From assembly GCF_016623465.1 (NCBI RefSeq), contig NZ_JAEDAJ010000003.1, positions 325,285 through 389,284 on the forward strand: a stretch of DNA of 64,000 nucleotides, written 5' to 3'. The translations under genes and the position numbers were made by a program. The DNA comes from Brachybacterium halotolerans (GTDB lineage: Bacteria > Actinomycetota > Actinomycetes > Actinomycetales > Dermabacteraceae). Of the stretch, positions 1 to 64,000 are shown in pieces (positions within the stretch are counted from its first letter, which is position 1; each line of letters begins with the position of its first letter). The notes beneath the pieces were generated by a model. The model was not told where the DNA came from, searched no databases, and saw only the letters and a program-made list of their open reading frames with translations.

Positions 1-1
1 G

Positions 2-997
2 CCGATCCTCTCGATGCTGGTCGCCGCGCTCGGCGTGTTCCTGCTGTCCACCATGACGACCGACACCGCGACCTGGGTGATCATGTCCCACATGTTCGTG
101 CTCGGCGCGGGCTTGGGCATCGGCATGCAGAACCTCGTGCTGATCGTGCAGAACACGTTCCCCGCCGCCGAGGTCGGCACCGCGACCGCCTCGAACAACT
201 TCTTCCGGCAGATCGGCGCCTCCCTGGGCTCGGCCATCGTAGGCTCGGTGTTCACGAGCCGGCTGACGGACCTGCTCAGCGAGCGCATGCCCGCGCAGGC
301 GGCCCAGCAGATGGGCGGCAGCGGGGACACCAACTCCCTGACGCCGGCCGTCGTGGACAAGCTGCCCCAGCAGATCCAGGACATCGTCGTGGGCGCCTAC
401 ACCGACGCCCTCACCCCGATCTTCCTGTGGCTGGTGCCGCTGCTGGGCGTCGCCTTCGTGATCGTCTTCTTCATCAAGGAGGTCCCGCTGGCCACGACCG
501 TGGGCGCCTCCGGGATGACCGAGGGCGAGGCCGGCACGGCGAACGCTCCCGGAACCGGGTTCCCCGCGACCGGTGCGCCGACGAACGGCCTCCCGGCCGG
601 CGGCGCCGCGCTCGCGGCCCGCACCGAGCGCGAGGACGATCTGCGGCTGGGTCTCGTGCTCTCCCTCATCATCCAGCGCGCCCACCGGGCCGACGAGGAC
701 TCCGCGCTCACGCGGGCCCTCGCCCACCTCGCCGGGGACCGACCCGGCAGCACCGCCGAGCGCGCCGACTTCGCCGTGCGCTCGCTGGTCACGCCGGCGG
801 CCATCGCCCTGCTGCGCGGGGCCGGGGCCGACGTCGACGCCGCCGACCCCTCCCGGGGCCGCCACCGCGCGCCGCACGCCGCCGACCTCGACGGCACCGA
901 TGCGGCCGATCCCGGGCACGAGCACGAGAGCCACGACCCCCACCGGGCCGACGGCAGCGCGCCCCTCATGTCCCCGCACCTCGCCGCCCAGTCCTGA
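2..997 (+). CDS. EmrB/QacA-type MFS drug exporter, C-terminal part (5' end outside window)
   Basis: The reading frame is open to the window edge, so the N-terminus is missing. The visible part has hydrophobic helices at about residues 5-50, 70-85 and 135-160. The stretch GLGIGMQNLVLIVQNTF followed by VGTATASNNFFRQIGASLGSA is the signature of the DHA2 (14-helix) proton-driven multidrug exporters of the inner membrane. A cytoplasmic tail of about 165 residues follows, with a polar His/Asp-rich end; a tail this long is unusual for the family. The gene sits 58 bp before two small membrane-protein genes on the same strand, so it may head an operon with them. The family call is firm; the substrate is unknown. 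Confidence 0.85.
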   Translation, partial: PILSMLVAALGVFLLSTMTTDTATWVIMSHMFVLGAGLGIGMQNLVLIVQNTFPAAEVGTATASNNFFRQIGASLGSAIVGSVFTSRLTDLLSERMPAQAAQQMGGSGDTNSLTPAVVDKLPQQIQDIVVGAYTDALTPIFLWLVPLLGVAFVIVFFIKEVPLATTVGASGMTEGEAGTANAPGTGFPATGAPTNGLPAGGAALAARTEREDDLRLGLVLSLIIQRAHRADEDSALTRALAHLAGDRPGSTAERADFAVRSLVTPAAIALLRGAGADVDAADPSRGRHRAPHAADLDGTDAADPGHEHESHDPHRADGSAPLMSPHLAAQS

Positions 998-1055
998 GCG
1001 GCACTCGACACACCTCGCCGTCCCATCCGGGACGGCCCCCGAAAGGACAGTTCTG

Positions 1056-1601
1056 ATGACTCGTCGACTGATCGGAGCGATCGCCACGCTCCTCGCCATG
1101 ATGGCCGGTCTCTGGCTCGTGCTCTCCCCCTTCGCCCTGGGCTTCCAGAAGAAGGACGCCGACTGGACCGACGCGACCCTCACCGACGTCTGGACCGGCC
1201 TCCCGCTGGCCCTCGTCGGCCTGATCGGCGTGATCGTGTTCGCGGCCGCGCTCCGCAAGCACATGGTCCAGGCAGGATTCGTCACCCCGCGCCCCGCGCC
1301 CCAGCAGGCGCAGTACGGGCAGCAGGACCCCGCCCAGCAGTACGGACAGCAGCAGTACGGTCAGCAGTCCTTCCCGCAGCAGGGCTACGCGCAGCAGGGC
1401 GCCCCGGCGGCCCCCGCCTCGGAGCGCTCCCGTGAGATGGATGCGATGCTCGAGCCGCTGATCGCGGCCCTGGCCCGCGACATCGAGCGCGAGGAGCACA
1501 CCGCCTCCGCCGCCGCGGAGACGCCGCACCACCGCGAGTACGGCCGCGCCGCCGCCGGCACCGACACCGGTGCCCAGGCCGCCGTCCCCGCCGAGCGCTG
1601 A
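1056..1601 (+). CDS. Small SPW-repeat-like membrane protein, first paralogue
   Basis: A 181-residue protein. Two hydrophobic segments (about residues 5-27 and 48-68) flank a short loop; GLWLVLSPFALGF followed by ADWT and a second helix resembles the SPW-repeat membrane domain (family assignment weak). The rest is a Gln/Tyr-rich tail with repeated QYGQQ units, then an Arg/Glu/Ala-rich end. The ATG at 1056 is preceded by GAAAGGAC at 1041-1048. The next gene encodes a paralogue with the same LWLMLAPF-type helix and GADW motif. Function unknown; the pair may accompany the upstream exporter (inference). Confidence 0.7.
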   Translation: MTRRLIGAIATLLAMMAGLWLVLSPFALGFQKKDADWTDATLTDVWTGLPLALVGLIGVIVFAAALRKHMVQAGFVTPRPAPQQAQYGQQDPAQQYGQQQYGQQSFPQQGYAQQGAPAAPASERSREMDAMLEPLIAALARDIEREEHTASAAAETPHHREYGRAAAGTDTGAQAAVPAER

Positions 1602-1680
1602 GCGCTCCCCCGTATCCAGCGCTCCGGCGCGCGCTTCCCGCGCACGCAGCCAGCGCATTCTCGCCTCAAGGAGAATCCTG

Positions 1681-2121
1681 ATGACCCAGATCTCGCACAC
1701 CGCCCCCGCCGGCACGGGCTCGCACGCCCAGACCGCCGCACCGCAGGCCGCACCACAGACCGCCGACGCGGCCGGTTCCGCCAGCTCGACCGGTTCGACC
1801 GGCTCAACCGGCACCGCCGGCTCGGTCGACCGCGCCGAGTCCGTCTCCGCCGTGAAGGCCGAGCCGATCAGCGTGCTCGACAAGGTCGGCATGGGCATCC
1901 TGGGGCTGCTCACCCTGAGCGGCCTGTGGATGATGCTCGCGCCGTTCCTCACCGACACCCAGAAGCGCGGGGCCGACTGGTCGGTCGGCACCACGAACGA
2001 CTTCTTCGTGGGCCTCGTGCTCGCAGTGGTCGCGCTCGCGGCCCTGGTCGCGGTCCTCGCCGGCGGGCTCTCCGCCGTCGCCCGGCGCGCCCGCGCCCGC
2101 GCCGCTCGCACGGAGGCCTGA
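1681..2121 (+). CDS. Small SPW-repeat-like membrane protein, second paralogue
   Basis: A 146-residue protein starting at the ATG at 1681 behind AAGGAGA (1668-1674). The first 60 residues are Ala/Gln/Thr-rich with STGSTGSTG repeats. Two membrane segments follow (about residues 65-85 and 104-128), joined by a loop with RGADWSVG. The helix-loop-helix matches the gene ending at 1601 (LSGLWMMLAPFLTDTQKRGADW against MAGLWLVLSPFALGFQKKDADW, compared in pieces), so the two arose by duplication. The N- and C-terminal tails are unrelated. Function unknown. Confidence 0.7.
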   Translation: MTQISHTAPAGTGSHAQTAAPQAAPQTADAAGSASSTGSTGSTGTAGSVDRAESVSAVKAEPISVLDKVGMGILGLLTLSGLWMMLAPFLTDTQKRGADWSVGTTNDFFVGLVLAVVALAALVAVLAGGLSAVARRARARAARTEA

Positions 2122-2129
2122 GCCCCGTC

Positions 2130-2155
2130 CGTCGGGCCCGATCCGGCGCCCGACG
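2130..2155. terminator. Possible terminator between convergent genes
   Basis: An 8-bp perfect stem, CGTCGGGC (2130-2137) with GCCCGACG (2148-2155), and a 10-base loop, just after the stop at 2121 and before the convergent gene ending at 2333. It has no strong T-run, so it is only a candidate. Confidence 0.4.
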
Positions 2156-2332
2156 CCCTTACAGTGCTGGGGAACGGTCGTGATGTGGCCCCAGAACGAC
2201 CCGGTAGCCGCAATGTTCGCATGCGCGGACGCGGGCGCTCAACGGGACTCGCGCGTCACGGGGTCGCAGCGGACCCCTTCCCGGCGCGTCCGACACCTCG
2301 CCTCGCTCGTCACCTCGCCTCTCGCCTCGCCC

Positions 2333-4990
2333 CTACTCCTGGCCCTCCCCCTCCTCAACCACCCGCACGGTCCCGGCGCCGCCGTCGATCCTCACGCGCT
2401 GCCCGGTGCGCAGGCGATGGGTGGCCGTGCCGGTCCCGAGCACGGCGGGGATGCCGTACTCGCGCGCGACGATCGAGCTGTGGCTGAGCGGCCCGCCCAC
2501 GTCGGTGGTCACACCCGCGGCCATGGCGAACAGCGGCGTCCATGCCGGGGTGGTGATCGCGGCGACCAGGATCTCGCCGGGTCGGAAGTCGCGGAACTCG
2601 CCGGGTCCGAAGAGCACATGGACGGGCGCGGTGACCGTCCCGCCGCTGCCGCCGATGCCCGTGAGCACGACGCCTTCCTCCTCGGTGCCTCCTCCGCCCT
2701 CTCCGACCGACGGCATCCAGCGGTCGAAGCCGTGCCAGATCGAGCGCTCGGGCAGCAGCTGCGGGGGCGTCGCGAGCTTCTGGCCGCGCCAGATCACCCG
2801 GCGGTCGTCGGCGATCCCCGCGCGCGTGGGCAGGGACTCCGCGCCGCCGTCGAGCGCGCGGGCGAGGTCGAGCAGCTCGTCCCTGCGCAGCCAAAACACG
2901 TCGTCGGCCTGCGCGATCACGCCCGCTGCGACGAGGCGGCGGCCGATCTCCCGCAGGGCGCGCCGGGCTGCGGGCCAGCCCAGGCCGATGCCGGCGAGCG
3001 CGTCCTCGCGGGCGGGCGCAAGCTCCTGGGCACGACGCAGCAGACGCTCGAACACCCTGCGCAGCGGTGAGGAAAGGTGGGCGGAGATCCGTGCGACGCC
3101 CTCTTCCCTGTCCCGCGCCGCCTTCTCACGGCGCTCGCGCGGATCCGTCCCGTCCCCACGCAGGTACATCCGCAGCACGTCCCACAGCAGCTCGGGGGTG
3201 TCGGCGGCGACGGGCTGGGCGAGGTCCAGGGTGTAGGTGGCGTGGCCGTGCGCAGCCAGATGGGCGGCGAAGCGCTCGCGCCACTGCGCCCACACGTCCT
3301 CGTCGACGCCCTCCGGACTCTCGTCGGGGACCGCGTCGGAGGCCTCGAGGGCCGAGGCGAGGCTCGCGTGCTCGCGCGCCCATGCGGCGAGGTCGTAGAG
3401 GGACTGCTCGGCGCGGATCGGCTCGCTCTCGAAGCCGAACAGGAGGGTCTCCGGGCGCGGGTCCCCGGACCGGGCGACGCGCCGGCAGAACGCCGTGAGC
3501 GCGGACTCCGCGATCACCACGGGCGGGATCACCGTCTGCACGGACGTGTAGTAGGCGAACCCCGCGGAGACCAGGCGCTCCACGCTCTCGAGCAGCGCCA
3601 CGGCCCCGGACGAGCGGGCGTCCGCCCCGGATTCCTCCTCGACCACGCGCCGGTACCGCGGCAGCGCCGTCGTGCGCCAGTAGCGCGGCCCGCCCACGCC
3701 GCCGTGCAGCAGACGGGGCACGAGCAGCCCGGACCGGGCCGTCATCCCGGCCATCGCGGCGTTGGTGTACCCGTAGTAGGCGTAGCCGTTGATGGTCGTG
3801 AACTCGACGCCCTTGTCGCGGAAGACGCGGCTGCCGCTCGCATCGGTCACCGTCGCGATCATCTGCTCGATGACGTGTGCTGCGGTGAAGTCCGCGAACA
3901 GCGGCGTGAGCGGGTCGGGCATCTGCTCGACGATGCTCGCGCGGAAGTAGCCGGCGTGGCGACGGGGCACGGGCCAGGACGTCGGGGCAGGTCCGGCCGG
4001 CGCGGGGAGGCCGACGATGGGCCGTGCCTGCGTGATGACGAAGCCGGTGCCCGCGCGCGCCCACTCCACGTCCTGCGGGGCTCCGAAGTGCTCGGTGATC
4101 CGTGCGCCCCAGGCGGCGAGATCGAGCACGGCGGCGTCCTCGAGCACCGGGGCGCGCCGCTCGTCGGGGCCGACGGGGACCGTCCGGGTGCCTCCATCGA
4201 CCGGGACCCCGCCCGTCCCCGTCCCGCCGGCCCGAGCGGCCGGCACCACCATGACCTTCTTGTCCGCTGTGGAACGGGACGCGACGCGGCGGCGCAGGGT
4301 GTCGACCACCAGGTCGTCGGTATCGACCTGCCCGGAGACGACGGCCTCCCCGAGGCCCCAGGCGGCGCTGATGAGGGTCTCGGAGCGTCTGCCGTTCTGC
4401 GGGTTCGCGGTGAACATGACGCCCGCCGAGTCGGCCGGGACCATCTCCTGGACGACCACGGCGAGCGCGACGTCGCCGGGGTCGATGCCGCGGCGCGCGC
4501 GATAGGCGAGCGCCCGGGCTGACCACAGGGAGGCCCAGCAGTCGCGGACGGCCCGCAGCAGCGCGTCATCGCCGGTGACGTGCAGGTACGTCTGCTGCTG
4601 TCCGGCGAAGCTCGCGTCCTCGAGGTCCTCCGCGGTGGCCGAGGAGCGCACCGCTACGGGTGCCTCGCCCAGCGTCTCGCGCGCCGAGAGGAGCGCGGCC
4701 CGCAGGTCGTCGGGGATCTCGGCGCCCGCGAACAGCGCGCCGACCTCGGCGCTCGCCCGGTCGGCGGCCTCGGTGTCGTCGGGGTCGAGGCCCCGGACCG
4801 CATCGAGCAGCCGATCCCGGATGCCCGCGGTCTCGACGAACCGCCGGTACGCGCCGGTGGTGAGCACGAAGCCCGGTGGAACGGGGATGCCCGCCCGCGT
4901 GAGCTCGCCGAGGTTCGCGGCCTTGCCGCCCGCCTCCGCGACGTCCTTGCGTGAGATGTCCTGGAACCCGCGGACCGTGCGGTCGACCAT
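2333..4990 (-). CDS. Rifampin phosphotransferase / PEP-synthase-like enzyme
   Basis: An 885-residue enzyme of the PEP/pyruvate dikinase superfamily. The N-terminal ATP-grasp half starts with the typical GGKAANLGELTRAGIPVPPGF. A central helical domain contains EQMPDPLTPL. The swivelling phospho-histidine domain, GGPLSHSSIVAREYGIPAVLG, is at the extreme C-terminus. True PEP synthase has the His domain in the middle and a C-terminal TIM barrel, which is absent here. The order ATP-grasp, middle domain, His domain and the length are those of rifampin phosphotransferase (Rph), which moves the beta-phosphate of ATP to the antibiotic. The ATG at 4990 has GAAGAAGG just upstream; an in-frame extension to 5110 lacks a ribosome site. 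Other acceptors are possible, since uncharacterised members share this layout. Confidence 0.75.
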   Translation of the reverse strand: MVDRTVRGFQDISRKDVAEAGGKAANLGELTRAGIPVPPGFVLTTGAYRRFVETAGIRDRLLDAVRGLDPDDTEAADRASAEVGALFAGAEIPDDLRAALLSARETLGEAPVAVRSSATAEDLEDASFAGQQQTYLHVTGDDALLRAVRDCWASLWSARALAYRARRGIDPGDVALAVVVQEMVPADSAGVMFTANPQNGRRSETLISAAWGLGEAVVSGQVDTDDLVVDTLRRRVASRSTADKKVMVVPAARAGGTGTGGVPVDGGTRTVPVGPDERRAPVLEDAAVLDLAAWGARITEHFGAPQDVEWARAGTGFVITQARPIVGLPAPAGPAPTSWPVPRRHAGYFRASIVEQMPDPLTPLFADFTAAHVIEQMIATVTDASGSRVFRDKGVEFTTINGYAYYGYTNAAMAGMTARSGLLVPRLLHGGVGGPRYWRTTALPRYRRVVEEESGADARSSGAVALLESVERLVSAGFAYYTSVQTVIPPVVIAESALTAFCRRVARSGDPRPETLLFGFESEPIRAEQSLYDLAAWAREHASLASALEASDAVPDESPEGVDEDVWAQWRERFAAHLAAHGHATYTLDLAQPVAADTPELLWDVLRMYLRGDGTDPRERREKAARDREEGVARISAHLSSPLRRVFERLLRRAQELAPAREDALAGIGLGWPAARRALREIGRRLVAAGVIAQADDVFWLRRDELLDLARALDGGAESLPTRAGIADDRRVIWRGQKLATPPQLLPERSIWHGFDRWMPSVGEGGGGTEEEGVVLTGIGGSGGTVTAPVHVLFGPGEFRDFRPGEILVAAITTPAWTPLFAMAAGVTTDVGGPLSHSSIVAREYGIPAVLGTGTATHRLRTGQRVRIDGGAGTVRVVEEGEGQE

Positions 4991-5065
4991 GGCGCCTTCT
5001 TCGACGGTGCGCCCGGGGTGGGGGCGCGTGGCGCCAGAGAGCGTAACCCCGCGTCGACCGGGTGA

Positions 5066-5103
5066 CCACCCGCCGCGCAGCCGGCGGCCACCCGCCGCGC
5101 AGC
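5066..5103. repeat. Two 16-bp direct repeats, 22-bp period
   Basis: CCACCCGCCGCGCAGC occurs at 5066-5081 and again at 5088-5103, with a degenerate third copy (CCACGCGCCGCGCG) from about 5107. The repeats lie in the divergent spacer between the Rph-like gene (start 4990) and the YrhK-like gene (start 5197). A period of two helical turns suggests a binding array, or slippage in GC-rich DNA. Confidence 0.5.
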
Positions 5104-5196
5104 GGGCCACGCGCCGCGCGTCGCCGCCTTCCGCCTCTGCTAGCGTCGCGGCACGCCGTACCGTCAGCCGACGATCCGAGGAGGGCTGGCCCCACC

Positions 5197-5526
5197 ATGC
5201 AGAACGACGCCCCTCACAACACCCCGCGCATCGCGCAGACTCGTGCCCACCACGAGGATCAATCCCTGGACGTGCGCATCGGCCATCACGAGCTCGTCCT
5301 CAGCCAGCGCTACGAGGCCGCGAGCATCGCGAACGACGTCCTGATCGGCATCTGGTTCATCGTGGGATCGATCTTCTTCTTCTTCGCCTCGATGATGACG
5401 GCGGGCACCGTGCTGTTCCTCATTGGCTCGATCCAGATGACGATCCGCCCCGCGATCCGCCTGGCCCGGCGCTTCCACCTGCAGCGTGTCAGCGGCCGAC
5501 CGCTGCCGCACGCGATGGACTTCTGA
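5197..5526 (+). CDS. YrhK-like small membrane protein
   Basis: A 109-residue protein with a hydrophilic N-terminus and one helical hairpin of two membrane segments (about residues 48-66 and 68-85), the first ending in a striking SIFFFFAS run. YEAASIANDVLIGIWFIVGSI matches the YrhK-like family of uncharacterised membrane proteins. The ATG at 5197 has GAGGAGGG at 5178-5185. Its stop overlaps the start of the next gene (TGATG), so the two are co-translated. Function unknown. Confidence 0.75.
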   Translation: MQNDAPHNTPRIAQTRAHHEDQSLDVRIGHHELVLSQRYEAASIANDVLIGIWFIVGSIFFFFASMMTAGTVLFLIGSIQMTIRPAIRLARRFHLQRVSGRPLPHAMDF

Positions 5527-6161
5527 TGGCCCGGCTGAAGGACTCCACGCGCCTGCGCCTGCTGCTCGCGATCGTGGTGGGCGGCATCCTGGGGGCCCTG
5601 CTCTGGCTCGCGACCGATCGCGTGCATGCCACGATGATCGCGATCACCGTGGGCGAGACCGTCTTCCTGGTCACCTCATGGCTCTCGCTGTGGCCGATGG
5701 ACGCCGAGCAGACGCGGCGCAGCGTGGGCCGGGAGGACCTGCGCCCCTCGGCCGACGAGGCCCTCACCGCGGGCGCCTCCGCGCTCGCTGTGATCACCGT
5801 CGTCGCCCTGCACCTGGGCGCCGCGGGCCCCAACGGGGCCACCGTGGGCGCGGTCATCACCCTGGTGGGCGTCTTCGGCGCGTGGGCGTGCGTTCACCAG
5901 ACCTACGCCGTCCACTACGCCCACCGCTACTACGCCACCGGAGGCGGCCTCGACTTCGGCGACGACGAACCGCCCGCCTACTCGGACTTCCTCTACGTCG
6001 CGTACGCCGTGGGCATGACCTACGGGGTCACCGACACCGGCGCGGTGGACCGCGGCATGCGCAAGATCGTGCTGCGCCACGGTCTGGTCTCGTTCGTGTT
6101 CGGCCTGGTCATCCTCGGCGCGGCCGTGAACCTCGTGGCCGGGGTCTTCGGGCTCGGCTGA
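5526..6161 (+). CDS. DUF1345 membrane protein
   Basis: A 211-residue membrane protein with about five hydrophobic segments. ETVFLVTSWLSLWPMDAEQT, the Asp/Glu-containing loop before the third helix, VHQTYAVHYAHRYY and the late DFLYVAYAVGMTYGVTDT are the conserved blocks of DUF1345. No enzymatic role is established for the family. Its ATG overlaps the stop of the YrhK-like gene by one base, so they form an operon. The similar pairing of two small envelope proteins suggests a joint membrane role (inference). Confidence 0.85.
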   Translation: MARLKDSTRLRLLLAIVVGGILGALLWLATDRVHATMIAITVGETVFLVTSWLSLWPMDAEQTRRSVGREDLRPSADEALTAGASALAVITVVALHLGAAGPNGATVGAVITLVGVFGAWACVHQTYAVHYAHRYYATGGGLDFGDDEPPAYSDFLYVAYAVGMTYGVTDTGAVDRGMRKIVLRHGLVSFVFGLVILGAAVNLVAGVFGLG

Positions 6162-6224
6162 ACGGGATCGACGTGCGGGTCTCGCGACGCGGATCCGCGG
6201 CACGAGGATTCGGCGTCCCAGTGG

Positions 6225-6866
6225 TCACGAAGTGCACGCGCCGGAGCGACGGCTCCGCAGTCCTTCGATGATCAGGCCCAGGCCCAGGTCGAACTCCTCC
6301 TCGATGGGCGTCGGCAGGTGGTGCGTCACCGAGCGAAGCGCGGGATGCGCGGTGAGATCCACCGGGGCGCCTGTCGGCTCATGGTCCGCCTGGACGGCGA
6401 ATCCCACGGCGAAGCGTGCGAGCGTGATCGAAGCCCGAGCCGCCACGGAGGGCTCGAAACCGGCCTCGAGGAGCAGCGAGATCATGCGCTCCTTCGCGTC
6501 GATGGCTGCCGGTCCCGTCGGCATGCCCTCGGTGAGGAACGGAGCGAGTCCTGGATTCTCGCGCACGACGGTGTACAGCGCGCTCACGCCCGCGCGCAGC
6601 CGCTCGTCCCAGGGCTCGTCGGCCGACTCGGCGAACTCGGACGCGTGCGCGATCACCCGGTCCGCGAGGAGCATGACGAGCTCCTGCTTCCCCGAGACAT
6701 ACCGGTAGAGAGTCGACGTGCTGGATCCGAGATGCTGCGCGAGGGCACGCAGCGACAGCTCCTTCGCCCCGTGTGTCCTCACGATCTCCTCGGCCGCCGT
6801 GAGGATGGCGTCGAGCCCGAGAGCCGGGCGCCCCGGTCCCCGTGTTCCAGGATCACATGACGTCAT
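6225..6866 (-). CDS. TetR-family repressor
   Basis: A 213-residue regulator. The N-terminal helix-turn-helix runs from about residue 14 to 55 (AILTAAEEIVRTHGAKELSLRALAQHLGSS, read in pieces; then STLYRYVSGKQELV). The C-terminal ligand domain resembles TetR_C-type effector domains. The ATG at 6866 follows a GGGAGAG ribosome site; an upstream in-frame ATG at 6965 lies inside the promoter region and is rejected. It is divergent from a membrane-protein gene starting at 7055, and a 33-bp imperfect palindrome lies between them, so it probably represses that gene and itself. Confidence 0.85.
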   Translation of the reverse strand: MTSCDPGTRGPGRPALGLDAILTAAEEIVRTHGAKELSLRALAQHLGSSTSTLYRYVSGKQELVMLLADRVIAHASEFAESADEPWDERLRAGVSALYTVVRENPGLAPFLTEGMPTGPAAIDAKERMISLLLEAGFEPSVAARASITLARFAVGFAVQADHEPTGAPVDLTAHPALRSVTHHLPTPIEEEFDLGLGLIIEGLRSRRSGACTS

Positions 6867-6960
6867 CACACCACTCTCCCACCTCTCCCCTCCGCGCTCA
6901 GCGAAGACAGTGCCCGGAGCGGCACCGCCACCGACCAGGGCCTGAGCCCGTCCCGCAGCG

Positions 6961-6993
6961 AACAACGACAGTTTCGACTACACTGTAGTTGTT
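6961..6993. promoter_or_regulatory. Operator palindrome between TetR gene and membrane-protein gene
   Basis: The arms AACAACGACAGT (6961-6972) and ACTGTAGTTGTT (6982-6993) are reverse complements except for one base pair, with a 9-base centre. TACACT at 6979-6984 could serve as a -10 element for the rightward gene, so a bound repressor would cover the promoter. Assignment to the TetR protein encoded at 6225-6866 is inferred from position. Confidence 0.65.
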
Positions 6994-7054
6994 AACTGCT
7001 CTCCCACGCTCACGGCGTCGCCGACGCTCCTCGGGGAGAGGGACGGAGCTCGAC

Positions 7055-7600
7055 ATGATCATCGGAGAGGTCCTCGAGGCGAGAGGCGCACTGGACGGGC
7101 TGCTCGCCGTCGCTTTCATCCTCTATTCCTGCGTCCAGCAGGCGCGCTGGTCCCCGGTGCACCGGGGCGAGCTGTGGAGGACTCCCGCTGTGCTCGCCGT
7201 GATCGGGATCCTGATGCTGCGCCGCTCTGCACTGGAGTCCGTCACGCCCCAGGACGTCGTCCTTGCACTGCTCGGGGGCCTCGCGGCGTTCGGGGTCGGG
7301 ATGCTCACGGGCAGGATCACGGAGCTCCGTCCGCTGAGTCGAGAGGCACGTGCGGCGCTCGAGCGCCGCCGCTCTCGTGGTCGAGGGCGTCGGTCGACCG
7401 CGCCTCTGCCCTCGCAGGAGAGTCGGGCGGGCTGGTGGGGAGCAGCCCTCTGGGCTGTCGTGATCGGGATCCGACTCGGTGTCGAGATCCTCGCGGAGCA
7501 CGTCGGCGCCGAAGCCGTCGCGAGCGCGGGCGGAATCCTTCTCCTGGTCGCCGCCGCGGAGGCCGGACGCGCCCTCCTGGTGGCCCGCGCTCTGCGCTGA
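7055..7600 (+). CDS. Membrane protein of unknown function, divergent from TetR
   Basis: A 181-residue protein with four or five membrane segments (about residues 7-25, 36-52, 58-80, 120-135, 145-175) and an Arg-rich cytoplasmic loop near residues 85-115. The QQARWSPVHRGELWRTPAVL block faintly resembles the DUF1453/CcdC-type membrane proteins; that match is weak. The ATG at 7055 has GGACGGAG at 7041-7048; a longer frame from TTG 6989 would start inside the operator. It is probably the target of the divergent TetR repressor and could be a small exporter or stress protein. Confidence 0.6.
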   Translation: MIIGEVLEARGALDGLLAVAFILYSCVQQARWSPVHRGELWRTPAVLAVIGILMLRRSALESVTPQDVVLALLGGLAAFGVGMLTGRITELRPLSREARAALERRRSRGRGRRSTAPLPSQESRAGWWGAALWAVVIGIRLGVEILAEHVGAEAVASAGGILLLVAAAEAGRALLVARALR

Positions 7601-7618
7601 GGATCCCCCGCATGCGAG

Positions 7619-7648
7619 AAGGCCCCCGGGATCTCTCCCGGGGGCCTT
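7619..7648. terminator. Bidirectional hairpin terminator
   Basis: A perfect 12-bp stem, AAGGCCCCCGGG with CCCGGGGGCCTT, and a 6-base loop (7631-7636). It sits between the membrane-protein gene ending at 7600 and the convergent tRNA-Leu, and can stop transcription from both sides. Confidence 0.85.
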
Positions 7649-7657
7649 CGTCTCACG

Positions 7658-7741
7658 TGCGCGAGGGGGGACTCGAACCCCCACGCCCTCTCGAGCACAC
7701 GGACCTGAACCGTGCGCGTCTACCAATTCCGCCACTCGCGC
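7658..7741 (-). tRNA. tRNA-Leu (CAG)
   Basis: An 84-base class II tRNA. The acceptor stem pairs GCGCGAG with CTCGCGC, the discriminator is A, and the T-arm reads GGGGGTTCGAGTCCCCC. The anticodon stem CACGG/CCGTG closes the loop TTCAGGT, giving anticodon CAG. The long variable arm (about 7683-7697 on the plus strand) is typical of leucine tRNAs. No CCA is encoded. Confidence 0.95.
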
Positions 7742-7876
7742 GTGTCTCCGGCACCAGGAGTCGCAGCTCACCGAGACCGAAGTGTCCTCAGACTACTCGT
7801 ACGCAGGCGCTGGCCCAAACCGCGCCGACCGTGGGGTGCGCAACACCACTCCGGCGCCGGGACGCCGGCGCCCACG

Positions 7877-9373
7877 TCAGCGCCGGGATCCCGCCTGCCG
7901 CTCGCGCACGAGCTCCGCCTCGGTGAAGGCGTCGTCGATGTGGGCGAGGTCGATGCGCCGGCGCACCACCGTCACGTACAGCACGGTCGCGATCGCGACG
8001 GCGATGATGCCGACGACCGCGGCGAGTGTCATCTCTGCGCGCACCACCACGGTCGCGAACACGGCGAGCAGGCCGATGATCCCGACGGTCGCGGAGACCC
8101 GTCCGCCGGGCATCCGGAAGGTCGCGCCCTCGACGCGCCGGGCGCGGAAGCGCAGGTAGGTCACGAGGATCAGCATCCACACCAGCAGCACCGCGAACAC
8201 CACGACGCTCATCAGGTACCCGAACGCGGCCACGCCGCTCATCTGCAGCACGGCGGCCGCGAGGATCCCCACGCAGCTCACGGCGATCGCGGGCGCAGGC
8301 ACCCTGCGCCGGGTGACGCGGGAGAAGACCTGCGGGGCAAGGCGGTCCTCCGCGAGCGAGTGCATGATGCGGCTTCCCGCGTAGAGGTTCGCGTTGGCCG
8401 CGCTGAGGGCGGCGATGAGCACCAGCAGGTTCGTGATGCTCGCGGCGGCGGGCACGCCGATCGAGTCGAAGACGGTGACGAACGGGGAGGTCTCCACGGC
8501 CTCTCCGGTCGCCGACGCCTGCCTCCACGGCACCAGCGCGACGACGATGCCGATGCTCACCACGTAGAACAGGGCCAGGCGCACGATGGTGGTGCGGGCC
8601 GCGGTGCGGATCGAGCGCGCCGGCTCCTTGGCCTCGGCCGCCGTGATCGACAGCAGCTCGATCCCGCCGAAGCTGAACATCACCACGCTGAGGGCGACCC
8701 AGACCGCCGCCAAGCCGTTCGGGGCGAAGCCCCCGTCGGTCGTGAGCCCCGAGAGGCCCGGTGCGGGGTGCGCGCCCGTGCCCAGGAACACCAGGAACAG
8801 GCCGACGAGCATGAACACGACCACCGCGATCACCTTGATGCTCGAGAGCACGAACTCGACGGCGCCGAAGGAGCCGACGGTGGTGAGGTTGATGGCCAGG
8901 ATGACCGCCGCGAACAGCACGATGCCCACGGGCACGGGGATCGCCGGGAACCAGTAGGCGAGGTAGAGCGCGCAGGCCACGAGCTCGGTCGCGGTCACCG
9001 CGACCGTCACGATCCAGTACAGCCAGCGGCTGAGGTATCCCCAGTACGGGGAGAGGTAGTGGGCGGCGAGAGTGCCGAAGCCGCCGCGCACCGGGTGGCG
9101 CGAGGCCATCTCGCCCATCGCGAGCGCGATCGTCGCCGCGATGAGCGAGCCGACGGCGAACGCGATGATCACGGCGGGGCCCGCGTAGCCGATGGCCTCG
9201 CCTGAACCGAGGAAGAGACCGGTGCCCAGCGCCGATCCCATGGCGATCATGGCGATCTGGCCGTGGCCGAGCGAGCGTGCGAGCTGCGGGGCGGGGGCCG
9301 TCGGGGCCGGTTCCGTGCCCGATCCCGCGGAGTCGGACGCCCTGGGAGGGGGCGTGGAGGAGGAGGAATTCAT
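7877..9373 (-). CDS. Amino acid permease (APC superfamily)
   Basis: A 498-residue permease with twelve predicted membrane helices after a Pro/Ala-rich 30-residue N-terminus. The start of helix 1, GHGQIAMIAMGSALGTGLFLGSG in pieces, is the unwound substrate-binding segment of the amino-acid/polyamine/organocation family. The helix 6 block FSFGGIELLSITAAEAKEP matches the AAT-type (GABA/proline/aromatic amino acid) subfamily. It should import an amino acid by proton symport. The ATG at 9373 is chosen; CTACCCT about 15 bases upstream could be a -10 element, implying a very short leader. It stands alone, downstream of rplI on the same strand. Substrate not predictable. Confidence 0.85.
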   Translation of the reverse strand: MNSSSSTPPPRASDSAGSGTEPAPTAPAPQLARSLGHGQIAMIAMGSALGTGLFLGSGEAIGYAGPAVIIAFAVGSLIAATIALAMGEMASRHPVRGGFGTLAAHYLSPYWGYLSRWLYWIVTVAVTATELVACALYLAYWFPAIPVPVGIVLFAAVILAINLTTVGSFGAVEFVLSSIKVIAVVVFMLVGLFLVFLGTGAHPAPGLSGLTTDGGFAPNGLAAVWVALSVVMFSFGGIELLSITAAEAKEPARSIRTAARTTIVRLALFYVVSIGIVVALVPWRQASATGEAVETSPFVTVFDSIGVPAAASITNLLVLIAALSAANANLYAGSRIMHSLAEDRLAPQVFSRVTRRRVPAPAIAVSCVGILAAAVLQMSGVAAFGYLMSVVVFAVLLVWMLILVTYLRFRARRVEGATFRMPGGRVSATVGIIGLLAVFATVVVRAEMTLAAVVGIIAVAIATVLYVTVVRRRIDLAHIDDAFTEAELVRERQAGSRR

Positions 9374-9486
9374 CCGCTCAGGGTAGAGGTCTGCACGCCC
9401 GCTCCTCCACACGGGGTGGCACGGTCGTCCTCGGGGGCCCCTGGCGCTTCCCGGGCGCGCATCGCGTCATGCGACGGCGTATGCGC

Positions 9487-9537
9487 GACATCTCTGCCTC
9501 ATGCGGCAGACATGCTCGCTATACGCCGGTCGGCGAC
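9487..9537. repeat. 51-bp intergenic element, copy A
   Basis: This element aligns without gaps to 48684-48734: 39 of 51 bases agree. Shared blocks are GACATC, CTGCC..GGCAGA (a 5-bp hairpin with a 6-base loop), TATA, GCCGGT and GGCGAC. The loops and the middle differ, as expected for a conserved structure or a pair of protein-binding dyads. It lies between rplI and the amino acid permease, upstream of the latter. Meaning unknown. Confidence 0.55.
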
Positions 9538-9588
9538 GCCGCGGTCCCGCCCGCACCTGCCAGCGCCCCGCACCCCGCCCGCACACGT

Positions 9589-9628
9589 GAAGCGCCCCGC
9601 CTCCGATTGCTCGGAGGCGGGGCGCTTC
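9589..9628. terminator. Terminator of the rpsF-ssb-rpsR-rplI operon
   Basis: A perfect 17-bp stem, GAAGCGCCCCGCCTCCG (9589-9605) with CGGAGGCGGGGCGCTTC (9612-9628), and a 6-base loop, 32 bases beyond the rplI stop. Its strength and position make it the operon terminator. Confidence 0.85.
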
Positions 9629-9660
9629 GCACGTCGCGGCTCAGGCCGCGACGGAGGGGG

Positions 9661-10128
9661 TCACTTCGCGGCGCCCTTGGCGGCGACGGCCTGGACGACC
9701 AGGTTCGCGAAGACGTCCTCGTGCAGACGCACGGTCGCCTTGTACTCGCCGAGCGACTTGATGGGAGTCGTGAACTCGACGGAGCGGCGGTCGATGTCGC
9801 GGTCGAACGCGGTCTTCACGGCGTCGGCGACCTCCTTGGAGGTCACGGCGCCGAAGAGACGGCCGTTGGTGCCGGCGCGCTCGGAGACGACGACGGGCTT
9901 CGACTCGAGCACGGCCTTGAGCGACTGCGCCTCCTCCAGGCTCGCCACGGCGCGCTTGCTGCGCGCGGAGCGGATCTGGTCGAGCTGGCGCTGGCCGCCG
10001 TCGGTCCACGGGGTGGCGAGCTTGCGCGGCAGCAGGAAGTTGCGCGCGTAGCCGTCCTTGACGTCGACGACGTCGCCCGCGGTGCCGAGGCCGGTGACCT
10101 CGTTGGTGAGGATGAGCTTGGTGGTCAT
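9661..10128 (-). CDS. rplI: Ribosomal protein bL9
   Basis: A 155-residue protein of the large ribosomal subunit. The N-terminal globular domain carries the L9 signature (VTGLGTAGDVVDVKDGYARN, then FLLPRKLA). A long connecting helix (about residues 42-75) leads to the C-terminal 23S-rRNA-binding domain with GRLFGAVT. Length is near the family norm of about 150. Last gene of the rpsF-ssb-rpsR-rplI operon, 17 bp after rpsR and followed by a strong hairpin. The ATG at 10128 agrees with the conserved N-terminus. Confidence 0.97.
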   Translation of the reverse strand: MTTKLILTNEVTGLGTAGDVVDVKDGYARNFLLPRKLATPWTDGGQRQLDQIRSARSKRAVASLEEAQSLKAVLESKPVVVSERAGTNGRLFGAVTSKEVADAVKTAFDRDIDRRSVEFTTPIKSLGEYKATVRLHEDVFANLVVQAVAAKGAAK

Positions 10129-10145
10129 GTGTGTGCCTTCCTCGC

Positions 10146-10382
10146 TCAGCGACCGGAGGTCGAGTAGGGCAGCAGGGCGATCTCGCGGGCGTTCTTCACG
10201 GCCTTCGCGATCTTGCGCTGCTCCTGCACGGACACGCCGGTGACCCGACGCGCGCGGATCTTGCCGCGGTCGGAGATGAACTTGCGCAGCAGGGCTGCGT
10301 CCTTGTAGTCGATCGACTCGACGCCCGCTGCCTTCAGCGGGTTCTGCTTCTTCTTCGGCTTGCGAAGAACAGGCTTGGCCAT
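10146..10382 (-). CDS. rpsR: Ribosomal protein bS18
   Basis: A 78-residue small-subunit protein, the usual length. The core [19 protein letters not shown] and [20 protein letters not shown] is the S18 signature; S18 binds next to S6 on the 30S platform. The basic N-terminus ([15 protein letters not shown]) is typical. It contains no cysteines, so it is the zinc-independent form. Located between ssb and rplI in the operon. Confidence 0.97.
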
Positions 10383-10546
10383 CGTGGTGCTCCTAGTTCC
10401 TTGGTGCGGAGCCCGGGTCTCCCCGGGATGGGTGAATGGTGTGTGCGCAGGGCGCCTGCCCTGCAGTGGTCGGGGACGCGTCCGTCCGTCGACCCCTCGG
10501 TCCCGCCTCCGGTCACCCTCGGGTGATCAGCGCGGTTCCCTCGGGA

Positions 10547-11116
10547 TCAGAACGGCGGGTCGTCGTACCCGCCCTGGTTGCCGCCGGCCCACGGGTCCTG
10601 GTCGGCGCCGCCGCCCTGGTTCCCGCCAAAGCCGCCCTGGCCGCCTCCGGAGAAGCCGCCGCCCTGGCCGCCCTGGGGGCCGCCGAAGCCGCCGCCCTGG
10701 TTGCCCTGGCCGCCGCGCTGACCGCCGCCGTTGAATCCTCCGCCGCCGCCGCGCTGGACCTTGTTGGCCTTCGCGGTGGCGTACCGCAGGGACGGGCCGA
10801 TCTCGTCGACGTCCAGCTCGATCGAGGTGCGGTTGTTGCCCTCGCGGTCGGTGAAGGAGCGCTGCTTGAGGCGGCCCTGCGCGACCACGCGGGTGCCCTT
10901 CTCGAGGGACTCCGCCGCGTTCTCGGCGGCGTCGCGCCACAGCGAGCAGCGCAGGAACAGGGCCTCGCCGTCCTCCCACTGGTTCGACTGGCGGTTGAAC
11001 GTGCGGGGGGTGGAGGCGATGGTGAAGGAGGCCACGGCGACGCCGGACTGCGTGAAGCGCAGCTCGGGATCGGCCGTCAGGTTCCCGACCACCGTGATGA
11101 TCGTGTCATTGGCCAT
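10547..11116 (-). CDS. ssb: Single-stranded DNA-binding protein
   Basis: A 189-residue SSB. The OB-fold (residues 1-110) starts [22 protein letters not shown] and contains the family block [19 protein letters not shown] Gly/Gln-rich disordered linker (about 120-180) precedes the acidic tip DDPPF, the docking site for replication and repair partners. Homotetrameric cytoplasmic protein. It lies in the rpsF operon as in most bacteria, about 165 bp upstream of rpsR. The linker DNA is a GC-rich GGN-type repeat. Confidence 0.97.
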
Positions 11117-11261
11117 GCTCTGCTCCTGATCTCCGGGTGCTCTCGTGCAGGGGTGGGGTGCGGCGAGCCGACGTCGGCTCCGTCATGCGGCTGCGGGTCC
11201 GGGGCCCCTGTCTGCGGGGTCACGGGATTCCGCGGCCGACGGGCCTGTCAGCTCTCGCGGA

Positions 11262-11552
11262 TCACTGCGCGTCGAGACGCATGAGCTTCGTGCGCAGGAC
11301 GGACTCGTTGAGTCCGAGCTGGCGGTCGAGCTCCTTGGCGGTCTCCGACTTCGCGGTGAAGGACAGGACGACGTACACGCCCTCGGACTTCTTCTGGATC
11401 TCGTAGGCGAACTTCCGCTTGCCCCAGACGTCCACCTCGTCGATGGTTCCGCCTTCGGCAGGGATGACCTGCACGAGCTTCTCAAAAGTGGTGCCGACGG
11501 TCCGCTCGTCGATCGAAGGGTCGAGGATGACGACCATCTCGTACTTGCGCAT
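11262..11552 (-). CDS. rpsF: Ribosomal protein bS6
   Basis: A 96-residue small-subunit protein, the usual length. [20 protein letters not shown] and the [20 protein letters not shown] block are characteristic; S6 pairs with S18 on 16S rRNA. The ATG at 11552 follows GGAGGTGGG; an upstream in-frame ATG at 11693 would add 47 unrelated residues and is rejected. First gene of the rpsF-ssb-rpsR-rplI operon. Confidence 0.97.
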
Positions 11553-11777
11553 GTTCGAGTACCCACCTCCTGTGGTCTCAGCGGCCACGGGACTTCCGTG
11601 GCAGGAGGGTTCCATGCTGTCCGGGCCGCTCGGATCGCGGCACAGACCAGCCAAGACTACCCGGGCGTGCGCAGGCCCGCCAGGCCGATGCACGGCGTGC
11701 GCGGGGGATCACAGGGACGGGCCGACGGGTCCCGGGCCTTCAAGCCCGTCGGCTCACTCGCCGTCGTCCTCGGTGGC

Positions 11778-14600
11778 CTACTTGGAGCCGTCCGAGTCGG
11801 AGTCCTTGCCCGTGCTCTTGTCGCCCGAGCTCTTGCCCGAGTCGCCCGTGCTCTTGTCGCCCGAGCCCTTGTCGTCCCCGGAATTCCCGCTCTTGTCGCC
11901 GGAGTCCTTCGAGTCGCCCGAGTCGCCCGTGCTCTTGTCGGAGTCCCCGCCCTTGTCCTCGTCGGAGTCCTTCGAGTCGTCCTTGCCCTTGTCCGAGTCG
12001 TCGCCCTTGTCCTTGTCGGAGTCCTTCGAGTCGTCCTTGCCCTTGTCCGAGTCGTCCTTGTCGGACTCCTCCTCAGTGGGCTTCTCGGTCTTCGAGGACT
12101 CCTCCTCGGTCGGCTTCTCGGTCTTCGAGGACTCCTCGTCGCTGGACTCCTCGGTCGGCTCCTTGCTGGGCTCCTCCGTGGTGGGTGCCTGCGTGGTGGT
12201 CGGGGCCTTCGTCTGCGGGGCCTGCGTGACGGGCGCCTTGGTGGCGTTGCCCGCGGAGGACTTCTGGTTGTCCAGGACGACCTCGCCGTCGAACTGCTCG
12301 ATGGGCTCGCCCTCGAGGGTCTGGGACATGATGCGGCCCCAGATCGTCGCGGGCCACGCGCCGCCGGTCATGCTGGAGACGCCGCCGAACGGGGTGAGCT
12401 GCTCCTCGCTCTTGCCGTCCTCGGAGGGCTGGAACATGCCGACCGCGGTCACCATCTGCGGGGTGAAGCCCACGAACCAGGCCGACTTGAACTTCTCCGA
12501 GGTGCCGGTCTTGCCGGCGACGGGGCGACCGCCCATCACGCCGGCGACGCTGCGGGCCGAGCCGGTGGAGGGCGGGCCCTGCAGGGCCACGGTCGCGTTG
12601 ATCGCGACCTTCTCGTCGAGCACGCGCTTCGAGCTGTCCTTGTGCTCGTACTCGTCGGAGCCGTCGGGGTTGGTCACCGAGTCCACGATGTAGGAGTCGT
12701 GGTGGACGCCCTTGGCGGCGATCGTCGCGTACGCCTCGGCCATCTCCCGGACGGTCGGGGAGGCGCTGCCCAGCACGTTGGAGGCGTCGTCGTTCAGACC
12801 CGGGGTCTTCTCGGGGATGCCGAGCTGCACGGCGGCCTTGCGGGTCTTCTCGGGCCCCATGGCGACGTTCAGCCCGGCGTAGGCGGTGTTCACCGAGTTC
12901 GTGGTCGCCTGCTTGAGAGTGATCGGTCCGTAGGAGGTGTGGCCGAAGTTGTTCACCGTCCAGCCGCCGAAGGTGCGCGGCGAGTTGCCGTCCCAGGTCG
13001 AGTTCAGGCCGTAGCCGTTCTCGAGGCCCGCGATCAGGGCGAAGCTCTTGAAGATCGAGCCGGCCTGCATGCGCGACTGGGTGGCGTCGTTGATCGACTG
13101 CTTCACGAAGTCGGGCCCGCCGTACATCGCGGTGATCGCACCGGAATCGGGGTCGATCGACATCGTGCCCACGCGGTTGGCATCGGGCCGGCCCTCGTCC
13201 TCCAGCCCGTCGATGGTGTCGACGGTGATGTCCTGGTCCTTCTTGGAGACCGTGGAGACGATCTTGTACCCGCCGGTGTTGATCTCCTCCTCGGTGAAGC
13301 CCTCGCGCTCGAGCTCGCTGCGCACCATCATCAGCAGGTAGCCGTTGGTGCCCTCGAGGTAGTTCTGCTGCTTGTTCTTCGTGGTCTTCGGGAACTCGAG
13401 CTTGTCGGCCTGCGCCTCGGTGAGGGCGCCGGTCTGGTTCACCTCGCGCGTGATCACGCGGTCCCACTTCTTGGCCGACGCCTCCTTGTCGTTCGCGGGG
13501 TCGTAGGCCGACGGGGCCGGGATCACGGCGACCAGCAGCGCCGCCTCGGACTCGTCGAGGTCCTTCGCGTCCTTGCCGAAGTAGGCCTCGGAGGCGGCCT
13601 GGATGCCGTAGGCGCCGCGCCCGAAGTAGATGGTGTTGAGGTAGCGGGAGAGGATCTCGTCCTTGCTGAGCTCCTGATCGGCCTTGAGCGCCATGATCAT
13701 CTCCTTCACCTTGCCGGTGTAGGAGGTGGTGGTGCCCGTGTAGTACCGCTCCACGTACTGCTGGGTGATGGTCGAGCCGCCCTGACGGGCGCCGCCGCGG
13801 AGGTTGTTCCAGAGGGCGCGCACGATGCCCTTCGGGGACACGCCGCGGTTCTCGTAGAAGGTGGAGTCCTCGCTCGCGACGACCGCATCCTTCACGGTCT
13901 GCGGGATGTCGTCATTGGGCAGGATCGTGCGGTTGACCTCGGAGAACTGCCCCATCTCGGTCTTGCCGTCGGAGAAGTAGACGCGCGTGGTCTGCGCGAC
14001 GGCGACGTCATCGGCCTGGGGGACGTCGGTCGAGTTGTAGAGCCAGACGGCCCCGCCCAGGCCCAGCAGCACGATCAGCGCGATGGCGCCGCCGAACATG
14101 CGAAGCGAGGGGAACCAGCGCAGCGGGCCCTTCTTGCCGGCGCGCGGGTAGTTCAGCGCGGCGGCCAGACCGGTGCGCTTGGCGGCCCCGCGGCCTCCCT
14201 TGGCCCCGCGGCCCGAGCCGGCCGCTGCCGAGGTGCTGCGCTTCGCGGTCCCGCTCTTCGCGGTCCCGTTCTTGGCGGCTCCGCTCCGGGCCGCACCGCT
14301 CGCGCCGGCGGCTCCCGCCCCAGCGGTGCCGGCGCGGCGCGCGGTGCGGCTGGTGCCCTTGGGCGAACCCTCGTTCGCGGATCGGCCGGCTGCCGAGCTC
14401 GCGCCCGCGCTCCTGCCCGATCCCTTGCCCGTGCTCTTGCCGGCGCCCGCACCGTTCGTACGGCTGCGGCCCTGAGCACCCGGGAACTGCTTGCGCGCCG
14501 AGGAGGCGCCGTCGCCGGCGCCGCGGGACCGGCCGGTGCCGGAACCGCCGTCGCGTCCGGATCCGGACGACGGACGCGAGGGTCCACGAGAATCGCTCAC
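11778..14600 (-). CDS. Class A penicillin-binding protein with long acidic tail
   Basis: A 940-residue bifunctional peptidoglycan synthase. A cytoplasmic Ser/Gly/Ala/Lys-rich region of about 170 residues precedes one membrane anchor (near 175-195). The GT51 glycosyltransferase domain follows, with STITQQYVERYY near 277 and the RYLNTIYFGRGAYGI block. The transpeptidase has all three active motifs: SxxK as SIFK near 518, SxN as SVN near 570 and KTG near 697. From about 775 a Thr/Pro/Lys stretch passes into a tail of Asp/Ser/Lys repeats to the end. The GTG start at 14600 has AGGAGC correctly spaced; an in-frame ATG at 14801 adds low-complexity sequence without a ribosome site. It should polymerise and cross-link glycan outside the membrane. 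Confidence 0.92.
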   Translation of the reverse strand: MSDSRGPSRPSSGSGRDGGSGTGRSRGAGDGASSARKQFPGAQGRSRTNGAGAGKSTGKGSGRSAGASSAAGRSANEGSPKGTSRTARRAGTAGAGAAGASGAARSGAAKNGTAKSGTAKRSTSAAAGSGRGAKGGRGAAKRTGLAAALNYPRAGKKGPLRWFPSLRMFGGAIALIVLLGLGGAVWLYNSTDVPQADDVAVAQTTRVYFSDGKTEMGQFSEVNRTILPNDDIPQTVKDAVVASEDSTFYENRGVSPKGIVRALWNNLRGGARQGGSTITQQYVERYYTGTTTSYTGKVKEMIMALKADQELSKDEILSRYLNTIYFGRGAYGIQAASEAYFGKDAKDLDESEAALLVAVIPAPSAYDPANDKEASAKKWDRVITREVNQTGALTEAQADKLEFPKTTKNKQQNYLEGTNGYLLMMVRSELEREGFTEEEINTGGYKIVSTVSKKDQDITVDTIDGLEDEGRPDANRVGTMSIDPDSGAITAMYGGPDFVKQSINDATQSRMQAGSIFKSFALIAGLENGYGLNSTWDGNSPRTFGGWTVNNFGHTSYGPITLKQATTNSVNTAYAGLNVAMGPEKTRKAAVQLGIPEKTPGLNDDASNVLGSASPTVREMAEAYATIAAKGVHHDSYIVDSVTNPDGSDEYEHKDSSKRVLDEKVAINATVALQGPPSTGSARSVAGVMGGRPVAGKTGTSEKFKSAWFVGFTPQMVTAVGMFQPSEDGKSEEQLTPFGGVSSMTGGAWPATIWGRIMSQTLEGEPIEQFDGEVVLDNQKSSAGNATKAPVTQAPQTKAPTTTQAPTTEEPSKEPTEESSDEESSKTEKPTEEESSKTEKPTEEESDKDDSDKGKDDSKDSDKDKGDDSDKGKDDSKDSDEDKGGDSDKSTGDSGDSKDSGDKSGNSGDDKGSGDKSTGDSGKSSGDKSTGKDSDSDGSK
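11880..12140 (-). repeat. Tandem short repeats encoding the acidic tail of the PBP
   Basis: Units of 9-45 bases built from GAGTCC, TTGTCC and GTCCTT blocks recur, for example GTCCTTCGAGTCGTCC at about 11970 and 12018, and the doubled segment CTCCTCGGTCGGCTTCTCG near 12100. They encode repeated DSDKDK, GDDSDK and EKPTEEESSK units. Such DNA is prone to slippage, so tail length may vary between strains. Confidence 0.6.
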
Positions 14601-14876
14601 AGCTGCTCCTGACGGCTCGACTCCAGGGCATCCCGGAGCGCCTGGGGGCAGGCGTCCGGGGGCGAGGCGCCGAAGGGCACGGCGTCGCAGTCCTCCAGTA
14701 TCCGCACGAGCACGCGCGGATGGGAACGCCCCGGCGGTGACCATCACACGCCCTTCACCCCGCCCGTCCAGGTGAGGAGAGGTGCGGGTGGCCCATGCCA
14801 CAGCCGCTCGGAGCGGGGTCCCGGCCGGCGTCGCGTCACCGTCGGTGCGGCTTCGCTCAGCGCTCGCTCGCAGTCT

Positions 14877-16355
14877 TCACCCGCGATCCTCCCACCAGGC
14901 GCGCAGGCGGCGTTCGGCCTCCTCCTCGCCGAGAGGGCCGTGCTCCATGCGCTCCTCGAGAAGGAAGGCGTAGGCCTCGCCGACCTCGCGGCCCGGCGGG
15001 ATGTCCAGGACCTGCATGATCCGGTTGCCGTCGAGGTCGGGGCGGATCCTGTCGATCTCCTCCCGTGCGGCGAGCTCGTCGATGCGCTCCTCGAGGTCGT
15101 CGTAGGCGCGGGCGAGGGCACGGGCCTTCCGGCGGTTGCGGGTGGTGACGTCGGCCCGGGTGAGGCGGTGCAGGTGCTGCAGCAGCGGACCGGCATCGGT
15201 GACGTAGCGGCGCACGGCCGAGTCCGTCCAGCCGGAGTCCGCGTAGCCGTGGAAGCGCAGATGGAGCTCGACCAGGCGGGCGACGGCCTTCGTGGTGTCC
15301 TTGTCGAAGGCGAGCTTCTTCATGCGCTTGGCGGTCATGCGGGCGCCCACGGTCTCGTGGAAGCGGAAGGTGACCAGGCCGCCGGGCTCGAAGCGGCGGG
15401 TGGCGGGCTTCCCCACGTCGTGCATGATCGCCGAGAGCCGCAGCACCAGGTCGGGGCTCTCGCAGGGGCCGCCCGATCCGGCGGGGCTCTCGAGGTCGAT
15501 GGCCTGATCGAGCACGGTGAGCGTGTGCTCGTAGACGTCCTTGTGATGGTGGTGCTCGTCGCGCTCGAGGCGCAGTGCGGGCAGCTCGGGCAGCACGTGC
15601 TCGGCGAGCCCCAGATCGACCATGAGCTCGAGGCCGCGGCGCGGGTGGGCGCCAAGCAGGAGCTTCACGAGCTCGTCGCGGACCCGCTCGGCGGAGACGA
15701 TCTCGATGCGCGCCGCGAGCTCACGGATCGCCGCGGCGGTCCGGTCCTCGATGGTGAAGCCGAGCTGGGACACGAAGCGCACGGCGCGCATCATCCGCAG
15801 GGGGTCGTCGTCGAAGGACCGGCCGGGCTCGACAGGGGTGCGCAGCAGCTCGCCGGCCAGGTCGTGCAGGCCGTCGAAGGGGTCCACGAACTCGAGCGAG
15901 GGCAGGCGCACGGCCATCGCGTTGACCGTGAGGTCGCGGCGCGAGAGGTCGCCGGCGAGGGTGTCGCCGAAGGCCACCTCGGGCTTGCGACTGGTGGGGT
16001 CGTAGGACTCGGTGCGGTAGGTCGTGATCTCGACCTTGATGCCGTCGCGGGTGGCGCCGAGGGTCCCGAACTCGCGGCCCATGTCCCAGATGGCGCCGCC
16101 GTGGGTCCAGCGCCGCAGCACGACCTCCGTCTCGTCGGGACGTGCGGAGGTCGTGAAGTCCAGGTCGGCGCTCGAGCGGCCCAGCACCGCGTCCCGCACG
16201 GGCCCGCCGACGAGCGCGAGCTCCTGCCCGGCCTCCTCGAAGAGGCGTCCGAGCTCATGGATCGGCGCGGGCAGCGCCTGGAACATCGAGGTCGCGCGGG
16301 TGCGCGCGGCCGTGAGACGTGCGGAGCGCTCGTCGGGGTGCTGCGGGTCGGTCAC
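14877..16355 (-). CDS. pcnA: CCA tRNA nucleotidyltransferase
   Basis: A 492-residue class II nucleotidyltransferase that adds or repairs the 3' CCA of tRNAs from CTP and ATP. The head domain has LVGGPVRDAVLG near residue 50 and the metal-binding DLDFTT near 65, then GDLSRRDLTVNAMA and DPLRMMRAVRF. A C-terminal HD phosphohydrolase module shows HHHHKDVYEHTL (about 270) and HDVGK (about 312). Length and layout match actinobacterial PcnA/CCA enzymes. It is divergent from the DUF6049-murJ operon, the usual actinobacterial arrangement; a NUDIX (mutT4-like) gene often found between them is missing here. Confidence 0.94.
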   Translation of the reverse strand: MTDPQHPDERSARLTAARTRATSMFQALPAPIHELGRLFEEAGQELALVGGPVRDAVLGRSSADLDFTTSARPDETEVVLRRWTHGGAIWDMGREFGTLGATRDGIKVEITTYRTESYDPTSRKPEVAFGDTLAGDLSRRDLTVNAMAVRLPSLEFVDPFDGLHDLAGELLRTPVEPGRSFDDDPLRMMRAVRFVSQLGFTIEDRTAAAIRELAARIEIVSAERVRDELVKLLLGAHPRRGLELMVDLGLAEHVLPELPALRLERDEHHHHKDVYEHTLTVLDQAIDLESPAGSGGPCESPDLVLRLSAIMHDVGKPATRRFEPGGLVTFRFHETVGARMTAKRMKKLAFDKDTTKAVARLVELHLRFHGYADSGWTDSAVRRYVTDAGPLLQHLHRLTRADVTTRNRRKARALARAYDDLEERIDELAAREEIDRIRPDLDGNRIMQVLDIPPGREVGEAYAFLLEERMEHGPLGEEEAERRLRAWWEDRG

Positions 16356-16471
16356 AGGAGTCCTGTCATGTCTGGGGCGCGGGGCGGCGAGATCCCGGGG
16401 CGAGGGCTCCGCGGGGCCGACGGCCGTGAGGGATGCCCTGTGGAGATCTCGCGGCAGGCCCGGTCACCTGC

Positions 16472-16500
16472 CGGGCTCTACCGTATCGGCCGCATACAGT
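16472..16500 (+). promoter_or_regulatory. Candidate promoter of the DUF6049-murJ operon, leaderless
   Basis: TACAGT at 16495-16500 ends six bases before the ATG at 16507, and no purine-rich ribosome site precedes that ATG. This spacing fits a leaderless transcript. The -35 region (about 16472-16477) is poor. Confidence 0.4.
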
Positions 16501-16506
16501 GTCCCC

Positions 16507-18888
16507 ATGTCCGAGCCGAGCCCGTCCGTGCACCCGCGCGCGCCGCTCCCCGGACCCCGGACCCTCGCGTCGGCCGCCCCGCGACTCCTGCTGGTGGCGC
16601 TGCTCGCCCTCGCTCCGGCGCTCCTGATGCCGACCGGGCCGGCGATCGCCCAGGTCACAGCCTCGCAGGCGCCGTCGGCTCCGTCGACCCCGTCGGCTCC
16701 CCGGCCCGCGGAGCCCGAGGCGAGCGGCGGGGTGAGCCTCGACCTGCTCGACGGCGGGGCCGTCACGCTCAAGCCCGGGGGGAAGCTCACGCTGAAGGTG
16801 CGGCTGACCAACCGCGGCACGACGACGATCGAGGATCCCGCGCTCGAGCTGCGGGTGCGCACCGATCGCGTCACGGACCGGCGCACGCTCGCGCAGTGGC
16901 AGCAGCAGGACGGCCCGGACACCTACGGCGTCCCCGCGACCACCGAGAAGGGCCCCTCGACGCTCGACGCGGGCGACTCCACCGAGCTCACTCTCTCGGT
17001 CGACGCCGATGACCTGGGCCTCTCGACCGCGTCCTACCTGTGGGGGGCGCGGCGCCTGTCGGTGACGGCCACGGATGCCGACGGCCCCCTGGCCTCCCTG
17101 CGCTCGTTCACCGTGTGGCGGCCCGACGACGCCGACGCGAAGATCGCCGGCAGCGTGCTGCTGCCGCTGTCGGCGAGCGACCCCGGCGCCGCGGTCACCG
17201 ATCCCGACGCCTACGAGGCGTCGGCCGAGAACGGCCGGCTCAAGGATCTCGAGGGCCTCGCCGCGCGCGACGACGTGGACTGGATGCTGGATCCCGCGCT
17301 GCTGGATCCGCCCGCGCTCTCGGACGCCGGGTCCGGCGGCTCCTCGGGCTCGGGTTCGTCGGGGTCCGACTCCTCGGCGGATGCGGACGACGGCGATGAC
17401 ACGGGGGACGACGGCGACTCCGCGCAGACCCCGCCCGCGCGCTTCACGACGCCCGACGCCACGAAGCACCTGGCCGACACCCTCACCTCGGGGGCGAAGG
17501 ACCGCGACGTGATCGGGCTCCCGTACGCGCAGTCGGACACGATCGCTCTGGAGCAGGCAGGCACCACCGACCTCTCCGACGCGCTCGCGGCGCGCAGCGA
17601 GAAGGTCTGGGAGGACGCCCACATCGACCCTCTCGGCGAGGCGGTGACGATCCCGGGCGAGGAGGCGAGCGGCGAGACTCTCTCCCAGGCCGTGACCAGC
17701 GGCGCCGATCTGCTCGTAGTGCCCTCGTCCTCCCTGCGCGCAGACCCGGTGGGGACGGTGACGCCCTCTTCGGTCGGCACCTTCACCGCGGGTGATCGGA
17801 CCGTGCCCGTGCTGGCGCCGGACCCGACGCTCTCCGAGGAGGTGTCCCAGCTGCGCACGGGCGAGGACGTGCAGCAGGTGCGCCAGCGGATCCTCGCGGA
17901 GACCGCCGTGATCGCCTCCGAGCAGTCGAGCGCGCAGCGCCAGGTGCTCATCGCCCCGCAGCTCGGGGAGGACATGGACGAGGGTGCCGTCGCCTCGACC
18001 CTCGACGCCCTCGACGACGCGCCCTGGATGACCAAGGGGCACGTCTCCGACCTGCTGGACGCGGCCGATGGCGGCGACATGGTGACCGACACGGGCGCCA
18101 CGGGCGACGGCCTCTACGCGCTCGGCGAGCTCGACGCGGACGACGTGCACCCGTCGGGCCCCGGCGAGGACGGCACCTGGGCGCACCTGCCGCGCGCCCG
18201 ATCCCGCGACGAGGTCGACACGGGGACTCTGCAGTCCCTGCAGCGCTCCCTGCGCTCGATGAGCACCGTCGCCGCGGTCGCCGAGGACGACGCACCGTTC
18301 TCCGCGACGCGCAGCCTGATCCTCACCACGACCTCGACCACGCTCGCGAAGGACCATGATGAGGCGTCGCGCCGCGCGAGGACCGCGCAGAAGGACGTCG
18401 CGGCGATGCGCGAGGCCATCCACGTGGTGCCCGCCTCCGGCTACAACCTGGTCTCCGACTCGGCCGGCGTGCCGATCACCGTGACCAACGACCTCGACAG
18501 CCCGATCACGGTGAAGGTCGACGTGAGCACGGACCGCCCGATCGTGCGCGTGGGCGACCCCACGACGGTCGAGGTGCCCGCGCGGCAGAAGAAGGAGGTG
18601 ACGGTCCCGATCGACGCGATCGCGAACGGGACCGTGACCCTCACCTCGACCGTCCGCTCGGAGGACGGCGAGGAGCTCGCCGCACCCGTGTCGGTCCCGC
18701 TCAGCGTGAACCCGGCATGGGAGAACTGGACGACCATGGTGCTGGTGGGCGCCATGGGCGTGCTCGTCGTGGTGGGCGTGCTGCGGGCCCGACGCACGGG
18801 CTCGCGCCGCCGTGCCGCCGCGGCCGAGCTGACGGATCATGGCGAGGGGGAGGCCGCAGGGGATGCGGCCGACGAGGAGAGACGATGA
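16507..18888 (+). CDS. DUF6049 family cell-envelope protein
   Basis: A 793-residue secreted, membrane-anchored protein. A long signal peptide (hydrophobic part about residues 28-48, ending GPAIAQ) is followed by immunoglobulin-like beta domains (LTLKVRLTNRGTTTIEDPALEL), an Asp/Ser-rich insert near 270-300, a large central domain and a last beta domain with PVTVTNDLDSPITVKVDV-like sequence. One C-terminal membrane helix (about 740-757) and a basic tail RARRTGSRRR close it. This is the DUF6049 protein always found directly before murJ in Actinobacteria (Rv3909 in M. tuberculosis). The role is unknown but context suggests peptidoglycan assembly. Its stop overlaps murJ by four bases. Confidence 0.88.
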   Translation: MSEPSPSVHPRAPLPGPRTLASAAPRLLLVALLALAPALLMPTGPAIAQVTASQAPSAPSTPSAPRPAEPEASGGVSLDLLDGGAVTLKPGGKLTLKVRLTNRGTTTIEDPALELRVRTDRVTDRRTLAQWQQQDGPDTYGVPATTEKGPSTLDAGDSTELTLSVDADDLGLSTASYLWGARRLSVTATDADGPLASLRSFTVWRPDDADAKIAGSVLLPLSASDPGAAVTDPDAYEASAENGRLKDLEGLAARDDVDWMLDPALLDPPALSDAGSGGSSGSGSSGSDSSADADDGDDTGDDGDSAQTPPARFTTPDATKHLADTLTSGAKDRDVIGLPYAQSDTIALEQAGTTDLSDALAARSEKVWEDAHIDPLGEAVTIPGEEASGETLSQAVTSGADLLVVPSSSLRADPVGTVTPSSVGTFTAGDRTVPVLAPDPTLSEEVSQLRTGEDVQQVRQRILAETAVIASEQSSAQRQVLIAPQLGEDMDEGAVASTLDALDDAPWMTKGHVSDLLDAADGGDMVTDTGATGDGLYALGELDADDVHPSGPGEDGTWAHLPRARSRDEVDTGTLQSLQRSLRSMSTVAAVAEDDAPFSATRSLILTTTSTTLAKDHDEASRRARTAQKDVAAMREAIHVVPASGYNLVSDSAGVPITVTNDLDSPITVKVDVSTDRPIVRVGDPTTVEVPARQKKEVTVPIDAIANGTVTLTSTVRSEDGEELAAPVSVPLSVNPAWENWTTMVLVGAMGVLVVVGVLRARRTGSRRRAAAAELTDHGEGEAAGDAADEERR

Positions 18889-21056
18889 GCGCACCACGAC
18901 GCATCCAGCACCGGCCGCGGCATCTGCGGCCGGGCCCGCCCCGTGCCCGGCCGCGCCCGGCCCAGACGCGACCGGCCCCGGCATCGGCCGCCCCGTCGGC
19001 CTCCGCATCGAGTCCCTCGGCATCGGACCCCGCAGCATCGAGCTCCGCCGCCCCGAGCCCTGCCGGATCTAGCACGAACGCGGCGCAGCAGGTCTTCTCC
19101 TCCCGCACCCCGGCTCCCGCGCGCCGCACCGCGCCGGTCTCCGACGAGGCGGCCGCCGCGCAGGCGGCCGACCTCGAACGGGCGGTCGCGACCCTCGACG
19201 AGACGACGGGTTCGCTCGACCCGATCACCGAGCAGATCGCCACCGGCAGGGGTGATCGCTCTACCGACGGCGCGGGCGGCTCGACGGATGGTGCGAGCAG
19301 CACGACGGACGGCGCGGGCGACATGACGGATGGCGCGGGCGACACGGCCGACGCGTCCGCTCCGAAGCTCACCAGCACCCGCGCCCGGCTCATGCGCGCG
19401 ACCGCCGTGATGGCACTGGGCTCGACGGTCTCCCGCGCGCTCGGGTTCGTGCGCAACTTCCTGTTCGGCGCCATGTTCCTGGGCATCAGCAGCTCCGTGG
19501 GCAGCGCGTTCAGCTCCGCGAACGTCGTTCCCAACACGATCTGGATCATGATCGGCGGCGGCACGCTGAACGCGATCCTGGTGCCCGCGATCGTGCGGGC
19601 CGCGAAGCGTCCCGACCGCGGCAGCGACTTCACCTCGCGCCTGTTCACCCTGGTCACGGTCGCCGCGGGCGGGGTAACCCTGCTCGCGATGGTGCTCGCA
19701 CCGCTGCTCATGGTGCTCACCAACGGCTCGCTCCCGCCGGACACCTACGCCCTGGCCGTGCAGCTCGTGTACTGGATGATGCCGCAGATCCTGTTCTCGG
19801 CGCTCTACCTGATGCTCGGCCAGCTGCTGAACGCGCACGACTCCTTCGGGCCCTACCAGTGGGCTCCCGTGCTCAACAACCTCGTCGCGATCGTCGGCGC
19901 GCTGATCTTCCTCGCGATCTGGGGAGGGCAGGGCGATCCGACGGCCTGGACCGTGCCGATGGTCGTGGCCCTGGCCGCGATGAACGTGGGCGGTTCCGCG
20001 ATCCAGGTCGTCTTCCTCTGGTACTTCGTGCGCAAGCTCGGGCTGAAGCTGCGCCCGAAGTGGGGCTTCCGCGGTCTGGGGCTGGGCAAGCTCAGCCGCA
20101 TCGGCATGTGGAGCCTCGGGATGCTGATCGTCGGCCAGCTCGCGCTGTACGCCGGACGCTGGAGCGTGGGCGGTGCCGTGGAGGCGGCCGAGACCAGTCA
20201 AGGAACCGACGCCTCGAGGCTCTTCCCGGGCCTGGGCACGATGGACTGGGCCTACACGGTCTTCATGATCCCGCAGGGGATCCTCGCGGTCACCCTGGTC
20301 ACCGCCGCGTTCCCCTCGATCTCGCGGAGCGCCGACGAGGGCGACCACGAGCGCGCCCTGCACCGGTATCAGCAGACCAACCGGATCCTCGCGGTGCCGA
20401 TGATGCTGTGCGCGGCCGTGTTCATCGCGCTGGCCGGGCCGATCATGTGGGTGATCGACGGCGGCTCGAGCGTCGCCGGGGCGCAGGCGAGCGCGTGGGT
20501 CCTCGCCGCGTACATGCTGGGACTGGTGCCGTTCTCCGCGAACTACCTGACCAAGCGCGCGTTCTACGCGTACGAGGATGCTCGCGCCCCCTTCTGGATG
20601 CAGATCCCGACCTCGGCTCTGCCTCTGCTCGGCGTGGCGCCGGTGCTGCTGTTCGTGGATCCGCACTGGCAGGCGGCGACGGCGGCCCTCGTGGTGTCGC
20701 TCGGCAACGTCGTCGGCTGGGCGTACGGGCAGTGGATGCTGCGGCGGCACGCCCGCGCGCTCGGTGCCTCGCTGGACGGAGGCGCGAAGGCGATGCTGCT
20801 GCTGGGCCGGCTGCTCGTGGCGGCCGTGGTCGCCTACCTGGTGGGCGACGGTCTGGTCGCGCTGATGGGCGGGGCGATGTGGATGAACCGCGTGCTCACC
20901 GTCATCCTCGGCCTGGTCGTCGGGGCGGTGGCGAGCGCCGTGTTCGTGGCGGTCGCGTGGGCGCTGCGCGTCGAGGAGCTGCGATCTCTGATGGCGATGG
21001 TGCGCGCGCGGATGCCCGGCGGCGGCCGCCGGTCAGCGGGCACCCGTAGCATGTGA
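18885..21056 (+). CDS. murJ: Lipid II flippase MurJ (MviN)
   Basis: A 723-residue MOP-superfamily flippase that moves lipid II across the inner membrane for peptidoglycan synthesis. The first 165 residues are Pro/Ala/Arg/Ser-rich and probably disordered, with a TDGAG repeat. The conserved core starts RATAVMALGSTVSRALGFVR near 170, with fourteen helices following and the family block NVVPNTIWIMIGGGTLNAIL. In mycobacteria the flippase is fused to a pseudokinase; here the pseudokinase is the next gene, 42 bp downstream. The ATG overlaps the DUF6049 stop (ATGA), so translation is coupled. Confidence 0.94.
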   Translation: MSAPRRIQHRPRHLRPGPPRARPRPAQTRPAPASAAPSASASSPSASDPAASSSAAPSPAGSSTNAAQQVFSSRTPAPARRTAPVSDEAAAAQAADLERAVATLDETTGSLDPITEQIATGRGDRSTDGAGGSTDGASSTTDGAGDMTDGAGDTADASAPKLTSTRARLMRATAVMALGSTVSRALGFVRNFLFGAMFLGISSSVGSAFSSANVVPNTIWIMIGGGTLNAILVPAIVRAAKRPDRGSDFTSRLFTLVTVAAGGVTLLAMVLAPLLMVLTNGSLPPDTYALAVQLVYWMMPQILFSALYLMLGQLLNAHDSFGPYQWAPVLNNLVAIVGALIFLAIWGGQGDPTAWTVPMVVALAAMNVGGSAIQVVFLWYFVRKLGLKLRPKWGFRGLGLGKLSRIGMWSLGMLIVGQLALYAGRWSVGGAVEAAETSQGTDASRLFPGLGTMDWAYTVFMIPQGILAVTLVTAAFPSISRSADEGDHERALHRYQQTNRILAVPMMLCAAVFIALAGPIMWVIDGGSSVAGAQASAWVLAAYMLGLVPFSANYLTKRAFYAYEDARAPFWMQIPTSALPLLGVAPVLLFVDPHWQAATAALVVSLGNVVGWAYGQWMLRRHARALGASLDGGAKAMLLLGRLLVAAVVAYLVGDGLVALMGGAMWMNRVLTVILGLVVGAVASAVFVAVAWALRVEELRSLMAMVRARMPGGGRRSAGTRSM

Positions 21057-21098
21057 CAGGCCGCAGGGCATCAGGATGTCGGAGAGGGACGGACACAG

Positions 21099-23732
21099 GT
21101 GAACGAACGACACCACGAGCACGCGGTGCGCGAGCGCTGGAGCGTCGAGGCGAAGATCCCGCTGTCGGGCGTCGCCGAGGGCGCGTCCTGGCATCGCGCC
21201 CGCTCCGTGCGCTCCGGTGAGCTCGTCACCCTGTTCATGGTCCACGGCGACCTCGCTCTCGAGGTCGCCGACGCCGCCCGCCGCGCCTACCTCGTGGAGA
21301 ACCCTCGCCTGCTCCCGGTGCTGGACGTGACCGTGTTCGGGGATCCGCGCGAGGCCGGCGAGGGATCGGCCGACGGCGCTCCGCTGACCGTCGTCGAGTA
21401 CCCGGCCCCGCCGGCACCGCCGCTCGCCGCGCTGTTCGCGCAGGGCGCGCTGCGCCCCGAGACCGCGCGGTCGATCATCGGCGAGGCCGCGTCGGGCCTC
21501 GAGGCCGCTCGCCGCCGCGGTCTGCGCCATCAGCACCTCGACTCCAACCGCGTCTTCGTGGACACCGCGAGCGGGGAGGTGGCGGTGCTGGGCGTGGGCG
21601 TCGAGGCCGCCGCCCATCGCGATGCCGAGCACGACGGCCGCCTCGCCTCGTTCCTGGACGTGACCGCGCTGGTCGCGCTGCTGTACCGGGCGCTCACGGG
21701 CGCCTCCCCGTCGGCCGCCGACGGTCCGTTGCCCCGCCCCTCGCGGATCAGCACGCGGAACATCCCGCAGGACCTCGACATGCTGTGCGAGCTCGTGCTC
21801 ACCGAGGGCGATCAGCCCGTGCCGGAGACCACGCGCGACCTCATCGCCGAGCTCGAGCCCTGGCAGTCCATCCCCGTCACCCTCGAGGCCTACGACCCCC
21901 AGGATCCCTCGCGCGCCCCCCGGGACGCGCAGGCGACGACCGCGGGAGCACGCGACGCAGGCACCGCAGGCACCGCAGGCACCGGCACCACCGCAGGCAC
22001 CGTGGCCGCCACGGGCACCGCCGCCACCGCGGGCACCGCCGCACAGGATCCATCCGGCGGGGCACAGGACAGCTCCAGCTCCGCGGGCGCTCCGAGTCGA
22101 CCCCCCGGGGCCGAGGACACCTCCTCCCCGGCGCCCGAGGGGCAGGGTCCGACGGAGGGCTCGAGCACTCCACCGCCCAGCGCCTCCGGCGATGCGGGAG
22201 CCCGATCCCCGCGAGAGGGCTCCGCGGGGCACCTCGACCTCGACCAGGAGCCGCGCGCAGACATCGAGAAGGTGCACACCAGTCGTACCGCCCGTCGTGC
22301 CGTCGCGGCGGCTGCCGCCGGAGCGGCGACCGGTGCGGCAGCTGGTGCAGCGGGCGCGGCAGCCGCTGGAACGGACTCGACCTCCGGTGGCACGGGTGCG
22401 ACGTCCGAGGACACAGGCGCGACCACCGGCGGCACGGCTCCGACCACGGGCAGCGCGGCTACGACCACCGGCGATGCGGGCGCGAGCGGCGTCGATGAGG
22501 GCGCACCCTCCGGCGATGCGGTTCCGACGACGTCGCACCCCTCCGGGCCGAGCGCGTCCAGCGCGTCGTCGGCCGATGCGGGAGCATCTCCGTCGGCGGA
22601 TGCGAGCTCCTCCTCGACGGCAGCGCCCACCGCGGAGGACGCAGCGGCTCCCGAGGCGCCGCCGGAGGACACCACGGGGACCGAGGCCGCCGAGTTCGTG
22701 CGCGACCTGCACCTCTCCGAGACCCGCAACAAGGCCGCCTTCCCCGGGCACCTGGATGTCCAGGAGAAGGAGAACCCCCTGGTCGCGGCGACGATCCCGC
22801 CAGCGGCGGCAGGTCGCAGCGCCGTGCTGCCCGGCTCCTCCCGTGACGCGGACGAGGCCTCGTGGACGGACTCCGTCGCGCAGACCCCCGTGGAGGAGGA
22901 GGACGCCTCACCCGGACCGATCATCGTGCGCGGACGCCCCATCACCTACGGGGACGAGGACCAGGACGCCTGGGCGGCGACGCCGCATCGGGGCAGCGCA
23001 CTCGTGCGCGACGTCGTGGGTGTCGCGATGAGCGCCGAGGACAGCTCGAACGTGTACACGACCACGGCGGAGCCCGACGAGCAGCGCTCCCGGCAGACGC
23101 AGTGGATCCTCATCGGCGCCGCCCTCGTGGTGATCATCGCCCTGGTCTTCGCGATCACGAGCGTCACCTCGGGGCTGCGAGAGGCGGCCACGGGCCCGAA
23201 CGAGAAGGCGACGACGCAGCCCGCGCCCACCGAGTCGAAGACGAACGCGCAGGTCCAGCCCACGGAGACCACGGAGTCGGCGACCGAGGGCCCACCTCCC
23301 ACCTTCGGCGAGCCCGAGATCTTCGCCGAGGGCGGCAACGGCAACGCGGACCACTCGGAGGATTCGAGCCGCCTGACGGACGGGTCGAAGGACTCCTACT
23401 GGTCCTCGAAGATCTACCAGAGCGCGGACTACTCCGGTCTGAAGGACGGCATCGGCATCAAGCTGCCCTTCGAGAAGACCTCGACGCTGAAGAAGATCAC
23501 CGTGAGCACGGCCGATACCGAGGGCGGCTCGATGGAGCTGTACGCCCAGAAGGAGGACGGCAGCCGCGGCGACAAGCTCGGCGACGGCGAGTTCACCGAC
23601 GGTGGGGATGTCGAGTTCACCCTCGACGAGCCCGTCCAGGCCGACGGTGTGGAGCTGTGGATCGCGGAGCTGCCCAGCAGCACCACCGGCGACGGCTTCC
23701 GTGCCCGCATCCAGGAGATCAAGGCGGAATGA
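21099..23732 (+). CDS. MurJ-associated pseudokinase with extracellular discoidin-like domain
   Basis: An 877-residue protein. Residues 1-260 form a protein-kinase-like fold: the HRD position reads HQH (in LRHQHLDSNRVFVD, near 142) and no DFG motif follows, so it should be inactive. Residues 265-660 are a Thr/Ala/Gly/Ser-rich linker. One membrane helix (about 668-690, QWILIGAALVVIIALVFAI) leads to an outer domain with SRLTDGSKDSYWSS and LPFEKTSTLKKITV, like the C-terminal galactose-binding-like domain of mycobacterial MviN (Rv3910). There the phosphorylated pseudokinase recruits FhaA to control lipid II flipping. The GTG start at 21099 has GGAGAGGG upstream. Stop overlaps the next gene (ATGA). 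Confidence 0.85.
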   Translation: MNERHHEHAVRERWSVEAKIPLSGVAEGASWHRARSVRSGELVTLFMVHGDLALEVADAARRAYLVENPRLLPVLDVTVFGDPREAGEGSADGAPLTVVEYPAPPAPPLAALFAQGALRPETARSIIGEAASGLEAARRRGLRHQHLDSNRVFVDTASGEVAVLGVGVEAAAHRDAEHDGRLASFLDVTALVALLYRALTGASPSAADGPLPRPSRISTRNIPQDLDMLCELVLTEGDQPVPETTRDLIAELEPWQSIPVTLEAYDPQDPSRAPRDAQATTAGARDAGTAGTAGTGTTAGTVAATGTAATAGTAAQDPSGGAQDSSSSAGAPSRPPGAEDTSSPAPEGQGPTEGSSTPPPSASGDAGARSPREGSAGHLDLDQEPRADIEKVHTSRTARRAVAAAAAGAATGAAAGAAGAAAAGTDSTSGGTGATSEDTGATTGGTAPTTGSAATTTGDAGASGVDEGAPSGDAVPTTSHPSGPSASSASSADAGASPSADASSSSTAAPTAEDAAAPEAPPEDTTGTEAAEFVRDLHLSETRNKAAFPGHLDVQEKENPLVAATIPPAAAGRSAVLPGSSRDADEASWTDSVAQTPVEEEDASPGPIIVRGRPITYGDEDQDAWAATPHRGSALVRDVVGVAMSAEDSSNVYTTTAEPDEQRSRQTQWILIGAALVVIIALVFAITSVTSGLREAATGPNEKATTQPAPTESKTNAQVQPTETTESATEGPPPTFGEPEIFAEGGNGNADHSEDSSRLTDGSKDSYWSSKIYQSADYSGLKDGIGIKLPFEKTSTLKKITVSTADTEGGSMELYAQKEDGSRGDKLGDGEFTDGGDVEFTLDEPVQADGVELWIAELPSSTTGDGFRARIQEIKAE

Positions 23733-24283
23733 CCGCGCCCGGGATCCGCCATCGGCGCCCGGGTGCCGGGCTCGGGCCGACGTCCGGCCAGGGCGTGAAG
23801 ACCTGGGTGGTGGTTCTCGCGCTCGTGCTCGCATCCCTCATCGGGCTCATGCTCTCCGAGGCCCTCCAGCAGTCGACCACCGAGGTGGCGCGCGGCAGCG
23901 CGGCGTCGTCCCCTGAGACGGGCAACGCACCCGGGAAGAATTCCTCGGGTCTGCCCGTTCTCACAGAGAGCACCTTGGGGACCGAGGCGCAGCGGCTGGT
24001 CGCCTCGGGCGGCACGTTCCAGGCGCCCGCGACCTTCGACCTCAACCGGTGCCTCGAGCAGCAGGGCGTCACCGACGCGCCGATCGTGATGGAGGAGATC
24101 GAATGGGGAGCGGACTCCGGTCAGTACTGGATGATCGTGCACGGCCCCTACCAGCGCGATTCCCTGCGGGCGAACGGCGGGATCGTGCAGATCACCGTGG
24201 TCCGTCCCACCTGCGGCACCGAGAGCGCCGACGCCGCGGGCACGCTGGTGTGGAACGGGTCGACGAACATCGGCAGCGTCTGA
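23729..24283 (+). CDS. Membrane-anchored protein of unknown function
   Basis: A 184-residue protein with a basic N-terminus, one membrane helix (about residues 25-45, [18 protein letters not shown]) and an exported domain of about 140 residues. That domain has two cysteines (RCLEQQGV near 110 and PTCGTES near 168) that could form a disulfide. I recognise no family. It overlaps the pseudokinase gene by four bases and precedes trxB. In many actinobacteria this position holds sigM and its anti-sigma factor; neither is here. Context suggests a cell-wall role (inference only). Confidence 0.7.
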
Positions 24284-24464
24284 CCGGCGCGCCCACCGCC
24301 CTGCCGGGCGCGACGCCTCCCGCCCGTTCCGCCGCCTCCCGCACCGTCCACTTCCCACGCCCCCGATCTCTCCCTCGCTCAGACCACCCGGCGTCTCCGC
24401 TCCCGCCCGACCTCCGCGTCGGTGCCCGACCTCGACGCCTGCTCCACATCGGAAGGACCCATCC

Positions 24465-25547
24465 ATGACCCAGCCCATCCAGGCCCTCAACATCCTCGGC
24501 GGCGCCGGATCCACCACGCCCGCCGCGGCGACGACGGCCCCGGCCGCCGCTGCGACCGACGGCTCCTCGGCCGACGACACCATCCACGAGGTCCTCATCG
24601 TCGGCTCCGGCCCCGCGGGCTACACCGCGGCGATCTACGCTGCGCGCGCCGAGATGCGCCCCGTGGTCATCGCGGGTGCGCTCGACGCGGGCGGCGCCCT
24701 CATGACCACGACCGATGTCGAGAACTACCCGGGCTTCGCGACCGGCATCATGGGCCCCGAGCTGATGGGGACCATGCAGGAGCAGGCCGAGCGCTTCGGC
24801 GCGGAGATCCTCTTCGAGGACGCGATCGACGTGCAGCTCGAGGGCCCGGTCAAGACGGTCACCCTGGAGGACGGCACCGTCTACCGGGGTCGTTCGCTGA
24901 TCATCGCGACGGGCTCGGCGTACCGCGAGCTCGGCATCGAGGACGAGAAGCGCCTCTCCGGCAAGGGCGTCAGCTGGTGCGCGACCTGCGACGGCTTCTT
25001 CTTCAAGGACAAGGAGATCGTGGTCGTCGGCGGTGGCGACAGCGCAGTCGAGGAGGCCACGTTCCTCACCCGCTACGCCACGAAGGTGACCCTCGTGCAC
25101 CGACGTGATGCCCTGCGCGCCTCGAAGATCATGGCCCGACGGGCCGAGAACGATCCGAAGCTCGACTTCGCGTGGAACGCGCAGGTCGTCGGCATCAACG
25201 GCCAGGAGCAGGTCGAGTCCGTGACGGTCAAGGACACCGAGACCGGGGAGGAGCGCACCCTGCCGACCTCCGCCGTGTTCGAGGCGATCGGCCACGAGCC
25301 CCGCTCCGCGCTGTTCCGCGACAAGGTGGAGCTCGACGAGCAGGGCTACATCGTGGTCCAGGGCCGCTCGACGCACACCTCCGTGGAGGGCGTCTTCGCC
25401 GCCGGCGACGTCGTGGACCACACCTACCGCCAGGCCATCACGGCCGCCGGCAGCGGATGCCAGGCGGCCCTGGATGCCGAGCGCTGGCTCGCCCTGCAGG
25501 ACGACGAGCCCGAGCAGCTCGCGGCCGCCGGTGCCCGCGAGGCCTGA
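24465..25547 (+). CDS. trxB: Thioredoxin reductase
   Basis: A 360-residue FAD/NADPH flavoenzyme that reduces thioredoxin. The FAD Rossmann motif is [16 protein letters not shown] (about residues 46-61), the redox pair is CATC in [11 protein letters not shown] (about 172-175), the NADPH fold starts [13 protein letters not shown] (about 187), and the second FAD block is [23 protein letters not shown] in pieces. The first 40 residues are an Ala/Thr-rich extension not found in most TrxB. The ATG at 24465 has GGAAGGA upstream. The following thioredoxin-like gene overlaps its end. Confidence 0.96.
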
Positions 25548-26127
25548 GGCCCGCACGCTGCACCCCGAGGCCGTCATCATCCTGGTGACGGCCTCGTGGT
25601 GTCTGCCCTGCCGGCCCGCGCGCACTCTGCTCCAGGAGCTGCAGCGCCGGTGGGGTGACCGGATCCTTCCCCTGGTCCTCGACGCTGACTCGGCGCCGGC
25701 GAGCCGCGCCGACGTCGATGCATACGTCCATGCTTCCGGGGCCGGCGACGATGCCGGGGACGAGGCCGAGGCCGAGGCCGATCATGGGGTCACTGCACCA
25801 GATGGTGATCCGGGCGCTCCTGTTCTCTCACGTCTGGCGGTGGATCATCTCCCCACCTGGATCCTTCTCCGCCCCGAGGGCCGAGACGGAGAACCGGATC
25901 CACACGTCCAGCTCCTGCCGCACGCTCCGGAGGAAGATGGTGTCCCCGGCACCACGCTCGCGGGGGAGAGTCTGGAAGGGCACGGTCTCGTGCTCGAGGG
26001 AGCCTGGCGGGAAGCCGGGCGTCGCATCGGGGCTGTACCGAAACTCGAGATCCTCGCTCTCGTGGACGAGCCGGACGCGTCTCACGCTCCTGGAGCCGCG
26101 GCCCGAGCCACCGAAGACCGACGCTGA
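25531..26127 (+). CDS. Thioredoxin-like protein
   Basis: A 198-residue protein with a thioredoxin fold. [20 protein letters not shown] carries the redox pair Cys24/Cys27 in WCLPC rather than the classical [17 protein letters not shown] near residue 106 supplies the cis-proline. An Asp/Ala/Glu-rich insert sits between these blocks and a longer C-terminal part follows, so it is nearly twice the size of TrxA. I chose GTG 25531, which overlaps the trxB stop by 17 bases; a start at ATG 25474 is possible. It sits where trxC lies in other actinobacteria and is presumably reduced by TrxB, but a divergent oxidoreductase is possible. Confidence 0.75.
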
Positions 26128-26407
26128 CACTCTGGAATCGGGAAGGGCGGCGCCGAGCGGCAGCATCTGGGCGACGAGGCCGTCGATGGCGCAGAAGATG
26201 TGACGCCATGTCTCCGAAGCGTGCTCCAGGCGAGAATCATGGATGCAGTCTCGGAGACCGATTCGCCTCGCGGCGTTGAATGGGCCCGAGAGTGCGCGTT
26301 TCACGATCCTGCAGGGTCGACGCTCCCAGATCGCCACATGTCGCCGTTCTGGGACTGGTGCATCGCCACGCCGTTCCCACGAGGACCGATACCGAGACTG
26401 ATGCTTG

Positions 26408-26471
26408 GGTCCACACATCTCCACACCGTTGTCCACAGCTACCTGGCCGCTTCTCCACAGAGTTATCCACA
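26408..26471 (+). promoter_or_regulatory. DnaA-box cluster
   Basis: Five TCCACA cores start at 26410, 26420, 26432, 26454 and 26466, that is 10, 12, 22 and 12 bases apart, on one face of the helix and all in one orientation. Two are perfect boxes: TTGTCCACA (26429-26437) and TTATCCACA (26463-26471). TTGTCCACC (26603-26611) and TTTTCCACA (26646-26654) lie further right. The order resembles an origin-type DnaA assembly site. Confidence 0.7.
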
Positions 26472-26778
26472 TTGTGCTCCACGTTCGCGCGTGATCCGCC
26501 TTCGCTCTCCGCTCGACGGGGGACACGCGCTCGGTTTCTGACCAGGACCTTTATTGCCACACGTGACACTGTGTGACTCAGCTCGCATTACGCCGCCCTC
26601 GCTTGTCCACCCGTGTGTCCACCGGAGTGCGCACGCAGCAACACCTTTTCCACATCCTCGTGCACACTGTGCATGTCCACGCGAAACCCATGGTCGCTGC
26701 CCCCCCCGCCGCGGGCCGTCATTCATTCGTGCCACCGCGTTGGTCCATCGGCAGCGCCCGTGGGGCGCACGGGATCGG

Positions 26779-26792
26779 GTTTCACGCGAAAC
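26779..26792. promoter_or_regulatory. parS-type site 1
   Basis: GTTTCACGCGAAAC, a perfect 14-bp palindrome extended to 18 bp by GGG and CCC flanks (26777-26794). First clear site of the array. Confidence 0.75.
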
Positions 26793-26942
26793 CCGAACGG
26801 CGCACTGGACGTGCGCGGTCGTCTCATATCATTCGTGCCGAGATCCGTCGCGGTCACAGTGTCGTACCCGAAGGCCCGAGCCCACCGGCCATGGCAATGG
26901 CGCCCGTCCACACCCTCACCCAATCTGTACGCGCGACGTCTC

Positions 26943-26956
26943 TTCGCACGTGGAAC
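26943..26956. promoter_or_regulatory. parS-type site 2, degenerate
   Basis: TTCGCACGTGGAAC keeps the CACGTGGAAC half but has three mismatches to GTTCCACGTGGAAC on the left. It may be a decayed or weak ParB site. Confidence 0.4.
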
Positions 26957-27004
26957 CTCATCCACACGGGCACTGCATCGTGCATCCCGCGATGGAGGCC
27001 CGGT

Positions 27005-27018
27005 GTTTCACGTGAAGC
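27005..27018. promoter_or_regulatory. parS-type site 3
   Basis: GTTTCACGTGAAGC differs by one base from GTTTCACGTGAAAC, a known bacterial parS sequence. Confidence 0.75.
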
Positions 27019-27197
27019 ATGGCCACCATGTCGTTCAAGACCTCGTTCGCGCGAAGGGCTCGTGCGCGCCCCGAGCATATAGTCAATGTGGCCACCGCAC
27101 TCGCGAGCTCCATGCGACACTCGCGAGAGGCTTGCATCCACACGTCGAGCGGGTGGCGCGAAGACAAACACGCAGGTCAGTCGCCCATTTCCCCTTC

Positions 27198-27211
27198 GTT
27201 GCACGTGGAAC
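27198..27211. promoter_or_regulatory. parS-type site 4
   Basis: GTTGCACGTGGAAC, one mismatch from the perfect site GTTCCACGTGGAAC found three times in this array. Confidence 0.65.
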
Positions 27212-27289
27212 ACCGAGTAATCCCGCTGCAGCGCGTCCCTAGAAAGAGTGTGGGAAAGCCACTCAGCATGTTTCCTACGTCCAGCACTC

Positions 27290-27303
27290 GTTCCACGTGG
27301 AAC
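27290..27303. promoter_or_regulatory. parS-type site 5, perfect
   Basis: GTTCCACGTGGAAC, a perfect palindrome, 92 bases after site 4 and 93 before site 6. Confidence 0.85.
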
Positions 27304-27382
27304 ACCGCGTCGGCGATGTCGTCCCGTTCGTGACATCGCCCAGGATCGCAGCAACCCCCATCAACCCTTAGCCCAGGGCGGC

Positions 27383-27396
27383 GTTTCACGGGAAAC
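27383..27396. promoter_or_regulatory. parS-type site 6
   Basis: GTTTCACGGGAAAC, one mismatch in the CACGTG core; the same variant recurs as site 12. Confidence 0.7.
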
Positions 27397-27571
27397 GGTC
27401 GTTGATCGCGTACTCCGGGGCCCTTCCGATAGATGCAACATCCCCGACACGGCACTCTGGCGCCGGTGGAGCTGCATCGGACTGCGCTCGACAATGTCGG
27501 CGAGCGCTGACCACACAGGGCGGTGACTGCGCCCCGACTGGAGAGCCGTGCGCCGCGGCAGGACAACGTTC

Positions 27572-27585
27572 GTTCCACGTGGAAC
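27572..27585. promoter_or_regulatory. parS-type site 7, perfect
   Basis: GTTCCACGTGGAAC, identical to sites 5 and 13. Confidence 0.85.
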
Positions 27586-27656
27586 AACAAGCCTTACGTG
27601 AAGAGGGCGGTCACCTGCAATCGGGCAACAATCTCCTCTGCACATTGCAGCGGCGC

Positions 27657-27670
27657 GTTCCACGTGAAAC
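27657..27670. promoter_or_regulatory. parS-type site 8
   Basis: GTTCCACGTGAAAC, a hybrid of the two half-sites TTCCAC and GTGAAA; identical to site 11. Confidence 0.8.
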
Positions 27671-27739
27671 TCGAGCTGCTACTACGACACGTGGGCTCGT
27701 CCCGAATCACGAGTACGTTTGCTCTGCCCAGCGGGCCAA

Positions 27740-27753
27740 GTTTCACGTTGAAC
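27740..27753. promoter_or_regulatory. parS-type site 9
   Basis: GTTTCACGTTGAAC, with one change in the right half-site. Confidence 0.65.
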
Positions 27754-27906
27754 GTACCGGGGATGTCCACGTCCGCATGCGGGAGCGCTGCTAGATCCCC
27801 ACATCCATCGGAGCGGCACAGAGCGCAGGAGATTTCGGGCCCGATGCCGGTGGAGTAGCGAGTCTCCACACGCTGCCACGGCCGCGCCTCAGCTCCCGAC
27901 GGGAAT

Positions 27907-27920
27907 GTTTCACATGGAAC
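27907..27920. promoter_or_regulatory. parS-type site 10
   Basis: GTTTCACATGGAAC, with CATG in place of CGTG at the centre; both outer arms are intact. Confidence 0.65.
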
Positions 27921-27973
27921 GACCCATTGCGGGCCCCGCTGGGATGCGAACGCAAGCCCTACAAGCAACGCTC

Positions 27974-27987
27974 GTTCCACGTGAAAC
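27974..27987. promoter_or_regulatory. parS-type site 11
   Basis: GTTCCACGTGAAAC, identical to site 8, 67 bases after site 10. Confidence 0.8.
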
Positions 27988-28088
27988 CTGGCTTTTACCT
28001 CAACGGCTGCCCTAGTCGCCCCCAGATCAAAGAGGGAATGAGATGAAAGGGCGCTCCGGCAGAAACGCAGGTGCCCGTGCGTGACGCG

Positions 28089-28102
28089 GTTTCACGGGAA
28101 AC
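28089..28102. promoter_or_regulatory. parS-type site 12
   Basis: GTTTCACGGGAAAC, identical to site 6. Confidence 0.7.
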
Positions 28103-28233
28103 TCTCTCGCAGCGCACGCACCGCGTAAGAGCGCGGGGCTTCGAATGCGTCACCAGAAGGGCTTCCTCGTCGTCCCATAATGCCCATTAGCAGTGCACTT
28201 TCCGGGGGCCTTAGGTCACCAAGCAGCCCTCAC

Positions 28234-28247
28234 GTTCCACGTGGAAC
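28234..28247. promoter_or_regulatory. parS-type site 13, perfect
   Basis: GTTCCACGTGGAAC, the site nearest to parB, about 430 bases beyond the parB stop. Confidence 0.85.
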
Positions 28248-28616
28248 ACCCTCCCGAGGCCGGGTGAACCCACGAGGCACACCGTGCAGTCGACTCTCCA
28301 CAGCCGAGTCCACACATGTGGAAACCACCATCGGGACGACCAGGGATGGCGCTCGCCACACGTAATAGCGCGTGAGTAGCTTTTGTATTACTGTACCGTG
28401 CTACCTTTTTACGCTGCGGACCTCTAGGATCATGGCCTATGGCGAGCCTCAACCCATCTCGAGAGAGAGCGAGGGCAAGGTCAGCCGACCTGGCCCAGTA
28501 CGTACGACGAACGGCGCAACCGCACGTCCCACCTGCCGGCCCGGAACATCGAGCACATCATCCCCATCACCCAGCCGCTCTGTTGGTCGATCTGGACATC
28601 TGCACCGATACGAAGA

Positions 28617-28645
28617 AGCCCTCCCCGCTTCAAGCGGGGAGGGCT
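28617..28645. terminator. Terminator after parB
   Basis: A perfect 12-bp stem, AGCCCTCCCCGC (28617-28628) with GCGGGGAGGGCT (28634-28645), and a 5-base loop, about 32 bases beyond the parB stop on the minus strand. It probably ends the rpmH-to-parB transcription unit and shields the parS array from read-through. Confidence 0.85.
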
Positions 28646-28677
28646 GTGTCGCGGCTCAGGCTCAGGCGCGGTCGCGC

Positions 28678-30495
28678 TCAGCTCTCCTGCGAGCCGAATG
28701 CCTCACCGAGGTCCAGGCCGATCTTCGCTGCGAGCCGCTCGAGATCGTCCAGGTTCGAGAACTCCATCGTGATGCGACCCTTGCGCTTGCCCACATCGAT
28801 CTTCACGGGAGCCTCCAGACGGTTCGAGAGCCGACTGGTCAGGTCCACCACGCGGGGGTTGTAGCTCGTGCGCCGGGGAGCGGGGCGGTTCGCCGCCGGC
28901 TCCGTCCCGCGGGAAGCGAGGCGCTCGGTCTCTCGCACGGAGAGCCCGTCCGCGACCACACGCTGCGCGAGCTCCTCCTGGAGGCGAGGATCATCGATCG
29001 CGAGGAGAGCACGCGCATGGCCCGCCGAGAGCGCGCCACTGGCCAGGCGCCGCTGCACGAGGGCCGGAAGGCGCATCAGGCGCAGAGTGTTCGAGATCTG
29101 GGGCCGGGAGCGTCCGATGCGATCGGCGAGCTCGTCCTGCGTGCAGCCGAAGTCCTCGAGGAGCTGCTGGTAGGCCGCTGCCTCCTCCAGGGGGTTCAGC
29201 TGGGACCGATGGAGGTTCTCCAGCAGGGCGTCCCGCAGCAGGTCGTCATCACTGGTGGCACGGATGATCGCGGGGATCGTCGCCAGCCCGGCCCTACGGG
29301 CGGCACGCCAGCGCCGCTCACCCATGACGAGCTCGAAGGACTCGCCGTCATCGGTGACGGGGATGGGCCGCACCACGACGGGCTGCAGCACACCGACCTC
29401 GCGCAGCGAGAAAGCGAGCTCGTCGAGCTGATCATCGTCGAAGTCCGTCCGGGGATTCCGGGGGTTCTCCCGGACCTCGTGGATCGGGATCTCCGCGAAC
29501 TCGGCGCCGGGGACCGGCATGAGGCCCCTCTGGTCATCCGCGTCGGCGTCCGCCGGGGTGTCGTCCGCCGCGCTGTCCGCCTCGTGGGCGTCATCGACGC
29601 TGGAGACCGTGTCGGAGGGTTCGACCGTCGGTGCTTCCCGCGGTGACGAGTGCTCTTCCATGTCCTCGCGCGCGGAGAACCGGTGGCCGGGATCGACGTC
29701 CACGACCGGACTGTCCTCCCGAGTCGGTTCATCAGTGCCCGAAACGGCAGCGTCCGCGGAGGCGGCGCCCGCAGCAGGCGCCTCGGCGGAAGCGCCAGCA
29801 CGCTTCGCCGGCGCCGTGGAACGCGTGGACTTCGTGGACCCCTTGGAGCGCGCCGCCGACGCGTCGGACGCCGGCTTCGCCGCTGCCGCAGAGGATCGAG
29901 AGGAGGACTCGGCGTCCTTCGAGGACGAGGACTCCGCGGAAGAGGACTTCGACGAGGAGCTCTTCGAGGACGAGGTCGCGGCCGCGCCCTTCGACGCCGT
30001 GGACTTCTTCGCGGCAGGCTTCTTGGGATCGGACTTCTTCGCCGCGGGCTTCTTCGCCGAGGTCTTCGTGGAAGCGGTCCTCTTCGCGGCGGGCTCCTCG
30101 GCCTTCACCGGCTCGGTCGACGCATCGGCGGCGGCCGTGCCGGCAGGGGCGTCCTGCACCGGCGCCTCCGAGGGGGAGGCCACGCTGCGGGCGGCAACAC
30201 CCCCGCGGGCGCGGGAGGAACGGGTGGTGCGGGAGGCGGCGCGGCGCTCACGGGCATCGCGCGCCATGTCGCCCGCGATGTCCCCACGGGCGGCGCGGGC
30301 GCGCTCGGAGGACTGCCCCTCCGTCGGCTCGCCGGAGAAGAACATGTCGACGGGGCGGGTGGACGCACCGCTCTCCCCGGGCTCGGCGGACGTGCGCGGA
30401 TGGCTGCGCGTGCGCAGAGGCTGCTCGGCGGGAGGCGTGGACCCCCCGGGGATCAGCGCACCCAGACCGCGTCCGAGTCCTCGCTTCTGCGTCAT
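28678..30495 (-). CDS. parB: Chromosome partitioning protein ParB with long inserted linker
   Basis: A 605-residue CTP-dependent clamp that loads at parS and spreads. Residues 1-18 (TQKRGLGRGLGALIPG) are the ParA-contacting segment. The N-terminal core with the CTP-binding motif GERRWRA is near residue 390, the ENLHRSQLNPLEEAAAY motif near 415, the helix-turn-helix (GRSRPQISNTLRLMRLP) near 460, and the C-terminal dimer domain at about 560-605. Between the leader and the core lie about 300 extra residues: first Ala/Lys/Ser-rich with KKPAAKKS repeats, then acidic. Typical ParB has 290-350 residues in all. The ATG at 30495 has GAGGAC; a GTG four codons earlier lies inside that ribosome site. Confidence 0.95.
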   Translation of the reverse strand: MTQKRGLGRGLGALIPGGSTPPAEQPLRTRSHPRTSAEPGESGASTRPVDMFFSGEPTEGQSSERARAARGDIAGDMARDARERRAASRTTRSSRARGGVAARSVASPSEAPVQDAPAGTAAADASTEPVKAEEPAAKRTASTKTSAKKPAAKKSDPKKPAAKKSTASKGAAATSSSKSSSSKSSSAESSSSKDAESSSRSSAAAAKPASDASAARSKGSTKSTRSTAPAKRAGASAEAPAAGAASADAAVSGTDEPTREDSPVVDVDPGHRFSAREDMEEHSSPREAPTVEPSDTVSSVDDAHEADSAADDTPADADADDQRGLMPVPGAEFAEIPIHEVRENPRNPRTDFDDDQLDELAFSLREVGVLQPVVVRPIPVTDDGESFELVMGERRWRAARRAGLATIPAIIRATSDDDLLRDALLENLHRSQLNPLEEAAAYQQLLEDFGCTQDELADRIGRSRPQISNTLRLMRLPALVQRRLASGALSAGHARALLAIDDPRLQEELAQRVVADGLSVRETERLASRGTEPAANRPAPRRTSYNPRVVDLTSRLSNRLEAPVKIDVGKRKGRITMEFSNLDDLERLAAKIGLDLGEAFGSQES

Positions 30496-30594
30496 GTCCG
30501 TCCTCACTGCTCAGTGATCGTGCGGGCCTCCGGGGCGTCCTCGCCTCTCGAGCCGTTCATGGGTTCAGGGTGTTGTGCGACGTCCCGCTGCAGG

Positions 30595-31518
30595 TCAGGG
30601 GACGCTTCGTGTGGTGAGCTCGTGCGCGGCCGCCCGATAGGCGAGCGCGCCGCTGCTCGTGGGATCGTACGACAGCACGGTCTGGCCGTAGCTCGGCGCC
30701 TCCGAGATCCTCACGGAGCGCGGGATCGTCGTCCCGAAGGTCTGATCCGGGAAGTGCGTGCGGACGTCCTCCGCGACCTGCGCCGCGAGGCGGGTGCGGG
30801 CGTCGTACATCGTCAGCAGGATCGAGGAGACCACGAGCTCGGGGTTCAGGTGCTGACGCAGCAGGTCGATGTTCTTCAGCAGCAGCGTGAGGCCCTCGAG
30901 GGCGTAGTACTCGGCCTGGATCGGGATGAGCACCTCGCGGGCGGCGACCAGCGAGTTCACGGTCAGCAGGCCCAGGCTCGGCGGGCAGTCGATGAGCACG
31001 TAGTCCAGGCGCTCGCGCCCGGAGGACTCGCGAGCGGCGAGGTAGTCGCGGATCGAGCCGCGCAGACGGTTCTCGCGCGCGACCATCGAGACCAGCTCGA
31101 TCTCGGCGCCCGAGAGATCGATGGTGGCCGGGGCGCACAGCATGCCCTCGACCTCGTCGACCTCCTGCACGACGTCGTCCAGAGGGGTCGACTCCACGAG
31201 GACGTCGTACATGCTCGCGACCTCGGACTGGTGGTCCACGCCCAGCGCCGTCGACGCGTTGCCCTGCGGGTCCATGTCGATGACCAGGACCTTCAGCCCG
31301 CCCATGGCCAGGGCGGCCGCGAGGTTCACGGTCGTGGACGTCTTGCCCACCCCGCCCTTCTGGTTGGCCACCGTGATCACGCGCGTGCTCTCGGGAGCGT
31401 CGAACACGAGTCCCTCCAATTCCCGTCGACGGGCATGGTCCCGGGCGAGCTGACGCATGAGAGGGGTGTCGTCCATGCTCCCGGTGGGACCGGTGGAACG
31501 GCTGCGGCTCTCAGCCAC
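30595..31518 (-). CDS. parA: Chromosome partitioning ATPase ParA (Soj)
   Basis: A 307-residue deviant-Walker ATPase that binds the nucleoid and moves ParB-parS complexes. ANQKGGVGKTSTTVNLA carries both lysines of the deviant Walker A motif (near 54 and 59), VIDMDPQGNAST is the A' motif, and VLIDCPPSLG is Walker B. The first 45 residues are a charged extension common in actinobacterial ParA. GTG 31518 behind GAAGGGAGAGG is chosen and overlaps the rsmG stop by eight bases. parB follows 99 bp later in the same unit. Confidence 0.96.
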   Translation of the reverse strand: MAESRSRSTGPTGSMDDTPLMRQLARDHARRRELEGLVFDAPESTRVITVANQKGGVGKTSTTVNLAAALAMGGLKVLVIDMDPQGNASTALGVDHQSEVASMYDVLVESTPLDDVVQEVDEVEGMLCAPATIDLSGAEIELVSMVARENRLRGSIRDYLAARESSGRERLDYVLIDCPPSLGLLTVNSLVAAREVLIPIQAEYYALEGLTLLLKNIDLLRQHLNPELVVSSILLTMYDARTRLAAQVAEDVRTHFPDQTFGTTIPRSVRISEAPSYGQTVLSYDPTSSGALAYRAAAHELTTRSVP

Positions 31519-32248
31519 GTGCCTCTCCCTTCCTCGTCCGTGCAGTGCTCGCGCTCCCGCCCTGCGGGGCACGGCGCACCCTGACCACTGTAGTGGGAAC
31601 CTCGACCTCTCCCACTCCGAGCTCCAGCAGCTGGGGATCGACGCCGCCCAGGCGACGCAGCACCTTCTGCGCGCTCTCGATCTCCTCGGCCGCGGAGCTC
31701 CCCTTGAGCGCCAGCAGCTCCCCGTCGGGGGCGACGAGCGGCAGGGTCCACTTCGCGAGCTTCTCGAGGGCCGCGACGGCCCGTGCCGTCACCGCGTCGA
31801 AGCTCCGTCGGCCGTGCAGATCCTCCGCCCGGGCGCGGACCACCTCGACCTCGAGGCCCAGCTCCTCGGCGACCTCCTCGAGCCAGCTCGCACGGCGCTG
31901 CATGGTCTCGATCAGGGTGATCCGCAGGTCGGGTCGGGCGATCGCGAGGACCACACCGGGAAGTCCCGCTCCGGAGCCGACGTCGGCCAGCGTGCGCGTT
32001 CCCTCGTCGATCGCGTCCACGAGCAGCGCGCAGTTGATCAGATGGCGCTCCCAGAGCCTGTCCACCTCGCGCGGGCCGATGAGGCCGCGCTCGAGGCCGT
32101 CCGTAGCGAGCATGCCGACGAACCGCTCGGCCGGGCCCAGCCGGTCACCCAGCAGGCGCTCGGCGACGGGCCGCAGATGCTCGGGCAGCGCCGGGGCCGA
32201 GGCGCCGCTGCGACCAGCGCCCTCGGGGCCGACGGGACCGGCGCCCAT
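31511..32248 (-). CDS. rsmG: 16S rRNA m7G527 methyltransferase RsmG (GidB)
   Basis: A 245-residue SAM-dependent methyltransferase that modifies G527 (E. coli numbering) in the 530 loop of 16S rRNA. The SAM pocket LADVGSGAGLPGVVLAIARP is near residue 90. The substrate-side block WERHLINCALL precedes it, and SFDAVTARAVAAL is the later family motif. Loss of this enzyme gives low-level streptomycin resistance in other bacteria. The ATG overlaps the jag stop by one base, and the gene's own end overlaps parA. Confidence 0.95.
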   Translation of the reverse strand: MGAGPVGPEGAGRSGASAPALPEHLRPVAERLLGDRLGPAERFVGMLATDGLERGLIGPREVDRLWERHLINCALLVDAIDEGTRTLADVGSGAGLPGVVLAIARPDLRITLIETMQRRASWLEEVAEELGLEVEVVRARAEDLHGRRSFDAVTARAVAALEKLAKWTLPLVAPDGELLALKGSSAAEEIESAQKVLRRLGGVDPQLLELGVGEVEVPTTVVRVRRAPQGGSASTARTRKGEARG

Positions 32249-33030
32249 CAGGACGCCGGGTAGATGACGACGTGACGGTCCTTGCCGTCCCCGTCGGACT
32301 CGGAGCGCAGGCCTGCCTGCTTGGCGACGTCGTGGACGACCTTGCGCTCGAAGGGGTTCATCGGCCGCAGCGGCACCGGACGGCCGTTCTCCCGAGCGGT
32401 CGCGACGGCGTCCTCGGCGAGGTGCTCGAGGTCGTCCTTGCGCTGCGCGCGGAAGCCGCCGATGTCGAGCATGAGGCGCGAGCGGTTGCCGGTGCGGGAC
32501 TGCACGGCGAGGCGGGCCAGCTCCTGCAGGGCATCGAGCAGCTCGCCGCGCGAGCCGTTGAGCTTCGCGAGGCGGTCGGCGCCGCGGATCTCGACCGACG
32601 CGCGGTCCCCGTCCACGTCGATGTCGATGTCGCCGTCGAGATCGGCGATGTCGAGCAGCTCCTCGAGGTAGTCGGCGGCGATGTCGCCCTCCTCCTCGAG
32701 CTCGCGGACGCGCTCGGCCGGATCGCGGGGCGCGGCCGGCCCCTCCTCGTCGGAGTCCTCGTCGGCCTGCTGCTCCTCGGCGTCCGGAGAGGCGCTCTCA
32801 TCGTCGCTCGCAGAGGCCGGGGCCTCGGCGGCGGGAGCCGCGGTCTCAGCCGGAGCCGCGGTCTCAGCCGGAGCCGCGGTCTCGGCGGGGGCCTCGAGTG
32901 CGTCGCCGTTCTCGGGAGCGCCGCCGGTCTCGAGTGCGTCGCCGGTGTCGACGCCGGAATCGGCGGCCGGTGCGCTGGCGGGGGTCTCGGACGTCTCGAC
33001 GGCGTCGTCGGAGGTGCTGGGTTCGGTCAT
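32248..33030 (-). CDS. jag: RNA-binding protein Jag/KhpB (R3H domain)
   Basis: A 260-residue protein. The first 120 residues are Ala/Glu/Asp-rich with an AETAAP repeat and no known fold. The KH-like domain spans about 130-190 (YLEELLDIADLDGDIDIDV, then LNGSRGELLDALQ). The R3H domain closes the protein (LRPMNPFERKVVHDVAKQAG). Jag/KhpB binds RNA and is linked to cell elongation and division in Gram-positive bacteria. It lies directly after yidC as usual. The ATG at 33030 behind GAGGAGAA is chosen; the frame extends upstream only as shadow of yidC. Confidence 0.92.
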   Translation of the reverse strand: MTEPSTSDDAVETSETPASAPAADSGVDTGDALETGGAPENGDALEAPAETAAPAETAAPAETAAPAAEAPASASDDESASPDAEEQQADEDSDEEGPAAPRDPAERVRELEEEGDIAADYLEELLDIADLDGDIDIDVDGDRASVEIRGADRLAKLNGSRGELLDALQELARLAVQSRTGNRSRLMLDIGGFRAQRKDDLEHLAEDAVATARENGRPVPLRPMNPFERKVVHDVAKQAGLRSESDGDGKDRHVVIYPAS

Positions 33031-33125
33031 GGTGTTCTCCTCAGGGGATGGGTGAGGCCGTGGGCCGTGCATCGGATCCGCAGGGGCGGGGCGCTCCGCC
33101 CCTGCGGGATCGTGCGGGGAACGAC

Positions 33126-34226
33126 TCAGCGCTTGCGCTTCTTGCCCTTGTTCAGGGCGTTGGACGGCTTCTTGCCGGACTGGTCGGAGGACTTCTCGCC
33201 ACCGTCCTGGTTGCGCGCGCGCCGCTCCTCCTGGGCCTTGCGGCGTGCCTCGCGAGCCGCCTCGAGGCGCTCGGCGTCGGTCATCTTCTTCCCGCCCTTG
33301 TTGGCCTTGGGCTGCACCCGGATCGGGGCGTCGTCGTCGACGACCACGGGCTTCTTGGGCGTGAAGTCGAGGGGCTCGAGGCCGTTCTTCTCGCGCTTGG
33401 CGTTGATGCGCTTCTGGTGCGAGGACTCGGCGGGAGAGCCGGGCGTCGGGTACGTGTAGACCACGATCGCCTGCTGCGCCATGGTCCAGACGGTGGTGGT
33501 CAGCATGTAGGTGAGCACGCCGATCGGCAGGCCCGGTCCCGTGATCACGTAGATGAACGGGAGCATGTAGATCATCATCTTCTGGGTGCTCGCCATCGGG
33601 CCCTCGAGGGCCGACGGCGGCATGTTCCGCATCGTCAGCTCCTTCTGGGTGATGAAGTTGCCCAGACACATCAGCGCGATGATGACGCCCGCGACGATCT
33701 TGGTGCCGATGCCGCCCGCGCCGGAGTTCAGGAAGCTGTCCGCGATGGTGACGTGGCCGAAGAGGGTCGCGTGGTAGGCGTTGGAGGCCAGATCATGCGT
33801 CAGGGGGCCGAAGGCCTCGCCGTTCGCCGCGTCCTTGAGCTTGTAGAACAGCACGCGGAACAAGGCGAAGAAGATCGGCATCTGCAGCACGAGCGGCAGG
33901 CACGAGGAGAGCGGGTTCGCCCCGGCCTCCCGGTAGATGGCCATGGTCTCCTCGCTCATCGCCTGCCGGGACGCCTGGTCGGTCTTGCCCTTGTACTTCT
34001 TCTGCACGGCCTTGAGCTGCGGCGAGACCGCCTGCATGGCGCGCGAGGACCGGATCTGCCGGATGAACAGCGGCGTGATCAGGGTGCGGACGACGATCGT
34101 GAGTCCCACGATGGACAGCAGCCAGGTCCAGCCGGAGCTGCCGTCCATGAAGAGGTCGAGGAACCGGTGGAACAGCACCATGATCCATGCGACGGCCCAC
34201 TCGATGGGATAGAGGATGTTGGGCAT
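33126..34226 (-). CDS. yidC: Membrane protein insertase YidC (Oxa1 family)
   Basis: A 366-residue inner-membrane insertase for SecYEG-dependent and independent proteins. It has five helices: about residues 30-55 with WTWLLSIVGLTIVVRTLITP, then CLPLVLQMPIFFALFRVLFY near 110, and further ones to about 260. The family-specific conserved arginine is present in the first block (VVRTLITPLF). A basic Lys-rich tail (KKPSNALNKGKKRKR) contacts the ribosome. No separate signal peptide is visible. Located between yidD and jag, as in nearly all Gram-positive origins. Confidence 0.96.
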   Translation of the reverse strand: MPNILYPIEWAVAWIMVLFHRFLDLFMDGSSGWTWLLSIVGLTIVVRTLITPLFIRQIRSSRAMQAVSPQLKAVQKKYKGKTDQASRQAMSEETMAIYREAGANPLSSCLPLVLQMPIFFALFRVLFYKLKDAANGEAFGPLTHDLASNAYHATLFGHVTIADSFLNSGAGGIGTKIVAGVIIALMCLGNFITQKELTMRNMPPSALEGPMASTQKMMIYMLPFIYVITGPGLPIGVLTYMLTTTVWTMAQQAIVVYTYPTPGSPAESSHQKRINAKREKNGLEPLDFTPKKPVVVDDDAPIRVQPKANKGGKKMTDAERLEAAREARRKAQEERRARNQDGGEKSSDQSGKKPSNALNKGKKRKR

Positions 34227-34311
34227 CGGCCTGATCTTCCTGCCGTCCGTAGGCGCATGTAGTTCATGCGGTGTGACGGCTGCGGGTCGGGGTCTCGGAC
34301 AAGGGTAGGCC

Positions 34312-34605
34312 CTATCGGGCTGGGCGCCGCCCTCGCGAGCGATGGCCGGGACGTGGGTTCGTCCACATCCCGGGTGCCGGCACGGGATCGATCCCGCCCC
34401 GGGTGAAGGGGTTGCAGCGCACGATCCGCCAGGCGGTCAGCAGCAGTCCCTTGACGGCTCCGTGCCTGCGCAGGGCGTCCATGCCGTACTGCGAGCACAC
34501 GGGGTCGAAGCGGCACGCCGGCGGCGTGTAGGGCGAGATCCCCACCTGGTAGGCGCGGATCGGGAGCATGAGCACCCGGCGCGGGAGCGCCGCGAGCGGC
34601 ATCAT
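34312..34605 (-). CDS. yidD: Membrane protein insertion efficiency factor YidD
   Basis: A 97-residue small membrane-associated protein. The family core [22 protein letters not shown] and [19 protein letters not shown] includes the three conserved cysteines. It assists YidC-dependent insertion. Its double ATG (34605 or 34602) overlaps the rnpA stop, so rnpA and yidD are coupled. The basic C-terminal tail is slightly longer than usual. Confidence 0.95.
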
Positions 34606-35015
34606 GGCGCGACCGCCGCTGTCGGCGTCCCGGGTGCGGTGCTCTCCGCGGACCGCTGCGCCGAGCGCTTCTCGAGCTTGCGGCGGGCGCTCGCGATCGC
34701 GCCGGTCACCTGCTCCTCGAGATCCGCGAAGGGCACGTCCTGCACCCCGGGGAGGGTGCGCAGCACCAGGTCGGAGCGCTCCGGGATCTCGGTCAGGTGG
34801 CTGCGCACGATCTCCCGCAGACGGCGGGATACCCGATGGCGCACCACCGAGTTGCCCACCTTCGTGGAGACGACGAATCCCACGCGGGCCTCCTGGGGCT
34901 CCTCCGTGCGGAGGACCAGGTGGGCGACCACGTGGGATCGTGCGGCGCGGGCTCCTCGGCGGGTGGCCGTGCGGAACTGCTGCGCCGTGTGCAACCGGTG
35001 GCGGGACCAGCTCAT
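34602..35015 (-). CDS. rnpA: Ribonuclease P protein component
   Basis: A 137-residue basic protein that helps RNase P RNA bind and cut pre-tRNA leaders. [28 protein letters not shown] contains the RNR-type Arg-rich motif (read in two parts). The [14 protein letters not shown] start matches the family N-terminus. I chose ATG 35015 although the usual leader MLP is missing; an upstream extension has no support. rpmH ends 35 bp upstream. The last 25 residues are Ala/Thr/Pro-rich and not conserved. Confidence 0.93.
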
Positions 35016-35050
35016 GGCCCTGCCTCCGAGATCACCGGTCGAGCCGAGGC

Positions 35051-35188
35051 TCAGGCCGAGAGCTCGGAGCGGCCCTTCGAACGGCGCGCGTTGATGATGG
35101 CGCGGCCGGCGCGGGTGCGCATGCGGGCGCGGAAGCCGTGCTTGCGGGCGCGGCGGCGGTTGTTCGGCTGGAACGTACGCTTGGTCAT
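35051..35188 (-). CDS. rpmH: Ribosomal protein bL34
   Basis: A 45-residue basic protein of the large subunit. [19 protein letters not shown] and [17 protein letters not shown] identify it without doubt. The ATG at 35188 has a GAGGAGAA ribosome site. First gene of the rpmH-rnpA-yidD-yidC-jag-rsmG-parA-parB unit. Confidence 0.98.
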
Positions 35189-35576
35189 CGGTTCTCCTCG
35201 ATCGCGGCACAGGGGCGTGCCTCTCGCGGTGGCTCTGGGGCCGCTGCGCGATCACGGGGGCGGGCGCTTCCGGTGTCCGGGGCCGACGTGGGGCCCGGTT
35301 CCGTGCGACTCCGCCGACCCAGGGGGCGGCACAGCGACGACTGCACGATCCTAGGCTCGGGCACACGGGGGGTCAACGGACGCGACGCTGGTCAGCCCGA
35401 TTGTGGTGCGATTCTCACCCGTCGCGAGGGATCCTGCCGCGTCCCGGCGACCCTCCGGTGACGAGCCCGCGAACGATTCCTCCCGGCGATGCGCATGCTC
35501 ACCCCCGGAGCGTCCCCAGGCGCTCCGAGACTGTGGAAAACTGGGTGGACAACCCTGAGCCCGTACGGAGAGCAGC
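35189..35576. other. rpmH-dnaA intergenic region
   Basis: This 388-bp divergent spacer holds the rpmH promoter (35348-35376, minus strand). Close to the dnaA start lie two DnaA-box-like sites: TGTGGAAAA (35532-35540) and GGTGGACAA (35544-35552). Both sit within 45 bases of the dnaA ATG, where DnaA could autoregulate. I see no AT-rich unwinding element. Confidence 0.65.
35348..35376 (-). promoter_or_regulatory. Sigma-70-type promoter of the rpmH operon
   Basis: On the minus strand, TTGACC (35376-35371), a 17-base spacer, then TAGGAT (35353-35348). Predicted transcript start is near 35341, giving a leader of about 150 bases before rpmH. Confidence 0.75.
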
Positions 35577-37340
35577 ATGGACGAGACAGCCGTCGACTAC
35601 GACGCGACCTGGGACGAGACCCTTCGGATCCTGCGTCGGTACGAGACCGTCACCGAGCGCGCCATGGCCTTCCTGACCCTCTCCCGGCTGATGGCCATCG
35701 TCGCGGACACCGCACTGGTCGCAGCCCCTTCCACCTGGGCGAAGGACCTCTTCGAGCAGCGCATCGCCGGCGCCCTGAAGGAGGCGCTGTCCGAGGCCAC
35801 GGGGCGGGAGACCCGCTTCGCCGTCACCGTCGACGAGTCCCTCTTCGAGGACGACGACGAATCTCCTCGCGGCACGGCAGCCGCCGACCGCGCGCCGTCC
35901 ACCGGGGCTGTGGACACCGATGTGGACAACGTGGACGGAGCGGACGCCCAGGGCGGCTCCGCAGGTGCTCGGAGCACCGCCTCCGCCCCGTCCCCGCTGC
36001 CGTCCTCCCCGTCGTCCGTCCCCTCCCCGGACCCCGCTCCGGCGGGCGGCGCCGGTGCCCGCCGACCGTTCGGCGCCGATCGCTTCCCCGCGGAGGCGCC
36101 GACGGAGACCGGATCGGGAAAGGGGACGGCGGGCCCGTCGTCCGACGCTCGGAGCCGACGCGAGGATGCCGAGTGGTTCGCCCACGAGGACGATGCCCGC
36201 CGCTCGGAGAGGACGCAACGGGTCGACGAGACCCGTCGGCCCACGGATGCCGCCCCGCCCGGCGACGAGGAGTCGACGCTGGGCTCGGACTCGCGCCTGA
36301 ACGCGAAGTACACCTTCGACACCTTCGTCATCGGCTCGTCCAACCGCTTCGCGCAGGCCGCCGCCTCCGCGGTCGCCGAGGCCCCCGCTCGCGCCTACAA
36401 CCCGCTCTTCATCTACGGCGGCTCGGGACTGGGCAAGACCCACCTGCTGCACGCGGTGGGCCACTACGCGCAGTCGCTGTACCCGGGCATCGAGGTGCGC
36501 TACGTGAACTCCGAGGAGTTCACCAACGACTTCATCAACTCCGTGCAGTCCGGCCAGTTCGGCAAGGCGCAGGAGTTCCATCGCCGCTACCGCGACATCG
36601 ACATCCTGCTCATCGACGACATCCAGTTCCTGCAGCGCGCGCCGGAGACGATGGAGGCCTTCTTCCATACGTTCAACACGCTGCACAACGCCGACAAGCA
36701 GATCGTCATCACCTCCGATCTGCCCCCGAAGCAGCTGGGCGGCTTCGAGGACCGCATGCGCTCGCGCTTCGAGATGGGTCTGATGACGGACGTGCAGCCG
36801 CCGGACCTCGAGACCCGCATCGCGATCCTGCGCAAGAAGGTCGAGATGGAGGGCACCCAGGAGGTCCCCCGCGACGTCCTGGAGTACATCGCCTCGAGGA
36901 TCTCCACGAACATCCGCGAGCTCGAGGGCGCCCTGATCCGTGTCCAGGCGCTGCATTCCCTGTCCCGGCAGCCGATGGACGTCTCCCTCGCCGAGAGCGT
37001 CCTGAAGGACCTCCTCGCGCATGACGACGGCGCCGAGGTCACGGCCGCGACGATCATCGCGCAGACCGCCTCCTACTTCGGCCTCACGGTCGACCAGATC
37101 ACCGGCGGCGCCCGCACCCGCGTGCTCGTCACCGCGCGTCAGATCGCCATGTACCTGTGCCGCGAGCTCACGGACATGCCGCTGATCCGCATCGGCGAGG
37201 AGTTCGGCGGCCGCGACCACACCACCGTCATGCATGCCAACAAGAAGATCTCGGAGCTCATGAAGGAGCGTCGGGCGATCTTCAACCAGGTGACCGAGCT
37301 GACGGCGCGCATCAAGAACTCGAGCTCCAAGAACGCCTGA
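35577..37340 (+). CDS. dnaA: Chromosomal replication initiator DnaA
   Basis: A 587-residue AAA+ initiator. Domain I (about 1-90) is followed by an unusually long Ser/Pro/Asp/Glu-rich domain II (about 90-240). The AAA+ module has Walker [12 protein letters not shown] near 281 and Walker [11 protein letters not shown] near 343. The DNA-binding domain IV ends with the DnaA signature [20 protein letters not shown] near 540, which reads the 9-bp boxes. Most DnaA are 440-520 residues; the excess is in domain II. The domain II DNA itself contains a perfect box, TGTGGACAA at 35921-35929. Start ATG 35577 lies after GGAGAGCA. Confidence 0.97.
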
Positions 37341-37934
37341 GGCCCGATCGTCGGGCGCGGGCGGTCGAGGCGCCACCGGCCCTGACACACCGTGCGACAG
37401 ACCATGGATCACAGGGACGGTCGGGCCGACGTCGTCCCCAGTGTGAACAACTCTGTGGACAATGTGGAGCATCGAGCGTTCCCGCAGGGGTCGATGTGCA
37501 TGGATTCTTGTGGTTCCACGGCCCGTATCGGACAGATGTGCACAGAGCACCCACATCGAGGTGGACGTCGTCAACGCTGCATGCACGACCGCATCATGCG
37601 CTGTGACCTGCGACGACGTGAGTTCTCCACGACATCAACAGCCGTGAAGAAGAGGAATCCTGTTCTTGTTCCGCTGAGGATGTGGAGAAGTCGGGGTGCG
37701 AGGGCTGCGTCCGTCGGCCTGGGGCCCCGGAGCTTCGAGGCAGTGAATGTCAAGCGTGTGATTCGGTGTGTCGCGAGAAGTGCCTCCGAGCGGCTACGCT
37801 GACGACCGCGCCCCGAGGGATCCGTCCCCGGGGCGATTCCCGCCGAGAGCCGGCACCCCGGCAGCTCGACACCCCGCACCTGATCTGCCGGGAACCCGGC
37901 ACCGACCTCGACCCCCTGCGAAGGAGTGGCAACG
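37341..37934. other. dnaA-dnaN intergenic region, presumed oriC locus
   Basis: In most actinobacteria oriC lies here. This 594-bp spacer has one perfect DnaA box on the minus strand (TGTGGACAA, 37454-37462), TGTGGA cores at 37463 and 37681, and no obvious AT-rich unwinding stretch. A hairpin GCCCGA-tcg-TCGGGC (37342-37356) just after the dnaA stop is a likely terminator. TACGCT at 37795-37800 is a weak -10 candidate for dnaN. The box count is low for an origin. Confidence 0.6.
37342..37356 (+). terminator. Hairpin after dnaA
   Basis: A 6-bp stem, GCCCGA with TCGGGC, and a 3-base loop, starting two bases after the dnaA stop. Short, so only a weak terminator candidate. Confidence 0.4.
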
Positions 37935-39059
37935 GTGAAGTTCCACCTCGACCGCGGCGTCCTCGGCGACGCCGTCACCTGGGCGACCCGTACGCTCCCC
38001 GTCCGGCCCGCGATGCCGATCCTGCAGGGCGTGCGCGTCGTCGCCCAGAGCACCGGCGAGCTGCTGCTGTCGACCTTCGACTACGAGGTCAGCGCGCAGA
38101 TCACCCTTCCCGCCGAGGTCGAGGACCCGGGCGAGGTCCTGGTCCAGGGCCGCATGCTCTCGGACATCGTCCGCTCCCTGCCCAACAAGGACGTCTCGAT
38201 CGAGCTGGTCGGCACCAAGGTCGAGGTGCGCTGCGGCAGCGCCGCCTTCTCCCTGGCGACCCTCCCCGTCGACGAGTACCCGCAGCTCCCGGAGATGCCC
38301 CCGGTCGCGGGCACCGTCCAGGCCGACGTGTTCGCCGAGGCGATCTCCCAGGTCACCGTCGCCGCCTCCAAGGACGACACCCTCCCGCTGCTGACCGGCG
38401 TGCGCGTCGAGATCGTCGGCGAGAAGATGACGCTGATGGCGACCGACCGCTACCGCCTGGCGATGAGCGAGATCACCTGGCGCCCCTCGCGGCCCGACCT
38501 CGAGATCACCGCCCTGGTGCGCGCCCGCACCCTGCAGGAGGTGGCCCGCTCCCTCGCGACCGGCGGCAGCGTCGACATTGCGATCTCGGACGACTCCTCG
38601 GCGAACCTCATCGGCTTCGAGGCCGGCGGCCGCCGCACCACCTCGACCCTCGTGGACGGCGACTACCCGCCGGTGCGCCGCCTGTTCCCGAGCTCGACCC
38701 CGATCACGGCCGTGGTCGCTACCGCTCCGCTCATCGACGCGGTCAAGCGCGTCTCTCTGGTCGCCGAGCGCAACACGCCCGTGCGCTTCTCCTTCACCGA
38801 GGGCAACGTGACGCTCGAGGCCGGCGCCGGCGACGACGCCCAGGCCTCCGAGTCCCTCGAGGCCCAGCTCGACGGCGAGGAGCTCGTCGTCGGCTTCAAC
38901 TCCGGCTTCCTGCTCGACGGCCTCGGCGCCCTCGGCGAGGACTTCGCGAAGCTCACCTTCACCGACTCCATCAAGCCCTCCGTCATGAGCGGCCAGGAGT
39001 CCCTCGAGGGCGATGCCTCCGGCGAGTACAAGTACCTGATCATGCCGATGCGGATCTGA
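37935..39059 (+). CDS. dnaN: DNA polymerase III sliding clamp (beta subunit)
   Basis: A 374-residue ring-forming processivity clamp of the replicase. MKFHLDRGVLGDAVTWATRT and the three-fold repeated clamp domain (about 1-120, 130-250, 255-374) are typical, with the C-terminal EYKYLIMPMRI closing the peptide-binding pocket. I chose GTG 37935 because AAGGAG ends eight bases upstream (37921-37926); the frame also allows GTG 37926, which overlaps that site. recF follows after 20 bp. Confidence 0.97.
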   Translation: MKFHLDRGVLGDAVTWATRTLPVRPAMPILQGVRVVAQSTGELLLSTFDYEVSAQITLPAEVEDPGEVLVQGRMLSDIVRSLPNKDVSIELVGTKVEVRCGSAAFSLATLPVDEYPQLPEMPPVAGTVQADVFAEAISQVTVAASKDDTLPLLTGVRVEIVGEKMTLMATDRYRLAMSEITWRPSRPDLEITALVRARTLQEVARSLATGGSVDIAISDDSSANLIGFEAGGRRTTSTLVDGDYPPVRRLFPSSTPITAVVATAPLIDAVKRVSLVAERNTPVRFSFTEGNVTLEAGAGDDAQASESLEAQLDGEELVVGFNSGFLLDGLGALGEDFAKLTFTDSIKPSVMSGQESLEGDASGEYKYLIMPMRI

Positions 39060-39079
39060 GGGGGCGGGGTGATGTCCCC

Positions 39080-40357
39080 GTGCATCTGACCTCCCTGGAT
39101 CTCCTCGACTTCCGCTCCTACGAGCATCTCGAGCTGCCCTTCGCCCCGGGCGTGACCGTCTTCGTCGGCCCCAACGGGCAGGGCAAGACGAACATCGTCG
39201 AATCGCTCTGGTACCTCGCGACACTCTCGAGCCACCGCGTCCCGCACGACGCCGCCCTGGTGCGGCGCGGGGAATCGACCGCGATCATCCGTGCCGCCTT
39301 CGTGCGCGCCGGCCGTGACCTGCGGGTCGATCTCCAGATCACCCCGGGCAAGTCGAACCGGGCGCGGGTGCAGGGCGCCGCCCTGAACCGCCTGCGGGAT
39401 TTGCTCGGCGAGGTGCGCGCCGTGCTCTTCGCCCCCGAGGACCTGGGTCTGGTCAAGGCCGATCCCGAGGGCCGACGGCGATTCCTCGACGAGCTGCTCT
39501 TCCTGATCGCCCCGCGCTTCGCGGGCGTGAAGGCCGACTACGATCGCGTGGTCAAGCAGCGCACGGGCCTGCTCAAGCAGATGCGCACCATGCGCCGCGG
39601 CGGGGCCGGCCGCTCCGTGGGAGGTCTCGATCCCGAGGAGGCGGCGGTCTCGACCCTCGAGGTCTGGGACCAGCAGCTCGCCCGCTTGGGCGCCGAGCTG
39701 CTGCGCGCCCGCGTGCACCTCGTGAACCGGCTGCGCCCCCACGTCGGCTACTCCTACCTGCGCGTGGCGAGCGACGCCGGCGCCGAGTCCTCCCTCGACC
39801 TGCCGCCCGACCAGCGGGGCAGCATCGACTCCCCGGCCGACATCTCCTACCGCTCGAGCGTGCTCGACACGCTCGCCGTGCCCGACGGCGCGCTGCCCAG
39901 CACCAAGGAGCTCGAGGACGCCCTGCTCGCCGAGGCCGTCGCCAAGCGCGACGACGAGGTCGACCGGGGCGTGACGCTCGTCGGACCCCATCGCGACGAC
40001 CTCGAGATCCGTCTGCACGGCTTCCCCGCCAAGGGGTACGCGAGCCACGGCGAATCCTGGTCCCTCGCCCTCGCGCTGCGCCTGGGCTCCTACGACCTGC
40101 TGCGCCTGGAGGAGGGTGATCTGGGTGACGGTGAGCCGATCCTCGTTCTCGACGACGTCTTCAGCGAGCTCGACACGAGTCGTCGTGAGCGCCTGGGCCG
40201 CATCGTCACCGGCGCCTCCCAGGTGCTCATCACCACGGCCAACGACTCCGACATCCCCGACTCCCTCGAGGGCGAGATCCATGTGGTCGACGTGCAGCTC
40301 GGCGAGGCCCGAGTGCGCGAGGGAAGTCTCCACCACGGCGGCGGGGGCAGCTGGTGA
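39080..40357 (+). CDS. recF: DNA replication and repair protein RecF
   Basis: A 425-residue SMC-like ATPase for RecFOR-dependent gap repair. The start VHLTSLDLLDFRSYEHLEL leads to Walker A GPNGQGKTN near residue 30. The coiled arm lies in the middle, and the ABC-type D-loop and Walker B ILVLDDVFSELD near 355 close the nucleotide pocket. GTG 39080 behind a GGGGCGGGG stretch is the only in-frame start that fits the family N-terminus. Its stop overlaps the next GTG (GTGA), so the two are coupled. Confidence 0.95.
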   Translation: MHLTSLDLLDFRSYEHLELPFAPGVTVFVGPNGQGKTNIVESLWYLATLSSHRVPHDAALVRRGESTAIIRAAFVRAGRDLRVDLQITPGKSNRARVQGAALNRLRDLLGEVRAVLFAPEDLGLVKADPEGRRRFLDELLFLIAPRFAGVKADYDRVVKQRTGLLKQMRTMRRGGAGRSVGGLDPEEAAVSTLEVWDQQLARLGAELLRARVHLVNRLRPHVGYSYLRVASDAGAESSLDLPPDQRGSIDSPADISYRSSVLDTLAVPDGALPSTKELEDALLAEAVAKRDDEVDRGVTLVGPHRDDLEIRLHGFPAKGYASHGESWSLALALRLGSYDLLRLEEGDLGDGEPILVLDDVFSELDTSRRERLGRIVTGASQVLITTANDSDIPDSLEGEIHVVDVQLGEARVREGSLHHGGGGSW

Positions 40358-41142
40358 CTCCCGCGTCGGGCGGCGTGCCGAACCCGTACGACCTGGGCAC
40401 CTGGCGCGAACGGGCTGCCCAGGAGGAGCGGCGCCAGGCCCTCGCCGGCAGCGGGGGTCGGCGCGCACGTGCACGTCGGGACGGCGCGGCCTCGCCGGCG
40501 AAGGGGGCGGCGGAGCGATCAGCCGGGCAACCGGCGGAAGAGCCGGCGATCAGATCCGCCGACCAGACGCCCGTCGATACGGATCGCGTCGACGAGGAGC
40601 CCGTCGACCCTCCCGAGCTGCCCCGCAGCGACGACTCCTTCGAGCTCGCCCGGCGCACCGTGAACCGCTCCCGGGCCGCCGCTCGGGATCGCGGCCTGTT
40701 CCCGATCTCCGCGAAGACGCAGGGCCTCCACGAGCGCCGCAGGCGCAGCACGCCCGGGTACTCGGGCTCCCGCCCCGACGCCCGTGACCCGCAGGGGCTC
40801 GAGGCCGTGATGCGGCGGGTCCTGGGCGACCTGGGCTGGACCGAGGGCATGAACTCCGGGCGCGTCCTGGAGGAGTGGGACGAGATCGTGGGGCCGAGCG
40901 TCGCCGAGCACTGCACCCCCGTCTCGCTCGACGAGGGCGTCCTCGTGGTCTCGGCGAGCTCCTCCGCCTGGGCCACGCAGATGCGCATGCTCACCCCGCG
41001 CCTGATCTCCACCATCGAGGAGCACGTGGGCGCGCACGTCGTCTCCGAGCTGCGCGTGACCGGGCCCGCGGCGGCCGAGCGCTCCTGGAAGCGAGGCCGA
41101 CGCACCGTCACCTGGCGCGGCCCCCGCGACACCTACGGCTGA
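40354..41142 (+). CDS. dciA: DciA-type helicase loader (DUF721)
   Basis: A 262-residue protein. The first 150 residues are charged and Arg/Ala-rich, probably disordered. The conserved DUF721 domain covers about 155-255, with GRVLEEWDEIVGPSVAEHC and VVSASSSAWATQMRMLTPRL. DciA loads the replicative helicase DnaB in bacteria that lack DnaC or DnaI; Rv0004 is the mycobacterial form and sits in the same place after recF. The GTG start overlaps the recF stop by four bases. Confidence 0.9.
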   Translation: MTPASGGVPNPYDLGTWRERAAQEERRQALAGSGGRRARARRDGAASPAKGAAERSAGQPAEEPAIRSADQTPVDTDRVDEEPVDPPELPRSDDSFELARRTVNRSRAAARDRGLFPISAKTQGLHERRRRSTPGYSGSRPDARDPQGLEAVMRRVLGDLGWTEGMNSGRVLEEWDEIVGPSVAEHCTPVSLDEGVLVVSASSSAWATQMRMLTPRLISTIEEHVGAHVVSELRVTGPAAAERSWKRGRRTVTWRGPRDTYG

Positions 41143-41256
41143 GGCGCCCACGGACCAGCGAACTCCGGTGGTCAGGGACGTGCGCCCCCCGAAAACCGGT
41201 GGAGACCTCGCCCGAGCCCCGGGATCATCGAATCGCCGGCCACCGGGAGGAGAGCC

Positions 41257-42210
41257 ATGACCGAGCCCACGACTCACCGTCTGACCTGGGACGACCTCCC
41301 CGAGCGCGTGCATGCCCGAGTGGCGGACGTGCTCGGCGCACCGGTCCACGCCCACCGGAGCGCTCACGGCGGCTTCTCCCCGAGCACCGCCGAGGTCGTC
41401 ACCGCCCGCAATGGACGCACGGCCTTCGTGAAGGCGGTGACGGCACGGACCAACGCGGGATCGATGCGGCTGAACCTCCAGGAAGCCGGGAACCTCGAGC
41501 ACATGCCGCCCGCGGTTCCCGCAGCACGGCTGATCGCCTCGTTCAGCGAGGGCCCCTGGTTCGTGCTCATGATCGAGGCCGTCGACGGCTCGCTCCCGAC
41601 TCTGCCATGGGCACCGTCGATGCTCGACGCGGTCCTCGAGACCCTGGACGTTCTGCAGCGGGAGGCGACTCCTTCACCTCTCCCGAGTGCTCCGTCCGTT
41701 CCCGACCAAATCGGGGAGGACCTGCGAGGATTCGAGCGGGTTCACGCCGATCCCCCTGCGGATCTCGATCCCTGGATCCGTGCGCGCATCGGAGACCTCG
41801 CCACGGCTGGGACCGACGGGATCGCCTCGCTGGACGGGGACACGTTGTGCCACACCGACCTGCGGGCGGACAACCTGCTGGTGCGGAGCGACGGCTCCGT
41901 CGTGATCGTGGACTGGGCGTGGGCCGGCCGGGGGAGCCGCGTCGCGGACGCCCTGCAGCTGTTCGCCTCGGTGGACGACGCCGATGGGGCGCTGGACGTC
42001 GACGCCCGGATCGACGCGCTCATGGACCGACATGGGGCGCCGAGATCCGATGCGACCGACGTTCTCGCAGGGATCCTCGGCTTCTTCGTCGACGCCTCCC
42101 GATGGGACGTCGATCCTTCGCTGCCGACCCTGGGCGAGCACCGTCGGCGCAGCCGCGATCGTCTCCTGCCGATGGTCCGTAGGCGCTGGGAGCGCGAGGG
42201 CCGCCCCTGA
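41257..42210 (+). CDS. Aminoglycoside-phosphotransferase/choline-kinase-like protein
   Basis: A 317-residue small-molecule kinase of the APH family. The Brenner-type catalytic loop reads CHTDLRADNLLV (near 199) and the metal-binding Asp follows in VIVDWAWAG (near 220). GGFSPSTAEVV near 40 replaces the usual Gly-rich loop, and FVKAV carries the ATP-binding lysine. Substrate unknown; many such orphan kinases do not act on antibiotics. It interrupts the usual recF-dciA-gyrB order, so it is probably an insertion of this lineage (inference). The ATG at 41257 follows GGGAGGAGAG. Confidence 0.85.
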   Translation: MTEPTTHRLTWDDLPERVHARVADVLGAPVHAHRSAHGGFSPSTAEVVTARNGRTAFVKAVTARTNAGSMRLNLQEAGNLEHMPPAVPAARLIASFSEGPWFVLMIEAVDGSLPTLPWAPSMLDAVLETLDVLQREATPSPLPSAPSVPDQIGEDLRGFERVHADPPADLDPWIRARIGDLATAGTDGIASLDGDTLCHTDLRADNLLVRSDGSVVIVDWAWAGRGSRVADALQLFASVDDADGALDVDARIDALMDRHGAPRSDATDVLAGILGFFVDASRWDVDPSLPTLGEHRRRSRDRLLPMVRRRWEREGRP

Positions 42211-42670
42211 GCGCTGCCGTTGAGGGGAATGCCTCGGACGACGACGGCGCGGAAGGCGTCGGGCGGCGCCGGTGCCGAAGCACCAGACGCCCTCCAGACG
42301 CGTCAGCGGCCCGCCGGACGTACCGGCCCTCATCTCCACCACCCCGGATCACTCCGAGAGGCGTCGCAGAGCCTCCTGGAGGCACTTCCGGGGGCGATCT
42401 GTCCCCATTTTCGTGCCGCACGGCGTGAATCGTGGCCTCGAATCCGCTAGAATGAAGAGGTTCGGCCGGAAGCATCCACGGCCGCGGATCAGGAGACGTC
42501 GGCTGCGGCCGCTCGCTCCGGGTCGCCCCAGGTCATCGCACGGACTCGCGCCGTGGGGAGATCGGTGCGCCGTCTGCGGTCGGCGATGCCGTCGGCCGGC
42601 GAGCACGGCACCCGTCGGCGGAACGATCCTGCCCCCGGTGTGCACCGAGACCCGAGGAGCGAACCCCGAC
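42211..42670. other. Intergenic region before gyrB
   Basis: 460 bp. A nested hairpin follows the phosphotransferase gene: outer stem GGCGTC (42255-42260) with GACGCC (42286-42291), inner stem GGTGC-CGAA-GCACC (42271-42284), a possible terminator. TAGAAT at 42448-42453 is a good -10 element (its -35 is weak) and would give a gyrB leader of about 210 bases. No small gene is convincing. Confidence 0.5.
42448..42453 (+). promoter_or_regulatory. -10 element of a gyrB promoter
   Basis: TAGAAT, close to TATAAT, about 218 bases upstream of the gyrB start. The matching -35 region (about 42425-42430, GTGAAT) is poor, so activity may depend on supercoiling, as for other gyrase promoters (inference). 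Confidence 0.5.
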
Positions 42671-44764
42671 GTGAGCGACAGCGCGATGGCAGCCGAGAAT
42701 CCCGACGAGCAGATGTCGGAGGAGACCGAGCATCAGCTCGCGGCCGAGGTCGCCGGAGGGAACTACGGCGCCTCCGACATCACCGTCCTCAAGGGCCTGG
42801 ACGCGGTCCGCAAGCGCCCCGGCATGTACATCGGGTCCACCGGTGAGCGCGGCCTGCACCACATGGTCCAGGAGATCGTCGACAACTCGGTGGACGAGGC
42901 GATGGCCGGCTACGGCGAGACCATCGAGGTCACGCTGCTGGCCGACGGCGGAGTGCGGGTCGTCGACCACGCCCGCGGCATCCCCGTCGGCATGCACCCC
43001 ACCGAGGGCAAGCCCACCGTCGAGCTCGTGCTCACCCAGCTACACGCGGGCGGCAAGTTCGGCGGCGGCGGGTACGCGGTCTCCGGCGGTCTCCACGGCG
43101 TGGGCTCCTCCGTCGTGAACGCCCTGTCCACCCAGCTCGACGTCGAGGTGCGCCGCGAGGGCCACGTGCACCGTCAGACCTACCTGCGGGGCGTGCCGTC
43201 GACCGATCTCGTCGAGGGCGAGGAGACCGGGGAGACCGGCACCACGATCACCTTCTGGGCCGATGCCGACATCTTCGACACCGTCGACTACGACTTCGAG
43301 ACGCTGCGCAAGCGCTTCCAGCAGATGGCCTTCCTCAACAAGGGGCTGCGGATCTCGCTGACCGACGAGCGCCCGGAGGACGTCGAGGAGGACGACGACC
43401 AGGCCGTCGACGTCGCGCGCGAGGCCGAGGACGCCGCCGAGGGCACCGACCCGAAGAAGCCCCGCACCGTCACGTACCGCTACGAGAACGGCCTGCGCGA
43501 CTTCGTCGCCTACATCAACTCGGTCAAGCGGGCCGACATCGTTCACCCCGAGATCATCGACATCGAGGCCGAGGACACCGAGGTCATGATCTCCGTGGAG
43601 ATCGCGATGCAGTGGACGACCGCCTACTCCGAGTCGGTCCACACCTACGCCAACACCATCAACACGCACGAGGGCGGCACCCACGAGGAGGGCTTCCGCT
43701 CCGCGCTGACCGGCGTGGTCAACCGCTACGCCAAGGCGCAGGGCCTCATCAAGGACAAGGACCCGAACCTTACCGGCGAGGACATCCGCGAGGGCCTCAC
43801 CGCGGTCGTCTCCGTGAAGCTCGGCGAGCCCCAGTTCGAGGGCCAGACCAAGACGAAGCTCGGCAACACCATCGCCCGCACCTTCGTCTCCAAGGTGATG
43901 ACCGAGAAGGTCGGCGACTGGTTCGAGTCCCACCCGGGCGAGGCCCGCGACATCGTGCGCAAGGCCCAGAGCGCCGCGCTGGCCCGCGAGGCCGCCCGCA
44001 AGGCGCGCGACGCGACCCGCCGCAAGTCCCCGCTCGAGAGCGGCGGCATGCCCGGCAAGCTCAAGGACTGCCAGTCCCGCAACCCCGCCGAGTGCGAGGT
44101 GTTCATCGTCGAGGGCGACTCCGCCGGCGGCTCCGCCGTGCAGGGCCGCGACCCGCGCACGCAGGCGATCCTCCCGATCCGCGGCAAGATCCTGAACGTC
44201 GAGAAGGCGCGCCTGGACCGCGCCCTGGACAACCAGGAGGTGCGCTCGCTGATCACCGCCTTCGGCACCGGCATCGGCGAGGACTTCGACGCCACCAAGC
44301 TGCGGTACCACAAGATCATCCTGATGGCCGACGCCGACGTCGACGGCCAGCACATCTGCACCCTGCTGCTGACGCTGCTGTTCCGCTACATGCGCCCGCT
44401 CATCGAGCTCGGCCACGTGTTCATCGCGATGCCGCCGCTGTACCGCCTGAAGTGGTCCAACGCCCCGCACGACTACGTGTTCAGCGACGACGAGCGCGAT
44501 GCGCGCCTCGCCGAGGGCCGCGCCTCCGGCAAGCGGATCCCCAAGGACAACGGCATCCAGCGCTACAAGGGCCTGGGCGAGATGGACTGGCAGGAGCTGC
44601 AGACCACCACGATGGACCGCGCCTCGCGCACCCTCAAGCAGGTCACCGTCGACGAGGCGGCCGATGCCGACGCGGTGTTCTCCGTGCTCATGGGCGACGA
44701 CGTCGAGTCGCGCCGCCGCTTCATCCAGGAGAACGCGAAGGACGTGCGCTTCCTCGACATCTGA
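42671..44764 (+). CDS. gyrB: DNA gyrase subunit B
   Basis: A 697-residue subunit that supplies the ATPase and part of the DNA-cleavage centre. The GHKL site shows [19 protein letters not shown]; the Toprim metal site shows [19 protein letters not shown] near 480 and the later [25 protein letters not shown] is near the C-terminus. I chose GTG 42671 with GAGGAG at 42654-42659; ATG 42686 is an alternative five codons on. It pairs with gyrA 71 bp downstream. Confidence 0.97.
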
Positions 44765-44835
44765 TCGAGAGCGAGCCCGCCCCGCACCTCCCAGACGACC
44801 CGCACTGACAGGCCCTGAACGAAAGGCGCCAGCTG

Positions 44836-47724
44836 ATGAACGACGATTCCGACACCCCCGAGAACCCCGGCACCCCGGGCGGCCCCGAGGACCAGCACAC
44901 CCCGACCGGCGCCGAGGGCGCGGGCGACGTCCCCGACCCCTCCGACGACGCGACCGGCTCGGGCGCGCCCGTCGGCCCCGACGGTCCCGACGCCGGCGGC
45001 ACCCAGATCGAGGTCGGCGAGGCCTCCGAGCGTGTGATCACCCTGGTGGACCCGCTCGACGAGGGCGAGGGCGACCTCATCACCCAGGTCGACCTGAACC
45101 AGGAGATGCAGCGCTCCTTCCTCGACTACGCGATGAGCGTCATCGTGGACCGCGCCCTCCCGGACGTGCGCGACGGCCTCAAGCCCGTGCACCGCCGCAT
45201 CGTCTACGCGATGTACGACGGTGGCTACCGCCCCGACCGCTCCTTCTCCAAGTGCGCGAAGGTCGTCGGCGAGGTCATGGGCGGCTACCACCCCCACGGC
45301 GACTCCGCGATCTACGACGCCATGGTGCGCCTCGTGCAGCCCTGGAACATGCGCTACCCGCTGATCCTGGGCCAGGGCAACTTCGGCTCGGCCGGCGACG
45401 ACGGCGCAGCCGCCTCGCGGTACACGGAGTGCAAGATGGCGCCGCTGGCCCTCGAGCTGGTGCGCGACATCAACGAGAACACCGTCGACATGCAGGACAA
45501 CTACGACGGCACCCTCGAGGAGCCGACGATCCTGCCGGCGCGCTTCCCGAACCTGCTGTGCAACGGCTCCGCAGGCATCGCCGTGGGCATGGCCACGAAC
45601 ATCCCGCCGCACAACCTGCGCGAGGTCTCCGAGGCCGTCCAGTGGCTGCTGCAGAATCCCGAGGCGACGAAGGAGGAGCTGCTGGACGCGTGCCTCGCCC
45701 GCATCAAGGGCCCCGACTTCCCCTCGGGCGCGACCATCGTGGGCACCCGCGGCATCCAGGACGCGTACCGCACCGGTCGCGGCTCCATCACCCAGCGCGC
45801 CGTGGTCTCCACCGAGGAGGTCCGGGGGCGGATGGCGCTCGTCGTCACCGAGCTCCCGTACCAGGTCAACCCCGATTCGCTCGCCCGCAAGATCGCCGAG
45901 CTCGTGAAGCTCGGCAGGCTCCAGGGCATCGCCGACATCAACGACGAGACCTCGGGCCGCACGGGCCAGCGCCTCGTGCTCACGCTCAAGCGCGACGCCG
46001 TCGCCAAGGTCGTGCTGAACAACCTGTACAAGCACACGCAGCTGCAGGAGAACTTCAGCGCGAACATGCTCGCGCTCGTGAACGGGGTGCCGCGCACCCT
46101 GTCCGTCGACTCCTTCGTGCGCGAGTGGACGAAGCACCAGCTCGACGTCATCGTGCGCCGCACCCAGTACCGCCTGGACCGTGCCGAGGAGCAGATCCAC
46201 ATCTACCGCGGCTACCTCAAGGCGCTCGACGCGCTCGACGAGGTCATCGCGCTGATCCGCCGCTCCCCGGATGCCGACGAGGCCCGCACCGGCCTCATGG
46301 AGCTGCTCGAGATCGACGAGATCCAGGCGAACGCGATCCTCTCGATGCAGCTGCGCCGCCTGGCCGCCCTGGAGCGCCAGAAGATCATCGAGGAGCACGA
46401 CCGCCTGCAGGCCCTCATCGAGGAGTACAAGGCGATCCTCGCCTCCCCGCAGCGCCAGCGCGACATCGTCTCCGAGGAGCTCGCGGGCGTCGTCGAGAAG
46501 TACGGCGACGACCGTCGGACCGAGATCCTGCCCTTCGACGGCGACATGTCGATGGAGGACCTCATCCCCGAGGAGGACGTGGTCGTCACCATCACCAAGG
46601 GCGGCTACGTCAAGCGCACCCGCACCGACCAGTACCGCGCCCAGAAGCGCGGCGGCAAGGGCGTGCGCGGTGCCAGCCTGCGGGACGACGACGTGGTCCA
46701 GCACTTCTTCACCACGACCACCCACCAGTGGCTGCTGTTCTTCACCGACGCCGGCCGCGTCTACCGCGCCAAGGGCTACGAGATCCCCGAGGCCCCGCGC
46801 GACGCCAAGGGCCAGCACGTGGCGAACCTGCTGGCCTTCCAGCCGGACGAGCACATCGCCTCCGTGCTCGCGATCTCCAGCTACGAGGACGCCGAGTACC
46901 TGGTGCTCGCCACCCGCCACGGCCTCGTGAAGAAGACCGCGCTCACCCAGTTCGACTCGTCCCGCACGGGCGGCATCATCGCCGTGAACCTGCGCGAGAT
47001 GGAGACGGCCGACGGCCCCCAGCCCGACGAGCTCGTGGCCGCCCGCGTGGTCGACGGCGACGACCAGCTGCTGCTGGTCTCCCGCAACGGCCAGAGCGTG
47101 CGCATGCCCGCCTCGGACGACGTGCTGCGCCCGATGGGCCGCGCCACCAGCGGCGTCACCGGCATGAAGTTCCGCCACGACGACGAGCTGCTCGCGATGG
47201 ACGTGGTGCGCCCCGGCACCTACGTGGTGACCGTGACCGACGGAGGCTTCGCCAAGCGCTCGGACATCGAGGAGTACCGGGTCCAGGGCCGCGGCGGCCT
47301 CGGCATCCGCGTCGCCAAGCTGCCCGACGACCGCGGCCACCTGGTGGGCGCAGCCGTCGTCGAGGAGGGCGACGAGCTGCTGGTCGTGATGGAGAAGGGC
47401 AAGGTGGTGCGCTCGCGCGTCGCCGAGATCCCCGTCAAGGGCCGCACCACCATGGGCGTCGTCTTCGCCAAGCCCGGCAAGAACGACCACATCGTGCTGG
47501 TCGCCGTGAGCGCCGAGTCCGACGTCGACCTCGACGAGGCCGATCCGGAGGACGGCGCGGAGGATCCGTCGGCCGCGTCGTCGGCCGATCCCGTGGTCGA
47601 TCCCGCGGGGCAGGCGCCCGACGCGTCTGCCGAGGATGCGGACGCAGATGCTCTAGGCTCGGGTGCGTCCGACGACGCGTCGAGCGACGACGCGTCCACC
47701 GGCGACGTCTCATCGGAGGAGTGA
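44836..47724 (+). CDS. gyrA: DNA gyrase subunit A with N-terminal acidic extension
   Basis: A 962-residue subunit that cuts and reseals DNA. The catalytic tyrosine is Tyr196 in [10 protein letters not shown]. The quinolone pocket reads [13 protein letters not shown] with Ser157 and Asp161 (positions 83 and 87 in E. coli), the sensitive form. The GyrA-box motif [10 protein letters not shown] lies near residue 600 ahead of the beta-pinwheel domain. About 85 extra residues, Pro/Gly/Asp-rich, precede the conserved LDYAMSVIV block, and an acidic Asp/Ala/Ser tail of about 65 residues closes it. ATG 44836 follows GAAAGG. Confidence 0.97.
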
Positions 47725-47727
47725 CCC

Positions 47728-48489
47728 GTGGCAAGCAGCAAGAACGGTTCGACGCCCGGCCGCCCGGGCGGCGCCGGCGGCACGGAGGGCGCGCCCACGG
47801 TCACGTTCACACCGACCGACGACGCTGAAGGGCCCGCGAAGGGCTCCTCGAGGACCTCCTCGAAGGGCACGTCGACCGGCTCGTCGACGACCGCGAGCTC
47901 CGCGGGCTCCGCGAACGGCGCCGGCGGCTCGAGGACCGGCGGCGCGAAGAACGGTGGCGCGAAGAACGCCGGCACCACCTCCGCGCAGCGGACCGGTGCC
48001 CAGCGCACGGGCTCCGCGACCTCCGCGTCGAGCGCGAACCCTCGCGGGACCGGCAGTGCGACCGGTGCGAACAAGGGCGCGAGCCGCTCCCCGGCGAAGG
48101 CGACGGCCAAGGCGCCCACGCGCTCCGGCGGCCCCCGCCGCATCCGCCTCACGCTCTCGCGGATCGACCCCTTCTCCGTCATGAAGATGTCGTTCCTGAT
48201 CGCGATCGCCGTGGGCATCGCGACCGTGGTCGCCGTGGCCGTGCTGTGGAACCTCGTCGAGGTCATCGGCATCTGGGACAAGATCGACGAGATCGGCCGC
48301 GACCTCAACAACGACAAGCCGCTGCCCTTCATGGAGTACTTCAAGTTCTCCAAGATGATCAGCTACGCGACCATCGCCGCCGTCGTCGACATCGTCATCA
48401 TCACGGCGCTCGGCACGCTCCTCGCGTTCCTCTACAACATCGTCGCCGCCCTGCTGGGCGGACTGAAGATGACCTTCACCGACGAGTGA
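47728..48489 (+). CDS. DUF3566 membrane protein
   Basis: A 253-residue protein. The first 130 residues are Ser/Gly/Thr/Ala-rich with repeated GGAKN and TGSAT units. The DUF3566 domain follows with RIRLTLSRIDPFSVMKMSFLI and two membrane helices (about 155-178 and 212-240). This gene directly follows gyrA in most actinobacteria. Rv0007 is the mycobacterial relative; its role is not established. GTG 47728 has GGAGGA at 47715-47720. Confidence 0.88.
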   Translation: MASSKNGSTPGRPGGAGGTEGAPTVTFTPTDDAEGPAKGSSRTSSKGTSTGSSTTASSAGSANGAGGSRTGGAKNGGAKNAGTTSAQRTGAQRTGSATSASSANPRGTGSATGANKGASRSPAKATAKAPTRSGGPRRIRLTLSRIDPFSVMKMSFLIAIAVGIATVVAVAVLWNLVEVIGIWDKIDEIGRDLNNDKPLPFMEYFKFSKMISYATIAAVVDIVIITALGTLLAFLYNIVAALLGGLKMTFTDE

Positions 48490-48554
48490 CGGCCGGCTGA
48501 GAGCGGGCGCGGCGGTCATCCCGCCGCGCGCCGATCTCTCCCGCGCACCTCTGC

Positions 48555-48592
48555 GAAGCGCCCGGTGCCGCCACGGCGGCGCCGGGCGCTTC
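48555..48592. terminator. Terminator between DUF3566 and the molybdoenzyme gene
   Basis: GAAGCGCCCGG-t-GCCGCC pairs with GGCGGC-GCCGGGCGCTTC-type sequence around a short loop, giving a long GC-rich stem with one bulge, about 65 bases after the DUF3566 stop. It can serve both converging genes. Confidence 0.75.
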
Positions 48593-48683
48593 TGCGTGCG
48601 TCGGGACACGCTGCGGCGGTGGGCCGCGTGCGAGCTCTCCAGGGCTCTGCTGCGTGTGCCGTGTCGGCCACCGGCGCCAGGGC

Positions 48684-48734
48684 GACATCACTGCCATATA
48701 CGGCAGAGGGGTCCGGTATATGCCGGTGGGCGAC
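48684..48734. repeat. 51-bp intergenic element, copy B
   Basis: Ungapped relative of 9487-9537 (39 of 51 bases agree). Here the two dyads are cleaner: CTGCCATATACGGCAG and CCGGTATATGCCGG. It lies between the terminator at 48592 and the convergent molybdoenzyme gene ending at 48788, so it is not in a promoter position. Confidence 0.55.
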
Positions 48735-48787
48735 AGGCCGGACCGGGGCGCCCCCTGTGGGCGACTGCGGCCCCCGCCCGGCCCGTC

Positions 48788-50440
48788 TCAGGCGACGGTG
48801 AAGCGGATGGTGTGCCAGCCGCTCGAGCCGTTCGGGGCGGGATCTGCGTGCTGCGAGGTCTGGAGCTCGCCCGTGCCGTCCGTCGCTCGCACGCGCGCCG
48901 TGTGCTTTCCGGGACGCGCGTCGGCCCAGCGCAGGGCCCACTGGGTCCAGGTGTCGGACGTGACCGCCGTGCCCAGCTCGGCGTCGAGCCAGTCCCCGTC
49001 GTCGATCTGCACCTGCACGGCGCGCACGCCGCGGTGCTGCGCCCATGCGGTCCCGCCGAGCATCACGGCGCCGTCCCCGTCGACCTCGAGGTCCTTGCCC
49101 TCGCGGGGGACGTCGATGCGCGAGGCGGTCTTGATGGGGCCGCGCTCCGACCAGCCCCGGGAGGTCCAGTACGCGGTCTGGTCGGCGAAGCGGGTGACCG
49201 TGAGCTCCGTGAGCCATTTGGTCGCCGAGACGTAGCCGTAGAGCCCGGGGACGACCATCCGCACCGGGTAGCCGTGCTCGGGCGGCAGCGGGGAGCCGTT
49301 CATGCCCACGGCGAGCAGCGAGTCGCGTCCGTCGGTGAGCGCCTCGAGCGGGGTCGAGGCGGTGAAGCCGTCGGTCGAGCGGGAGAGGACCATGTCGGCT
49401 CCGTCCTGCACGCCGGCGCGCTCGAGGAGCCGGGCGACGGGCACCCCGATCCACGTGGCGTTGCCCGCGAGATCGCCGCCCACGACATTGGAGACGCAGG
49501 TGAGCGTCACATGGGATTCGATCATGGGCTCGGCGAGAAGCTGAGAGAAATCGAGCTCGATCTCCTGGTCCACGAGGCCATGGATGCGCAGGCTCCAGCT
49601 CGTGGGGTCCACGCGGGGCACCGCGAGAGCAGTGTCGATGCGGTAGAAGTCGCCGTTCGGGGTGACGAACGGCGGCATCCCCGCGACGTCGACCTGTGCC
49701 CCGGCCGGGATCGGTGCCGCGCGCTTCCGAGGGGTGGGCAGCACGAACTGCGCAACCTTCCGGCTCAGATCGCGGCTGGTCGCGATGCCCTGCGCGCCCG
49801 CGGCGACGATGGCGGCGAGCACTCCCGTGCCCGCGATGAGCGCTCTGCGGGGTGGCGCGTCGGCAGGGGACGTCGGAGCGGCAGGGGAGGGCGCGGTGGC
49901 AGGGGCGGGCTTGTCCCGCCCGCCGTGCCCGTGGGCCGACGGGGATGGACCGGACCTGCTGAGCAGCGCGCGCAAGATCACCACCGCGAGAACCGTGCCG
50001 ACGAGGGTCGGCACCACGTCGGCCGCGGAGTTCTGGGCCCGCGTGAACACGAAGACGCCGGCGGCGGCGCCGAGCAGTGCGAGCAGGACGGCCGCCGCCC
50101 GCGGATGTCTCGCGCCGAGCACCCCGATCAGTCCCGTCACCACGGCGTACACGAGCAGCATCGAGATGTCGAGCACGAGCTTGTCGCGCGTGCCGAACAG
50201 CCCGATGACCAGGTCCTTCAACCAGGCTGGGACCACGTCGACGAAGGCTCCGCCCACCGCGATCAGCGGGGCCGACGAGGAGCTGAAGGCGAGGGAGCAC
50301 AGCCCGGACAGGGCGAGCAGGACCAGGCCCGACGCGATCCCGGCAAGGGCCGACCACCACGGGATGCCGCGCGGACGGCGCGGCGCGGCCGGCCGTCGCG
50401 GATCCCGTCCCGTGCTCGGCCGCGAGTGCAGATCGACCAC
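48788..50440 (-). CDS. Membrane-anchored molybdopterin oxidoreductase (sulfite-oxidase family)
   Basis: A 550-residue protein. About five hydrophobic segments occupy residues 25-215, then the catalytic domain. The Mo-coordinating cysteine is in LTCVSNVVGGDLAGN (near 360), followed by GYPVRMVVPGLYGY and TRGWSERGPIKTASRIDVP-like blocks. A C-terminal immunoglobulin-like Mo-co dimerisation domain follows (GVRAVQVQIDDGDWLDAEL). The enzyme should face the outside; the electron donor is unknown. I chose GTG 50440 with GGAAGGAG nine bases upstream over a GTG at 50533, which lacks such a site. Confidence 0.85.
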   Translation of the reverse strand: MVDLHSRPSTGRDPRRPAAPRRPRGIPWWSALAGIASGLVLLALSGLCSLAFSSSSAPLIAVGGAFVDVVPAWLKDLVIGLFGTRDKLVLDISMLLVYAVVTGLIGVLGARHPRAAAVLLALLGAAAGVFVFTRAQNSAADVVPTLVGTVLAVVILRALLSRSGPSPSAHGHGGRDKPAPATAPSPAAPTSPADAPPRRALIAGTGVLAAIVAAGAQGIATSRDLSRKVAQFVLPTPRKRAAPIPAGAQVDVAGMPPFVTPNGDFYRIDTALAVPRVDPTSWSLRIHGLVDQEIELDFSQLLAEPMIESHVTLTCVSNVVGGDLAGNATWIGVPVARLLERAGVQDGADMVLSRSTDGFTASTPLEALTDGRDSLLAVGMNGSPLPPEHGYPVRMVVPGLYGYVSATKWLTELTVTRFADQTAYWTSRGWSERGPIKTASRIDVPREGKDLEVDGDGAVMLGGTAWAQHRGVRAVQVQIDDGDWLDAELGTAVTSDTWTQWALRWADARPGKHTARVRATDGTGELQTSQHADPAPNGSSGWHTIRFTVA

Positions 50441-50753
50441 GATGCGGCGCTCCTTCCCGACCGGGCGGCATCGGCGGTCGACGGGACGCGCGGTCGACAC
50501 GAGTCTGCTCCTGTGTGCGAAGGACGTCGACACCTGTGACGAAGCCGTAAGGGATGGGGCGCGGGTGAGGCGGGACCAGAGGGCGCGTGCTCGAGCTCCG
50601 GCTCACGGCCCGGTCGGGACGCCCCGCTCAGGGACTGCCCGGTCAGAGGCCTGTGATGTCCGGTACAGGGCCACCGTCGGGTTGGACGCGGAAGCACACG
50701 CTTCGCTACAGTTGAGCGTCGGTGCGGCCCGGTGATCCGGATCCGCAGCACAC
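50441..50753. other. Intergenic region between molybdoenzyme gene and tRNA-Ile
   Basis: 313 bp holding the leader of the molybdoenzyme gene at its left end and, at its right end, a possible tRNA promoter: TTGGAC (50682-50687), a long 19-base spacer and TACAGT (50707-50712). Nothing else is recognisable. Confidence 0.5.
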
Positions 50754-50827
50754 GGGCCTATAGCTCAGTCGGTTAGAGCGCTGTCCTGATAAGACAGAGG
50801 TCACTGGTTCAAGTCCAGTTAGGCCCA
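50754..50827 (+). tRNA. tRNA-Ile (GAT)
   Basis: A 74-base tRNA. Acceptor GGGCCTA pairs with TAGGCCC, discriminator A. The anticodon stem TGTCC/AGACA closes around CTGATAA, anticodon GAT. The D-arm reads AGCTCAGTCGGTTAGAGC and the T-loop GGTTCAAGTCC. No CCA encoded. Confidence 0.96.
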
Positions 50828-50850
50828 CTCCCACGCTTTCGGAGGTTCCG

Positions 50851-50997
50851 ATGAAGAAGCTGCTCACGTACTCCGCGGTCCTCGTCTCCAGCGCCGTCGC
50901 AGGCATCCTGGTGTGGCGCAAGGTCGAGGCGGACAAGCTCGAGAACGATCTCTGGGCCGAGGCCGAGAAGATCAGCGAGCAGCAGTCGAAGTCCTGA
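50851..50997 (+). CDS. DLW-39 family small protein
   Basis: A 48-residue protein: a basic start MKKLLTYSAVLVSSAVAGIL with one hydrophobic helix, then WRKVEADKLENDLWAEAEKI, whose DLW motif names the DLW-39 family. These tiny proteins lie downstream of gyrA in many Micrococcales; no function is known. GGAGG at 50841-50845 is well spaced to the ATG. It sits between tRNA-Ile and tRNA-Ala. Confidence 0.88.
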   Translation: MKKLLTYSAVLVSSAVAGILVWRKVEADKLENDLWAEAEKISEQQSKS

Positions 50998-51019
50998 GCC
51001 CATCCGAGAGCTCGAATAC

Positions 51020-51095
51020 GGGGACTTAGCTCAGTTGGTAGAGCGGTAGCTTTGCAAGCTTCAGGTCAGGGGTTCGATCCCCCTAGTCTCCACCA
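51020..51095 (+). tRNA. tRNA-Ala (TGC), CCA encoded
   Basis: A 76-base tRNA including an encoded 3' CCA (51093-51095). Acceptor GGGGACT pairs with AGTCTCC, with one G-T pair, discriminator A. The anticodon stem-loop AGCTTTGCAAGCT gives TGC. T-arm: GGGGTTCGATCCCC. Confidence 0.96.
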
Positions 51096-51107
51096 GGCAT
51101 GACGGAC

Positions 51108-51137
51108 AGAGGCCCCCTCCACTTGGAGGGGGCCTCT
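51108..51137 (+). terminator. Terminator after tRNA-Ala
   Basis: A 13-bp stem, AGAGGCCCCCTCC (51108-51120) with GGAGGGGGCCTCT (51125-51137), a 4-base loop and a short T-rich end. It closes the tRNA-Ile/dlw39/tRNA-Ala unit. Confidence 0.88.
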
Positions 51138-51341
51138 TCCACGCCCGACGACGCGTGCGGCTCCCTCGAGGGATCATGGGCGCGAACGGCGACTCGCACG
51201 CGGGCTTGAATCGTGGTCGACCTGGAGCGGGCTGGTGACTGCACCCGCATGCGCTTCTCGCGGGAGACCCCGGGGCGCGTGGTCCTCTCGGGCCGGTGAG
51301 CGGCGACGCGCCGCCGCAGCCACGCGCTGCCTGCCAGCTCC

Positions 51342-51821
51342 TCAGCAGGAGGACGAGGACCGCTCGTCGATCTGCTCGAGGGCGAGCCGCATCTGGTGCA
51401 GGACCCGCAGCGTCGCGTCGATCTCCGCCTCCGTAATCCCCCCGCCCACACGGGCCATCAGCGCGTGCTCGCGCGCCGCCACGGCGGCGATGGCCTCCTC
51501 GCCGGCCCCGGTCAGGTGCACGAGGGACGAGCGGCGATGCGCGGGGTTCTCGCGGAGCTCGACGAAGCCGACCGCGGCAGCGTCGTTGACCATCCGCTGG
51601 ACGAACTGTCGGCTCAGGTCCTGGGCGCGGGCGAGCTGGGGGACCGTGCGATCCCCACCGCGGCGCAGCTGGTCCAGCACGTTGCGCACTCCCATGGACA
51701 TGCCCATGTCCGTCTCGCTGCGCTCCACGATCCGCGCGACCGTGCGGTACACCGGTCCGATCGCGACGTAGACCTCGGCGAGGCGATCTGCGAGGGCATC
51801 GGGTTCCAGGGGTGTGCTCAC
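51342..51821 (-). CDS. MarR-family regulator
   Basis: A 159-residue winged-helix regulator. The recognition region VPQLARAQDLSRQFVQRMV is near residues 60-80 and the wing, NPAHRRSSLVHLTGAGEEAI, near 92-110. Start GTG 51821 is chosen; no strong ribosome site is visible. The gene is divergent from a hydrolase gene 57 bp away, and two 19-bp palindromes in that gap are almost certainly its operators. Confidence 0.85.
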   Translation of the reverse strand: MSTPLEPDALADRLAEVYVAIGPVYRTVARIVERSETDMGMSMGVRNVLDQLRRGGDRTVPQLARAQDLSRQFVQRMVNDAAAVGFVELRENPAHRRSSLVHLTGAGEEAIAAVAAREHALMARVGGGITEAEIDATLRVLHQMRLALEQIDERSSSSC

Positions 51822-51830
51822 CCCAGAAGT

Positions 51831-51880
51831 ATGACACCTGGGTTGTCATCGTAGTGCCAATATGACAACCTGGTTGTCAT
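51831..51880. promoter_or_regulatory. Two MarR operators between marR-type gene and hydrolase gene
   Basis: Site 1, ATGACACCTGGGTTGTCAT (51831-51849), is nearly palindromic. Site 2, ATGACAACCTGGTTGTCAT (51862-51880), is perfect around a central T. They start 31 bases apart, three helical turns. Site 2 ends inside the hydrolase start codon (ATG 51879), so binding would block both initiation and any leaderless transcript. Confidence 0.8.
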
Positions 51881-52733
51881 GAACCCGACGACGCGCCGGC
51901 TCGTGCTCGCTGACCAGACCATCGCCCATCTCGACATCCCGCCGTCCTCTCCGGAGACCGGAGGGAGGGATCCCCTGGTCCTCCTGCACGGCGGGGCCGT
52001 GGACCACCGGATGTGGGGCCCGCAGCTCGGAGCGTTCCCCGATCGTCGACTCATCGTGCCCGATGCCCGGGGGCACGGAGGGTCCTCCGACGCCGAGGGC
52101 CCCTACCGGCTGGCCGACGACGTCGTCGCGCTGCTCGACGCTCTCGACATCGAGCGTGCGGTGCTCGTGGGGATCTCCATGGGCGGGGGCACCGCGGTCG
52201 ACGTCGCGCTCGAGCATCCCGGGCGGGCCTCCGCGCTGGTGGTGAGCGGCACGGGGACGAGCGAGCCGACCTTCACCGATCCCTGGTGCCTCGACGTCTT
52301 CCAGAGGTGGCAGGCGGCGGAGGCTGCGGGCGATCTCGAGACATGGATCGCCGTGTTCAGCGAGTTCACGGCCGGGCCGCAGCGCGGGAGGTCCGACGTG
52401 GATCCCGCAGTGGTCGACCTCGTGGAGACCATGGCTCGCGAAACGGTGGCCCACCACCTGCGGGTCGACGCGAACGGCACCCCGATCGCGCCGATCCCGT
52501 TCAGCCCGGTCACCGGGACCTGGGAGCGCGTGGGGCGGATCGAGATTCCCGTCCTCGCCCTGTGCGGGGCGCTGGACGGCACCGATCACCGGGCGATGGG
52601 GGAGCGGCTCGCCGCGTCGGTGCCTGAGGGGGAGTACGTGGAGATCCCCGGCGTCGCCCACTATCCGAACCTCGAGCGCCCGGACCGGTTCGATGTCGCC
52701 GTGGCGGAGTTCCTCGCGACCAGAGGCGTCTGA
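51879..52733 (+). CDS. Alpha/beta-hydrolase
   Basis: A 284-residue alpha/beta-hydrolase-fold enzyme. The oxyanion loop is LLHGGAVDHRMW, the nucleophile elbow GISMGGG holds the catalytic serine near residue 100, an acid residue is likely in CGALDGTDH, and the histidine is in GVAHYPNLERP near 265. Substrate not predictable (esterase, lactonase or dehalogenase-like). It is controlled by the divergent MarR regulator, which suggests induction by a small, perhaps toxic, compound. Confidence 0.85.
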   Translation: MNPTTRRLVLADQTIAHLDIPPSSPETGGRDPLVLLHGGAVDHRMWGPQLGAFPDRRLIVPDARGHGGSSDAEGPYRLADDVVALLDALDIERAVLVGISMGGGTAVDVALEHPGRASALVVSGTGTSEPTFTDPWCLDVFQRWQAAEAAGDLETWIAVFSEFTAGPQRGRSDVDPAVVDLVETMARETVAHHLRVDANGTPIAPIPFSPVTGTWERVGRIEIPVLALCGALDGTDHRAMGERLAASVPEGEYVEIPGVAHYPNLERPDRFDVAVAEFLATRGV

Positions 52734-52743
52734 GATCGGGTGC

Positions 52744-52788
52744 CGGTGTTCGAGCGGCATCGGGGACTCGTGACGGCTCGGAACACCG
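52744..52788. terminator. Possible terminator between convergent genes
   Basis: CGGTGTTCGAGC (52744-52755) pairs with GCTCGGAACACCG (52776-52788) with one bulged base and a 20-base loop, between the hydrolase gene and the convergent oxidoreductase gene. Confidence 0.35.
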
Positions 52789-52810
52789 ACGACGCGATGT
52801 CGGGCCCCTC

Positions 52811-53755
52811 TCAGTCGGGCACCACCACCGCACGGTCCCGCCCGGCGTGCTGCCAGGCCTCGGCCACCCGCGCGAGGGGATACGACGTGTAGGGGATCTG
52901 CAGCGTGCCGTCGGCGATCAGGTGCATCAGGCCGGGCAGCCGTGCCATCAGCTTCTGCGTGTCCACCGAGCCCGCTCCGCTGCCGCTGAGGGAGATGCGC
53001 CGGCTGCGAAGGAGGCTTGCGGGAAGGGACGCGTCGGCTCCTGCGAGGCTTCCGATCTGGACGTAGGAGATCTGCGCGGCATCGTCCCCGAGTCCGCGTC
53101 GCCCGAGAGCGGCGAAGGTCGCCTCCGCGACGGGGCCCCAGACGTAGTCGAGCACGAGGGACGGCGTGGAGCGGGCGACCTCCGCGGCGAGCGGCTCCGG
53201 AGAGTGCCCGGTCGCCGCGGGACGCGCACCGAGCGAGGCGAGCTCGGCCAGGGACTGCTCGTCACGTCCGGCGGCGATCACGCTCGTCGCTCCGAGGGCG
53301 AGGGCGGACTGCACGGCGGCGCGCCCTGCCATGCCGGTGGCGCCGAGGACGAGCACGGTGCCCAGCTCACCGTGCGTCTCGCGGTGGTCCACCAAAGGGA
53401 GGTAGCCCGACATGGCCGGGTTCATCCCCGCGGCGATCGCGAGGGGATCGGCGCCGGAGGGGAGCGGGAGCCCGAAGGACGTGGCCATGGAGGTGGCCAT
53501 GGTGCCCCAGGGAGCCCGCGAGAAACCCGTGTACACGAGGGAGCCGTCGGCACGGCGCGCGACGGCGTCGATCCCGGGCACGAGCGGGTAGCGGTTCGTG
53601 CTCCCGTAATGGCGACCGGACGCGATCGAGCGCACGACCTGATGGATGCCGGCACCCACCAGGGTCATCAGCTCCTCGCCCTGCTGGGGCTCGGGGTCGG
53701 CGAAGTCGGTGGCCGTGGGGAGGCTGTCGGGTGTGGTGACGACGGCTGCGCGCAT
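52811..53755 (-). CDS. Quinone-oxidoreductase-like medium-chain dehydrogenase
   Basis: A 314-residue NAD(P)H-dependent oxidoreductase of the MDR superfamily. The GroES-like N-terminal part (PLVPGIDAVARRADGSLVYTGF) lacks the zinc-ligand cysteines, so it is the zinc-free quinone-reductase type. The cofactor fold starts VLVLGATGMAGRAAVQSAL near residue 135. It is divergent from a TetR gene with paired operators between, so expression is likely induced by a TetR ligand, perhaps a quinone or electrophile (inference). Confidence 0.85.
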   Translation of the reverse strand: MRAAVVTTPDSLPTATDFADPEPQQGEELMTLVGAGIHQVVRSIASGRHYGSTNRYPLVPGIDAVARRADGSLVYTGFSRAPWGTMATSMATSFGLPLPSGADPLAIAAGMNPAMSGYLPLVDHRETHGELGTVLVLGATGMAGRAAVQSALALGATSVIAAGRDEQSLAELASLGARPAATGHSPEPLAAEVARSTPSLVLDYVWGPVAEATFAALGRRGLGDDAAQISYVQIGSLAGADASLPASLLRSRRISLSGSGAGSVDTQKLMARLPGLMHLIADGTLQIPYTSYPLARVAEAWQHAGRDRAVVVPD

Positions 53756-53770
53756 GGGACGCTCCTCTGC

Positions 53771-53817
53771 CTTAACTAAGTTCAGTGACGCGAACAGGTT
53801 GCTTTAACTTTGTTAAG
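53771..53817. promoter_or_regulatory. Paired TetR operators
   Basis: CTTAACTAAGTTCAG (53771-53785) and TTTAACTTTGTTAAG (53803-53817) share the dyad CTTAAC-N3-GTTAAG with one mismatch each, 32 bases apart. They lie between the oxidoreductase gene (start 53755) and the TetR gene (start 53827) and cover both starts. Confidence 0.75.
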
Positions 53818-53826
53818 GTGTCAAGC

Positions 53827-54462
53827 ATGGCGAAGGGGATCACCAGGCAGCGCATCGTGGAGGCGGCCCTCGAGGTGCTCGACGAGAAGGGGGCGGACGC
53901 GGTCACCGTGCGCGCGGTCGCCTCCCGGCTCGACGTCAGGGCGCCCGCTCTCTACTGGCACGTGAGAGGCAAGCAGGAGCTTCTCGACGAGATGGGGACC
54001 GAGATCCAGCGGCGGGTGATGGCGGCCTCCGCTCCCCGGGCCGGGGCGAGCCCCCAGGAGTCGCTCGGCGACTACGCGCGGGCTCTGCGTCGCGAGTACC
54101 TGCTGCACCGCGACGGCGCCCGCACCTTCAGCGGCACCCGGCTCACCGACCCCGACGTGCTGCGCGCACAGGAACCGTGGCTCGAGGCGTGGACGGCCGA
54201 CGGGGTCCCGCTCGAGACGGCCGTCGACGCCGCAGAGCTCGTGACCGCCTTCGTGGTCGGCTTCGTCATCGAGGAGCAGGAGCGCGCGCAGTCCGCGCAG
54301 GAGGATCCCGAGCGCTACGACGCCGAGTCCCGGGACGCGTTCATCGGGGAGGGCGCTCCCCTCGTGCGCCGCACGGGGCACCTGCGGGCCGATCCTCACG
54401 AGCGGTTCGAGACCCAGCTGGCGATGGTGCTCGCGGGCGTCGCGACGAGGCTGGGGGAGTGA
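53827..54462 (+). CDS. TetR-family repressor (TetR_C_1 type)
   Basis: A 211-residue regulator. MAKGITRQRIVEAALEVLDE leads into the helix-turn-helix VTVRAVASRLDVRAPALYWH near residues 25-45, the LYWHVRGK form of the tetracycline-repressor branch. The C-terminal domain is ligand-binding. ATG 53827 is chosen; a frame from ATG 53785 would run through operator 2. It likely represses itself and the divergent oxidoreductase gene. Confidence 0.87.
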   Translation: MAKGITRQRIVEAALEVLDEKGADAVTVRAVASRLDVRAPALYWHVRGKQELLDEMGTEIQRRVMAASAPRAGASPQESLGDYARALRREYLLHRDGARTFSGTRLTDPDVLRAQEPWLEAWTADGVPLETAVDAAELVTAFVVGFVIEEQERAQSAQEDPERYDAESRDAFIGEGAPLVRRTGHLRADPHERFETQLAMVLAGVATRLGE

Positions 54463-54487
54463 GGGCGGATCGCGCCGGTGGAGGAGG

Positions 54488-54502
54488 CCCGCAGGCTGCG
54501 GG
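54488..54502. terminator. Small hairpin between convergent regulator genes
   Basis: CCCGCA (54488-54493) with TGCGGG (54497-54502), a 3-base loop. It lies in the 70-bp gap between the TetR and LacI genes; short, so a weak candidate. Confidence 0.35.
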
Positions 54503-54532
54503 TGACAGCACGTCCTCGTGGGCAGTGCCCGA

Positions 54533-55537
54533 TCAGCGGGGCGTCGGGCCTGTTGAGCCTCGCCAGAGGATCTCGTTCAGGGGCGCCTCGTCGTCCGGCG
54601 GGTCCTCGTTGCGCAGCGATGCCGTCAGCCGGCGCATGAGATTGCGCCCCAGCTGCCGGTGGTCCGTGTCGACCGTGGTCAGCGAGGGCCGCATGTTCGC
54701 GCCCAGGACGTGGTTGTCCCAGCCCGTGACGCTGAGATCCCCGGGGACCGACCAGCCGCGCTCCGAGGCCGCTTCCAGGACGCCCGCGGCAGTGGGGTCG
54801 CACGCCGTGATGATCGCCGTCGGCCGATCGTCGTCGTCGAGAGCGCTGACCGCCTCGCGCCCCGCCTGCGCCGTCCAGGCCCCCTCGTGCACACGCGCCG
54901 GTCCCAGGCCGAGCCGTTCGATCGTCGCGACGAAGAGCCGCTTCCGCTCGCGAGCGGAGTGGAAGCGCAGTTCGCCCGTGACGTGGAGGAATCGGCGATG
55001 CCCGAGCTCTGCGAGACGCTCGATCATCTCCGCGATCGGACTCGCGTCGGCGAGCTCTCCGATCGAGCGCGAGCCCTCGTCGTAGTCGTCGGCGATCACG
55101 ACGGCGGCTCTGCTCGGTGAGGCGCTCCGTGTCTCCGGGGGAAGCGGGATCAGCGCGAGCACGCCGTCGACATCGCCGGACTCCGCGATCTCCCGCACGC
55201 GGTCCGCACGGTCCTCGAGGTCGCCGCTCTCGCTGACCACCTGCACCGCGTACCCCTGCTCGTTGGCGGCGAGGACGGCACCGCCCAGCGCCATCGCGAG
55301 ACCCTGGTGGATCATCGGGGGGAGCACCACGGCCACGCGCTGGTTGCGCTGCGTGCGCATGGAGCGAGCCGCCAGATTGGGGCGGTAGCCGAGCTCGCGG
55401 ACCGATGCCGCGACGCGCGCCCGCGTCTCGGGGCGCATGCGCGGGTCCCCGTTGATGAATCGCGACACCGTCTGGTGGGAGACCCCGGCGCGCGCGGCGA
55501 CCTGCCAGATGGTCGCCCTGCCCGTCAGCCCCGACAT
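54533..55537 (-). CDS. LacI-family repressor of the sugar-import operon
   Basis: A 334-residue regulator. The N-terminal helix-turn-helix with hinge (TIWQVAARAGVSHQTVSRFI, residues 9-28, then ELGYRPNLAARSM) is textbook LacI. The sugar-binding core starts VAVVLPPMIHQGLAMALGGA. ATG 55537 with AGAAGAGGA is chosen; an upstream in-frame ATG at 55687 adds an Arg-rich stretch without support. It is divergent from the ABC importer genes; an 18-bp palindrome at the importer transcript start is its probable operator. Confidence 0.9.
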   Translation of the reverse strand: MSGLTGRATIWQVAARAGVSHQTVSRFINGDPRMRPETRARVAASVRELGYRPNLAARSMRTQRNQRVAVVLPPMIHQGLAMALGGAVLAANEQGYAVQVVSESGDLEDRADRVREIAESGDVDGVLALIPLPPETRSASPSRAAVVIADDYDEGSRSIGELADASPIAEMIERLAELGHRRFLHVTGELRFHSARERKRLFVATIERLGLGPARVHEGAWTAQAGREAVSALDDDDRPTAIITACDPTAAGVLEAASERGWSVPGDLSVTGWDNHVLGANMRPSLTTVDTDHRQLGRNLMRRLTASLRNEDPPDDEAPLNEILWRGSTGPTPR

Positions 55538-55744
55538 CTCAATCCTCTTCTCCCGATCCCGGCGTCGCGTCCCCGCTCGGGTCCTCTCCTCGTGTGCGCG
55601 TCGCACCCGCTTTTCGGCCGTGCGACGCCCCGGTCGACCGTGACCACGGCCTCTGCACCTGCATCTTCCCGCGTGCCGACGGCGCACGCGAGTCGGGCCC
55701 CAGCCGTGGACGACGTGGCAACCGGCGGCAAGCGCATTGCCCCC

Positions 55745-55773
55745 TTGTCAGGTGATACCGCACCCTCTAACGT
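55745..55773 (+). promoter_or_regulatory. Promoter of the ABC importer operon
   Basis: TTGTCA (55745-55750), exactly 17 bases, then TAACGT (55768-55773). The predicted transcript start, about 55780, falls on the first base of the LacI-type palindrome. Confidence 0.75.
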
Positions 55774-55779
55774 GGGAAT

Positions 55780-55797
55780 CAAGTGATCGATCACTTG
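55780..55797. promoter_or_regulatory. LacI-type operator
   Basis: CAAGTGATCGATCACTTG, a perfect 18-bp palindrome centred on CG, the form bound by LacI dimers. It overlaps the predicted transcript start, a position where repressor blocks polymerase. Confidence 0.8.
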
Positions 55798-55975
55798 GAC
55801 GGAGTCGTCCCCCTGATCCTCGCGCCCGGTCTCCCGGATCCCCCACGCCGAGACCTGCTCATCCCAATGCCCCGGGTGAGATCCCAGCCGTTCGGTAACC
55901 GCTTTCTCACCCGTCAGATCCCATTCCCGCTCACCGCCCACGGACGGTGGACGGCCTGCAGAAGGGAGGGCCCTC

Positions 55976-57016
55976 GTGACCCTCGAACAGACGTCAAGCA
56001 CCCAGAACCTGAGCCCTCCGCCCGCGGACCGGACGGCCGGGTCGACCGGTCCCGAGGAGGCACCCGCCGCGTCCCGTGGCTCGTGCCGACGTCTCCGCCG
56101 TCGCCGGCTGCCCTGGTACAAGCGCATGTGGCGCGACCGCACCGTGCTGCTGCTCGCACTCCCGGGCATCGCCGTCATCGTCACGTTCCACTACCTGGCG
56201 CTCGGCGGGAACGTCATCGCCTTCCAGGACTATCAGCCGTACCTCGGCATCGGGAAGAGCCTGTGGGTGGGCTTCGAGAACTTCTCGATCCTGTTCAACG
56301 GGGATCCGGAGTTCCTCAACGCCCTGAAGAACACCCTGATCATCACCCTGCTCCAGACGGTGTTCGTGTTCCCGGCCCCGATCCTGCTGGCCCTGACCCT
56401 GCACAGCCTCGTGTCGAACAAGATCCGCCAGGCCGTGCAGTCCGTCCTCTACCTCCCGCACTTCCTCTCGTGGGTGATCGTGGTGGCGCTGTTCCAGCAG
56501 ATGCTGGGCGGAGCAGGACTGCTCAACAACTTCCTCCAGGACCACGGCTGGAAGGCGCTGGACATCATCGGCAACGCCGACGTCTTCTACGCGCTCCTCA
56601 CCTCGCAGGTCATCTGGAAGGACACCGGCTGGGCGACGATCCTGTTCCTCGCCGTGCTCGCCGGCATCGACAAGTCCCTCTACGAGGCCGCCTCGGTCGA
56701 CGGTGCCTCGCGCTGGCGTCAGACCTGGCACGTGACCCTGCCGGGCATGCGGCCGATCATCATCATGCTGTTCATCCTCAAGCTCGGCGACTCACTCTCC
56801 GTCGGATTCGAGCAGCTGATCCTCCAGCAGGACGCCGTGGGCACCGGCGTCGCCCAGGTCCTGGACACGTACGTCTACAACAACGGCGTCGTCGGCGGGT
56901 ACTGGGGAGTCGCGGCGGCCGTCGGCCTGGTCAAGGGGATCGTCGGACTGATCCTCGTGCTCGGCGCCAACAAGATCGCGCACATGTTCGGCGAGGAAGG
57001 CGTGTACAAGGCATGA
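55976..57016 (+). CDS. ABC sugar importer permease 1 (LplB/YtcP-type)
   Basis: A 346-residue inner-membrane permease. A basic cytoplasmic N-terminus of about 45 residues precedes six helices. The EAA loop that docks the ATPase reads YEAASVDGASRWRQTWHVTLPG near 245. WVGFENFSILFNGDPEFLNALKNTL marks the LplB group, which imports complex oligosaccharides. GTG 55976 behind AGAAGGGAGGG. The stop overlaps the next permease (ATGA). No ATPase gene is present, so a shared MsiK-like ATPase elsewhere is expected. Confidence 0.9.
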   Translation: MTLEQTSSTQNLSPPPADRTAGSTGPEEAPAASRGSCRRLRRRRLPWYKRMWRDRTVLLLALPGIAVIVTFHYLALGGNVIAFQDYQPYLGIGKSLWVGFENFSILFNGDPEFLNALKNTLIITLLQTVFVFPAPILLALTLHSLVSNKIRQAVQSVLYLPHFLSWVIVVALFQQMLGGAGLLNNFLQDHGWKALDIIGNADVFYALLTSQVIWKDTGWATILFLAVLAGIDKSLYEAASVDGASRWRQTWHVTLPGMRPIIIMLFILKLGDSLSVGFEQLILQQDAVGTGVAQVLDTYVYNNGVVGGYWGVAAAVGLVKGIVGLILVLGANKIAHMFGEEGVYKA

Positions 57017-57969
57017 GCACCGCACAGAGCACCCGCCCCACCGCGGCACCCGCACCGGAGGCCCCGAAGCGGAGGCGTCGTCGGCGCATGATCGACGGCA
57101 TCCCGACGCCCGGGCCGGTCGAGTCGGTCATCAAGGGCATCGTCCTCCTGATCTGCTGCGCGGCGGTGGTCGTCCCCTTCATCGGGGTCGTCTCCACGTC
57201 GATCGCCACCCCCGAGCAGGTCACCGACGCGGGCGGCTTCGTGCTGCTCCCCAAGGGGCTCGACTTCGACTCGTACCGACTGATCTTCGCGGGCGGCGTG
57301 GTCACCCGCGCCCTCGGGGTCTCGATCTTCGTGACCGTGGTCGGCACGGCGATCAGCCTCGCCCTCACCGCATCCCTGGGCTGGGCGCTCAGCCGCCGGG
57401 GCACCTTCGGCAACCGGCCCCTGCTGCTGATCGTGCTCATCAGCCTGCTGTTCGGGCCCGGCATCATCCCCGGGTACCTGGTCGTGCAGCAGCTGGGGCT
57501 GCTCGACACGCTCTGGGCGCTCATCATCCCCACCTGCGTCTCCGCCTTCAACGTGGTGGTCGTGCGCTCCTTCTTCGTGCAGCTGCCCCAGGAGATCCTC
57601 GACTCCGCGAAGGTGGACGGAGCCGGCGAGCTGCAGCTGTTCCTGCGGATCGGGCTGCCGCTGTCCAAGGCCGTGTTCGCCGTGGTCGGCCTGTTCTACG
57701 CCGTCGGCTACTGGAACTCGTTCTTCAACGCCCTGCTGTACCTCAACGACAACAGCAAGTGGCCGCTGCAGATGGTCCTGCGCACCTACGTGGTGCAGGG
57801 GACCCAGCTCGGCAGCCAGGACATCGGCATCGACGGCGCCTCTCTGCCTCCGCAGATCTCCCTGCAGATGGCGATCCTCGTGGTCTCCGTGCTGCCGGTG
57901 CTGATCGTCTACCCCTTCCTCCAGCGCCACTTCGCCAAGGGCATGCTCACCGGCGCGGTCAAGGGATGA
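57013..57969 (+). CDS. ABC sugar importer permease 2 (YtcP/LplC-type)
   Basis: A 318-residue permease with six helices after a Pro/Arg-rich start. The EAA loop reads ILDSAKVDGAGELQLFLRIGLPLS near 205; YAVGYWNSFFNALLYLNDNSKWPLQMVLR in pieces is diagnostic of the LplC/YtcP group. It pairs with the preceding LplB-like permease to form the channel. Start ATG 57013 overlaps the preceding stop. Confidence 0.9.
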   Translation: MSTAQSTRPTAAPAPEAPKRRRRRRMIDGIPTPGPVESVIKGIVLLICCAAVVVPFIGVVSTSIATPEQVTDAGGFVLLPKGLDFDSYRLIFAGGVVTRALGVSIFVTVVGTAISLALTASLGWALSRRGTFGNRPLLLIVLISLLFGPGIIPGYLVVQQLGLLDTLWALIIPTCVSAFNVVVVRSFFVQLPQEILDSAKVDGAGELQLFLRIGLPLSKAVFAVVGLFYAVGYWNSFFNALLYLNDNSKWPLQMVLRTYVVQGTQLGSQDIGIDGASLPPQISLQMAILVVSVLPVLIVYPFLQRHFAKGMLTGAVKG

Positions 57970-58052
57970 GCCCCGCAGCGGCCGACCCCGCACTCACCTG
58001 AGGTCTCCCGACCAGTCCCGACCAGTCCGCACACTCGATGAGGAGTCAGACC

Positions 58053-59705
58053 ATGGACAGCACCACGCACAACCCCACCGGATCCGCCGCACGAGGCCTC
58101 TCCCGACGCGCCTTCGGCGTCGGCGCACTCGGAGCGGGCGCCCTCGGCGCTCTCACCGTCGCCGGATGCAGCAACGAGGGCCGCGGCAGCGCGGCCGTCG
58201 GCGACAACTCGGACGCCGTGTTCCCGAGCCACATCCCCTACAAGGGCATCGAATTCGACCTGCCCGGTGAGAACGGGGTCAGCGACGCCATGCTGACCTA
58301 TCCGGAGAAGCCCGAGAAGGTCACGGAGGGCACCCCCGGCGACGGGAAGGACTTCGGGGTGTTCGCCCTGACGAACAACCCCGCACCGCCGGCGATGGAC
58401 AAGAACAAGTACTGGCAGGAGCTCAACAAGCGCCTGGGCTGCACGATGAAGGTGACCGTGGTCCCCACGGGAGACTTCGCGGACCGGTTCCAGACGACGC
58501 TGGCCGGCGACAAGCTGCCGGAGATCTTCACCTTCTTCCCGGGCGACGTGCCGAGCCTTCCCGCGATGCTCTCCGCGAAGGCCGCGGACCTCACCGACCT
58601 GCTGTCCGGCGACGCCGTCAAGAAGTACCCGTTCCTGGCGAACATCTCCACCGAGACCTGGCAGGCCTGCGTCTACGGCGGGAAGATCTTCGCCATTCCG
58701 ATCCCCCGCGGAGGCATGCAGTCCATCGTCATGTACACGCGGAAGGACTTCCTCGCGGACAAGGGCGTGGAGGTGACCTCCGATTCCCTGGAGGACTTCA
58801 CCGACGCGTGCCGCGAGCTCACCGGCGGCAAGCAATGGGCTCTCGGCGGCGCACCCACCCAGTTCGTGCGCGAGATGTTTGAGATCCCCAACGGCTGGTC
58901 CGAGGCCGACGGCAAGCTGACCAGTGCGAACGAGCACGAACGGCAGGAGGATGCCCTCGAGGCGGTGCGCGCGATGGTCAAGGACGGACTGCTCCATCCG
59001 GATGCCTTCACGGCGGACGGCCCGAAGCAGAAGACCTGGGTCATCAACGGCACCACGCCGCTGCTGCAGGGGACGCTCACCGCCTGGGCCGACTTCCAGA
59101 ACTACCCCCTCCCCGACGGGTTCCGACTGAACGTCCTCCAGCCGCCCAAGGCCGACGGCGGGGGAACGGCACCGATCTGGCACGGTCCGACCTCGCAGAA
59201 CATCACTGCGATCAGCAAGAAGGCCGAGGACCGGGCCGAGGCGCTGCTGGACGTCCTCAACTACTTCGCGGCCCCGTTCGGCAGCGAGGAGTACACCTTC
59301 AAGATGTTCGGCATCGAAGGGGTGGACCACGAGCTCAAGGGAACCGACCCCGTGCTGACGGAGAAGGGCCGCAACGAGACCCAGCTGGCCCTGCGGTACG
59401 TCGGCCAGGGGCCGTGGGTGAACTTCACCCCCGGCGCGCCCGAGGTGACCAAGGACCAGCACGCGGCGGAGGCCGCCTCGATCCCGAACGCCGTGAAGAA
59501 CCCGACGACCGGCCTCTACTCCGAGACGCAGTCGCGCAAGGGCAAGCAGATCGGCAGCGCCCTGGGCGACATCGAGAGCGACATCATCCAGGGGCGCAAG
59601 CCCGTGAGCGCGTGGGCCGATGCCGTGGCGACCTGGAAGAAGAACGGCGGGGACGCCATGAAGGACGAGTACGAGAAGGCCCTCGCCGAAGCCGCTGAAG
59701 GATGA
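58053..59705 (+). CDS. Sugar-binding lipoprotein of the ABC importer
   Basis: A 550-residue extracellular solute-binding lipoprotein. The signal has a twin-arginine motif (LSRRAFGVG, about residues 20-28) and a lipobox TVAGC with the acylated cysteine near residue 45. The size and the FTFFPGDVPSLPAM block match LplA/YtcQ-type binding proteins for complex oligosaccharides. ATG 58053 has GAGGAG at 58040-58045; ATG 58038 overlaps that site. It is followed by a sulfatase after four bases, so the imported glycan may be sulfated. Confidence 0.87.
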   Translation: MDSTTHNPTGSAARGLSRRAFGVGALGAGALGALTVAGCSNEGRGSAAVGDNSDAVFPSHIPYKGIEFDLPGENGVSDAMLTYPEKPEKVTEGTPGDGKDFGVFALTNNPAPPAMDKNKYWQELNKRLGCTMKVTVVPTGDFADRFQTTLAGDKLPEIFTFFPGDVPSLPAMLSAKAADLTDLLSGDAVKKYPFLANISTETWQACVYGGKIFAIPIPRGGMQSIVMYTRKDFLADKGVEVTSDSLEDFTDACRELTGGKQWALGGAPTQFVREMFEIPNGWSEADGKLTSANEHERQEDALEAVRAMVKDGLLHPDAFTADGPKQKTWVINGTTPLLQGTLTAWADFQNYPLPDGFRLNVLQPPKADGGGTAPIWHGPTSQNITAISKKAEDRAEALLDVLNYFAAPFGSEEYTFKMFGIEGVDHELKGTDPVLTEKGRNETQLALRYVGQGPWVNFTPGAPEVTKDQHAAEAASIPNAVKNPTTGLYSETQSRKGKQIGSALGDIESDIIQGRKPVSAWADAVATWKKNGGDAMKDEYEKALAEAAEG

Positions 59706-59709
59706 TCCC

Positions 59710-60981
59710 GTGAGACCGAACATCATCTATCTGAACTCCCACGACACGGGGCGCTGGATCAGCCCGTACGGGTACGCCGCGCCCACCCCGCGGATGCAGC
59801 GATTCGCCGAGCAGGGAATCGTCTTCCGGCATGCCTTCTCCGCGTCGCCGACGTGCTCCCCGAGCCGAGCGGCGCTGCTCACCGGGCGCTGGCCGCACGA
59901 GGTCGGGATGCTGGGTCTCAGCCATCGGGGCTTCTCCCTCACCGATCCCACGGAGCATCTGAGTCACGTCCTGGGCAGATCGGGCTATCGCACGGCCCTC
60001 GCGGGCGTGCAGCACGTCTCCGAGGACCCGGCCCTCCTCGGATTCGACGAGATCCTGCCGGTCGACAGCCACTCGGCCGTCGACGTGGGGCCGGTCGCGG
60101 CCCAGTTCGTGTCGGGTGAGCACGAGGAGCCGTTCTACCTCGAGATCGGCTTCATCGAGACCCACCGGCGCTTCCCGGAGCCGGGGCCGCAGGACGACGC
60201 CCGCTATCTGCGGGCGCCGGCGCACCTGCCGGACTCGCCGGAGACCCGCGAGGACATGGCGGGATATTCGGCGAGCGTGCGGCGTCTCGACGACGCGGTG
60301 GGCGCGGTGCTGGACGCGGTCGATCGCGCCGGGATCGCCGATCACACGCTCGTCGTGTGCACGACGGACCACGGCCCAGCGTTCCCGGGGATGAAATGCA
60401 CGCTCACCGACGGCGGCCTCGGAGTCATGCTGATGATGCGCGGACCGGGCATCCGCTCCGGCACCGTGAGCGACGCGCTGGTCAGCCAGTTGGACCTGTT
60501 CCCCACCCTCTGCGAGTTCGCGGAGGTGCCCGCCCCCGAGGGGCTGCGCGGCACGTCGCTGGCGCCCGTTCTCGAGGACGAGGAGGCCACGCTGCACGAC
60601 GCCGTCCATGCCGAGCTCACCTACCACGTGGACTACGAGCCGCAGCGTTCCGTGCGCACCGAGCGCTTCGCATACGTCCGCGCGTTCCGAGCGCTCGACC
60701 ACAGGATCCTCGAGCACACCGATGCGGGACCCAGCAAGGACTACCTCGTGGATCGGGGATGGGGCGACCTGGCGCCGGAGACGGAGATGCTCTTCGATCT
60801 CCAGCTCGACCCGGCCGAAACCCGCAATCTCGTCGACGACCCCGCCTACGGGGACGTCCTGGTCGAGATGAGAGCACGCGTGGAGACCTGGATGCGCGAG
60901 ACAGACGACCCCCTCGTGCGCGGGCCGATCTCTCCGCCCCCCGGAGCGAACGTCATCGGAGGCCCGCCCCGCGCCGGGTGA
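59710..60981 (+). CDS. Sulfatase (arylsulfatase/heparan N-sulfatase-like)
   Basis: A 423-residue type I sulfatase. The maturation motif CSPSR begins at Cys49 (PTCSPSRAALLTGRWPHE), the residue a formylglycine-generating enzyme converts to the active aldehyde. Metal ligands are likely in PNIIYLNSHDTGRWISPYG and in TTDHGPAFPGMK near 220. No signal peptide is present, so it acts in the cytoplasm after import, consistent with the linked transporter. The GTG start at 59710 follows the binding-protein stop by four bases. No formylglycine-generating enzyme gene is in the window. Confidence 0.88.
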   Translation: MRPNIIYLNSHDTGRWISPYGYAAPTPRMQRFAEQGIVFRHAFSASPTCSPSRAALLTGRWPHEVGMLGLSHRGFSLTDPTEHLSHVLGRSGYRTALAGVQHVSEDPALLGFDEILPVDSHSAVDVGPVAAQFVSGEHEEPFYLEIGFIETHRRFPEPGPQDDARYLRAPAHLPDSPETREDMAGYSASVRRLDDAVGAVLDAVDRAGIADHTLVVCTTDHGPAFPGMKCTLTDGGLGVMLMMRGPGIRSGTVSDALVSQLDLFPTLCEFAEVPAPEGLRGTSLAPVLEDEEATLHDAVHAELTYHVDYEPQRSVRTERFAYVRAFRALDHRILEHTDAGPSKDYLVDRGWGDLAPETEMLFDLQLDPAETRNLVDDPAYGDVLVEMRARVETWMRETDDPLVRGPISPPPGANVIGGPPRAG

Positions 60982-61137
60982 CGGCGAAGCACGGTGCTCT
61001 GCATCCCCGTGGACGGCAGCGCCGGTGGCCGGCGCGCGGCCTAGCACACAGGATCTCCCCAGGGGCGACGCGATTCCTCTCCCCGACCTGCGTCGTTCCC
61101 ACGCCCGTGGCACGGAGGATCTTCCTAGCCTTTCCGC

Positions 61138-62169
61138 ATGGGGGACGACATCCGTGAACAGCGCGCCCGGTCCGACGCTCGCTCGCGCACCTTCACCCCG
61201 CTCGAGCAGCGGATCGATGCCTGGGCGCACCGGCGTACGCGCGCGCTCGCCGAGAACGCCGGTCCGTGGCGGCTGCGCGCCCTCGAGCTCGTGGTCTTCA
61301 CGCTCAAGCAGGCGTGGGCGTGCGTGTTCGGCGCCTCGATGCTCGCCCTTCTCGTGCTCGCGCGGCTGCTGTACCCCGAGGGTGCGCCGCTCGCGCGGGC
61401 GGATGCCCTGGTGATTGCCGCGCTCGCGCTGCAGGTCGTCATGCTCGCGCTGCGCCTGGAGACCCTGCGCGAGATGGGCACGATCGTGCTGTTCCATGTC
61501 GCGGGCACGGCGATGGAGGTGTTCAAGACCCACGTCGGCTCGTGGGAGTACGAGGGCGAGGGCCTGCTGCGCATCGGCGCTGTCCCGCTGTACACGGGGT
61601 TCATGTACGCCGCCGTCGGCTCGTACATGGTGCGCGTGATGCGGCTGTTCGATCTGCGGTTCACGCGCTACCCGCCGCGATGGGCGACGGCGCTGCTCGC
61701 GGCGGCGATCTACGCGAACTTCTTCACCCACCACTTCCTGCCCGACGCCCGCTGGGTGCTGCTCGTGCTGGTGGGGCTACTGTTCGGCAGGTGCATGATG
61801 AGCTTTCGCAACCACCGCGGCGGCGCCTGGCATCGCATGCCGGTGCTCGCGGCCTTCGCCGGCACCGCGTTCTTCCTGTGGGTCGCGGAGAACGTCGGGA
61901 CCGCCGCCGGCGCCTGGATCTACCCGCACCAGCAGGCGGGATGGGAGCCGGTGCCGCTGACGAAGATGGTGGCCTGGCTGCTGCTGATGATGATCTCGGT
62001 GGTGCTGGTGACGCTCGTGCACCCGCCGCAGCGTCCCGACTCCCGTGCACGGGAGCGAGCAGGTCCCGAGCCCGCGTCCGTGCCTGTGCCCGTGCCCGTA
62101 CCCGCGGAAGCGACCCTCAGCGCTGATCGGCGACCGGCGCGGGTCCCGCCGCCTGCAGGAACTGGCTGA
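61138..62169 (+). CDS. DUF817 membrane protein
   Basis: A 343-residue membrane protein with about seven helices (from residue 55 to 295). LELVVFTLKQAWACVFGA, VGSWEYEGEGLLRIGAVPLY and WVAENVGTAAGAWIYPHQ are the conserved blocks of DUF817; function unknown. The last 45 residues are a Pro/Val/Arg-rich tail (VPVPVPVP) encoded across the 3' end of the convergent TetR gene: the two overlap by 53 bases. ATG 61138 agrees with the family start. Confidence 0.85.
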   Translation: MGDDIREQRARSDARSRTFTPLEQRIDAWAHRRTRALAENAGPWRLRALELVVFTLKQAWACVFGASMLALLVLARLLYPEGAPLARADALVIAALALQVVMLALRLETLREMGTIVLFHVAGTAMEVFKTHVGSWEYEGEGLLRIGAVPLYTGFMYAAVGSYMVRVMRLFDLRFTRYPPRWATALLAAAIYANFFTHHFLPDARWVLLVLVGLLFGRCMMSFRNHRGGAWHRMPVLAAFAGTAFFLWVAENVGTAAGAWIYPHQQAGWEPVPLTKMVAWLLLMMISVVLVTLVHPPQRPDSRARERAGPEPASVPVPVPVPAEATLSADRRPARVPPPAGTG

Positions 62170-62764
62170 CGGCGATGTCCGTCAGACCCTCGAGCTGCGC
62201 GGCGGGCACGAAGCTTCCGTTGATCATCGTGGCGATGCCGTGCAGGGATGCGAAGAGCACGGTCGCGCTCCCCGTCAGATCTTCACGGGTCAGGGTGTTC
62301 TCGCGCTGTCCCTGCTCGATCAGGTCGGAGAGCAGCGAGAACGGCGCCTCGGCGGCCTCGAGGATGGCCTCACCGCCCGGCCGGTGCTTGCTCGTGTACA
62401 TGAGGTCGAGCAGAGAGGCGTTCTCGGTGGCGAAGCGCGTGTAGGTCGAGGCGACCGCTCGCATGCGCGAGGAGGAGTCCGCCGCCGCGTCGTCGACCGC
62501 GGCACGCAGCCTCTCGTCCAGGCGGGCGAAGCCCGAGATCGCGAGCGCGTCCAGCAGGGCCTGGCGATCCGCGAAGTGCCGGCGGGGCGCCGCGTGGCTG
62601 ACGCCGATCTCGCGTGCGAGATCACGCAGGGCGATGCCATCGGCGCCGTGCTCGGCGAGCCTGCGCTCGGCCGCCTCGAGCAGTGCCGTGCGGAGGTTCC
62701 CGTGGTGGTACGGACGGACGTCGGCGGAGGGGGTCACCGTCCCAGCATAGGGCGATCTAGCCAT
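62117..62764 (-). CDS. TetR-family repressor
   Basis: A 215-residue regulator from ATG 62764, or 206 residues from GTG 62737. The helix-turn-helix reads IALRDLAREIGVSHAAPRRH near residues 43-62, with YHHGNLRTALLEAAERRL just before, typical of the YxxGNL branch. The ligand domain contains LLDLMYTSKHRPGGEA. It is divergent from an SDR oxidoreductase gene 36 bp away and likely represses it. TATGCT at about 62747 (minus strand) would be a -10 element if the GTG is used. Confidence 0.83.
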   Translation of the reverse strand: MARSPYAGTVTPSADVRPYHHGNLRTALLEAAERRLAEHGADGIALRDLAREIGVSHAAPRRHFADRQALLDALAISGFARLDERLRAAVDDAAADSSSRMRAVASTYTRFATENASLLDLMYTSKHRPGGEAILEAAEAPFSLLSDLIEQGQRENTLTREDLTGSATVLFASLHGIATMINGSFVPAAQLEGLTDIAVSQFLQAAGPAPVADQR

Positions 62765-62792
62765 TGACTACTATGTTGTCGGTGTCTACGGT
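62764..62792 (+). promoter_or_regulatory. Promoter of the SDR gene, probably leaderless
   Basis: TTGACT (62764-62769), 17 bases, then TACGGT (62787-62792). The predicted transcript start is at or next to the ATG at 62800, and no ribosome site precedes it, so the message should be leaderless. Confidence 0.65.
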
Positions 62793-62799
62793 GTTGCCC

Positions 62800-63687
62800 A
62801 TGACTACATTCACGAGTTCCAGCGTGCCCGACCAGAGCGGCCGCACCATCGTCGTCACCGGCGCGAACAGCGGGATCGGCAGGGCGGCCGCACGGGTGCT
62901 GGCCTCCCGCGGCGCCCATGTCATCCTCGCCGTGCGCTCGGTCGAGAAGGGCGAGAGCGCCGTGTCGACGATGGCGGGCGACGTGGAGGTGCGTCGGCTG
63001 GATCTCGCCGATCTCGACTCCGTGCGCGAGTTCACTCAGGCCGCCCCGGAGTCCATCGACGTCCTGATCAACAACGCGGGGGTGATGGTGCCTCCGTTCT
63101 CCCGCACCGCCCAGGGCTTCGAGCTGCAGATGGGCACCAACCACTTCGGGCACTTCGCCCTCACCAACCTGCTGCTCGACCGGATCCGGGACCGCGTGGT
63201 GACGGTGTCATCGGTGGGCCACCGCATGGGGCGCATCGATTTCGACGACCTGGAATGGACGCGTCGCCGCTACCGCCCGATGGCGGCGTACGGGCAGTCC
63301 AAGCTCGCGAACCTGCTGTTCACCGCGGAGCTGCAGCGTCGACTGAGCGCCGCCGGATCCCCCGTGATCGCCGTCGCGGCGCACCCCGGCGTGTCGTCGA
63401 CGAACCTGATGCGCAGCAGCGGAGCCCACCCGAGGGGCGAGAGGCTCCGGAGCGCAGCCTTCCGCGTGCTCCTGCAGAGTGAGGACGCGGGTGCCCTGCC
63501 CTCGCTCTACGCCGCGGTGAGCGACATTCCGGGGAACAGCTATGCGGGCCCCAGCCGTCTCATGGAGAGCAGGGGCGCACCGGTGCTCGTGGGACGTTCG
63601 CGCCGGGCGCGGGACCCCGAGGTCGCGCGCCGACTCTGGGTCGCCTCGGAGCAGCTCACGGGGGTCCGCTTCCCGTCGCTGCCGTGA
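62800..63687 (+). CDS. Short-chain dehydrogenase/reductase
   Basis: A 295-residue NAD(P)-dependent oxidoreductase. The cofactor motif is TGANSGIGRAA near residue 18, NNAGVMV is near 90, the catalytic serine in TVSSVGHRMG and the YxxxK pair in YGQSKLAN near 165. The layout is that of the retinol-dehydrogenase/WWOX-like SDR group. Substrate unknown. Start ATG 62800 follows the promoter closely; the upstream frame from TTG 62764 is the promoter itself. Confidence 0.87.
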   Translation: MTTFTSSSVPDQSGRTIVVTGANSGIGRAAARVLASRGAHVILAVRSVEKGESAVSTMAGDVEVRRLDLADLDSVREFTQAAPESIDVLINNAGVMVPPFSRTAQGFELQMGTNHFGHFALTNLLLDRIRDRVVTVSSVGHRMGRIDFDDLEWTRRRYRPMAAYGQSKLANLLFTAELQRRLSAAGSPVIAVAAHPGVSSTNLMRSSGAHPRGERLRSAAFRVLLQSEDAGALPSLYAAVSDIPGNSYAGPSRLMESRGAPVLVGRSRRARDPEVARRLWVASEQLTGVRFPSLP

Positions 63688-63730
63688 CGTCGACGTCGGC
63701 GTCAGGGCCCGGACGCCGACGAGCGGACGC

Positions 63731-64000
63731 TCACTCCAGAGGATTCTCCTGCGGGGGCAGCGCCTCGATGAGCGGGTGGTCCTTGTCGATGACACCGGTC
63801 TTCGCGGCACCGCCGGGGGCGCCGAGCTCGTCGAAGAACTCGACGTTGGCGTTGTAGTAGTCGGCCCACTCGTCGGGCAGATCGTCCTCGTAGAAGATGG
63901 CCTCGACGGGGCAGACGGGCTCGCAGGCGCCGCAGTCCACGCACTCGTCGGGCTGGATGTACAGCGACCGATTCCCCTCGTAGATGCAGTCCACGGGGCA
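63731..64000 (-). CDS. fdxA: Ferredoxin FdxA, 3' part (5' end outside window)
   Basis: The last 89 residues of a seven-iron bacterial ferredoxin. [15 protein letters not shown] continues across the window edge, and [20 protein letters not shown] carries the complete [4Fe-4S] set, while the first cluster cysteines lie partly outside. The tail [18 protein letters not shown] is typical of actinobacterial FdxA. It acts as an electron carrier in the cytoplasm. Confidence 0.92.

Follow-up and report, generated by a model that had tools for sequence, protein, structure and literature searches.

Why parS number varies, and why the sites cluster, are questions raised in review (PMC7333895). In Caulobacter crescentus, one half of the site (GTGAAA) is reported to be conserved, and the five strongest parS, with a Kd in the low nM range, lie within 5 kb (PMC5815017). 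Corynebacterium glutamicum is described as carrying ten parS in 35 kb, located 73 kb from oriC; a single parS suffices for near-normal segregation, and degenerate sequences with at least three mismatches do not recruit ParB (PMC7083940). Twenty-four parS have been reported at the parABS locus of Myxococcus xanthus (PMC3778016), and in Pseudomonas aeruginosa isolated half-parS are described as scattered over the genome, with ParB contacting the 7-bp half (PMC10419367). In published models, clamp closure requires a ParB dimer to engage both half-sites simultaneously (PMC8494293). Among the matches listed in our literature search, none dealt by title with parS in Brachybacterium or with lopsided arrays.

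The stretch of DNA that we analysed (the window, 64,000 nucleotides from Brachybacterium halotolerans) carries a chromosomal array of parS sites packed tightly next to parB, as an earlier reading of the sequence alone had claimed. We put the probability at roughly 0.8 that this array is a single dense chromosomal centromere in which whole sites are under selection and the number of weaker sites does the work of fewer perfect ones.

The parS array and its surroundings

The array consists of 12 sites with at most one mismatch to GTTYCACGTGRAAC, all in about 1.5 kb (Table 1). A search of the window allowing up to three mismatches returned 19 matches when 4.55 were expected from 100 dinucleotide shuffles, none of which reached 19. 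The source genome (3.85 Mb in 24 contigs) was scanned at up to two mismatches, as the sequence-only reading had proposed: all 12 sites with at most one mismatch fell inside the array and nowhere else, as compared with one match for a reversed-pattern control, and the 11 further sites with two mismatches are within chance, the control giving 18 matches at up to two mismatches. The shuffle test and the genome-wide search rule out a chance origin of the window's sites. The earlier count of about 13 sites in 1.5 kb stands for 12 of them, the thirteenth (TTCGCACGTGGAAC, at 26943) being of a class that occurs at background frequency. Likewise, the three copies of GTTCCACGTGGAAC, two of GTTCCACGTGAAAC and two of GTTTCACGGGAAAC were correctly described, but the remaining variants number five (at 26779, 27005, 27198, 27740 and 27907), not six. 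With 5 of 12 sites perfect, the window's array is less degenerate than most arrays of the genus.

Table 1. Positions of the parS sites, the adjoining DnaA-box cluster and neighbouring genes in the window.
Feature	Position	Strand	Remark
trxB	24465..25547	+	far side of gap
DnaA-box cluster beside array	26408..26690	+	conserved in genus; outer limits by eye
parS array, 12 sites, 0-1 mismatch	26779..28247	.	gaps 67-226 bp
parS GTTTCACGCGAAAC	26779..26792	.	one defect, half position 6
Doubtful 13th site TTCGCACGTGGAAC	26943..26956	.	intact half + half with 3 mismatches
parS GTTTCACGTGAAGC	27005..27018	.	one defect, half position 2
parS GTTGCACGTGGAAC	27198..27211	.	one defect, half position 4
parS GTTCCACGTGGAAC	27290..27303	.	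perfect
Hybrid parS GTTTCACGGGAAAC	27383..27396	.	one half with C6
parS GTTCCACGTGGAAC	27572..27585	.	perfect
parS GTTCCACGTGAAAC	27657..27670	.	perfect under Y/R
parS GTTTCACGTTGAAC	27740..27753	.	one defect
parS GTTTCACATGGAAC	27907..27920	.	one defect
parS GTTCCACGTGAAAC	27974..27987	.	perfect under Y/R
Hybrid parS GTTTCACGGGAAAC	28089..28102	.	one half with C6
parS GTTCCACGTGGAAC	28234..28247	.	perfect
parB	28678..30495	-	ParB_N, HTH_ParB, ParB_C domains
parA	30595..31572	-	
dnaA	35577..37340	+	
dnaA-dnaN gap	37341..37925	.	3 DnaA boxes, 1 exact

The gene order is trxB (+), a thioredoxin-like ORF, a 2.55-kb gap holding the array, parB, parA, rsmG, jag and yidC (all −), dnaA (+) and dnaN (+), with dnaA and dnaN 7–10 kb from the array. 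The gap, bounded by the end of the thioredoxin-like ORF at 26127 and the parB stop at 28678, is intergenic, and had been described as gene-free: of its ORFs, two that lie wholly within it were tested and had no Pfam match, and Rfam gave none there at gathering score. Because the array sits 3' of parB, a role as promoter element of that gene is excluded. As in a chromosomal ParABS centromere, the 14-bp parS palindromes are concentrated near the origin, in company with parA and a chromosome-type parB with parS-type HTH residues. The ORF beside trxB (25474–26127) shows its thioredoxin-like CxxC stretch by eye and matched neither Pfam nor NCBIfam; a tRNA-Leu (gag) called by ARAGORN at 24536–24630 inside trxB is absent from Rfam and probably false.

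On the trxB side, the array is adjoined by the cluster of DnaA boxes expected of an oriC, with boxes of at most one mismatch at 26429, 26451, 26463, 26603 and 26646 and with TCCACA-N8-CACACTGTG at 26649–26671. Over the 34 loci of the genus, the 700 bp on this side hold 7.1 boxes/kb as compared to 0.08/kb further out, and in the 21 of 34 genomes whose upstream side was fetched, window included, a mean of 5.24 boxes (2.38 exact) lay beside the array versus 3.05 (1.10 exact) between dnaA and dnaN, the usual place of the actinobacterial oriC. Both comparisons favor the view that the gap acts as an origin of replication or in DnaA control and that the parS sites are secondary. However, the box cluster lies beside the parS array rather than inside it, the parB operon would run head-on to a rightward fork from the gap, the window has only mildly A+T-richer stretches and no clear A+T-rich unwinding element was seen there, and outside the family the boxes are mostly in the dnaA-dnaN gap, with few in the parB–trxB interval except in family f6. 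We regard this view as quite improbable, and read the cluster as a putative DnaA-control or auxiliary origin element.

Within this element, the boxes are spaced about 12 bp apart and CTGACC[T/A]G occurs in 22 of 34 loci. A box with CACASTGTG after it was found in 29 of 34 genus loci, in none of 80 order loci and once in the window's own genome; one of the misses (L049) ends too early to tell. A palindrome, TGCACACTGTGCA (26661–26673), directly follows the last box, and 8 of 34 genus loci have the full palindrome. Outside the family, downstream parS and DnaA boxes were not significantly associated (Fisher p = 0.25 for the 75 loci that remained when those with short flanks were left out). Four outside loci have both, namely L091, L095 and L096 (f6) and L142 (f18); in L091 and L096, boxes at 12-bp spacing lie among the parS downstream of parB, possibly an independent pairing.

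Occurrence and make-up of the sites across the genus and order

We searched 38 genomes of the genus, the window's own included, and found parB in 34, the four misses being assemblies of 410–750 contigs. In the comparison of related genomes that had been suggested, an array of 8–15 sites (0–1 mismatch) lies beside parB in all 34. The array spans 1.2–2.3 kb in 33 of them; in G045, a 2.8-kb interruption divides it, and it may continue beyond the fetched stretch. For the order, 149 genomes were searched, of which 148 had ParB and 138 of these were outside the genus; 80 were taken, 78 of them outside the family, and with L148 left out because of a contig end, 77 genomes of other families remained for comparing densities. 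At least two sites (0–1 mismatch) fall within 2.5 kb near parB in the fetched stretch of 73 of these 77, and two (L104 and L123) have no parS site in the fetched stretch around parB. The sites of Caulobacter and C. glutamicum are clustered too, and the statement that chromosomal parS usually occur singly and scattered is not supported. Clustering near parB is ordinary across the order, and what is unusual here is the density and the site make-up. The densest 2.5 kb contains a median of 11 sites in the genus versus 4 in other families (maximum 11), and perfect sites make up 39 of 382 sites with at most one mismatch in the genus versus 386 of 452 outside the family. Some genomes of other families, e.g., L081, L099 and L122, have 9–11 mostly perfect sites in 2.5 kb, so density alone is not the cause of weak sites. 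In two sister genera the array is at the same place and 8 or 7 of its 11 sites are perfect, by which the place looks family-wide and the degeneracy looks derived. We also observed iteron-like tandem parS beside parB on chromosomes, with exact and short periods: six at 28 bp in L122 (f13) and five at 54 bp in L110 (f9).

We classed the sites by the number of defects in the better and worse half, using the arrays ±300 bp of the 34 genomes (81 kb) and 185 kb outside arrays. Inside arrays the counts were 39 (0/0), 343 (0/1), 39 (0/2), 7 (0/3), 32 (1/1) and 18 (1/2), and outside they were 6 (0/2), 19 (0/3), 4 (1/1) and 18 (1/2). Thus, 343 of the 453 genus sites with up to two mismatches have exactly one defect. 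Independent decay of the two halves would give about 107 perfect sites, about 207 with one defect and about 100 with one in each half, in place of the 39, 343 and 32 seen. With 7 sites in 81 kb against 19 in 185 kb, the 0/3 class is background, and the genus arrays are not made of isolated half-parS, i.e., 7-mers without a partner. An inbreeding-like F was negative in 33 of 34 genus genomes (median −0.77) as compared to +0.17 over other families; the exception, G040, a distant tree neighbour of the window, has 9 of 12 sites perfect. The sites are lopsided and not simply decayed, and their halves are non-independent.

The single defects are concentrated at half position 6 (204 of 343), followed by positions 2 (78), 4 (34), 5 (12), 7 (9), 3 (5) and 1 (1), and 149 of the 204 changes at position 6 are A to C. 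C6 is present in one half at 182 sites and in both halves at 1 of the 453. A preference for defects in the parB-facing half was rejected (186 parB-side vs 157 far-side, p = 0.13), with a weak trend (p = 0.048) from one end of the array to the other; the weak half may be on either side.

G043 and G017 are the sole pair alignable throughout the array, and the evolutionary footprint rests on this one close pair. Between them, 42 of 42 columns of perfect sites, 137 of 140 columns of one-defect sites and 13 of 14 columns of the two-defect site are identical, with 1468 of 1915 identical in spacers (one-defect sites vs spacers, p = 4.6 × 10−12) and 82.4% identity at parB fourfold sites. The conservation of one-defect sites against diverged spacers argues for selection on whole sites rather than free drift, as expected of a chromosomal centromere. 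The window and G043 are 46% identical in spacers in register and 85.6% identical in site columns, the latter from a whole-array alignment in which some sites were misplaced; of 11 gaps, 9 match to within 8 bp, and G043 has an extra site in the widest differing gap. Over 26793–28233, the 46% spacer identity with G043 (L043) compares with 74% at parB fourfold sites, which hints at fast-changing spacers. In 32 of 34 genus genomes, the gaps are spaced more regularly than random (p<0.05). In the pooled set, which leaves out the locus with the array split by 2.8 kb (L049), 26 of 410 gaps are below 60 bp as compared to 121 expected, and a gamma distribution of shape 4.2 fits. Some of the 31 arrays examined from other families (mean CV 0.81) are as even, e.g., L100 and L124. 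Helical phasing of the gaps was not detected at 10.0–11.0 bp (lowest p = 0.08).

It had been proposed that the array grew by duplication and drift, and redundant duplicated sites drifting freely would account for the many variants; one parS is reported to suffice elsewhere (PMC7083940), and one pair of window sites (27274/27958) is 80% alike over 30 bases. Yet there is no tandem array in the window, its repeats amount to the site plus a few flanking bases, and in the genus flanks are no more alike within the same array (mean likeness 0.310 over 2001 pairs, 1 of which reaches 0.6) than between different genomes (0.309), on which grounds we rejected a duplication origin. Free drift is also at odds with the footprint of the one-defect sites, the non-independence of the halves, a spread of defects unlike that of drift and the retention of the array in 34 of 34 genomes, and is very unlikely.

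ParB readout and the C6 half

A shift in recognition through the HTH readout residues was considered and rejected. Aligned to Caulobacter ParB, and in its numbering, the window's ParB has R173, T179, R184 and G201. RT[R/K]G is present in 31 of 33 aligned genus rows (two rows have K instead of R at 184; the other two of the 33 are misread by frame). Outside the family, 72 of 78 rows have it, and the remaining six carry N or Q at 184 or M at 179; L075 was left out of this alignment. As it is order-wide, RT[R/K]G would be a permissive background for defective sites and not their cause. The Caulobacter RTKG variant is reported to be promiscuous among parS-to-NBS intermediates (PMC7383237), a text that does not cover RTRG. 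A second ParB or Noc reading the C6 half was not found in the window's own genome, in which we found one ParB_N protein, and the marks of a Noc/NBS system are absent: the ParB lacks Q173 K179 K184 R201, and sites with C6 in both halves are limited to the single case above. The window's ParB has a low-complexity, Ala/Ser-rich linker of 325 residues that joins its CTPase domain to the N-terminal GLGRGL motif; linker length as a correlate of site number was rejected outside the family (Spearman 0.003; 65 of 78 loci measurable).

In a ParB tree of 33 rows (two being outgroups on long branches; L056, L071 and L075 dropped for frame or truncation), a main clade of 22 genomes (support 95/81) has 296 sites with up to two mismatches, of which 8 are perfect and 237 have one defect. 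The window lies outside this clade, in a five-genome group of weak support (84/52) with 24 perfect and 33 one-defect sites. In the 22-genome clade, whose site counts are non-independent through shared descent, G6 (24), T6 (11) and A2 (24) fit the ratios to the 8 perfect sites expected from neutral spacer composition (2.46, 1.89 and 3.15; p = 0.70, 0.48 and 0.84), so there the perfect palindrome is not visibly favored over these three. These neutral ratios, together with the sharp drop at the second defect, are what one would expect on a neutral plateau, in which ParB saturates perfect and one-defect sites alike, selection removes two-defect sites only, and the lopsidedness is mutational entropy. 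However, C6 hybrids outnumber perfect sites by 116:8, exceeding the neutral 2.05:1 by 5-mers (p = 3.5 × 10−12) and the 3.53:1 by base composition; C2 (16) and G2 (8) are below their neutral ratios of 4.41 and 3.33 (p = 0.07 and 0.02); and the window's group favors the perfect site over all six position-6 and position-2 defects. We judge the evidence for and against such a plateau to be evenly balanced.

The C6 excess over perfect sites, and over G6 and T6, could alternatively mean that the main clade has shifted to a non-palindromic site, a canonical half joined to a C6 half, on which its homodimeric ParB works best. This would suit the 182 sites with one C6 half against the single one with two, the 41 occurrences of GTTTCACGGGAAAC over 14 of 16 genomes searched (40 in fetched array loci and one in G045 just beyond) and the recurrence of C6 hybrids in other families (25 sites in 12 genomes from f2, f5, f8, f15 and f16). 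The unchanged HTH readout residues speak against it, a founder effect and shared descent could produce the excess, and the preference fails for the window's group. Candidate residues also fail: all 22 main-clade rows have T177, but in the six T177 genomes outside the family there are 23 perfect sites and none with C6; and L183, which accompanies a high C6 share within the genus, is found in all 12 listed outside genomes with C6 hybrids and in others without C6. At the sites listed for L130, L132 and L148 (f15), L089 (f5) and L135 (f16), the recurring C6 is confined to one half. An asymmetric preference is doubtful, and asymmetry that is merely tolerated is the leading sub-model. If C6 hybrids were truly preferred, they would test the models of clamp closure on two half-sites (PMC8494293). 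A broader version holds that Brachybacterium has rewritten its centromere code, its main clade favoring an obligately asymmetric hybrid of a canonical and a Noc-like C6 half, disfavoring the perfect palindrome, and coupling a dense even array of slow loaders to the DnaA-box element as a compact origin-centromere module; we consider this unlikely.

The array as a probable centromere among described systems

It is plausible from the sequence that the array is a single nucleation centre for ParB. The neighbouring ParB would nucleate on this one dense array, and the nucleated centromere would then, by analogy with known ParABS systems, be pulled by ParA and load SMC. Purifying selection would keep each site as a unit, in which an intact half (GTGRAAC) is paired with a half that has at most about one defect. 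A one-defect site appears to be good enough in this genus, the C6-half hybrid being commoner than the perfect palindrome in the main clade. Because each one-defect site would load ParB less well, about 12 sites spaced evenly over 1.5–2 kb may together match the fewer perfect sites of related families. However, given that a single parS is reported to be enough in C. glutamicum, compensation by number may be unnecessary (PMC7083940). The 34 natural arrays, with 8–15 sites and fast-turning spacers, constitute data on the defect tolerance of ParB loading sites, and their contrast with the mostly perfect sites of related families bears on whether number can replace strength.

Binding studies offer a point of comparison. 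In Burkholderia cenocepacia, symmetrical changes are reported to abolish binding except at the ends and at the 5–12 transition, and single changes at position 7 or 10 of the 16-mer, which correspond to half position 6 here, are reported as permissive, to a lower extent, in Bacillus subtilis, P. aeruginosa and Streptomyces coelicolor (PMC5450999). The natural arrays fit this chemistry, with one damaged half tolerated and two rarely kept.

Taken together, the array is most likely a real single-locus chromosomal centromere. The kind of system is known; its density is unusual, as is its site make-up, which is under selection. F plasmid sopC-type centromeres are dense clusters of ParB sites, and the sequence-only reading had likened the array to a plasmid centromere. 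The likeness holds for density and does not extend to the identical tandem repeats of fixed period that characterize plasmid-type iteron centromeres: the gaps here range from 67 to 226 bp, the array is chromosomal and its ParB is of the chromosome type. In contrast to the half-parS of P. aeruginosa (PMC10419367), intact halves with a three-mismatch partner are at background in Brachybacterium. M. xanthus, of another phylum, resembles this locus in having many parS close to parABS (PMC3778016). C. glutamicum shares an actinobacterial chromosome with redundant parS in one cluster, although its sites are spread over 35 kb (PMC7083940). C. crescentus likewise has a chromosomal cluster near the origin and one conserved half (PMC5815017), whereas in the present array 12 sites are packed into 1.5 kb and either half may be the weak one.
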